DNA from: Actinomycetes bacterium
Lineage (GTDB): Bacteria; Actinomycetota; Acidimicrobiia; Acidimicrobiales; RAAP-2
Length of the DNA stretch: 43,842 bases
Assembly (NCBI GenBank): GCA_021781335.1
Contig: JAJXXA010000030.1
Location: 1-43,842, forward strand
Direction of reading: 5' to 3'
Positions 1 to 43,842 of the stretch are shown here, piece after piece (the stretch's first letter is position 1; each line of letters starts with the position of its first letter). The notes beneath the pieces are model-generated. The model was not told the DNA's origin and made no database searches. It saw nothing but the letters and a program-made list of their open reading frames with translations. The position numbers were made by a program, and so were the translations under genes.

Positions 1-185
1 GTGCGGCGCTACGCCTACTTCGCCGTGTGGGGGCTGAAGTCGTTGCGATCGGCACGCTCGTGACCGAAGCGTCACTGTGGCGAAACGCGCTAGGGGATGA
101 CGCCCTGATGGTGCGCGCCCTCGGATCTATACCAGTGTTTCGACCTGACGGCTCGGGTGGGCTCGTAGAGGACTGGAACGGTTGA
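1..185 (+). CDS. Phosphoribosyltransferase-like protein, C-terminal fragment (5' truncated by window edge)
   Basis: Frame 3 reads ...LLRRVGAEVVAIGTLVTEASLWRNALGDDALMVRALGSIPVFRPDGSGGLVEDWNG* ending at TGA 183-185; resembles the C-terminus of type I phosphoribosyltransferases. Not in the supplied ORF list because it is short and truncated. Confidence 0.55.
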   Translation, partial: AALRLLRRVGAEVVAIGTLVTEASLWRNALGDDALMVRALGSIPVFRPDGSGGLVEDWNG

Positions 186-269
186 GTCGGGTATCTGGCG
201 AGCTCTTAGCGGGTGTTATCACCGTCGAGGTCAGTCTTGTCAAACGACTCGACGCAAGAAAACTATGTA

Positions 270-310
270 AACGAACGAACCCGGGTGCTGCGCACCCGGG
301 TTCGTTCGTT
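270..310. terminator. Bidirectional intrinsic-terminator-like hairpin
   Basis: Perfect 19-bp inverted repeat AACGAACGAACCCGGGTGC / GCACCCGGGTTCGTTCGTT with a 3-nt loop, between two convergent genes. Confidence 0.8.
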
Positions 311-324
311 GATCAATGATGTCG

Positions 325-1842
325 CTACAGGTTCGGCTCGAGCTCCTTTTGACGCTTGATCTGACCGGCAACCTGACCCGTGACCTTCTCTAGGGCCAGG
401 TAGACCAGGGCACCAACGATGATGCCCGCTGGTACCGAGAAGTCAGCGCCGCTGTAGTGATTGGAGATTGGCGTCATCCAGTGCAACGGGAAGTTGTAGC
501 TCGGTGACTTGGAAAAGCACATCGTCGAGGCGACGAGCCCGATCACGAAGGCCGTGATCGAACTCCAATTCACACCCGTTTTACCCGTGTAGTAGATGCT
601 CGACGGGTCAGTCTTTTGCAGCTCGTCCGCGTTGTAACGGAACTTCCTGAGCATCCAGTCTGCGATGAGGATGCCGAACCAGGGGGCGATCCACACGATG
701 ATGACCGCAACGAATTCGCCCATGTAGAGGTTGAAGGTCGATTGGAAGACCGCCCAGAGGGTGAGCAGGCCGGCGATGACCGAGTCCATGACCACTGCCT
801 GATAGCGCTTGAGGCGAAATCCGAGCGCCTGGAGCGAGACGCCCGACGAATAGAGGTCCAGTGAGTTGATGCCGAAGAGTTGAACGATAGCGAAGAGCAG
901 GAAAATCACAACAGCCCATGAGGGGATGAAGTGCTGACCACGCATGGCCTCAAACGGGTTCGAGCTGGTGCCCAGTTTGGGGATGAACGTGAAGACAGCT
1001 GCGCCCAGGGTCATCACGATGATTTCGGGCACAGCGGTCGCGAGAAAGAGCCAACCGACGATTGAAGACTTCTTCGCGTCACGCGGGAGATACCTCGTGT
1101 AGTCGTTTCCGCACTCAGTCCAGCCCAAACCCGAGAGGGCGAATGTGAACGCCAGGCCGGCAGTGTAGATCTCCCAGCTGTGGCCCCACGACTGGGCTGG
1201 TGCGGCGTGGCCGTGCTGGATGGCGTAGACCGCGAGCAGGACGAAGATCGCTATGAACGGCAAGATGAGCGCGCGTAGGACCTTGACCATTGTGGCGTGA
1301 CCCAGATAGGGCATAACCGCCTGAATGGCCGCGGCCAGTATCACCAAGATCACCTTCGTGGCCGAATTGATGTGTCCGCCCGCCATCTCAATGACCACGG
1401 TCACCGCGCCGACGATGAGAATCAGCCCCTCAGTCTCAAAGCCCAATTGGGTGATCCAGTTGAAGAAACTGACAATCCGCGCTCCGTGCGACCCAAAGGG
1501 TGCTCGACTGACGGTGAACGCGGTGGTCCCCGCTTCGGGTCCCTGGAGCGACGCGAGGCCGAGCAGCAGGTACGACAGGTTGCCGATCACGATGATGCTG
1601 AGCGTCGTATAGAAGCTGAAGCCAAAATTGATCAGCAACGCTCCATAGATGAAGTACTCGACGTTGATTGACGTACCGGCCCACATCGCGCCGATATTGC
1701 GAGGGGTGGCCCATCGCTCGGATTCGGCAATGAAATCTATGCCGTGAGTCTCGACTCGGAATACCTGGTCGCCCGGTGTCCCGTCGTGTGTATTCGTTAC
1801 TGATGCCACTTGTGTGGTCCTCCCTATATAGATGGTGTTCAC
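325..1842 (-). CDS. NCS1-family purine/cytosine permease
   Basis: 505 aa polytopic protein; motifs such as GIDFIAESERWATPRNIGAMWAGTSINVEYFIYGALL and GWTECGNDYTRYLP typical of cytosine/purine permeases. Confidence 0.85.
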   Translation of the reverse strand: MNTIYIGRTTQVASVTNTHDGTPGDQVFRVETHGIDFIAESERWATPRNIGAMWAGTSINVEYFIYGALLINFGFSFYTTLSIIVIGNLSYLLLGLASLQGPEAGTTAFTVSRAPFGSHGARIVSFFNWITQLGFETEGLILIVGAVTVVIEMAGGHINSATKVILVILAAAIQAVMPYLGHATMVKVLRALILPFIAIFVLLAVYAIQHGHAAPAQSWGHSWEIYTAGLAFTFALSGLGWTECGNDYTRYLPRDAKKSSIVGWLFLATAVPEIIVMTLGAAVFTFIPKLGTSSNPFEAMRGQHFIPSWAVVIFLLFAIVQLFGINSLDLYSSGVSLQALGFRLKRYQAVVMDSVIAGLLTLWAVFQSTFNLYMGEFVAVIIVWIAPWFGILIADWMLRKFRYNADELQKTDPSSIYYTGKTGVNWSSITAFVIGLVASTMCFSKSPSYNFPLHWMTPISNHYSGADFSVPAGIIVGALVYLALEKVTGQVAGQIKRQKELEPNL

Positions 1843-2041
1843 CTGAAACGACCCCGTGAGGTGCTAGTCGTACGCGACAAGTATGTCCGATACTTCGAGG
1901 ATTTTGGGCCTTCTTGTTACAGATTCAAAACTTATTTTCGAGTTTTAGTCACTTCTTAGTGCCCCTCTAGCGGGTTCAGATATTGGCCCCTCAAGATGGG
2001 CGTATCTCGAATCTGCTCGAGGTACTCGAGAAAGGCTCCCC

Positions 2042-2809
2042 ATGGATCGCACGACCAAGAAGAAGATTGCAAAGAACTTTGGCATTTCAGCGGTGGTTGC
2101 TGTCGGTGCACTCGTCACTGGTATCGGCGTCGCGGGTGCGTCGGCCAGTACCCATCACCGTGACGCTTCGACGCCCACGAGCAGAGACAGCGCTCCTTCG
2201 AGCGACTCGGCCCGTGGCGAATGGGGCGCCATGAGGGCACCCGGCGGCACGATCACCGCGCTCAGCGCGACGTCACTCACGCTGAGCGACCGCGCGGGCA
2301 CTGCCCACACGTTCTCCATTGACGCCTCGACGACCGTGACCGAGGACCGTAGCCCTTCAGCTCTGACGGCTTTGGCGGTCGGCGAGCAGGTGCGCATTGT
2401 GCCGAGCGCACCAGGATCAGCGCTCGCGAAGAGCATTGAAATCGAGCAGCCGAGCGTCATGGGCAAAGTCACGGCCGTTGGCGCAACGTCACTCACGCTG
2501 AGCGACCCGAGGGGATCGACGTACACCGTCGTCGTCTCGAATGCGACAACGTACGCCAAAGCGGGTGCCACTGCGACCTTGAGTGACGTCAACGTAGGTT
2601 CGATGGTCTTCGCCCAAGGTGCGTTCGCGCCAGGTAGTACGACCACACTCGACGCCACCACCGTAGGTATTGGTGTGCCGGGCGCGTTCAATGATGGAGC
2701 GGGACCGTCGTTTCCAGATGGTGCGCCCGGACGAATTGGAGTGGGCGGCGACAGCGGCGGCCCCCAATTCTCACAGCCCCCAGTGGGCGCGCTTGGGCTT
2801 AACGCGTAG
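2042..2809 (+). CDS. Secreted DUF5666-like repeat protein
   Basis: N-terminal basic/hydrophobic signal region; two tandem 'G.I/VTA..ATSLTLSD...' beta-domain repeats. Confidence 0.6.
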   Translation: MDRTTKKKIAKNFGISAVVAVGALVTGIGVAGASASTHHRDASTPTSRDSAPSSDSARGEWGAMRAPGGTITALSATSLTLSDRAGTAHTFSIDASTTVTEDRSPSALTALAVGEQVRIVPSAPGSALAKSIEIEQPSVMGKVTAVGATSLTLSDPRGSTYTVVVSNATTYAKAGATATLSDVNVGSMVFAQGAFAPGSTTTLDATTVGIGVPGAFNDGAGPSFPDGAPGRIGVGGDSGGPQFSQPPVGALGLNA

Positions 2810-2826
2810 TCGCGTCGCACCAGATT

Positions 2827-2868
2827 TTCAGGGCTCAGGCGTTTCCTCCCTTGCGCCTGAGCCCTGAA
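2827..2868 (+). terminator. Intrinsic-terminator-like hairpin
   Basis: 15-bp perfect inverted repeat TTCAGGGCTCAGGCG / CGCCTGAGCCCTGAA with a 12-nt loop, 18 nt after the stop of the DUF5666-like gene. Confidence 0.7.
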
Positions 2869-2986
2869 GCGATTCGCCCCTGAAGAAGTACTCAGATATT
2901 GCTTGGTTACCGAGGAGTTCTTGCTATGTTTCCCCCAAAGGGGATTCCGCACAAGGCGGTGTCGTCGGGGGGAAAGCAGGATCAAG

Positions 2987-4885
2987 ATGTCTTCAACGTT
3001 CGATCGTCGATCGTTTCTTACGCATTCAGCTGCCACGCTTGGGGGCGTTGCCATGGCCGGTACCGTCGTTGACGGTCTGATGGCAACGGCCGCGGGGGCG
3101 GCTGTTGGCATAAGCACCGCCAAGCCGAAGATCGGTGGCACCATCACCGTCGGTTTGATATCTGATGTACCGAACTACCACGTCTTCAATGGCTCACAAG
3201 GCAAGATGGACGCCTCGGGCTTTTGTGTTGCGAACGCGCTGTACGACCCGCTCTTCGTGATGGCCGTGAACGGTGTGACGTGGTTGCCGATGTTGGCGCT
3301 CTCAGCTACGCCGAACGCCAACTACACGGTGTGGACGATTCGACTTCGCCAGGGCGTCAAGTTCACCAACGGTGACCCGTTCACCGCGGACACCGTGGTC
3401 GCCAACTGGCAGGCCGCAGCGGCTGACCCGACGGTGGGTCTCGCGATCCAGCCGATCATCCACTCGGTGGTGAAGGTCAACACCTACACGGTCACCTACA
3501 ACATGGTGATTCCTTTCTCCACGTTCCCAACGAGTCTCGCGGAACAGCAGATTGCCTACATGGCCCACCCGTCGTCGTTCAGCCCGACCTTCAAGGGGAA
3601 CCCGGTTGGTACCGGTCCGTTCAAGGTGGTCTCGTGGCAGGTAGGTGTGGAGTCGAAGTTCACGAAGAACACCCACTACTGGAGAAAGGATGCCCAAGGT
3701 CGCAAGTTGCCGTACCTCGACGGCATCAACTTCAAGACCATTCCGGACAACCCGACGCGCAACTCCGCACTCCAGTCGGGGAGCATCGACATGATCCTCC
3801 AACAAGACGGATCGAGTGTTGCGGCGCTTCAGAAGATGAAGGGTATCCAAGTTCGCACCGACGTCAATGACCCACGCGACCCGGCGGTGAACTGCCTGAT
3901 CTTGAACACGACCGGAACACTCAACCAGTACTTCTTGTGGGCCGGTCAGTTCGCGACCGCGCTCGGCATCCCCGGCGCGCTCACCTATATCGAGAAGGGC
4001 CAGGCGCCACCGACCCAGGTGCAGTTGGCGGACTACGAGGGGACACTCGGCGCAGTGGACCCGACGACCTTGACCTGGAACACCAAGCTCAAGCCGGTGC
4101 TCAACGACGTCACGATTCGTCAGGCCTGCGCTATGGCGATCAACCGCAACACGTATTGGAAGGACATCGACGGCGCCGTCGGCTCGGTCGCGGACGGCAT
4201 CTATCGAAAGTCGTCGAGGTTCTACAAGAACCCCAACTACCCCGCGTACAACCCGACGCAGGCCAAGGCGTTGGTCGACGCGTACAAGACAAAGAACAAG
4301 GTGTCCAGCGTCGGGTTCGTCATCGACATCGTGTCAGGTAGTTCTTCGGCGCAAAAGCAGTTCGCGTACTTCCAACAGCAGTTGGCGGCCGTTGGTATCA
4401 CCGTCACTCCTCGTCCCCTTGTCCAGAGCACGCTCATCAACAACGTGATCTACGGCGAGTACGACTGTGCGACGTGGAACCAGTTCGGTGGAGTGGACCC
4501 GTCGCTCAACTACGTGTGGTTCATCTCCCAGCCCGCGACCACTCCATTGGCGCAGGGTGGGCTCGGTATGCCCGCACTGCCAACGGGGACGTTCATCGCA
4601 GGAGCCGTCAACTTTGCGCACCTCGGCGACCCGGTCATCGAAGGTTCGATGCTCGCCGCGCTCGCCGCACGGCCGAAGTCGGCTGCGCAGACCGCGGCGT
4701 GGCAATCGGTCAACACGCAGTTCGCAAAGGACATCCCGTACTTGTTCCTCGACACGACCGTCACTGCTTTCGCGGCTCGTCCGAACGTCCAGAACTGGGC
4801 CGTCAGTACAGCGGGTGACGGACGTTCACGTTCGCTCACCTTCGACGGTGGATCTTCGAGGTGGGACCAGATCTGGATCAAGTAG
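2987..4885 (+). CDS. ABC transporter substrate-binding protein, family 5 (peptide/nickel type), Tat-type signal
   Basis: MSSTFDRRSFLTHSAATLGGVAMAG (Tat-like RRSFL) followed by SBP_bac_5 features (WTIRLRQGVKFTNGDPFTADTVVANWQ; YMAHPSSFS...GNPVGTGPFKVVSW). ATG at 2987 preferred over the ORF start at 2903. Confidence 0.88.
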   Translation: MSSTFDRRSFLTHSAATLGGVAMAGTVVDGLMATAAGAAVGISTAKPKIGGTITVGLISDVPNYHVFNGSQGKMDASGFCVANALYDPLFVMAVNGVTWLPMLALSATPNANYTVWTIRLRQGVKFTNGDPFTADTVVANWQAAAADPTVGLAIQPIIHSVVKVNTYTVTYNMVIPFSTFPTSLAEQQIAYMAHPSSFSPTFKGNPVGTGPFKVVSWQVGVESKFTKNTHYWRKDAQGRKLPYLDGINFKTIPDNPTRNSALQSGSIDMILQQDGSSVAALQKMKGIQVRTDVNDPRDPAVNCLILNTTGTLNQYFLWAGQFATALGIPGALTYIEKGQAPPTQVQLADYEGTLGAVDPTTLTWNTKLKPVLNDVTIRQACAMAINRNTYWKDIDGAVGSVADGIYRKSSRFYKNPNYPAYNPTQAKALVDAYKTKNKVSSVGFVIDIVSGSSSAQKQFAYFQQQLAAVGITVTPRPLVQSTLINNVIYGEYDCATWNQFGGVDPSLNYVWFISQPATTPLAQGGLGMPALPTGTFIAGAVNFAHLGDPVIEGSMLAALAARPKSAAQTAAWQSVNTQFAKDIPYLFLDTTVTAFAARPNVQNWAVSTAGDGRSRSLTFDGGSSRWDQIWIK

Positions 4886-4896
4886 TTCAGTATCAG

Positions 4897-4942
4897 CACA
4901 ATGTGAATCGGCGGCGCGTGAGCGGCGCCGATTCACATTGTG
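4897..4942. terminator. Bidirectional intrinsic-terminator-like hairpin
   Basis: 17-bp inverted repeat CACAATGTGAATCGGCG / CGCCGATTCACATTGTG, 12-nt loop, between convergent genes. Confidence 0.75.
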
Positions 4943-4947
4943 CCGCA

Positions 4948-6114
4948 TCACCCGGCGCGACTGATGTGACCGCGTACGTTTCGCCACCACCAAAGGGTGG
5001 TGAGCGCGAGTAACGAAGCGACGATGGCGATGAGCGTGAACGGCAGCGCCGCGTTGATGGTGAAGAGGAATCCAGACACCCCGGCACCGAGGGCCAGCGC
5101 TGCGGTGTTGGACGTCGTATAGAGACCCTGACGTCGGCTGAGTTCTCGGTCGACCGCCCCCTGGCTCATGAGCGATGAGATCGACGGCAGGCATAGCGAC
5201 GCGCCGATGGATTCCAGTGAACCAACGAACAGCATGACGACGTTGTTGTGGATGTGTGGGTAGAGCGAGAGAAAGAATGTGCCGTTCAACAAACCCGCGA
5301 GGCCGATGATGCGGCGATTCGCGTGGTCGGCGAGCCATCCACCGAAGCGACTGAGAATGACCCAGGGGAGTGCAAACATGGTCCAACTCAGTCGTATTTC
5401 AAGGGTCGTAGCGTGGTGCGCGTGCATCAAGAGGCTCCAACACGCTTCGTACACTCCAACGGTCAATCCACCGGCGCTGGCCGCGAAGAGCGCGCCAATC
5501 AGTTGTGAATTCCATTGCATGCGTGGCAGGGGAGACGGGTCGTACTCCTTGTCCCCCAGATTGGTGTTGAAGGCAACGAATGCAGCGAACAGGCTGATGA
5601 GGCCGGTGACGAAGAACGCATAACCCAATTGATCGACGTTCACCAGCACACCCGCGACGGGACCGACGGCGATGCCGAACAATTGGGCGGCGAGAATACG
5701 TGAGATCGCGCGGCCGCGTTGTTCTTCGGAGAAGAGCGACGCCACCGCCGACATGGAGGCGACCTCGATGGCGCCGGCCGAAGCGCCCTGGACGGCGCGG
5801 GTCAGTGCGAACCACGGTGCCGACACCGGCAGGAGAAACGTCATCGATGCGAGACCGTACGCGACCAAGCTGAGCATGAGGACCGGGCGACGGCCGAACT
5901 TGTCTGCGAGATGGCCTAGGAAGAATTGGGTCACGATGCCCGCGACGAAGAACGCGGACATGATGATCCCGATGATGCTCGGCGTGCCGCCGCGGTGCTC
6001 GAGGAACAGCGGTAGCAGGGGTAAGCCGAGCGTTGCGCCCATCCACTGGATAGCCACAATGATCGTGAGACGTCGTAACGTCTGTTGTGGGGTGGAAATA
6101 GACACGGCATCCAC
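4948..6114 (-). CDS. MFS transporter
   Basis: 388 aa, 12-TM-like; GHLADKFGRRPVLM motif (MFS motif A) and internal repeat. Confidence 0.9.
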   Translation of the reverse strand: MDAVSISTPQQTLRRLTIIVAIQWMGATLGLPLLPLFLEHRGGTPSIIGIIMSAFFVAGIVTQFFLGHLADKFGRRPVLMLSLVAYGLASMTFLLPVSAPWFALTRAVQGASAGAIEVASMSAVASLFSEEQRGRAISRILAAQLFGIAVGPVAGVLVNVDQLGYAFFVTGLISLFAAFVAFNTNLGDKEYDPSPLPRMQWNSQLIGALFAASAGGLTVGVYEACWSLLMHAHHATTLEIRLSWTMFALPWVILSRFGGWLADHANRRIIGLAGLLNGTFFLSLYPHIHNNVVMLFVGSLESIGASLCLPSISSLMSQGAVDRELSRRQGLYTTSNTAALALGAGVSGFLFTINAALPFTLIAIVASLLALTTLWWWRNVRGHISRAG

Positions 6115-6146
6115 GCTAGCGGTACTGCCTTACATTTCTCGAGCCG

Positions 6147-6716
6147 TTAGCTGAAGGTGCCGCACTCGAGAAGTATCAATGCGCCGAGTGCGAAGTAGAT
6201 AATCGGCACCAGCGTCCGATTGAGACGCACGCCCCACTCGATGACCCGGGGATGGCTGACGAGCGAGCGTGCCGCGACCAGAAAGACCGCCTCCCACAGC
6301 GCGAACAGTGCGATGCTGAGTACCTCACGAGACGTGTTGTTCGCACGTAGGAGTGGAATCCACACGGCCAAGTTGTCGCCACCCAGCGCGAGGGTTATTG
6401 CGAAGGTGGTGAGGGCCCCACGCCGATACTGCTGGCGTTCGGGGTCGTCACGGTGTCGCCACGCGTGAACTGCGAGTGCCCACGGCGCAAGTGCGAGTAT
6501 TCCAATCCAACGAAGAGGAACGTCGAGCAGTGCCGCACCCACACTTACTGAGAGCAGGATCAGGCTCGCAACGCCGAGCACTTGGGCCGTGCTCACCCTC
6601 TTGTATCGTTCGCGCGGAGTCAGGACTAGTTGGGCGGCGAAGGCGAAGAAATCATCGAGCATCGTTCCAATGAAGGCCAGCGTCGCAATTGTGATCGTGA
6701 CCGAGAGCGCATGCAC
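6147..6716 (-). CDS. CadD-like cadmium-resistance/transport family membrane protein
   Basis: VHALSVTITIATLAFIGTMLDDFFAFAAQL...ALGGDNLAVWIPLLR resembles the CadD family. GTG start at 6716 preferred because the longer ORF overlaps the divergent threonine dehydratase gene. Confidence 0.65.
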   Translation of the reverse strand: MHALSVTITIATLAFIGTMLDDFFAFAAQLVLTPRERYKRVSTAQVLGVASLILLSVSVGAALLDVPLRWIGILALAPWALAVHAWRHRDDPERQQYRRGALTTFAITLALGGDNLAVWIPLLRANNTSREVLSIALFALWEAVFLVAARSLVSHPRVIEWGVRLNRTLVPIIYFALGALILLECGTFS

Positions 6717-6777
6717 GTCGCCGACCTTACTTGTCGGTACAGACTCGCAAAATGTCGGCGGAGTAGCATTTGCGTTG

Positions 6778-7752
6778 ATGCTTCGCCATGTCTCCCCCCC
6801 GACAGATGAGCAATTGGACGCTGCGCGCAGGGTCGTGGCTGACCATCTCGCCCCAACGCCCACCGTCAGCATCTCACTTCGAGGCCGTGCGGTCCTGGCA
6901 AAACTCGAGAGCCTCCAGCCCACGGGTGCCTTCAAGATCAGAGGTGCGTTGAGCGCCATTGATGCGGCGCGACGTGACGACCCCACCGGAGCGGTTATCA
7001 CTTCCTCGGCGGGTAATCACGGTCTTGGCATCGCTCACGCCGCCAACCTGCTGGGCGTCCCGGCGACTGTCGTTGTGCCCGCGAACGCGTCGGTGGCGAA
7101 AGTCAAGAAGCTGCTGAGCTACAACATCGAACTCATTCAGTTCGGGTCGTCATACGATGACGCCCAGACCCGAGCGCTCGAGCTCGCCGACGAGCGTGGA
7201 ATTCGTTACATCTCACCTTTCAACGACGCCAACGTCATCGCCGGTCAATCAACGGTCTTTGACGAGATGCTGGCCCAAGCACCCGAGTTGGAGCACATCG
7301 TCGTGCCGGTCGGCGGTGGTGGCCTGATCTCAGGCATTCTGTTGTCGCGTGACTTCCATGGTCGCGGCGACATCAAGGTCACCGGTGTGCAGCCCAAAGA
7401 GAGCTCCGCGATGTATCACGTGCTTCGTGGGGTGAAGATGGCTGACGTCGTTCATCATCCGACGATCGCAGACGGCCTCGCGGGCGGCGGTGACGAGGGT
7501 GCGGTCACCAATGACTTGATCGCGCGGCACAACGTGCCGTTGGTGCTCGTTGAAGAGCGTGACATTCGTCGTGCCGTGCGCGAAGTCGCCGAGGTCAATG
7601 GACTCGTGCTCGAGGGCTCGGCGACGGCCTCGTACGCCGCGATCACTGCAAATCTGGTCGACGACCTCACCTCGCGCATCGGCTTTATCGCGTCGGGACG
7701 CAACATCTCTCACGAATTGCTCATCGAACTCTTGCAGGAGCCCTTGGTCTAG
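6778..7752 (+). CDS. PLP-dependent threonine/serine dehydratase (threonine ammonia-lyase)
   Basis: LESLQPTGAFKIRGAL (PLP Lys motif), SSAGNHGLGIAHAA, PVGGGGLISGI. Confidence 0.88.
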   Translation: MLRHVSPPTDEQLDAARRVVADHLAPTPTVSISLRGRAVLAKLESLQPTGAFKIRGALSAIDAARRDDPTGAVITSSAGNHGLGIAHAANLLGVPATVVVPANASVAKVKKLLSYNIELIQFGSSYDDAQTRALELADERGIRYISPFNDANVIAGQSTVFDEMLAQAPELEHIVVPVGGGGLISGILLSRDFHGRGDIKVTGVQPKESSAMYHVLRGVKMADVVHHPTIADGLAGGGDEGAVTNDLIARHNVPLVLVEERDIRRAVREVAEVNGLVLEGSATASYAAITANLVDDLTSRIGFIASGRNISHELLIELLQEPLV

Positions 7753-7793
7753 GCGCCGAATCGACCCTTCACGATGGGCGGTAGGGTTGCTCC

Positions 7794-8600
7794 ATGGCAA
7801 TTTCCAGAAAGACCGGTGCGGCGGTCTTGGCCGTGGTCGCCACCCTCCTTACAATCCTGGGAGTCGTGCTCGCCGCAACTGACTCGAATCCCAGTGGCGT
7901 CACAACAGACGCGTTGACTCTGAACGGATACCCACCGCGTACCGCAGAGATCCAGATGGTCATCTCAACCGGTCAGACCTACAGCGTCAATGCGGACGTA
8001 AAAGTCAACTTCCGTACGAACGCAATTGAGGCCAAGGTGCAAGTACCGTTGGTATTCTCGGGGGCAACCTTTGACGCGCGCATGCTCAACAAGCACCTCT
8101 ACGTGACGTCAGCGAACATGGCCTCAGCGGTTGGCAAGCCTTGGTTGGGCACCGCCATGAACCTGCCAGCGCTCTTCAACTATTCCCTCGAACTCGTAAA
8201 GCCTGATATCGCTCTCATCTCCGGCTTCGATCACGAGAGCGTGACCAAAAGTGGCTACTTTACGACCTACACCTTCTTTCGCAACAACGTCGCCGTCTCT
8301 CGTCTCGGTGCGAAGAAGGGTGCGCTCGCCGGCGTCGGCAAGCTGGTCTTGAGCATTACAACTGGCAAGCAAGGTGAAGCCACGGCGGCGGCACTCACCA
8401 TCTCGGGCGAGAATGCAGAGACGTCGATCAGCGCGACGGTGCTGTCCTACAACAAGCCCGTGCACGTCGTCGCTCCGCCGGCGTCGCAGGTGAAGACCGT
8501 GAACGCGCATTACATTCGTGGACTACTCGGGGCCACGCCTATCACGTCACTCTTGGTGCCTTCGAACCTGAACTCGCTCGGGAGTACGCGCCTCAACTAA
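7794..8600 (+). CDS. Secreted/membrane-anchored protein of unknown function
   Basis: 268 aa with N-terminal hydrophobic segment; LppX/LprG-like beta-rich character is only suggestive. Confidence 0.6.
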   Translation: MAISRKTGAAVLAVVATLLTILGVVLAATDSNPSGVTTDALTLNGYPPRTAEIQMVISTGQTYSVNADVKVNFRTNAIEAKVQVPLVFSGATFDARMLNKHLYVTSANMASAVGKPWLGTAMNLPALFNYSLELVKPDIALISGFDHESVTKSGYFTTYTFFRNNVAVSRLGAKKGALAGVGKLVLSITTGKQGEATAAALTISGENAETSISATVLSYNKPVHVVAPPASQVKTVNAHYIRGLLGATPITSLLVPSNLNSLGSTRLN

Positions 8601-8601
8601 C

Positions 8602-9246
8602 TTGAGTGAGATGACGGCGCGCCCAGAACCACGTTGGCCAGCGTCACTCGCGCTGGTGGTGTGCGTGTTGTTGTACGTCGTACTCCCGAACAGGTTGGTG
8701 GTGGGTCCTCGCTGGATATTGCCGGTGCTCATCGCGCTGCCGCTCGTGCCGCTTTCGGCGACCAAGCATCGTCACCCCAATGAATCACAGTGGGTGCGAC
8801 GGTTGACAATATTCCTGATCGGCGTCATAACGGTGGCCAACGTTACGTCCATGGCGCTGCTCGTCCACCACCTCTTGAACGCCAATGTCTCTCAAGGCCG
8901 CAGCCTGATCTACTCCGCGGTCGCCGTGTGGCTCACGAACGTTATTGTCTACGGCCTCTGGTTCTGGGAAATGGATCGAGGTGGCCCGCATCTACGGGCT
9001 GGTGTTGATACGTTGCTGCCCGACCTGCAGTTCCCCCAAATGGAGAATCCCCAACTCGCGGCGCCCAACTGGCGACCCAGGTTCTTTGATTATCTCTATA
9101 CGTCGTTCGCGAACGGCACCAGCTTTGCTCCCGCTGACGCCATGCCGTTGTCGCTACGTGCGAAGGCGCTGTTCGCGTCGGAGTCGATCGTGTCGCTCGT
9201 CACCATCGCCGTGGTTGCGGCGCGGGCCGTCAATATCCTTCGTTAG
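8602..9246 (+). CDS. DUF1345-like integral membrane protein
   Basis: Multiple TM segments; C-terminal YLYTSFANGTSFAPADAMPLSLRAKALFASESIVSLVTIAVVAARAVNIL typical of the DUF1345-type family. Confidence 0.6.
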   Translation: MSEMTARPEPRWPASLALVVCVLLYVVLPNRLVVGPRWILPVLIALPLVPLSATKHRHPNESQWVRRLTIFLIGVITVANVTSMALLVHHLLNANVSQGRSLIYSAVAVWLTNVIVYGLWFWEMDRGGPHLRAGVDTLLPDLQFPQMENPQLAAPNWRPRFFDYLYTSFANGTSFAPADAMPLSLRAKALFASESIVSLVTIAVVAARAVNILR

Positions 9247-10643
9247 GGCGGGAACTGGTTGAAGAGTCGATCGAGGAGATGACTGGCCCGACTGGTGGTG
9301 CCACGACGCTTCTCCGTGTGGTCAGCCCAAGTCGCGAGGCCTAAACCGACGTTGATGCCCATCCAGCGCAATGGTTCAGGCTCCCACGGTTTGCTCGCGT
9401 GTTGGACGAAAGTGAGTCTCGTGAACTCGCTCTCCTCGTCAGGTTTGGTGATCAGGTCGGCGAGAGCCTGTGCGCAGACTCGACTCAAGATCACGCCGTC
9501 GCCCGTGTAGCCTCCCGCACTCGCCATGCCGCTTTCGTGGTCAACGAGCACCGACGGCGAGAGATCGCGAGGCATCCCGAGTGGCCCACCCCACTGATGG
9601 GTGATGGCACCGTCCAGCGACGGGAAAAGTTCACGCAGAGTGCTCTCCAGCACCGAGAACACTTTCTCATTTCGATCGAAGCGCTCTTCCACGGTGGAAC
9701 CAAAGTGATACGGCGAGCCCCGTCCGCCAAAGGCAATGCGATTGTCATGGGTGCGTTGTCCGTAGATGATGAGGTGACGATCGTCGGCGAATGTCTCATA
9801 GTGCTGGAAGCCAGCGTCGTCCCAGAATTGTTGTGAAAGTGGTTCGGTGGCGATCATCAAGGAGTAGATCGGCGCGATCGCTCGTCGCTGACGCGCCAGC
9901 GTGGGCGTGAACCCCTCGGTGGCGCGAACGACGTAGTCGGCGCGAACGCTCCCGCCTATGGTGACAACGCGAGGTCTGGCGCCGCGCCGGCCGGGCATGA
10001 TCCGAGTGACGGCACTGTCTTCGAAGATCTGGACACCGAGGCGTTCGTTGGCCTCGGCTAATCCTCGTACCAATCGGGCTGGATGTATCCGCGCGCAGTG
10101 CGGTGAATAGGTTGCGCCGTGCGCACCGTTTACGTAGCCGCGCTCGTAGAGATCGCCGACGTCGAGCCAACGCAGGTCCTCGTCGTCCAAGCCGCGCTCG
10201 CGCGACTCATGGACCTCGTGTTGGAGACGCTCGACCTGTATCTCACTACGCGCAAAGGTGAGGGTGCCACCTTGGTAGAAGTGCGCGTCGATCTTGTCTT
10301 CACGAGTGGCGTCACCCAGTGCGGGGACGGCTCGTTGGAGCATGCTTCGTTGGTGCACGAAGTCGTCCATGCCGAAATGGTTGATGACCGCGGTGTCGCC
10401 AAGGGGATAGAGGGCTGAAGCCCATCCACCGTTACGTCCCGACGCGCCGAATCCACACACTGACTTCTCGAGGACGACAATTTGAAGTGAGGGGTCGCGT
10501 CGCTTGAGCTCGCGCGCCGTCCATAGTCCGGTGAACCCGCCACCGATGATCGCGACGTCGACGTCCAGGTCCCCGCGCAGCGGCCTGCGCGGGGTGACTG
10601 GATTGTCGAGCGTCGACCACCAGAGTGATCGTGGCGGTTGCAT
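9243..10643 (-). CDS. FAD-dependent oxidoreductase (DAO family, gamma-glutamylputrescine oxidase/PuuB-like)
   Basis: DVAIIGGGFTGLWTARELKRRDPSLQIVVLEKSVCGFGASGRNGGWASAL dinucleotide-binding and DAO motifs; PLGMPRDLSPSV..YTGDGVILS near the C-terminus. Confidence 0.85.
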   Translation of the reverse strand: MQPPRSLWWSTLDNPVTPRRPLRGDLDVDVAIIGGGFTGLWTARELKRRDPSLQIVVLEKSVCGFGASGRNGGWASALYPLGDTAVINHFGMDDFVHQRSMLQRAVPALGDATREDKIDAHFYQGGTLTFARSEIQVERLQHEVHESRERGLDDEDLRWLDVGDLYERGYVNGAHGATYSPHCARIHPARLVRGLAEANERLGVQIFEDSAVTRIMPGRRGARPRVVTIGGSVRADYVVRATEGFTPTLARQRRAIAPIYSLMIATEPLSQQFWDDAGFQHYETFADDRHLIIYGQRTHDNRIAFGGRGSPYHFGSTVEERFDRNEKVFSVLESTLRELFPSLDGAITHQWGGPLGMPRDLSPSVLVDHESGMASAGGYTGDGVILSRVCAQALADLITKPDEESEFTRLTFVQHASKPWEPEPLRWMGINVGLGLATWADHTEKRRGTTSRASHLLDRLFNQFPP

Positions 10644-12064
10644 TAGGCGATGAACTTGGTCGCCCCGGTGAACACCTCTCGAAGGATGCCGACCATGAGG
10701 TCAATGTCCTCGCGGGTCGATATCAGCGGTGGTGCCAATTGGACAACGGGGTCACCTCGGTCATCGGATCGACAGATCAGACCACGGCGGAACATTTCGG
10801 GTGAGATGTACCCGCGAAGAACGCGCTCAGCGTCTTGGCCGGCCCACGTCTCTTTGGTGACCTGGTTCTTCACGATTTCGATGCCCCAGAAGTATCCGGT
10901 GCCTCGCACGTCGCCCACGATGGGGATGTCCTTCAAAGCCAAGAGGCTGTCGCGGAAATAGTCCTGGTTCGCGAGCACGTTTTCGAGCACGTGCTCTTCT
11001 TCGATGATCTTGATACTGGCGAGCGCAGCCGCACACGAGGCGGGGTGTCCCGACCAGGTGAAGCCGTGGATGAACGAGCTGTCACCGTGTTGGAAGGGCT
11101 CGGCGATGCGGTCAGAGACGATCATCGCACCCAGCGGCAGGTAGCCGGCGGTGATGCCCTTGGCTACGCACACGATGTCGGGCACGTAGTCGTACTTTTG
11201 ACCACCGAACCAGGTGCCGAGTCGACCGAACGCGCAGATGACCTCGTCAGACACGAGCAGCACCCCGTAGCGGTCACAGATCGAACGAACTTCCTGCCAA
11301 TATCCCGGAGGAGGGGTGAAACATCCACCCGCGTTTTGCACTGGCTCTAGGAACACTGCGGCCACGGTCTCGGGACCTTCTCGAAGGATTGCTTCTTCGA
11401 TCTGGTGCGCCGACCACAGACCAAAGGCTTCAAAGTCGTCTGCGTGCTGCTCGGCACGATAGAAGTTGACAGCGGGGACCTTCACCGCGCCAGGCACCAA
11501 CGGTTCGAATGGTTCACGGTACCCGTCGAGCGACGTGATCGTCAGCGCGCCGAGGGTCGTACCGTGGTAGGCGACGTCGCGGCTGATGACCTTGTAGCGA
11601 TCGGTGTCACCGCGCATCTTGTGGTACTGGCGAGCCAATTTCCACGCGCTCTCATTCGCCTCTGCTCCGCCGGTGGTGAAGAAGACGCGATTGAGATCGC
11701 CCGGGGCCAAGCTTGCCAACTTTTCGGCGAGCTCGATCGCCTTGGGGTGTGCGTAGGTCCACAGCGGGAAGAACGCCAGCGTCTTCATCTGCTCTGCGAC
11801 CGCGTCGGCTATCTCGCCACGACCGTGCCCGAGGGCGTTCGTGAACAGACCCGAGAGCCCGTCGAAGTACTCCTTGCCGTTGGCGTCATAGACCCGGGTG
11901 CCCTCACCGCGCACCATGATCGGAATCTCGTTACCCTCGTCATAGGCACCCATCCTCGACATCTGGAGCCACAAGTGGCGCCGGGCGCGTTCAGAGTAAC
12001 TATGGCTCGGTGATGTGCTATCGCCGACGGCAATTCCGTCGGTATAAATTTCGTGAAGCGTCAT
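10643..12064 (-). CDS. Class III PLP aminotransferase (putrescine/omega-amino acid aminotransferase-like)
   Basis: YFDGLSGLFTNALGHGRGEIADAVAEQ, FFTTGGAEANESAWKLARQYH, LVSDEVICAFGRLGTWFGGQKYDYVPDIVCVAKGITAGYLPLGA. Start at MTLHEIY (12064) preferred. Confidence 0.88.
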   Translation of the reverse strand: MTLHEIYTDGIAVGDSTSPSHSYSERARRHLWLQMSRMGAYDEGNEIPIMVRGEGTRVYDANGKEYFDGLSGLFTNALGHGRGEIADAVAEQMKTLAFFPLWTYAHPKAIELAEKLASLAPGDLNRVFFTTGGAEANESAWKLARQYHKMRGDTDRYKVISRDVAYHGTTLGALTITSLDGYREPFEPLVPGAVKVPAVNFYRAEQHADDFEAFGLWSAHQIEEAILREGPETVAAVFLEPVQNAGGCFTPPPGYWQEVRSICDRYGVLLVSDEVICAFGRLGTWFGGQKYDYVPDIVCVAKGITAGYLPLGAMIVSDRIAEPFQHGDSSFIHGFTWSGHPASCAAALASIKIIEEEHVLENVLANQDYFRDSLLALKDIPIVGDVRGTGYFWGIEIVKNQVTKETWAGQDAERVLRGYISPEMFRRGLICRSDDRGDPVVQLAPPLISTREDIDLMVGILREVFTGATKFIA

Positions 12065-12582
12065 TTCGTCCCCCATGCATAGGTTTGTTTTGAGAGTTTC
12101 AGATATACAAATGTTTCGACTTCGGTCACCCCTGGAATACTCCTGATCGAGTCATTCAAGAGGTGCACGAGTGCGTTGTCGTCTACGGCAATGAGTTCGG
12201 CAATGATGTCGAAACTCCCTGCAGTCATGACGACGTAGTTCGCCTCATCGATCGCGGCCACTTTGTCGGCCACCAGGCGCACGTCGCCGTGCACGCGGAT
12301 GCCGACAAGAGCTTCGCGACCATAACCCAGTTGCAGCGGGTCGGTGATGGCGACTATCTGCATGACGCCTGAATCGCGAAGTCGCTGCACGCGACGTCGG
12401 ACTCCGGCCTCGGACAGCCCAACCACCTCGGCAATCGCCCCGTACGGACGTCGGCCGTCACGCTGCAGGACTCCGATGATCTGACGATCAATATCGTCAA
12501 GCGCGTTCGGAGCCGAAAGCAACTCGAGATTCGAACGCTCTGCGTTCTTCGAGTTCTGACTTTGAGGTTTGGTTCCTGGCAT
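12061..12582 (-). CDS. Lrp/AsnC family transcriptional regulator
   Basis: DIDRQIIGVLQRDGRRPYGAIAEVVGLSEAGVRRRVQRLRDSGVMQIVAITDP HTH plus RAM/AsnC effector domain. Confidence 0.9.
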   Translation of the reverse strand: MPGTKPQSQNSKNAERSNLELLSAPNALDDIDRQIIGVLQRDGRRPYGAIAEVVGLSEAGVRRRVQRLRDSGVMQIVAITDPLQLGYGREALVGIRVHGDVRLVADKVAAIDEANYVVMTAGSFDIIAELIAVDDNALVHLLNDSIRSIPGVTEVETFVYLKLSKQTYAWGTK

Positions 12583-12778
12583 TGGTTGCTCCCCGCCCGG
12601 TGGCCAAAAGGCTCCGTGGCTGCGGATAGAGACAGTATAGGGGCTCAGAGCGACTGAATGCGTCGTGAATTGTTAAATCTATGCTCTTTTTCTTATTATT
12701 GGCTTGCGAGCCCTATGGAATCTCTGGCAGAGTGGCTGAGAGCGTGGGCGTACGGTCGCCGGGGCTTGGAGGAAGATC

Positions 12779-14206
12779 ATGCGTCGTTTGTCTAATTTCA
12801 TCGGGGGCGAGTCAGTCGCACCAAAGAGTGGGAAGTACGTCGAGCTCATCAATCCCGGCACCGGCCAACCAATGGCTGAGATGCCGGTCTCGGACGCTTC
12901 GGACATCGACGCTGCCGTGCAAGTCGCCGCCAAGGCGTTTCAATCGTGGAAGCGCACGACACCTTCGCAGCGCAGCCTCGCGTTGTTAAAGATCGCTGAC
13001 ATTCTCGAATCGCGTGCTGAAGAACTCGTTGCGGTCGAAGCCGAGAACTGCGGCAAGATCATTGCGGTGACCATGAGCGAAGAGATTCCTCCCATGATCG
13101 ACCAAATCCGCTTCTTCGCGGGCGCGGCGCGCCTGCTTGAGGGTCGCGGAGCAACTGAGTACATGGAAGGAATGACGAGCTACGTCCGTCGCGAGCCGGT
13201 GGGTGTGTGTGGCGCCGTCACGCCGTGGAACTACCCGATGATGATGGCGGTGTGGAAGTGGGCCCCGGCATTGGCGGCCGGCAACACAATGGTTCTAAAG
13301 CCCGGTGACTCGACGCCGATGTCAACGCTGTTGATGGCCGAGCTGATGGCTGAAGTCCTTCCCGCGGGTGTCTTTAACGTTGTCTGTGGCGACCGCGACA
13401 CGGGTCGCGCGCTCGTTGAGCATCCGACGCCGGCCATGGTGTCAGTGACGGGTTCGGTTCGTGCGGGTATGGAGGTTGCCGCGTCCGCGTCGTCGACCTT
13501 GAAGCGCGTGCACCTCGAGTTGGGTGGAAAGGCGCCGGTCATCGTGTTCGATGACGTCGACATCGCAACCGCCACCGAGGGCATTGCAATCGCAGGCTTC
13601 TTCAACGCGGGTCAGGACTGCACCGCAGCGACGAGAGTGCTCGTGGGCGCCAATGTCTACGGGGACTTCGTTGACGCACTCGCCGAACAGGCGAAGAACA
13701 CCGTGATCGGCGCCCCCGACAGCGACGAGGCACTCTTTGGTCCGGTGAACAATGTCAACCAGTTCAACCGGGTCACGGGGCTCCTTGGACGAAAGCCGAC
13801 GCACGCGAGCTTCGCGGCCGGAGGCGAACGGGTGGGTGACGCCGGTTACTTCATCTCGCCCACCATCGTCGCCGACCTGCATCAAGACGACGAGATGATC
13901 CAAAACGAGATCTTTGGTCCGGTGATCACCGTCCAGAAGTTCAACGACGACGCGCAGGCGCTCGAGTGGGCTAATGGTGTCGAGTACGGACTGGCGTCAT
14001 CGGTGTGGACAACGGACCACAGCCGTGCCATGCGCTTCACTCGCGACCTCGACTTCGGGTGTGTCTGGGTGAATACGCACATCCCGATGGTGGCCGAGAT
14101 GCCCCACGGTGGTTTCAAGCACTCGGGGTACGGCAAGGACCTCTCGGTCTACGGATTCGAGGACTACACGCGCATCAAGCACGTCATGCACAACATCGAA
14201 TTCTGA
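12779..14206 (+). CDS. Aldehyde dehydrogenase (gamma-aminobutyraldehyde/betaine-aldehyde dehydrogenase-like)
   Basis: LELGGKAPVIVFDDVD and FNAGQDCTAATRVLV (catalytic Cys) motifs; NYPMMMAVWKWAPALAAGNTMVLKP. Confidence 0.88.
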   Translation: MRRLSNFIGGESVAPKSGKYVELINPGTGQPMAEMPVSDASDIDAAVQVAAKAFQSWKRTTPSQRSLALLKIADILESRAEELVAVEAENCGKIIAVTMSEEIPPMIDQIRFFAGAARLLEGRGATEYMEGMTSYVRREPVGVCGAVTPWNYPMMMAVWKWAPALAAGNTMVLKPGDSTPMSTLLMAELMAEVLPAGVFNVVCGDRDTGRALVEHPTPAMVSVTGSVRAGMEVAASASSTLKRVHLELGGKAPVIVFDDVDIATATEGIAIAGFFNAGQDCTAATRVLVGANVYGDFVDALAEQAKNTVIGAPDSDEALFGPVNNVNQFNRVTGLLGRKPTHASFAAGGERVGDAGYFISPTIVADLHQDDEMIQNEIFGPVITVQKFNDDAQALEWANGVEYGLASSVWTTDHSRAMRFTRDLDFGCVWVNTHIPMVAEMPHGGFKHSGYGKDLSVYGFEDYTRIKHVMHNIEF

Positions 14207-14297
14207 GCCAGATCTCCTGACCAGATGACGGGGGATCCCTCGCGCTCTTTTGTCACGGGTCAGATGAGTACCGTTGTTAAAGACCACTATTTGAAAG

Positions 14298-14317
14298 GAT
14301 GATCATCGATGATCATC
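14298..14317. repeat. 20-bp perfect palindrome / tandem 10-bp duplication across the ald start codon
   Basis: GATGATCATCGATGATCATC is self-complementary; equivalently ATGATCATCG occurs twice in tandem at 14299-14318. Confidence 0.95.
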
Positions 14318-15427
14318 GGAGTTCCGAAGGAAATCAAGAAGGACGAGAATCGGGTTGCACTCACCCCCGCGGGCGTGCGTGAATTGGCGAGTGCCGGCCA
14401 CAAGGTCCTCATCGAACGCGGTGCCGGCGTGGGCTCCTCGATCAGCGACGCGGACTACGTCGCCAATGGCGCCACCATTGTCGATGACGTCGACGATGTG
14501 TGGTCGTCGAGCGAGCTCGTCCTCAAGGTCAAAGAGCCGATCGCTGATGAGCACCACCGACTCTCGGCGCGCAAGAACCAGGTCCTCTTCACCTACTTGC
14601 ACCTCGCGGCTTCCAAGGAGTGCACTGACGCACTCGTAAAGGCCAACAACGTGGCGATTGCCTACGAGACCGTGCGACTTCGAGACAACTCGCTCCCGCT
14701 GCTCACTCCGATGAGCGAAGTCGCGGGACGAATGGCGCCGATGATGGGCGCGCATCATTTGATGCGACCGGGTGGTGGCCGCGGCACCCTCATCAGCGGG
14801 GTTCCCGGTGTGCACCCGGCCAACGTCGTGGTGATCGGTGCCGGTGTCGCCGGACTGGCCGCGGCATCGATGGCCGCGGGATTGCACGCAAACGTGAAGA
14901 TCCTCGATCGAAACCTTGACCGCCTTCGTCAAGTGGATATTCATTTCGATGGTCGTGTCCAGACGATCGCCTCTTCAACCCTGACACTCGAAGAGGCGTG
15001 TCTCGACGCCGACATTGTGATCGGCGCGGTGCTGGTCGTCGGCGCCAAGGCGCCCAAGCTGGTGTCGAACGATCTGGTGTCGCGAATGCGGCCCGGTTCA
15101 GTGCTCGTCGACATCTCGGTCGACCAGGGCGGCTGCTTCGAAGACACTCGGCCCACAACACATTCCGAGCCCACGTTCAACGTCCACAATTCGGTCTTCT
15201 ACTGCGTTGCGAACATGCCCGGTGCGGTGCCGCACACCTCGACGTACGCCTTGGCTAACGCCACGCTTCCCTACGTCATGGAGTTGGCGCGTCACGGCTG
15301 GCGTGAAGCGGTACTGGCCGACGATGCCCTGGCCGAGGGCGTCAACGTTGTGGACGGTTCGGTGACGTACGGACCGGTGGCGGATTCGCTCGGGATCCAG
15401 TACACGCCCCTTCGAAACTTCCTGTAA
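14309..15427 (+). CDS. ald: Alanine dehydrogenase
   Basis: MIIGVPKEIKKDENRVALTPAGVREL...FTYLHLAA...VVVIGAGVAGLAAASMAAGLHANVKILDRN. Confidence 0.93.
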   Translation: MIIGVPKEIKKDENRVALTPAGVRELASAGHKVLIERGAGVGSSISDADYVANGATIVDDVDDVWSSSELVLKVKEPIADEHHRLSARKNQVLFTYLHLAASKECTDALVKANNVAIAYETVRLRDNSLPLLTPMSEVAGRMAPMMGAHHLMRPGGGRGTLISGVPGVHPANVVVIGAGVAGLAAASMAAGLHANVKILDRNLDRLRQVDIHFDGRVQTIASSTLTLEEACLDADIVIGAVLVVGAKAPKLVSNDLVSRMRPGSVLVDISVDQGGCFEDTRPTTHSEPTFNVHNSVFYCVANMPGAVPHTSTYALANATLPYVMELARHGWREAVLADDALAEGVNVVDGSVTYGPVADSLGIQYTPLRNFL

Positions 15428-15495
15428 GGTGCGCAAATCGTAGTTGCCGCCTCGCTGGGGAGTGGTCCCCTGTAACGTGCGGCATCGAAGGCTGC

Positions 15496-17019
15496 GTGGG
15501 GGGTCTGGTGTCCAGCAATTCGATCAACAACGTGGTGCATGCCGAGGTGCCAGACCCGCGACGTTGGTTCGCGCTGTTCGTCATCGCCATTGCGCAATTA
15601 ATGGTTGTGCTTGACGCCTCGATTGTGAACATCGCGCTGCCGCACGCGGCGCTTCCAAAAGCTTTGGGCGGTCTGGCGATCTCTCAGAAGAATTACCAAT
15701 GGGCGGTCACGGCATACACCCTGACCTTTGGCGGGTTCTTGTTGCTCGGTGGGCGTGTCGGTGACTACCTCGGTCGCAAGAAGGCTTTCCTCATCGGACT
15801 CGTTGGCTTCGCGGGTGCATCACTGCTCGGCGGGTTCTCGCAAAATCAGCAGATGTTGTTCGGCGCACGTGCGCTGCAGGGCGTCTTTGGCGCGTTGCTC
15901 GCTCCCGCAGCGCTGTCGCTGATCTCGGTGACGTTCACCGATTCGAAGGAACGCGCCAAGGCGTTCGGAGTCTACGGAGCGTTGTCGGGGTTGGGTGCCG
16001 CCATTGGCTTGATCGCTGGCGGACTCCTTACGCAATACTTCTCGTGGCGGTGGTGCCTGCTCGTCAATACGCCCATGGCGATCATCGCGTTCTCGCTCGC
16101 CGTTCCGAACATCAAGGAATCAAAGGTGCAAGGGCACCCGCACTATGACGTCCCCGGGGCACTGAGCGCCACTGCGGGCATGGTGAGCATTGTCTATGGC
16201 GTCTCCAAGGCCGCGACGGACGGTTGGGGCTCGACCGGGGCGTGGCCCTTCATGGCGCTGGGGGGAGCGTTGCTCGCCGTATTCTTCCTCATCGAGGCGA
16301 GGGTCAAGTCTCCACTCCTCCCACTTCGCCTGATCACCGATCGGGTGAGGGCGGGCGCGTACCTCTCACAAGTCTTCGTTGGTCTCGGACTCTTTGGGAT
16401 GTTTCTCTTCATGACCTTCTACTTCCAAGACGTGCACGGGTACTCCGCGGTGAAGACCGGCATGCTCTTCATGCCGTTTTCAGTGGGCATTATCTTGTCG
16501 GCGGTCGTCTCAAGTCAACTGCTGCCTCGAGTCGGTCCGCGGCTCCTTGCGACACTCGGATGCACGATGGGCGCGGTTGGGTTGTTCCTCTTGTCGTTCA
16601 TGAGCCCAATGAGCAGCTATCTCGCACACGTTATGCCCGAGATGGTGCTCGCGAGTCTCGGTCTCGGTATGGCCTTTGTCTCGGTGTCGTCGACCGCGCT
16701 CTTTAACGTGCACGCCGAGGACACGGGTGCGGCGTCCGCTGTCCTTAACACTGCCCAACAGATCGGCGGGTCGTTCGGGACGGCGATCCAGAACACGATC
16801 GTGGTGTCTGGAGCGAGTTCATTCTTGCTCGCGGCCGCGCGCACAAGGTCAGCGTCCGCCAACGTGCGCCTGCACGTCGAGGCCAACGTGCACGGGTACG
16901 ACCTCGCGTTCCGTTTCGGTTCGTTGATGCTCCTGCTGGCGGCCCTACATTTCTTTCTCTTGGTCAATATCGACCGTCATCACCTCGGACAACACGACGA
17001 GGTGGCGTTCGCGCACTAG
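15496..17019 (+). CDS. MFS transporter, DHA2 (EmrB/QacA) family
   Basis: ALFVIAIAQLMVVLDASIVNIALPHA, GGRVGDYLGRKKAF; ~14 TM pattern. Alternative GTG start at 15508. Confidence 0.9.
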   Translation: MGGLVSSNSINNVVHAEVPDPRRWFALFVIAIAQLMVVLDASIVNIALPHAALPKALGGLAISQKNYQWAVTAYTLTFGGFLLLGGRVGDYLGRKKAFLIGLVGFAGASLLGGFSQNQQMLFGARALQGVFGALLAPAALSLISVTFTDSKERAKAFGVYGALSGLGAAIGLIAGGLLTQYFSWRWCLLVNTPMAIIAFSLAVPNIKESKVQGHPHYDVPGALSATAGMVSIVYGVSKAATDGWGSTGAWPFMALGGALLAVFFLIEARVKSPLLPLRLITDRVRAGAYLSQVFVGLGLFGMFLFMTFYFQDVHGYSAVKTGMLFMPFSVGIILSAVVSSQLLPRVGPRLLATLGCTMGAVGLFLLSFMSPMSSYLAHVMPEMVLASLGLGMAFVSVSSTALFNVHAEDTGAASAVLNTAQQIGGSFGTAIQNTIVVSGASSFLLAAARTRSASANVRLHVEANVHGYDLAFRFGSLMLLLAALHFFLLVNIDRHHLGQHDEVAFAH

Positions 17020-17243
17020 GTGGGCGAGTCGTTGACGAAGGGGCAGTGCCGACATCCGCTGTCACAGCACGTGCCGCGAGCAAGGTGCACCGCCACCGTG
17101 AGCACCCACAGACCCGTGGTCGGATCGCGATACGTGCTCTCGCCTCGGGCGACGGCGCGTTCGTGGGCATCAATGATCGCTTGATAATTGGGCAGTGCCG
17201 GGTCGCAGCGCGAAGGGTGGGGACGAGGGCACGACGAGATCAC
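17016..17243 (-). CDS. Small Cys-rich DUF5522-like protein
   Basis: ...HERAVARGESTYRDPTTGLWVLTVAVHLARGTCCDSGCRHCPF; GTG start at 17243 chosen because the longer ORF overlaps the neighbouring gene. Confidence 0.6.
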   Translation of the reverse strand: MISSCPRPHPSRCDPALPNYQAIIDAHERAVARGESTYRDPTTGLWVLTVAVHLARGTCCDSGCRHCPFVNDSPT

Positions 17244-17262
17244 GGTCGTAAGGAGGAGTTGG

Positions 17263-18210
17263 TCATTGATCGTTGAGTACGACGACTTTTCCCAGTTTGC
17301 CGGGTGAGGAGAAGTACTCGTAGCCGTCATTGATGTCGTCGAGATCGAAGGTCTTGGCGAGCGGGACCTGCAGTTCGCCATCAGCCCAGCGAGGTACCAA
17401 CCACTCGTTGACCCGTTGGATGACTTCGGTCTTCTCTTCTCGTGAGCGCGCTCGCAGCGTCGATCCCGTAAGCGACGCGCGAAGCGACATGACCCTCAAG
17501 AGGTCGAGGCTCACGGTGTTCCCGCCCCCCACGCCAATGACGACGATGCGCGCGCGTGGCGCGAGCACTTCTTGGGCCCGTGAGAGATGCGCCGCTCCCA
17601 CAAGTTCGAGCACGACGTTCACGGGTGCCAGGGACGTGACTTCGTCGAGGGTCACCGTCTCGTCAGCCCCGAGGGAGCGGAGTTGCTCGTGGTGCTCTGA
17701 GGTGCGCGTCACGGCGATGACGTGCGAGCCAATGGCGTGCGCGATCTGTATGGCCGCGGTCCCAACGCCACCGTTGGCGCCAGAGATCAGCACGCGCTCG
17801 TCCGCCTGAAGACGCCCTTGGGTGACGAGGGCGTCGTGGGCGGTGGTGAAGGTCTCGGCGAATCCGCCGGCCTCGGGCCACGAGACGTTGTCGGGCACGT
17901 AGATGAGATGTTCACTCGGTACGACGCAATGCGTGGCGTGGCCACCGCCGCCCACGATGGCGCACACTCGTCGCCCGAGCAACGGCAGGTGGACTTCACT
18001 ACCGACGTCACTCACGACCCCGGCCATCTCGATACCCGGTATATCCGCGGGCCACCCCGCGGGCGCGGGGTAAAAGCCTTGTCGTTGAAGGAGGTCAGCC
18101 GCGTTGATACCTGCAGCACGCACCGCGACCACGACATCTTTCGGGCCAGGATTGGGCGTGGGGCGCTCGACGACGTCGAGCTCGGTGCCGATGATGATCG
18201 CTGCGCGCAT
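17263..18210 (-). CDS. Zinc-independent quinone oxidoreductase / medium-chain dehydrogenase
   Basis: MRAAIIIGTELDVVERPTPNPGPKDVVVAVRAAGINAADLLQRQGFYP; VLISGANGGVGTAAIQIAHAIGSHVIAV. Confidence 0.88.
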   Translation of the reverse strand: MRAAIIIGTELDVVERPTPNPGPKDVVVAVRAAGINAADLLQRQGFYPAPAGWPADIPGIEMAGVVSDVGSEVHLPLLGRRVCAIVGGGGHATHCVVPSEHLIYVPDNVSWPEAGGFAETFTTAHDALVTQGRLQADERVLISGANGGVGTAAIQIAHAIGSHVIAVTRTSEHHEQLRSLGADETVTLDEVTSLAPVNVVLELVGAAHLSRAQEVLAPRARIVVIGVGGGNTVSLDLLRVMSLRASLTGSTLRARSREEKTEVIQRVNEWLVPRWADGELQVPLAKTFDLDDINDGYEYFSSPGKLGKVVVLNDQ

Positions 18211-18262
18211 GCCCAACAGACTACGTGTGGTAATCGCTCGCCGACACCGTTAGGGTCGGGGC

Positions 18263-18745
18263 ATGACTATCTTCGATATCCCAGTAAAGACCCTCAGCGG
18301 TGAGGAGAGTTCCCTCGCCGCGTACGCCCAGAATCCGGTGCTGATCGTCAACGTCGCGTCCAAGTGCGGGCTGACGCCACAGTATGAAGGCCTCGAGAAA
18401 TTGCAGAAGAACTACGCCGCACGTGGCTTCACCGTGGTGGGTTTTCCGTGCAATCAGTTCATGGGTCAAGAACCCGGCACCGCCGAGGAGATTCAAACCT
18501 TCTGTTCGACAACCTACGGCGTCACGTTCCCCCTCTTTGAAAAGATCGATGTCAACGGCGAGAACCAACACCCTATTTATGCCGAGCTGACCAAGTCGGC
18601 CGACGCCGAAGGTCACACCGGTGAGATCCGCTGGAACTTCGAGAAGTTCTTGATCAGCCCGGACGGATCGATTCGTCGATTTGCTCCTCAGGTCGAGCCA
18701 GAGGACCCTATCCTCGTCGCCGCCATCGAGGCTGCGCTGAGCTGA
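18263..18745 (+). CDS. Glutathione peroxidase family protein (Cys type)
   Basis: VNVASKCGLTPQYEGLEKLQ, GFPCNQFMGQEPG, WNFEKFLISPDG motifs. Confidence 0.93.
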   Translation: MTIFDIPVKTLSGEESSLAAYAQNPVLIVNVASKCGLTPQYEGLEKLQKNYAARGFTVVGFPCNQFMGQEPGTAEEIQTFCSTTYGVTFPLFEKIDVNGENQHPIYAELTKSADAEGHTGEIRWNFEKFLISPDGSIRRFAPQVEPEDPILVAAIEAALS

Positions 18746-19663
18746 TCAGAGGGCGCGCTGGAGTCGTTGGTACGTCGCAGTGAATCCGTAGGCAGACCAG
18801 AAGAGAGCGGCTTCACGGTTTGACAGTCGCCACTGGGTTTCACAGAACTCGAAGCCGTCGTCGCGCGCGAGTGAGAGGGCGTGATCAACGAGTTGTCTCG
18901 CGACACCTCGACGTCGAAAGTCGTGGTCGACGGCAACCTCGCTAAGAAAGACGGTGTTCGGGTACGAACCTCGCCGCGCTGGAGCGCGAAAGGTGACGCA
19001 CTGGGCGACGACGCGCCCTTCGATCTCGAGGACGAGGTGGTTGTTATCGGGGTCCAAAAGCGTATCGCGCAAGTCACGTCGAATCGCTCTTCGCTCGCTC
19101 GGCGTTCGACGCTCGGGGGCGTCGCCCTGCGCCCGGTCCAGTTGCTCGTCGAGGTCGTAGGCGACGGGGAGATCCCTTCGCTCTGCTCGACGCACGACGT
19201 ACTCGTTTCGACGCCCTCGAGCACGTTCGCGTGACAGTACGAGTGCCCCACGTGTGGAAAAAGCTGTATAGCCCATGTCTCTCCAGCGCGTGACGTGCTC
19301 GTGCGTCGCGGAGCACCATACGAAATGGTGTCGTGCACCTCGATCTCGCCAATGGGTTGAAGCGAATTCGACGAGCGTTGTAAGGTCGCCGTTGTCGTCA
19401 GCGGAACTGCCGTCGGGTCCCGTCCATGCGGCGAGTTCGCCGCCGCCTTGGAGAAGTGCCGCATACAAGTGCGCGGTGATTTCACCATCACGCTCGAAGA
19501 CCCAGGTTGGTTCGGGTGAACCGAGCAGGGCGTTGCGCAGGGCGTCCACGTCGAAGGTCGGATTGATCAATGGGTTGCTCGCCGCGTCACTCGCGATCTG
19601 ACGATGCGCGCGCTCGAGCACCGCGTCGACGTCGGGTGCGAGCATCAAGCGTGGTGGCGTCAC
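18746..19663 (-). CDS. GNAT family N-acetyltransferase
   Basis: C-terminal LSEVAVDHDFRRRGVARQLVDHALSLARDDGFEFCETQWRLSNREAALFWSAYGF. Confidence 0.82.
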   Translation of the reverse strand: MTPPRLMLAPDVDAVLERAHRQIASDAASNPLINPTFDVDALRNALLGSPEPTWVFERDGEITAHLYAALLQGGGELAAWTGPDGSSADDNGDLTTLVEFASTHWRDRGARHHFVWCSATHEHVTRWRDMGYTAFSTRGALVLSRERARGRRNEYVVRRAERRDLPVAYDLDEQLDRAQGDAPERRTPSERRAIRRDLRDTLLDPDNNHLVLEIEGRVVAQCVTFRAPARRGSYPNTVFLSEVAVDHDFRRRGVARQLVDHALSLARDDGFEFCETQWRLSNREAALFWSAYGFTATYQRLQRAL

Positions 19664-19682
19664 GCGTCAAGGGTAGTGGGCG

Positions 19683-20363
19683 GTGTGTCAGAGTTGTCAG
19701 GTGACACTCGAAGCGACATTGTTTGACATGGACGGCCTCTTGATCGATTCAGAGATCCTCTGGCACAAAGCGGAAGTGGAGATCTTTGGCGCACTTGGTG
19801 TTCCACTCACGCAGGAACAGGATCGAACGACCAAGGGAATGTTTGTCGCCGAAGTGGTCGACTACTGGTATAGCCGCTACCCCTGGTCGACGCCGAGCCG
19901 CGAGGAAGTCGTTCGAGAGCTCCTGCACCGCGTCGGCAGTCTCGTCGAGAGTGAAGGACGGTTGCTACCCGGTGCACTTCACGCCTTGGACTTGGCGAGC
20001 GCGCGCGGCCCCATCGCCTTGGCGAGTTCCACCCCCGCGTCGTTGATCAAACGCTGCCTCGATCACTTCGCCTTGGCGTCACGTTTCGCGACCGTGCACT
20101 CAGCAGAATTCGAGCCGTACGGTAAACCACATCCCGGCGTCTTTCTGAGCGCGGCCGCCTCGCTCGGTGTCGATCCGCGACGTTGTCTCGTCTTTGAGGA
20201 TTCGGCGGCCGGCGTGCTCGCTGCGAAGGCCGGGCGCATGACCGTTGTTGCGGTACCGGTACCAGAGGACCTCGCCCAGCCCGCCTTTGTACTGGCTGAC
20301 CTGCTCTTGACATCACTCGAAGACTTAGACGTGCGGTGGCTCGACGCGCAGTTCGAAGCGTGA
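19683..20363 (+). CDS. HAD-superfamily hydrolase (beta-phosphoglucomutase-like)
   Basis: LFDMDGLLIDSE motif I, LASSTPASLIKRCLD, PHPGVFLSAAASLGVDPRRCLVFEDSAAGVLAAKAGRM. GTG start at 19701 also possible. Confidence 0.9.
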   Translation: MCQSCQVTLEATLFDMDGLLIDSEILWHKAEVEIFGALGVPLTQEQDRTTKGMFVAEVVDYWYSRYPWSTPSREEVVRELLHRVGSLVESEGRLLPGALHALDLASARGPIALASSTPASLIKRCLDHFALASRFATVHSAEFEPYGKPHPGVFLSAAASLGVDPRRCLVFEDSAAGVLAAKAGRMTVVAVPVPEDLAQPAFVLADLLLTSLEDLDVRWLDAQFEA

Positions 20364-20837
20364 TCAGAGGTGCTTCGTAAATCGAGTTGCTGAATGGTGG
20401 GTGAACGCTCCGTCGGGAAAGTCCTCGATGCGTTGCCACCCGTGCTTCGGATAGAAACGAAGCGCTTCAGGTTGCTCGTCGCCGGTCTCGAGGAAGAGCA
20501 CGCGAAATCCAAGTTCCCGAGCCCTCGCTTCGAGCGCGTTCATCAAGAGGTTGGCGACGCCGCCGCGACGAAGGTCGGGTCGCACCCAGAGGCGTTTGAC
20601 CTCGCCCGCTTCAAGCTCAGGCCGACCGATCGCACGAAGCCCCACACCACCGGCGAGGTGCCCATTCGAGCGCGCGACGAGGTAGCAACCGAGTGGGGGG
20701 CTGAGCTCATCAAGGTGTGTTGCCATGTCGTCCTCGACCGATCCGTAGCGCCGGTTGAGTTCGTCAGTAGCGGCGAGTACAACGCTGAGCGCTCCGGGTG
20801 AAGCGATTGATTCTTCGTGAATATCAATATCTGGCAC
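20364..20837 (-). CDS. GNAT family N-acetyltransferase
   Basis: AGEVKRLWVRPDLRRGGVANLLMNALEARARELGFRVLFLETGDEQPEALRFYPKHGW. Confidence 0.88.
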   Translation of the reverse strand: MPDIDIHEESIASPGALSVVLAATDELNRRYGSVEDDMATHLDELSPPLGCYLVARSNGHLAGGVGLRAIGRPELEAGEVKRLWVRPDLRRGGVANLLMNALEARARELGFRVLFLETGDEQPEALRFYPKHGWQRIEDFPDGAFTHHSATRFTKHL

Positions 20838-20910
20838 CTCAGCAGCGTAGGGGCCAGGCCTGAGGCAACCACATGTTCAGTACGATGGACTCACTCATTG
20901 AAGGAGAACC

Positions 20911-23900
20911 GTGTTTCGCCCCGTAAGTGCCGAACTTGATTTTGTGACCATCGAGGAAGCTGAACTCACCCGGTGGAAGACGAACGACGTCTTTGCTCGT
21001 TCGATGAAGGAACGTGAGGGCGCGACGCCGTGGGTCTTCTACGAAGGGCCTCCTACCGCGAACGGCATGCCGGGGCTTCATCACGTGTGGGCTCGCGTCT
21101 ACAAGGATCTCTTCTGTCGCTACCAGACCATGCAAGGACATTTTGTGGCGCGCCGTGCCGGATGGGATACGCACGGACTCCCCGTTGAAGTGCAGGTCGA
21201 GAAGCAGCTCGGCATCTCTGGAAAGAAAGCGATCGAAGAACAGATCGGCATCGAGGAGTTCACGAGGCTCTGTCGCGAGTCGGTCATGACCTACGTCGGG
21301 GAATTCGAGAAGCTCACCGAGCGGATCGGCTATTGGACGGACATCGAGCACGCTTATTACACGTATCACCCTTCGTACGTCGAGTCGGTGTGGTGGCAAC
21401 TGCAACAGTTGTTCGAACGAGGCCTGTTGTACGAAGACCTCAAGGTCGTGCCCTACTGTCCGCGTTGCGGTACGGCGCTGTCGAGTCACGAACTCGGCCA
21501 GCCCGGCGTCTACACCGATGAAGTTGATGAGAGCTGTTACATACAACTGCGCATCACTGACGCGCACGAACACGGCGGATTGCACGGCGCCACGCATTTG
21601 ACGGTGTGGACAACGACGCCCTGGACACTCTTGTCCAACGTCGCCATTGCGGTCAATCCGGACGTTACCTACGCAGTGGTCGATGGTCGAGTGGTGGCGG
21701 CGTCGTTGGTCGAGGACGTCTTTGGTGAGGATGCGGTGGTGAGCGCGACGTTGCTCGGGCGCGACCTGGTCGGAGTGCACTACGAGCGACCGTTCGATGA
21801 CGTGGCGTTCCCCGACGGCGTCGATGCCTGTTTTGTCGTCGCGGCGCAGTACGTGACGACCGATGACGGCACTGGTCTGGTGCATCAGTCACCGGCCTTC
21901 GGCGAGATTGACCGCCAAGTCGCCCGTGAGAATTCTCTGCCGACACTGAATCCGGTCGGCGCCGACGGCTGTTTCACCGACGCCGTCAAATGGTTGGAAG
22001 GGCAAGGCGTTCGTAACGCAAACGCCGCTATCAATGATGAACTTGAGCGCCGTGGAATCTTGCTTCGACGCCACGACTACCAACACTCGCTCCCGCACTG
22101 CTGGCGCTGCGGCACAGTGCTCATCTATTGGGGAAAGCCCAGTTGGTACATTGCGACGAGCCAGTTCAAGCAGAAGATGCTCGACGAGAATGCCACTATC
22201 GACTGGCACCCAGGCCACATCCGCGACGGACGATTCGGTGAGTGGCTATCGAACAACGTGGACTGGGCGCTGTCGCGTGACCGGTTCTGGGGCACGCCGC
22301 TACCCATTTGGCGCTGTGACGACGGTCATCTCACGTGCATTGGTTCGCGCGCTGAGCTGTCCGGTCTCACTGGCCGTGATCTGAGCGACCTCGACCCTCA
22401 CCGTCCGGCGATTGATGACGTGACGTTCGCCTGTGGGACCTGTGGCGGCGAGGCGCGCCGCGTGGAGCCGGTTATCGACGCATGGTTCGACTCTGGCGCG
22501 ATGCCCGCTGCTCAAGTGGGCTACCCCCACGTCGAGGGCAGCGAGCGAGCCATGCAGTTCCCGGCGCAACTGGTGGCCGAGGCGATTGACCAGACGAGGG
22601 GGTGGTTCTATTCGCTCTTGGCAGTAAATACCCTGGTCTTCGGTGAGAAGCCCTACGAGCATGTTCTGTGTCTCGGCCACATTGTGGATGAGAACGGCAA
22701 GAAGATGAGCAAGTCCGTCGGCAATGTGATCGACCCGTGGGAAGTCCTCAATACGCGCGGCGCTGACCCGCTTCGTTGGTGGATGTTCTCGCAAGGTTCT
22801 CCGTGGACGTCGACGCGGGCCAGCTTGAACGCGATCGATACCTCACTGCGAGAGACGCTCGCCACGTTGTGGAACACGTTCAGCTTCTTTACGACCTACG
22901 CATCGCTCAACAACTTCGACCCCGATGATCCCGAGATCCCTGAAGTCCACGAGCGCAGCGCGATCGACCAGTGGATCTTGTCACGCCTTGAAGGCGTGAC
23001 GGTCGAGGTCACGACCGCGCTCGACGGCTACGAACCGCTTGGCGGCACGGACGCCTTGTCGTCGTTGATCGATGACCTCTCCAATTGGTACGTGCGTCGT
23101 AGTCGTCGTCGATTCTGGCGCACCGATCCCACCGCGCCACGTTCAGATTCGCTAGCCGCCCAGGCCACGTTGCTCGACGTGCTCCAGCGCGTGACGCTGC
23201 TGCTTGCGCCATTCTGTCCCTTCATCTCGGAGCGGTTGTACCGAGAACTCTTTGACGTCGATGAGCAAGCTTCGGTGCACCTCGTTGATTGGCCGGTCGC
23301 GCGCTTGGAGCGTCGCAATGTTTCCCTTGAGGCTTCGATGGACGTGGCGCGCGGGCTCACCTCACTGGGGCGCGCCGCGCGCGCGGAGGCCGGCATCAAA
23401 GTACGTCAGCCTCTCGCACGCGCGCTGGTGTTTCTTCCACCGGGCGCACCGATGCCACCCGCGGGAGTCGTGGAGGATGAACTGAACGTCGACGTCTTGG
23501 AGTATGGGTCAGAGCTCGCAGATGTCTTGACCTTTGAGCTCGTGCCGAATTTTCGAATGGTGGGCCCGCGCCTGGGCGAGGCGGTGAAGGAACTCAAGCC
23601 TGCGCTTTCAAAGCTTGATTCGGTGGCGAGCGCCGCCACACTCGAGGCGGGTGGGGCGATCAAGGTCACGCTGTCGACGGGAACTTTCGAGCTCTCGGGC
23701 GAAGACCTGGAACTTCGAGTGAAGAGCCAGGGAGGGTTTGCGGTCTCGAGGGATGGGGGGGAAGTCATTGCGCTGGACCTCACACTCAACGATGATCTCC
23801 TTCGACGCGGGTACCTGCGTGATGTGGTGCGCCAAGTGCAAGACCTGAGAAAGAACTCCGGGTTCGACGTGTCGGACCGGATCATCTTGCACGTCACCGG

Positions 23901-24045
23901 CATTGAGGACTTGAGTGACGGGTTCGCGACCTTGGCCAGCGAAGTGCTCGCGAGCGAGGTCATCGTCGGTCGGGGTCTCGGCGACGGTACCGCTCTCGAG
24001 CTCGACGACGGGCGCGACGCCAGGGCGTGGGTGGCGCGGGTCTAG
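20911..24045 (+). CDS. ileS: Isoleucyl-tRNA synthetase, IleRS2 (eukaryote-like) type
   Basis: 1044 aa; RAGWDTHGLPVEVQVEKQLG, TTTPWTLLSNVA editing-domain motif, KKMSKSVGNVIDP; the HIGH region reads PTANGMPGLHHVWARVYKDLF. Confidence 0.96.
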   Translation: MFRPVSAELDFVTIEEAELTRWKTNDVFARSMKEREGATPWVFYEGPPTANGMPGLHHVWARVYKDLFCRYQTMQGHFVARRAGWDTHGLPVEVQVEKQLGISGKKAIEEQIGIEEFTRLCRESVMTYVGEFEKLTERIGYWTDIEHAYYTYHPSYVESVWWQLQQLFERGLLYEDLKVVPYCPRCGTALSSHELGQPGVYTDEVDESCYIQLRITDAHEHGGLHGATHLTVWTTTPWTLLSNVAIAVNPDVTYAVVDGRVVAASLVEDVFGEDAVVSATLLGRDLVGVHYERPFDDVAFPDGVDACFVVAAQYVTTDDGTGLVHQSPAFGEIDRQVARENSLPTLNPVGADGCFTDAVKWLEGQGVRNANAAINDELERRGILLRRHDYQHSLPHCWRCGTVLIYWGKPSWYIATSQFKQKMLDENATIDWHPGHIRDGRFGEWLSNNVDWALSRDRFWGTPLPIWRCDDGHLTCIGSRAELSGLTGRDLSDLDPHRPAIDDVTFACGTCGGEARRVEPVIDAWFDSGAMPAAQVGYPHVEGSERAMQFPAQLVAEAIDQTRGWFYSLLAVNTLVFGEKPYEHVLCLGHIVDENGKKMSKSVGNVIDPWEVLNTRGADPLRWWMFSQGSPWTSTRASLNAIDTSLRETLATLWNTFSFFTTYASLNNFDPDDPEIPEVHERSAIDQWILSRLEGVTVEVTTALDGYEPLGGTDALSSLIDDLSNWYVRRSRRRFWRTDPTAPRSDSLAAQATLLDVLQRVTLLLAPFCPFISERLYRELFDVDEQASVHLVDWPVARLERRNVSLEASMDVARGLTSLGRAARAEAGIKVRQPLARALVFLPPGAPMPPAGVVEDELNVDVLEYGSELADVLTFELVPNFRMVGPRLGEAVKELKPALSKLDSVASAATLEAGGAIKVTLSTGTFELSGEDLELRVKSQGGFAVSRDGGEVIALDLTLNDDLLRRGYLRDVVRQVQDLRKNSGFDVSDRIILHVTGIEDLSDGFATLASEVLASEVIVGRGLGDGTALELDDGRDARAWVARV

Positions 24046-24500
24046 CGGGTCGTGTTCAACTTGGAGAGCAGAGTCGTGAGGCTCGCTCGCTCGCTCTCGC
24101 TTAATCGTGAGACGAGGGTGTCTTGGAGGTACTCGAGGTGCACCGATAGCGCCTCGTCGAGTTTTTGATTGCCGAGGTCCGTGATGGCGACGTGGATCGC
24201 TCGTCGGTCGCTCGGGCACAACTGGCGTTCAACCAGGCCCGCGTCTTCCAGGCGATCAATGAGTCGCGTGGTGCCACCCGTCGAATGAACGATGGCGTCG
24301 GCTACCTGGGCCATCTTCAGACGACCATCAGGGGACTTGCGCAGTTGGAGGAGAACCTCGAACCACGCCAGAGGAAGTCCACACTGGTCTTCTAGCGCGA
24401 CGCCAAGGCTCTTTGATAGACGAGCGTTCGTCTCAAGCAATAGACCAAAGAGAACCACGCGTTCATCACCTGTTGGACATATTTGCGGATCTATCGACAC
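24042..24500 (-). CDS. MarR family transcriptional regulator
   Basis: 152 aa; KMAQVADAIVHSTGGTTRLIDRLEDAGLVERQLCPSDRRAIHVAITDLGNQKL winged-helix core. Confidence 0.9.
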   Translation of the reverse strand: MSIDPQICPTGDERVVLFGLLLETNARLSKSLGVALEDQCGLPLAWFEVLLQLRKSPDGRLKMAQVADAIVHSTGGTTRLIDRLEDAGLVERQLCPSDRRAIHVAITDLGNQKLDEALSVHLEYLQDTLVSRLSESERASLTTLLSKLNTTR

Positions 24501-24527
24501 GTCAACCAGTATAGCATCTACTTAGTG

Positions 24528-24557
24528 ATGCAATTACTGCTTGACAAGTTATTGCAT
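24528..24557. promoter_or_regulatory. Candidate MarR operator: inverted repeat ATGCAATTAC-N10-GTTATTGCAT
   Basis: Half sites 24528-24537 and 24548-24557 match at 9 of 10 positions; located between divergent marR and yceI. Confidence 0.6.
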
Positions 24558-24570
24558 ATACGAGTATAAT
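24541..24570 (+). promoter_or_regulatory. Consensus sigma70-type promoter for yceI-like gene
   Basis: TTGACA (24541-24546), 18-nt spacer, TATAAT (24565-24570). Confidence 0.75.
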
Positions 24571-24610
24571 GAAGAAACACAAGCAGTGACTAATACATAG
24601 GAGATTTAAC

Positions 24611-25156
24611 ATGAGCACCCTTCCCCCCGCTGGCGTATACAACATCGACGTGGTCCACTCAACCGTTGGTTTCGTGGCACGACACCTCGTCGCCGCCAAG
24701 GTTCGCGGACGCTTCAATGAGTTCTCTGGCGTCATCACCATTGGCGACAGCCTGGAGAACTCGTCAGTCGAGGCGACCGCTCAGGCCGCCAGCGTTACGA
24801 CCAACAACGAAATGCGTGATGGACACATCAAGAGTGGTGACTTCCTTGAGGAGCAGACCTACCCAACGCTGAACCTCAAGTCCACGAAGATTACCCCTAA
24901 GGGTGGCGACAAGTACGAACTCGTTGCCGACCTCACGATCAAGGGCGTCACCAAGTCGGTCACTTTTGACCTTGAGTACTTGGGCACCGGACCGAGCATG
25001 ACGCCTGGGGCCTCAGTCGTTGGTTTCGAGGCGACGGCGGAGATCGATCGTCGCGATTTCAACGTCAATTTCGACGGCGCGCTCGAGAACGGCAGCCTCG
25101 TCGTGGGCAACAAGATCGTCCTCGAGCTTGCGGTGGAGGCTCACCAACAGGTGTGA
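24611..25156 (+). CDS. YceI family protein
   Basis: YNIDVVHSTVGFVARHLVAAKVRGRFNEFSGVITI...GDFLEEQTYPTLNLKSTKI...LTIKGVTKSVTFDLEYLG. Confidence 0.95.
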   Translation: MSTLPPAGVYNIDVVHSTVGFVARHLVAAKVRGRFNEFSGVITIGDSLENSSVEATAQAASVTTNNEMRDGHIKSGDFLEEQTYPTLNLKSTKITPKGGDKYELVADLTIKGVTKSVTFDLEYLGTGPSMTPGASVVGFEATAEIDRRDFNVNFDGALENGSLVVGNKIVLELAVEAHQQV

Positions 25157-25177
25157 GGCTCGTCTCACTGAGTCGCG

Positions 25178-25206
25178 AATGCCGGGGGCCCGTTGCCCCC
25201 GGCATT
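25178..25206 (+). terminator. Rho-independent terminator
   Basis: AATGCCGGGGGC-CCGTT-GCCCCCGGCATT 12-bp stem, followed by TTCG; 22 nt downstream of the yceI stop. Confidence 0.8.
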
Positions 25207-25226
25207 TTCGTCGTTACGATGGAGTC

Positions 25227-25355
25227 ATGGCAGACGAATCAAAGGGCAAAGGCGTCAAATCAACCATTGGGGTGCTCGGGGCGATCGCGACGATCGTCTC
25301 GGTATGGTGGTTCGCACTTCGCCCGCGCAAGAAGCGCCGCGACGAAGAAGAATAG
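25227..25355 (+). CDS. Small single-TM protein (42 aa)
   Basis: MADESKGKGVKSTIGVLGAIATIVSVWWFALRPRKKRRDEEE; internal start within the ORF listed at 25020..25355; just downstream of the terminator. Confidence 0.5.
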   Translation: MADESKGKGVKSTIGVLGAIATIVSVWWFALRPRKKRRDEEE

Positions 25356-25415
25356 TCGGGTCTCTTTCTCAGACGTCGCGGTTGTTACCCTTATCGAGGG
25401 CGTTAGCGTTGTCGA

Positions 25416-26666
25416 GTGGCCTCCGCATCTTTCGCTCCGCTTAGACATCGGAGTTTCGCGCTAGCGCTCACGTCGTCGTTCGTCTCATCGACTGGCACCT
25501 GGATGCAGGCAGTGGCGCTCGGCGTCTACATCACGACAAAGACCCATAACAACATTTGGCTCGGTCTCTTGACGGTGGCCGCGTGGTTGCCGGCACTCAT
25601 TGGCTCACCGGTGGGTGGTGTGATGTCGGAACGCCTCAATCGCCAACGATGGATTCAAGCGAACAATGCCGTGATGGCACTCAGCGCGAGCGCGCTGGCG
25701 ATCGCGGAATTGACGAACCACTTGAGTCTGCAACTCGCGTGTTATCTCGCAATCGTTGAAGGGCTCTGTGGATCGTCATCATGGGCGGCGTGGCAGTCAT
25801 TGCTACGTGACCTCGTGGACCATGACGAGGTCTTGGCCGCCGTGTCGCTGTCTTCCGCCCAGTTCAATCTCGGCCGGATCATCGGTCCCGCACTTGCGGG
25901 TGTTGCCCTAGGTCTCGGCTCGACGGGGTGGTGCTTCGCGCTCAACGCGGCATCCTTCATCTTCGTGGTCGTGATCTTCTCCTTCGTGAAGAGTCCGCCT
26001 CGCGAGAAGGTCACGACCAAGATTCGTGTGTGGAGTGAGACGGTGGTCGGTGCGAAGACGGCCTGGAAGGTGCGGGGATGTCGCAATCCGATCCTCGGCG
26101 TCGGCACCGTGGCGCTCATCGTCAGTCCGTTCATAACCTTGGTCCCCGCGATGGCGGTCCACACGCTGCACTCGGGCAAGGTCGGTACAGCGTGGCTCGT
26201 CGCGGCCCAGGGGGTCGGCGCGGTGCTCGCGGCACTTACGTTGCCGTCGCTCGCTCGGCGCACTTCGAGATTGTTCGTGCTTCGTATGTCGCTCTACGCG
26301 CTCGCGCTCGCTGAAGGTCTCTACGCCCTCGCACCGACCTTGGCTCTGTCGGTGGTATCGCTGGTGCTGCTCGGTGGCGCCTACGTTGGCTCACTTACCG
26401 GGCTCAACACCTCGGTGCAGCTCCACGCACCCGTGGGGGAGCGCTCTCGAATTCTCGCCTTGTACACGTTGTCACTTTCGCTGCTGTATCCCTTGGGGGC
26501 CACGATCCAGTCGGCCATGTCCACGACGTGGGGCGTGCGGCCGGTGACTCTTGGTGCCGCGATCGCGTTGGGGCTGGTCCTGTCGGTGGTGAACTTTGTT
26601 AAGCCGACGTTCTGGGTTGAAATGGGGCCGCCACCAACTGACCAATTGGAATTGCTGGCAGACTAG
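25416..26666 (+). CDS. MFS transporter (EntS/MFS_3-like)
   Basis: FALALTSSFVSSTGTWMQAVALGVYI...GSPVGGVMSERLNRQR; typical MFS_3 N-terminus. Confidence 0.88.
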   Translation: MASASFAPLRHRSFALALTSSFVSSTGTWMQAVALGVYITTKTHNNIWLGLLTVAAWLPALIGSPVGGVMSERLNRQRWIQANNAVMALSASALAIAELTNHLSLQLACYLAIVEGLCGSSSWAAWQSLLRDLVDHDEVLAAVSLSSAQFNLGRIIGPALAGVALGLGSTGWCFALNAASFIFVVVIFSFVKSPPREKVTTKIRVWSETVVGAKTAWKVRGCRNPILGVGTVALIVSPFITLVPAMAVHTLHSGKVGTAWLVAAQGVGAVLAALTLPSLARRTSRLFVLRMSLYALALAEGLYALAPTLALSVVSLVLLGGAYVGSLTGLNTSVQLHAPVGERSRILALYTLSLSLLYPLGATIQSAMSTTWGVRPVTLGAAIALGLVLSVVNFVKPTFWVEMGPPPTDQLELLAD

Positions 26667-26670
26667 TGGC

Positions 26671-28035
26671 ATGCCATTTATTGCCACTAATCCCACCACG
26701 GAAGAAGTAATCGCTCAATATCCCGCTCACACGCCCGCGCAGATTGACGCCGCACTGAGCGGCGCAGTCAGTGCGTTCGAGTCGTGGCGCAGCGTTCACG
26801 TGAAGGAACGAGCCGAGTTGATGAATCGGGCTGCGGAGCTCTTAGAGGGCGAGATTCCCGTCATCGCCCAATTGATGACGAGCGAGATGGGTAAGACGTT
26901 CGCCGCCGCCAAGGGCGAGGCCGCGAAATGCGCCATGACGATGCGCTACTACGCCGAGCACGCACCGGCCATGCTCGAAACGGAGTACATCGAGACCAGT
27001 GGGTCGAGAAGTGGTGTTCGTTACGAACCCATCGGCGCGATTTTCTCGATCATGCCATGGAATTTCCCACTCTGGCAGATCATTCGCTGCGCCGCACCGA
27101 CAGTGATGGCGGGCAACGTCACGGTCTTGAAGCACGCGCCGAACGTGCCGGGAAGCGCTGCATACATAGAGGACCTCTTCACACGCGCCGGATTCCCCAA
27201 GGGGGTCTTCACCAATCTCTTCGTTGAAGTGGAACAGATCGCTGACATCATTGGCGACCCGCGCATCGCGGGCGTCACCTTGACCGGTTCGGAGCGCGCG
27301 GGGCGCGCGGTCGCCGAGATTGCGGGAAGGAACCTCAAGAGATGCGTGCTCGAACTGGGCGGATCGGACCCGTTCATCGTCGCGTCCTCGGCCGATATGG
27401 ACCGGACAGTGTCGATGGCCGTGACCGCTCGGGTACAGAACAACGGTCAAGCGTGCATCGCGGCCAAGCGCTACATCGTGGTGAAGGACCGAGCCGATGA
27501 GTTCCTCGAAAAGTTCGTTGCCGCAATGGCTGAGGTGCCGACGGGTGACCCGATGGACCCCTCGACGGTCCTCGGTCCTCTCGTCAGCAAATCGCAATTG
27601 GACTTGTTGAGTGCCCAAGTCGCATCGTCGGTAGCCCAAGGCGCCGTCATTCGAACCGGCGGCGCACCGCTCGAGGGTCGGGGGTACTTCTATCCCGCGA
27701 CGGTACTCACCAATGTGCCCGACGATTCGCGCGCGGGATGTGAGGAACTCTTCGGTCCAGTTGCCGTGGTGCACGTCGTTGAGGATTTGGCTGAAGCGAT
27801 CTCCGTCGCCAACGCCACGCCGTGGGGACTCTCGGGTTCCATCTGGGCGAACGACCAGGATGAGATCGACGCCGCAATCGCGGGTCTGGACGTCGGCATG
27901 GTCTTCGCCAATGCCATCGTCGTCTCCATGCCCGAGCTTCCCTTTGGCGGTACCAAGAACTCGGGAATTGGGCGCGAACTGGGTGTGAACGGAGTGAGGG
28001 AGTTCACTAACGCGAAGTCCTTCTACGTCGCATGA
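26671..28035 (+). CDS. NAD(P)-dependent succinate-semialdehyde dehydrogenase
   Basis: MPFIATNPTTEEVIAQYPAHTPAQIDAAL; MPWNFPLWQIIRCAAPTVMAGN; LELGGSDPFIVASSADMD; NNGQACIAAKRYIV. ATG at 26671 preferred. Confidence 0.88.
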   Translation: MPFIATNPTTEEVIAQYPAHTPAQIDAALSGAVSAFESWRSVHVKERAELMNRAAELLEGEIPVIAQLMTSEMGKTFAAAKGEAAKCAMTMRYYAEHAPAMLETEYIETSGSRSGVRYEPIGAIFSIMPWNFPLWQIIRCAAPTVMAGNVTVLKHAPNVPGSAAYIEDLFTRAGFPKGVFTNLFVEVEQIADIIGDPRIAGVTLTGSERAGRAVAEIAGRNLKRCVLELGGSDPFIVASSADMDRTVSMAVTARVQNNGQACIAAKRYIVVKDRADEFLEKFVAAMAEVPTGDPMDPSTVLGPLVSKSQLDLLSAQVASSVAQGAVIRTGGAPLEGRGYFYPATVLTNVPDDSRAGCEELFGPVAVVHVVEDLAEAISVANATPWGLSGSIWANDQDEIDAAIAGLDVGMVFANAIVVSMPELPFGGTKNSGIGRELGVNGVREFTNAKSFYVA

Positions 28036-29195
28036 CATCGCAGTACTACTTCGACCACGCGGCCTCGGCGCCTCGGCGTGACGAAGTGGCGGCGGCCATG
28101 GAGCCCTGGCTCCATGGGGTCGTTGGTAATCCGTCGGGGAGTCACCACGCCTCGCGAGCGTCGCGACGTGCGGTTGAAGAGGCGCGCGACGAGGTCGCGG
28201 CTTTCGTCGGTGCGGCGCCTGGTGGCGTGATCTTTACCGGCGGAGGCACGGAATCGTGTCAACTCGCCATTGCGGGTGCAACTCATCATCATCGACGCAC
28301 CCACGACAAGAGTGCGATCGTCATCTCGAAGATCGAACACGAGGCGGTCATCGACGCCGCCGAGTTGATGGCGCAGGATTTCGACAACGTCAGTGTGCGC
28401 TACGTCGACGTTGACAGTGACGGAGTGATCGATCTTGACTCACTCGACCGTGCGCTTGACGAAGACGTAGCGATCGTGAGCGTGATGACCGCGAACAACG
28501 AGACCGGCGTCACGCAGCCACTTGATGCAGTCTCGGCGATGGCCAAAGCGATCCCCGGGGGGCTGCTCACCCATACCGACGCCGTCGCCGCGGCGCCGTG
28601 GCTCTTTCTGCCGATCGTGACTGGCTCAATCGACATGGTCTCGATATGTGCGCACAAGATTGGTGGTCCGGTCAATAGCGGCGCACTCATCATGCGCGAT
28701 GACTTTCCACTCGATGCGCTCGTTCCCGGTGGGGGCCAAGAGCGTGGGCACCGAGGCGGGACCGTGGACGTTGCTGCGTGCGTGGGTCTCGCCGCCGCAA
28801 CGCGTCTCATCAGTGAAGAGCTCACGAAGACCAACGAGCGGATCAGCGAATACCAGCACCGGCTCAGTGCGGCGCTCAGTTTCTTGCCGGGCTGTCGCAT
28901 CACGGCGCCCGGTGTCAATAAGGTCCCTGGAACGGTGCACGCGACCTTCGAAGGCATTGCGAGCGACGAGTTGCTGTTCTTGCTCGACCAGCGCGGCGTG
29001 TGCGCGTCGGCCGCATCGAGTTGTTCGAGCGGTGCGGCCCTTTCCAGCCACGTCCTTGCCGCGATGGGCATGGCGCCCGAGCGGGCAAAAGGATCGCTAC
29101 GCCTCACCATGGGCGCTGAAACCACCGAAGATGACGTGGATGCTCTCATCGAGATTCTTTCGTCTGTGGTCTACCGTCTGGCGGGAGCGGTCTAG
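28032..29195 (+). CDS. Cysteine desulfurase (NifS/IscS-like)
   Basis: YYFDHAASAPRRDEV, SICAHKIGGPVNSGALIMRDD (PLP Lys), CASAASSCSSGAALSSHVL catalytic Cys loop. Confidence 0.93.
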   Translation: MTSQYYFDHAASAPRRDEVAAAMEPWLHGVVGNPSGSHHASRASRRAVEEARDEVAAFVGAAPGGVIFTGGGTESCQLAIAGATHHHRRTHDKSAIVISKIEHEAVIDAAELMAQDFDNVSVRYVDVDSDGVIDLDSLDRALDEDVAIVSVMTANNETGVTQPLDAVSAMAKAIPGGLLTHTDAVAAAPWLFLPIVTGSIDMVSICAHKIGGPVNSGALIMRDDFPLDALVPGGGQERGHRGGTVDVAACVGLAAATRLISEELTKTNERISEYQHRLSAALSFLPGCRITAPGVNKVPGTVHATFEGIASDELLFLLDQRGVCASAASSCSSGAALSSHVLAAMGMAPERAKGSLRLTMGAETTEDDVDALIEILSSVVYRLAGAV

Positions 29196-29224
29196 TTGGG
29201 GCCCACGGCTGGCAGACTGGTCGA

Positions 29225-32316
<3,092 letters not shown>

Positions 32317-32343
32317 CGTACTTAACTAGGGTTGGGTTCAGCC

Positions 32344-34173
32344 ATGGCTACACCAACCTTTTACTCCGGACACGACCTCGCGGGGCGCTACCGCATCATT
32401 GAGATGCTCGGCGTGGAGCGAAACGCCGAGGTATACAGCGCCGAGGACTTATCCCTGAGTCGAACGGTCATCGTGAAGGTGCTCCTCGCGAGCCTCACGA
32501 CCCACGAAGACGTGCGTCGCGCATTTCGCACGAACATTGTAAGAGCGTCGACGTTGAGTCACCCCCACCTGGCCAGGGTCTATGACGGGGGACAAGAGTC
32601 CGGCGCGATCTTCATGATCACCGAGTACCTGGATGGTGGTTCGCTCGAGGACGTGCTGGCGAGTGGTCGCGTGCTCAGCGTGGACGATACCGCTCGTCTC
32701 GGGCGAGACGTGGCGAGTGCGTTGAGTTACCTGCACGCTAATGGATTCGTGCACGGTGAACTCTCGCCGAGCAAGCTCGTCTTTGACGGCGAAGGTCGCG
32801 TTCGCATCACCGATGTCGCGCTGGCCGGCATTGGTAACGCGTATCGCGATCACCTCAGTTTGGATGACGTTCGTTACATGAGTCCGGAACAGGCCGTCGG
32901 CGAGACGCCAGGCCCGGAGTCAGACATCTATTCTCTCGCGCTGATCTTGTACGAAGCGGCTACGGGATCTTCGGCGTTCGACGGGGCCAACGCTGAAGCG
33001 ATGCTGCGCGCTCGGATCAATTCGTCGCTTCCCGTGAGAGTTGAGCTTGGCACGCTCGACATGCTGCTCGCGCAGGCCGCCGTGTCGGATCCTCGACTGC
33101 GGCTGAGCGCCGATCAATTCGCGTCGAGGCTCAGCGCGGTCGTCGGCGATGCGGTGCCGCTCAGTGTGTCGCCACCACGCAGTGCGGTGCCGATCCTCGA
33201 GCAATTTTCGCCCGTGCAGCCGCGCACCTCGATTGGTTTTCGGCCTCCCTCACCTGATCAGATCGTGGGACGTGGACCGACCGCTCCCGGTGTCACCCCG
33301 CTTGATCGCGCGCCTCGTCGCTCCGCTCCCCAAGGGTACGAGCCGCTGCCCCCGACGCGGCCGTCTCGGATGCGGCGTCTGGCATTCTCGGGTGCAGCGG
33401 TGCTGATAGTGGTGTTGGGTGTCGGCGGAATCTTGGCGTGGAAACTCGGGTATCTCAGTTCTTCTTACGTCGTTCCGGACCTCACCCATTTGACGCTCCA
33501 GCAGGCGTCGCAGAAGTTGGGCAGTGATCACTTGGTCGCCACGGTCGCCAAGCACGAGAGTTCTACGACGGTGCCCACGGGTGAGATCATCTCCCAGTCA
33601 CCCGCCGCTGGCGTCAGCGTTCATTCGGGAAGCTCGATACAAATCGTCGTCTCAAGCGGAATGCCGCCCGTGACGCTGCCCACCACACTGGTGGGCAAGA
33701 CCTGTGCCGCGGCGACAGCGCAACTCAAGGTCTTGAAGATATCGGCTTCGTGCTCCCAGACCACGGCCAGTACCCGAACCCCCGCCGGACTGGTCGCTGA
33801 AGTTCTCTATCACGCGACGAAGAATCCGCTCGCGGTGCCCGCAGGCTCGAAGGTCAACCTGGTCATCAGCACCGGGGCGGGAACGGCAACGACCACCACG
33901 ACCGCGCCAACGACGACGACCGCGCCAACGACGACTACCTCAACGGTGCCTGCGACCACGACGACCCTCGCCGGACAAGGGCTTCGTCCGATGCCCAATG
34001 TTGTAGGCATGACGCGAGACCAGGTGAACGCCGCGATGCGTAAGGCAGAGCTGTACTACGTGACACGTGGGCCAAATGCCAACTCCACCAAGTGGACCAA
34101 GGTCGTCTCGTCGGTGCCCGTGGCCGGTACTGAAGTGAAATGGCACTCGACCGTAATACTGAATGTGCAATGA
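32344..34173 (+). CDS. PASTA-domain Ser/Thr protein kinase homologue, predicted pseudokinase
   Basis: PknB-like kinase fold (YMSPEQAVGETPGPESDIYSLALILYEAATG), one TM (FSGAAVLIVVLGVGGILAW), three PASTA-like domains and a Thr-rich linker; catalytic motifs degenerate (HGELSPSKLVF, DVA). ATG 32344 preferred over TTG 32332. Confidence 0.88.
   Translation: MATPTFYSGHDLAGRYRIIEMLGVERNAEVYSAEDLSLSRTVIVKVLLASLTTHEDVRRAFRTNIVRASTLSHPHLARVYDGGQESGAIFMITEYLDGGSLEDVLASGRVLSVDDTARLGRDVASALSYLHANGFVHGELSPSKLVFDGEGRVRITDVALAGIGNAYRDHLSLDDVRYMSPEQAVGETPGPESDIYSLALILYEAATGSSAFDGANAEAMLRARINSSLPVRVELGTLDMLLAQAAVSDPRLRLSADQFASRLSAVVGDAVPLSVSPPRSAVPILEQFSPVQPRTSIGFRPPSPDQIVGRGPTAPGVTPLDRAPRRSAPQGYEPLPPTRPSRMRRLAFSGAAVLIVVLGVGGILAWKLGYLSSSYVVPDLTHLTLQQASQKLGSDHLVATVAKHESSTTVPTGEIISQSPAAGVSVHSGSSIQIVVSSGMPPVTLPTTLVGKTCAAATAQLKVLKISASCSQTTASTRTPAGLVAEVLYHATKNPLAVPAGSKVNLVISTGAGTATTTTTAPTTTTAPTTTTSTVPATTTTLAGQGLRPMPNVVGMTRDQVNAAMRKAELYYVTRGPNANSTKWTKVVSSVPVAGTEVKWHSTVILNVQ
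33886..33968 (+). repeat. Thr-rich low-complexity linker-coding tract (ACG/ACC-rich)
   Basis: Encodes TATTTTTAPTTTTAPTTTTSTVPATTTTLAG between PASTA 2 and PASTA 3. Confidence 0.85.
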
Positions 34174-34463
34174 CGGTCGAATGTGATCTATGTGAGGCGG
34201 CGATCATCACGACGCGCTACTACGAGGACGACCTCTGCTGGATCGCCGATTGCGAGATTTGCCTTGTGCCAATGGTGGTATGGCGGGTCCACGACCCTGC
34301 GCCTTCTGAAACGCTGAAGCAAGATCTACGAGTGGCCCTCGCCACGGTGGCCGATCGTGTCCTGGGCGAAGGCAACTGGTCGCTGGACGACCATATGCGT
34401 AACATCCCAGATCATTATCACGCCCATGCCCGCCGAGCGCATCCCTGGAGTCAACAGACTTAG
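34170..34463 (+). CDS. Small conserved Cys/His-rich protein (HIT-like C-terminal HxHxH-type pattern)
   Basis: MTVECDLCEAAIITTRYYEDDLCWIADCEICLVPMVVWRVHDP...IPDHYHAHARR; ATGA overlap with the preceding pseudokinase stop. Confidence 0.75.
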   Translation: MTVECDLCEAAIITTRYYEDDLCWIADCEICLVPMVVWRVHDPAPSETLKQDLRVALATVADRVLGEGNWSLDDHMRNIPDHYHAHARRAHPWSQQT

Positions 34464-34522
34464 TTTCTCGATCGATTGCTCGTTACAATCGGTGAACGGC
34501 AACAATTTGAAGGGAATTCACG

Positions 34523-35401
34523 ATGGGTGCACTGGATGGTCGCGTGGCAATTATTACCGGCGCGGGACGCGGGATCGGACGAGAGCACGCCCTGCTCTTC
34601 GCAGCGGAAGGGGCCAAAGTTGTCGTGAATGACCTTGGCGGTTCGCTTGATGGATCATCGTCAGCGGCGTCGCCCGCAGAAGAAGTCGTCGCCGAGATCG
34701 TCGCCATGGGCGGCGAGGCGGTCGCCAACCACGACAATGTCGCTGAGTGGGAGGGTGGGGCTCGACTCGTGCAGAGCGCCCTTGACGCGTTCGGTGATCT
34801 GCACGTGCTCGTGAACAACGCAGGAATTCTTCGTGACCGAGTGCTGGTCAACTTGAGTGAGGACGATTGGGATGCGGTGATCCACGTGCATCTCAAGGGT
34901 CACTTCGTACCGACGCGACACGCGGCCGCTTATTGGCGCGAACAGGCAAAAGCTGGCAAGACGGTCAAGGCGTCGATCATCAACACGTCGTCGACCTCGG
35001 GCCTGCTCGGCAACATCGGACAATCCAATTACGGCGCGGCGAAGGCGGGTATCGCGGCATTTACGGTGATCATCGCCGAAGAACTTGGTCGCTACGGTGT
35101 TCGCGCCAACGCAATCGCGCCCGCAGCGAGGACTCGAATGACCGAATCCACGCCGGGGCTTTCGGACTACGTCGTTAAGCCCGCCGACGCCTCGGTCTTT
35201 GATGTGTGGGACCCCGCGAACATCTCACCGTTGGTTGCCACGTTGGCCATGCAGGACTGCGAGTCGACGGGACAGGTCTACTTTGTCCAGGGCGGAACCG
35301 TTCGAAAATTCCAGAACTGGACCATGACCGAGACCCTCGAGAAGAACGATCGCTGGGAAGTAGCTGAACTTGCCCAGCAACTGCCCACTCTGTTGAAGTG
35401 A
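34523..35401 (+). CDS. SDR family oxidoreductase (3-hydroxyacyl-CoA dehydrogenase/FabG-like)
   Basis: GRVAIITGAGRGIGREHALLFAAEGAKVVVNDLGG; NNAGILRD; YGAAKAGIAAFT. Confidence 0.92.
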   Translation: MGALDGRVAIITGAGRGIGREHALLFAAEGAKVVVNDLGGSLDGSSSAASPAEEVVAEIVAMGGEAVANHDNVAEWEGGARLVQSALDAFGDLHVLVNNAGILRDRVLVNLSEDDWDAVIHVHLKGHFVPTRHAAAYWREQAKAGKTVKASIINTSSTSGLLGNIGQSNYGAAKAGIAAFTVIIAEELGRYGVRANAIAPAARTRMTESTPGLSDYVVKPADASVFDVWDPANISPLVATLAMQDCESTGQVYFVQGGTVRKFQNWTMTETLEKNDRWEVAELAQQLPTLLK

Positions 35402-37008
35402 ACGACCGGCGCCATTCGGCGCACGTAGATCGCGAGGACCCCGCCGGGCTTCTTAACGCTCGTTCCGACCCTGCGGGCGCAGCGTTCGGGACCATGGGCA
35501 CCGAGGCCGGTAGCGACCTGAACTGGATCATGCTCTTGCGCGCTCGCGTGCAGGCGAGAGCCGAGGGGTCAAGTCGCTATCCGTGGTGGGTGCTGTGGTC
35601 GCTGCTCGCGGGACTGTTCGCACTGAATTTCACGTTCACCGTGTTCATCGTCGCGCTCCCGACGGTGGCCACCCAATTTCATACCAGCGTTACCGTCCTC
35701 ACCTGGACCATGGTCGGACCGCTCTTGGCGTACGGTCTCGCGGCGCCCATCCTTGGCAAGACCGGCGACATCTACGGGCACCGACGTTTGTACCTTTTCG
35801 GTCTGGTCGGCGCAATGGTGTCGGCGATCTTGACCGCGCTCTCGCACAACGTGGACATGCTGCTCATCGCCCGTGCGCTCGATGGCGTCCAGGGTGCGGC
35901 TACCGGCACGGCGTCGGGCGCACTCATCAACATGGTCTTCAGGCCTGAGGAGCGGGTCAAGGCCATGGGGTGGTGGTCACTCATCGGCGCGGGCGGACCC
36001 GTGATCGGGGTGTCGCTCGGATCCCCCATCATCGCGGCCTACGGTTGGCGCGCTTTGTTCTGGTTCCAGCTGGTGCTGATCGTGATCGCGTTCAGCGTCG
36101 TGGTGGTTCTCTTGCCGCGACGAAGGGGATTCGACGACGAAGACGCGCAGAAGAAGCAACAGGCGAGACGAGAGTTTAAGAGGATGGACTGGATTGGCAG
36201 CTGGTCACTCTCATTCGCCGTAGGCACGTTCATGCTGGCGCTCTCAATCGGACCGAGTATCGGCTGGTCCAGCCCGGGGACCATGGCGTGTTTCATCCTG
36301 GCCATCGTCATGACAGTGACGTTCGTCATTCGCATTCGTCACGCGGCGAATCCGTTGATCCCGGCGCACTACTTCGCTCGAAGGAACTTCGTCATGCCGA
36401 TGATTCTGCGCGCGTCGGGCAACTTCGCGTATTTTGGTGCGTTCTTCCTTTTCCCTTTGGTCATGGAACAGGGGTACAAGTACTCGATTCCGCGCGTGGG
36501 TGCTCTAGCGATAGCGCGTCCCATCACCTTCTCGCTCTGTTCGCCTATCGCTGGATACGTCGCGGTACGCATCGGTGAGCGCATCAGCGCCTTTGCGGGT
36601 GCGGTTTTTCTCACCTTGTCGTTGGTGCTGTTCGCCATGCTGCATCCGAGTTCGGGGGTGTGGTTCATTGCGTTGGCGCTCGCACTCTCCGGTTTGGGCA
36701 TGGGGGTGGCCATGCCGTCGACGAGCTCGGTGATGGCCAACGAGGTCTTGCCGAGTGAATTCGGCGTCATGTCCGCGGCCCAGATGTTGGCGACCCAGGT
36801 GGGCGAGGTCGCCGGCATTCAGATACTTGAGACTGTCCAGCAGGCCGAAGTGCGCCGTCACGGCCTAACGAGCGCTGCGCCGGGACCCGCGCTCCTCGAG
36901 ACGTTTCGTCTGCCGTTCTTGATCGGCGCGTGCGTGGCAGCGCTCGGCATCGTTGGTGGGTTCTTCATGCGCTCGGTACCTCGAGAGCGATCGAAACAGA
37001 AGGCGTAG
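35398..37008 (+). CDS. MFS transporter, DHA2-like
   Basis: FALNFTFTVFIVALPTVATQFHTSVTVLTWTMVGPLLAYGLAAPILGKTGDIYGHRRLYL. GTGA overlap with SDR gene; alternative ATG at 35494. Confidence 0.88.
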   Translation: MNDRRHSAHVDREDPAGLLNARSDPAGAAFGTMGTEAGSDLNWIMLLRARVQARAEGSSRYPWWVLWSLLAGLFALNFTFTVFIVALPTVATQFHTSVTVLTWTMVGPLLAYGLAAPILGKTGDIYGHRRLYLFGLVGAMVSAILTALSHNVDMLLIARALDGVQGAATGTASGALINMVFRPEERVKAMGWWSLIGAGGPVIGVSLGSPIIAAYGWRALFWFQLVLIVIAFSVVVVLLPRRRGFDDEDAQKKQQARREFKRMDWIGSWSLSFAVGTFMLALSIGPSIGWSSPGTMACFILAIVMTVTFVIRIRHAANPLIPAHYFARRNFVMPMILRASGNFAYFGAFFLFPLVMEQGYKYSIPRVGALAIARPITFSLCSPIAGYVAVRIGERISAFAGAVFLTLSLVLFAMLHPSSGVWFIALALALSGLGMGVAMPSTSSVMANEVLPSEFGVMSAAQMLATQVGEVAGIQILETVQQAEVRRHGLTSAAPGPALLETFRLPFLIGACVAALGIVGGFFMRSVPRERSKQKA

Positions 37009-37031
37009 GTCTGCCGATAGTCTTTAACCCT

Positions 37032-37787
37032 ATGACTACTGCGATCATGCCCGGATGTGAGTCGTTTTCGGCGCAACAAGGGCCATTGGGAGTGCTCGTA
37101 TTGCACGGATTTACAGGGAATCCCGCTTCGATGCGGTCGCTCGCCGAGCGTATCGCGGCATCGGGCTACAGCGTCGAACTCCCTCGACTTCCCGGTCACG
37201 GTACGTCGATTGAGGACATGATGACGACCGACTGGGCGGACTGGTCAGGTGCCGCAGTCGCCGCATATGACGCACTTCGTGAGCACTGTGAGCGCGTGGG
37301 CGTCGTGGGGCTTTCGATGGGTGGGGGTCTGGCCGCGCACGTCGCGGAGGTTCGTCACGATGTTGCCGCGTGCGTCTTGATCAATCCTCTCGTCAAGCCC
37401 CCCGTCCAAGAGATGGTCGACGGTCTCAATGCATTACTGGACGCGGGATTGACGACGATCGACTCCATTGGTTCTGACATCAAGATGGAGGGTTCTGTAG
37501 AGGCTTCGTACGATGCGACCCCGCTCGCGTGCGCGGCGAGCCTCTTTGAAGCGATGAAGACCGTGAACGCGCAACTTCCAGCCATCACTGCGCCGATCCT
37601 GTTGTTGTCGAGCCGCGAGGATCACGTGGTGACGTCTGACAATGGCGACGACGTGGTTGAAAAGGTGAGCGGGCCCGTCGAGCGACTCTGGCTCGAGGAT
37701 TCGTACCACGTCGCGACGATGGATAATGACAAAGAAGTGGTCGAGTCGGCCACGATTGCGTTCTTCGATCGGACTATGAAATCATGA
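37032..37787 (+). CDS. Alpha/beta hydrolase (carboxylesterase/monoacylglycerol lipase-like)
   Basis: GVLVLHGFTGNPASMRSLAERIA...LPGHGTS...VGVVGLSMGGGLAAHVA (GLSMGG nucleophile elbow); ATG at 37032. Confidence 0.9.
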   Translation: MTTAIMPGCESFSAQQGPLGVLVLHGFTGNPASMRSLAERIAASGYSVELPRLPGHGTSIEDMMTTDWADWSGAAVAAYDALREHCERVGVVGLSMGGGLAAHVAEVRHDVAACVLINPLVKPPVQEMVDGLNALLDAGLTTIDSIGSDIKMEGSVEASYDATPLACAASLFEAMKTVNAQLPAITAPILLLSSREDHVVTSDNGDDVVEKVSGPVERLWLEDSYHVATMDNDKEVVESATIAFFDRTMKS

Positions 37788-38086
37788 CCTCGCCACTTCA
37801 TCGAGACGATGTCGCACACGTCGCCAAACTCGCCCGCCTCTCGCTGAGTGAAGAGGAGTTGGCGTTGTACACCGACCAACTCGGTCAGATTCTCGAGCAC
37901 GCGAACGATATGAGCACGTTGCAACTTGACGATGTCATCCCGACTGCGCACCCCTTCGGTTTGATCAACGTGGTCCGTGACGACAGTGTGCGCGAGAGCC
38001 TGGACCGCGACGTAGTGCTCGCCATGGCTCCCGATGCCGAAGACGGCCGATTCGCCGTACCGCGCATCATGGGAGAAGCCCCGTGA
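37784..38086 (+). CDS. gatC: Asp-tRNA(Asn)/Glu-tRNA(Gln) amidotransferase subunit GatC
   Basis: DDVAHVAKLARLSLSEEELALYTDQLGQILEHANDMSTLQLDDVIPTAHP; directly upstream of gatA. Confidence 0.95.
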   Translation: MTSPLHRDDVAHVAKLARLSLSEEELALYTDQLGQILEHANDMSTLQLDDVIPTAHPFGLINVVRDDSVRESLDRDVVLAMAPDAEDGRFAVPRIMGEAP

Positions 38087-39507
38087 AGACCGCCGAACAG
38101 ATCGCTCTTGACGTGCGCAGTGGTGCGAGCACGGCCCAGCGTGAACTCGACGCCTCCTTGGCGGCGATTCACGCGCGTAATGACGAATTGAATGTCTTCC
38201 TCTATGTCGATGAGGACGGTGCGCGCGCCGCCGCCAAGGACGTCGACGACAAGGTGGCGCGTGGTGAGTCCGTTGGACCGCTCGCGGGCGTACCCGTCGC
38301 CATCAAGGACAACATGTGCCAGGTCGGCGTCCCCACCACGTGCTCGTCGCGGATCCTTGAGGGCTGGCGACCGCCCTACAGCGCCACGGTGATCACTCGA
38401 CTCCTGGCAGCGGGAGCGGTGCCGGTGGGCAAGACCAACCTCGACGAGTTCGCCATGGGTTCGTCAACCGAGAACTCGGCGTTCGGGCCGACACGAAATC
38501 CCTTGGACCCCTCACGGGTGCCCGGGGGTTCTTCGGGTGGTTCGGCGGCGGCGGTCGCAGCCGACATGACACCGATCGCGCTCGGTAGTGACACCGGTGG
38601 CTCGATCCGACAGCCCGCAGCGCTCTGTGGACTCATCGGCGTCAAGCCCTCCTACGGCCTCGTGTCTCGCTACGGTTTGATCGCGTTCGCGAGTTCACTC
38701 GACCAGATCGGTCCTTTCTCAAAGACCGTCACGGACGCGGCCATCCTCCTAGAAGCAATTGCGGGTCACGATCCAATGGATTCGACGTCATTGCCCGAAC
38801 CCGCGCCCATGCTGTCCGCGCACGTCAACGACGGTGTCGTGGGCAAGCGTATTGCGCTCGTTCGTGAACTGATCGACGGCGCCGACCCGGACGTCGTGGC
38901 GTCGGTCACGAGGGCAGTCGAAGTGCTGAAGGATGCGGGCGCTACCATCCTCGAGCTATCGATCCCCGAGCTCCAACTGGGTTTGAGCGCGTACTACCTC
39001 ATCGCGCCCGCTGAGGCTTCGAGCAATCTGGCTCGATACGACGGGGTCCGATTCGGACTGCGCGTTGATGGTGAGGACGTCGAGGCCATGAACACCGCAA
39101 CGAGAACCGCTGGGTTCGGCGCGGAGGTGAAACGACGGATCATGCTCGGCACGTACGCCTTGTCGGCGGGATATTTTGACGCCTATTACGGCCAAGCACT
39201 CAAGGTTCGTACACAAATGATCGATGCGTTCAAACGGGCGTACGCCCAGGCCGATTTGCTCATTGGGGCGACCGCGCCGTCGGTGGCGTTCCCCTTTGGT
39301 TCCAAGACGAGCAATCCAATGGCCATGTATCTATCTGACGTGTTCACGATCCCGACCAATCTGGCGGGCGAGGCCGCGATCTCGGTACCCTTCGGCGCAG
39401 GAGAAGCCGGACTACCTACGGGTGTCCAGCTCCTTGGTCCAGGTAGGAGCGAGGCCCAGTTGTTCGCCGCCGCCCGGGTGCTCGAGCGCGAGGAGCGAGG
39501 ATCATGA
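38083..39507 (+). CDS. gatA: Asp-tRNA(Asn)/Glu-tRNA(Gln) amidotransferase subunit GatA
   Basis: GVPVAIKDNMCQ, VPGGSSGGSAAAVAADMTPIALGSDTGGSIRQPA amidase signature. Confidence 0.97.
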   Translation: MKTAEQIALDVRSGASTAQRELDASLAAIHARNDELNVFLYVDEDGARAAAKDVDDKVARGESVGPLAGVPVAIKDNMCQVGVPTTCSSRILEGWRPPYSATVITRLLAAGAVPVGKTNLDEFAMGSSTENSAFGPTRNPLDPSRVPGGSSGGSAAAVAADMTPIALGSDTGGSIRQPAALCGLIGVKPSYGLVSRYGLIAFASSLDQIGPFSKTVTDAAILLEAIAGHDPMDSTSLPEPAPMLSAHVNDGVVGKRIALVRELIDGADPDVVASVTRAVEVLKDAGATILELSIPELQLGLSAYYLIAPAEASSNLARYDGVRFGLRVDGEDVEAMNTATRTAGFGAEVKRRIMLGTYALSAGYFDAYYGQALKVRTQMIDAFKRAYAQADLLIGATAPSVAFPFGSKTSNPMAMYLSDVFTIPTNLAGEAAISVPFGAGEAGLPTGVQLLGPGRSEAQLFAAARVLEREERGS

Positions 39508-40931
39508 CGTTGCCAGGTTCGTGGGAGATGGTCGTGGGCCTCGAGGTCCACACTGAGCTGAAGACGGCCACCAAGATGTTCTGTGGCTGTGCGAATCACT
39601 TCGGGGCCGAACCCAATACCAATGTCTGTCCAGTGTGTCTCGGACTACCGGGCTCGCTTCCGGTGCTCAACGAGCGCGCCGTCGAACTCGCCATGGCGAT
39701 CGGTATCGCGCTTCATTCGACGATTGCGCCGTCGACGTTTCACCGAAAGAACTACTTCTATCCCGATATGCCCAAGGACTTCCAGATCAGTCAGTACGAC
39801 CTGCCGATCAATTCTGGTGGGTATCTCGATCTACCCGACGGCAGCCGCGTATCAATAGAACGCGCGCACCTCGAAGAGGACACGGGCAAATCAACACACC
39901 TTGGGGGTAGCGGGCGCATCCACGGCGCGGACCGGTCGCTCGTTGACTACAACCGCTCGGGAGTGCCACTGGTGGAGATCGTGTCGGGCCCTGACATTAG
40001 GTCCTCGGCCCAAGCGCGCGCGTACGCGGCAGAGCTGCGCGGCATCTTGATTGCGACGGGAGCTTCGGACGGGCGCATGGAGGAGGGTTCGATGAGAATC
40101 GACGCGAACGTCTCTGTCCGTAAATCGGGCGAACCCTTCGGGACGCGCTGTGAGATCAAGAACTTGAACTCACTTCGTAGCTTGCACCGGGCCATTGATT
40201 ATGAAGCGCTTCGCCAGGTTGAATTGATCGAGAGCGGGGGTGTCGTACGCCAAGAGACACGCCACTGGGACGAGAATCTCGGCGTCACCTCGACCATGCG
40301 CACTAAGGAAGAGGCGGAGGACTATCGCTACTTTCGAGAGCCGGACCTCGTTGACCTCGCACCGGAGCAGGCCTGGCAGGACCGTATCCGACTCGCGTTG
40401 CCGCCGATGCCGGCCGAACGTCGCGCCGCGCTCAAGGAGCGACTCATCGCACCGACGCCAGCGCAACTGGACGCCGTTGAAGTGGTGATCGACCTCAACC
40501 TCGAACAGTTCGTCAATGCCGCGATCGACGCCGATATCGATCCGGTGTTGGCGCTTGCACGCGCGGCAAATGAATTGGCGGGTGGCCTCGAAGGAATCGG
40601 GAACCTGACACCTGAGGCATTCTGTGCAACATTGCGTTTGGAGCAGTCGGGCCAGCTCTCAGCAACCCAGGCTAAAACAGTGCTGGGTGAACTTCTCGCG
40701 CACGGCGGTGAGCCGGGGGCGATAGCTGCCGCCAAGGGCTTTGAACAACTTTCATCCGACTCGCTTGGCAGTACCGTCGAGTCGCTTATCGCGCAGAATC
40801 CTGACGAATGGGCTCGGTACCGTGAGGGTGACGAGAAACTTGCCCAGTTCTTTATTGGTCAAGTGATGAAGCTGACCAAGGGCAAAGCCAACGGTAAAGC
40901 GGTCGTCGCCGAACTCCAGTCGCGTCGCTAG
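39504..40931 (+). CDS. gatB: Asp-tRNA(Asn)/Glu-tRNA(Gln) amidotransferase subunit GatB
   Basis: WEMVVGLEVHTELKTATKMFCGC; RKNYFYPDMPKDFQISQYDLPI; C-terminal YqeY-like domain. Confidence 0.97.
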   Translation: MTLPGSWEMVVGLEVHTELKTATKMFCGCANHFGAEPNTNVCPVCLGLPGSLPVLNERAVELAMAIGIALHSTIAPSTFHRKNYFYPDMPKDFQISQYDLPINSGGYLDLPDGSRVSIERAHLEEDTGKSTHLGGSGRIHGADRSLVDYNRSGVPLVEIVSGPDIRSSAQARAYAAELRGILIATGASDGRMEEGSMRIDANVSVRKSGEPFGTRCEIKNLNSLRSLHRAIDYEALRQVELIESGGVVRQETRHWDENLGVTSTMRTKEEAEDYRYFREPDLVDLAPEQAWQDRIRLALPPMPAERRAALKERLIAPTPAQLDAVEVVIDLNLEQFVNAAIDADIDPVLALARAANELAGGLEGIGNLTPEAFCATLRLEQSGQLSATQAKTVLGELLAHGGEPGAIAAAKGFEQLSSDSLGSTVESLIAQNPDEWARYREGDEKLAQFFIGQVMKLTKGKANGKAVVAELQSRR

Positions 40932-40932
40932 T

Positions 40933-41604
40933 TCAGCGCGTGACGCTCGCGAACTTGGTGAAAACCACGATATTGGCGAGGTAGCTGCCCGTCGCGTGGT
41001 CGAATGCCCCGCCGCATGTCACGAGATTCAACTCGCGTGCGCCGGGTTTGTCGAGCGCTCCATAGACCAGCTGGTCGGGGAAGCCAGACTTCGAGTATTG
41101 GACGACTTTGGTGACGACGAAGTTGACCTTCACGCCATCTGAAAGCCCAACGGTGACGAGTGCACCCGGATGAAGGGTTCGAATATAGAAGAACACCCCA
41201 GGTCCCTTGTACGAGTCGACGTGGGCGAGGATGACCGACGAACCCTCTTGTCCGGGTGTAGGACCGTATTTGAACCAGCCCGCAGTCTTGGTGGTGGCGG
41301 GGACCATCACTTGTCCGTTCGCCAACAAGCCAAGTTCGCCCACACTCGTGGTCACGCCAATCGAGGGAATCGAGAGTGTGCGCGGCACTGATGACGCCAC
41401 GCGTACTGAACTGATGTCAGTCGTACGCGTGGTGACGGGGGCGACAGTGGAGACAGGGGTCGAAGTCAAGACTACGGACTTCGGATTGCTGGCCGGTACG
41501 AAAGTACTAGCCAGCAATCCCAGCCCGACGATGAGGACCACCAGAGCGGTCGTCCACCACATCACTTCAGACTTCGAGCGCCGCCTACGGCCTTCGCGTG
41601 ACAT
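40933..41604 (-). CDS. Class F-like sortase
   Basis: N-terminal TM; LSIPSIGVTTSVGELG...VILAHVDSYKGPGVFF...LNLVTCGGAFDHATGSYLANIVVF with catalytic His and Cys motifs. Confidence 0.85.
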   Translation of the reverse strand: MSREGRRRRSKSEVMWWTTALVVLIVGLGLLASTFVPASNPKSVVLTSTPVSTVAPVTTRTTDISSVRVASSVPRTLSIPSIGVTTSVGELGLLANGQVMVPATTKTAGWFKYGPTPGQEGSSVILAHVDSYKGPGVFFYIRTLHPGALVTVGLSDGVKVNFVVTKVVQYSKSGFPDQLVYGALDKPGARELNLVTCGGAFDHATGSYLANIVVFTKFASVTR

Positions 41605-42673
41605 CCGTATTGTTCAGAGTCCGACGACGACGTGATCGTATGGCTGCGCCACTTGCGATCATCGCGAGGCCAATCGCACTCAAGCCAAGGGGCAAGAGTG
41701 GTGAAGAGCCTGATCCGGCCGTTCCGCCGAAGCCAGTGCCCGGTGCGCCGACGGGAACGACTGTCGTAGGTGTGGTCGTTGTGGTCGTTGCGCGCGTCGT
41801 TGTTGTTGTCACCGGCGCGGCCGTGGTGGTGGTCGATGAAGGCACTGTGGTAGTCGTGGTTGTAACGGCGGCTGCGCACACGGGGACGGTGATGTTGTTA
41901 CCGTCAAGCGTGACTGCCCCGTTTCTAGCGAGCACGCGGCCGCTCAAGGTCGCACCGGTGTTCATCGTTGCCGAACTAAGGGCCATAATCGTCCCGACCA
42001 TGTGACTCGTGGTACCAATCGTTGCCGACGAACCAACCTGCCAGAAGATATTGCAGGCCTGGGCGCCGTTCTCCAACACCACATTGCTGCCCGAAGCGGT
42101 TGTCAAGGTCGAACCAGCTTGAAAGATGAAGACGGCATCAGCGTTGCCGCCACCGTTTAGTGTCAAAGTACCAGTCAAGCCCATGCTCGTTGAAGACGCG
42201 TAGGTGCCCGGAGTAAGGGTCGATCCACCCAGGTCACTGGGGGCTGTGGTGAAAGGTGTGGTGCCTGCGGCACTCAGGTACGCCGCCGTCAGTGACGTCT
42301 GAGCCGCGAGCGCTTGTGCGTTCGCTACGTAGGTTGTGCCTGAACTCTGAATGCCGGGCGGAAAGCCAGTGACCGCAGTACCAGGGCTGAGACCAATATC
42401 ACCAGCGACAGTGGTTGTTCCGGTGTTGGTGATCGTGGATCCGGCGAGGACGGCGAACGTCGATGCATTACCGAGGTTGATCGCAGTCGGTGCGGCGAAT
42501 GCGGCCGGTACACCAAACGCGGTGACGAGGGCAGCGACCAAGCCGCTGATACCCACTGCACCAATACCTACCTGCATGCGCGACACCGTAGGCACTCGAC
42601 GATGCTTGCCTCGCGGTGCGGGCGATAAGAGAGAATTGAAGCGAGAGTGCTTCGATGAATCTGAACGGGACAT
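41585..42673 (-). CDS. DUF3494 ice-binding-like surface protein with sortase-type C-terminal anchor
   Basis: INLGNASTFAVLAGSTITNTGTTTVAGDIGLSPGTAVTGFPPG... DUF3494 fold; Thr-rich stalk; C-terminal APGTG + hydrophobic segment + RSRRRR tail. ATG at 42673 with GGGAGG upstream. Confidence 0.88.
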   Translation of the reverse strand: MSRSDSSKHSRFNSLLSPAPRGKHRRVPTVSRMQVGIGAVGISGLVAALVTAFGVPAAFAAPTAINLGNASTFAVLAGSTITNTGTTTVAGDIGLSPGTAVTGFPPGIQSSGTTYVANAQALAAQTSLTAAYLSAAGTTPFTTAPSDLGGSTLTPGTYASSTSMGLTGTLTLNGGGNADAVFIFQAGSTLTTASGSNVVLENGAQACNIFWQVGSSATIGTTSHMVGTIMALSSATMNTGATLSGRVLARNGAVTLDGNNITVPVCAAAVTTTTTTVPSSTTTTAAPVTTTTTRATTTTTTPTTVVPVGAPGTGFGGTAGSGSSPLLPLGLSAIGLAMIASGAAIRSRRRRTLNNTDVTRRP

Positions 42674-43138
42674 GGTAGTCCTCCCGCAGCTCTCGTGTTC
42701 TGTCAACGTCAATTACGTTGAACAACGAGTCTGCTACTTCACCGACTCTAAGGGCGATCTTGCGAAGTCTGACAAACAACACGCGATTGTCACATTTGCC
42801 CTTGGCGCTTGTTACGCGCAGTTTGATGCACGAGAGTGGTCAAAGGACGGTGAGATTGCCTTGTGCGTTGATGATTGAAGAAATAACTGTTATTACTTAA
42901 ACAAGCAGACACGACCGTATGGTTTCCCTACAAAAGGAATAACAAGGAATTTCTCGGTGAAGTTAGTGGCGGACGCGGTTAGACCCCAAGAATCGAGTGG
43001 TCGTCAAGAGTCATTCGCCGTACGTTGAAGTGAAGCGAACTACACCGGTCGAGACGGTTCCTCTTCACGCCATGCTGCACTTATCGATACGGTGGGTATC
43101 TGCTCTTTGATTCATCACGGGCTGCGCTGGAGGCGAGT

Positions 43139-43486
43139 ATGAGTATTCCTGAACAAGAAGGATCACCCGAGCTTCCCTCGAATGACGAAGTCAATGAGGC
43201 CACGCCCAGTGAAGAGGTCGCCAGCAGCCATGTTCCCAGTACGCGCATCTCTCGTCTCTGGGTACGCAGCCTTCCGTCACTGATCGCACTTGTCGTTGTC
43301 TTGATATTGGTGGCGCAGAATAGGTCGCAAGTCACCGTGCGATTCTTCGCGGGCCATCTGCGTACGCCGCTCGCGGTCGCTCTCCTCGGAGCCATGGTCC
43401 TCGGTGCTCTCATGATGTTGGGTCTCGGATCGCTTCGGGTCTTGCAGTTGCGACGTCGCATAAGGCGCCAAGGTCGCTCGAGGTAG
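43139..43486 (+). CDS. LapA/DUF1049-domain membrane protein
   Basis: LPSLIALVVVLILVAQNRSQVTVRFFAGHLRTPLAVALLGAMVLGALMMLGLGSLRVLQLRRRIRR. Confidence 0.8.
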   Translation: MSIPEQEGSPELPSNDEVNEATPSEEVASSHVPSTRISRLWVRSLPSLIALVVVLILVAQNRSQVTVRFFAGHLRTPLAVALLGAMVLGALMMLGLGSLRVLQLRRRIRRQGRSR

Positions 43487-43634
43487 AGCGAGCGTCGAGT
43501 GCGCGTTGGCCAGCCGAGTCGTCTGGCGACCGTGCACCAAAAGGTTCAGTCGTGGTGTCGACACTGACCGTGTACACGATGGACATTCTTCTTGTGGATT
43601 ACGTACCCGCTGGAGTTTTTCATAGACTTTGCCT

Positions 43635-43842
43635 ATGACAACTCACCCGACTCCTCGAAGCACTGATGTCACCCTCGGAAAGGGTCGTGCGCCGGCGCGC
43701 GCGATGCTTCGAGCCATGGGCCTCGGCGATGACGACATGGTCAAACCGCAGATTGGAGTGGCCTCGAGTTGGAACGAGGTCACGCCCTGCAACCTTCCTC
43801 TTGATCGTTTGGCCAAGAGAGCGAAGGTAGCGGTACATGACG
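43635..43842 (+). CDS. ilvD: Dihydroxy-acid dehydratase, N-terminal part (truncated by window edge)
   Basis: [69 protein letters not shown]... Confidence 0.93.

Follow-up and report, generated by a model that had tools for sequence, protein, structure and literature searches.

The ileS gene in the window, a 43,842-nucleotide stretch of DNA from an uncultured Acidimicrobiaceae-like, soil-type actinobacterium, very probably encodes a housekeeping type 2 isoleucyl-tRNA synthetase (IleRS2) with the known GXHH signature, an enzyme for which mupirocin binding is expected to require high micromolar to millimolar concentrations. It adds one more GXHH IleRS2 to a known and common group. Among other members of the host's order, however, we found signatures altered at the fourth position, a lead that exceeds the window gene itself in novelty.

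Identity of the enzyme and of its signature

The ileS product is 1,044 residues long (Table 1) and scores 877.5 bits against TIGR00392, the isoleucyl-tRNA synthetase equivalog, whose cut-off is 621.4. It retains the catalytic and editing hallmarks of the family, namely KMSKS, the editing threonines and the editing Asp. Its assignment to IleRS2 by the first-pass annotation is borne out by three features: the protein reads PPTANG (Thr/Phe replacing Tyr in the P-x-A-N signature region), it groups with IleRS2 and not with IleRS1 in our tree, and its best PDB matches are IleRS2 enzymes.

Table 1. Features of ileS and of its product (nucleotide positions are those of the window)
Feature	Position	Strand	Remarks
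ileS, type 2 isoleucyl-tRNA synthetase	20911..24045	+	GTG start; profile matches, full-length match to homologues
Probable ribosome-binding site, GAAGGAG	20900..20906	+	4 bases before GTG; read directly, function inferred
tRNA-synt_1 domain	residues 19-627		Pfam
Anticodon_1 domain	residues 686-835		Pfam
DUF5915 domain	residues 853-1022		Pfam
GLHH, class I signature, HXGH turned into GXHH by exchange of positions 1 and 3	21073..21084	+	residues 55-58
WTTTPWTL, threonine-rich peptide of editing domain	21607..21630	+	residues 233-240; invariant in 31 aligned IleRS
Asp334 of editing domain (GTGLVHQSPAFGEID)	21910..21912	+	invariant in 31 aligned IleRS
HPGH, chance HXGH-like string	22207..22218	+	residues 433-436; aligns to VPPH (Thermus) / YPDH (Priestia)
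KMSKS, second class I motif, canonical	22702..22716	+	residues 598-602

The signature itself is encoded in frame by the codons GGG CTT CAT CAC (Gly-Leu-His-His), and has the Gly or Ala at position 1 and the His at positions 3 and 4 that define the non-canonical GXHH class. Using phmmer, we aligned the segment PTANGMPGLHHVWARVYKDLF of the window protein with Thermus thermophilus IleRS2 (1ile) without gaps, GLHH falling opposite HVGH, and with PTANGLPGVHHALGRTIKD of the Priestia megaterium mutant 8c8w, where it falls opposite GVHH. G-L-H-H thus stands exactly where the first-pass annotation had placed it, and the Thermus sequence used for that comparison was correct. Could a canonical HXGH be hidden elsewhere in the protein? 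The sole such string, HPGH, is not the signature: it lies far from the signature helix, opposite unconserved positions of the Thermus and Priestia enzymes.

The AlphaFold model (mean pLDDT 90.7), for which only sequences of the window and the loci served as input, places GLHH at the start of a helix spanning residues 56-74. The nearest structures retrieved by Foldseek are the P. megaterium IleRS2 entries, ranked before 1ile and all IleRS1 entries; they include 8c8w, the GVHH enzyme, deposited as 'mupirocin hyper-resistant HIGH motif mutant'.

Published relatives and predicted response to mupirocin

The literature link between GXHH and mupirocin hyper-resistance, made in the first-pass annotation, holds up. 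Brkic et al. (2023) described the G/AXHH IleRS2 enzymes and solved GVHH and HVGH structures of the P. megaterium enzyme (PMC10485003). Exchanging the motif in either direction in IleRS2 shifted the mupirocin Ki about 175- to 823-fold, at little catalytic cost, and the natural ALHH IleRS2 of Deinococcus radiodurans has a Ki of 6.6 mM (PMC10485003). The size of the effect varies with the enzyme background, since GVHH put into a canonical IleRS2 gives a Ki of only 35-460 uM (PMC10485003). The IleRS of Streptomyces griseus, which Brkic et al. report to have the non-canonical motif, has a Ki of 10 mM and can sustain the growth of Escherichia coli in the presence of mupirocin (PMC4861432).

The window enzyme shares with the G/AXHH group (PMC10485003) the fold of IleRS2, a GXHH where the canonical form is HXGH, a conserved KMSKS, the status of sole housekeeping ileS and a grouping with Streptomyces-like enzymes; it differs only in its second residue (Leu) and its organism. 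With S. griseus IleRS it has in common the GXHH class and a soil actinobacterial host, whereas the Streptomyces-like enzymes of our tree read GAHH. With only about 47% full-length identity to the window protein, this putatively Streptomyces-like pair (L135/L136) represents the closest relative with published biochemistry; it belongs to the same lineage in a quick maximum-likelihood tree rooted on Massilia/Luteimonas/Thiotrichaceae IleRS1. The window protein sits among the GXHH enzymes of the phylum in that tree, in which deep branches within the GXHH lineage are weakly supported. GIHH IleRS2 enzymes also occur in metagenome genomes labelled Gammaproteobacteria (L052-L055, L057), with 42-46% identity to the window protein.

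The IleRS2 enzymes of T. thermophilus (1ile) and P. megaterium (8c8u) are of the same type and are the closest solved structures, but they carry the canonical HVGH and are resistant, not hyper-resistant (Ki 0.20 and 1.08 uM). The plasmid-borne MupA and MupB are likewise type 2 IleRS that lower mupirocin sensitivity; the window ileS, in contrast, is a chromosomal housekeeping gene, whose product scores 760.3 and 758.5 bits against the MupA and MupB exception profiles, below their cut-off of 1900, and therefore belongs to neither.

Because the window enzyme has every sequence property of the GXHH class, mupirocin hyper-resistance is predicted for it from its published GXHH relatives, which combine a millimolar-range Ki with near-normal catalysis. 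The mechanism would also be that of these relatives: the bulky His of GXHH would clash with mupirocin once the drug pushes the motif back, and owing to this clash binding of the drug by the window enzyme would take high micromolar to millimolar concentrations.

Distribution, copy number and maintenance of GXHH

GLHH is present in 46/46 close homologues covering the site (73-94% identity), which come mostly from Acidimicrobiaceae metagenome-assembled genomes of peat, soil and freshwater, as well as in the four same-genus genomes checked (4/4); the GXHH pattern matches 9/9 genomes sampled from the family of the host. At the level of the phylum, we scanned the DNA of 397 sampled genomes for P-[T/S/A/P]-A-N-G-x-P-[G/A]-x-H-H and found [G/A]XHH in at least 187, a lower bound since the pattern misses contexts such as PTANA in L116. 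Among 118 sampled genomes of the host's order, 21 match GXHH, 82 match canonical HXGH and none matches both, an exclusion that holds even inside one family (f9). The HXGH matches follow the PFANGLPHYGH type; a second match in one genome (G429), PYANGPRHIGH, resembles MetRS. Judging from patterns that never co-occur, separate IleRS2 lineages stand in for each other within the order, which suggests that ileS has been replaced by a copy of another lineage. The GXHH trait is a widespread, shared lineage state and no peculiarity of the host.

The host genome (G000) has one ileS above cut-off. The search for a second copy found none, and its absence is likely, though short of certain in an assembly that is 88.8% complete. 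Each of the four same-genus genomes (97% completeness) also has one ileS above cut-off, so that no further copy turned up in any of the five, as a housekeeping role implies. The swapped signature is thereby confirmed in the only IleRS found in a member of an uncultured lineage.

Is the motif kept by descent alone? Hyper-resistance might be incidental to an ancient state of the lineage, with no present-day mupirocin selection on the host. The fixation of GXHH in the family and its presence in nearly half of the sampled phylum point this way, as do the little catalytic cost in published kinetics and the fact that the GXHH enzyme is the only ileS found, with no added resistance gene. However, past selection is inseparable from descent on these data, and Brkic et al. 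place at least two origins of the swap within IleRS2 (PMC10485003), which suggests some advantage. We consider the question evenly poised.

Self-resistant IleRS copies are known in producers, and the window ileS could in principle be a dedicated copy of this kind beside a biosynthetic cluster for an IleRS inhibitor. This is very unlikely: no polyketide or peptide synthase and no antibiotic cluster was seen among the 20 largest or nearest window ORFs scanned, and no other ileS was found in the genome. The recognised neighbours among these 20 ORFs include mnmA-like, ligA, a PASTA kinase, gatA- and gatB-like genes and transporters. Neither a T-box nor any other regulatory RNA was detected upstream of ileS with Rfam, relaxed threshold included, and no tRNA gene was found in the window. 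Two GNAT acetyltransferase genes, at 18746-19663 (-) and 20364-20837 (-), flank a HAD-like hydrolase gene just upstream of ileS; unlike in the ileS-GNAT fusion family NF040702 (NCBIfam), GNAT and ileS are here separate genes, with GNAT on the opposite strand. Further along, at 41585-42712 (-), the window encodes a protein with an Ice_binding domain (PF11999, E 4.4e-60).

That GLHH is a sequencing or assembly error, or the protein an inactive IleRS-like one, is hardly credible even for a metagenome-assembled genome, since a motif shared by 46/46 close homologues is no chance or sequencing effect, the 1,044-residue frame is intact, every catalytic and editing hallmark is kept and no other ileS was found to do the job.

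Since at least 187 of the 397 sampled genomes carry GXHH, much of the Actinomycetota is probably hyper-resistant to mupirocin intrinsically.

Other signatures in the order

Fifteen of the 118 order genomes match neither the GXHH nor the HXGH pattern, and we searched these with TIGR00392. One of them (L116) has GXHH after all, in a somewhat altered context. Four lack the last His, with HFGS (L115), HYGQ (L117) or HTGN (L118, L119), four carry AVHT or GVHT in a deep third lineage (L120, L121, L123, L125), and in six the N-terminus is missing or no full gene could be recognised.

A pattern search for HXG[N/S] in 397 order genomes returned 12: nine with HTGN, one with HFGS and two with HYGS. All nine HTGN genomes belong to a single family, f122 (L118, L119, L155-L163, L205, L206), and the HTGN enzyme is the only ileS above cut-off in the four of them checked (G443, G480, G535, G581). 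HFGS corresponds to L115/L164 (G442, 6% contamination) and HYGQ to L117 (G437); the HYGS pair, L165/L207 (G722) and L166/L204 (G657), is from another genus. By parsimony on a careful tree, the fourth position changed four times in the HXGH lineage (to N once, to S twice, to Q once), the HFGS, HYGS and HYGQ changes being separate from the HTGN clade. This clade is supported at 100/99 and HYGS is nested beside its canonical HYGH sisters L180 and L182, also at 100/99; the placement of HFGS and HYGQ is poorly supported. The idea that enzymes losing the fourth His also lose Asp560, within DQTRGWF, was rejected, as canonical HYGH enzymes of the lineage also lack Asp560.

The third lineage (PVTANK..[G/A]VHT) is present in the host's order, class and phylum (L120, L121, L123, L125, L169, L170, L178, L179, L208-L210). 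It occurs in 13 of the 397 genomes of the phylum sample, nine with GVHH and four with [G/A]VHT; the GVHH relatives in the phylum are L167, L168 and L171-L177.

The variant-signature proteins exceed the IleRS cut-off and resemble eukaryote-type IleRS2, and theirs is the only ileS above cut-off wherever copy number was checked. A literature search that reached few subscription journals found no published description of an HXGN, HXGS, HXGQ or [G/A]VHT IleRS. On grounds of incompleteness, Brkic et al. dropped sequences 'lacking the catalytic motif' (PMC10485003), and such removal may be why these signatures went unreported. In laboratory-selected mupirocin-resistant Staphylococcus aureus, the fourth His is reported to have changed to Gln (cited in PMC10485003), and for this reason nature may, if the variant enzymes are active, have a second route to resistance in the loss of this residue. 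Our reading of these order-mates, from several Acidimicrobiales-type lineages in which the only ileS found has lost the last His (HTGN, HYGS, HFGS, HYGQ) or, in the third lineage, reads GVHT/AVHT, is tentative and falls somewhat short of an even chance: if active, these enzymes would make the supposedly invariant class I signature far more changeable in IleRS2 than reported. One order thus offers a natural series, HXGH, HXGN, HXGS, HXGQ, GXHH, GXHT and AXHT, which makes the role of each residue and its link to drug binding directly testable.
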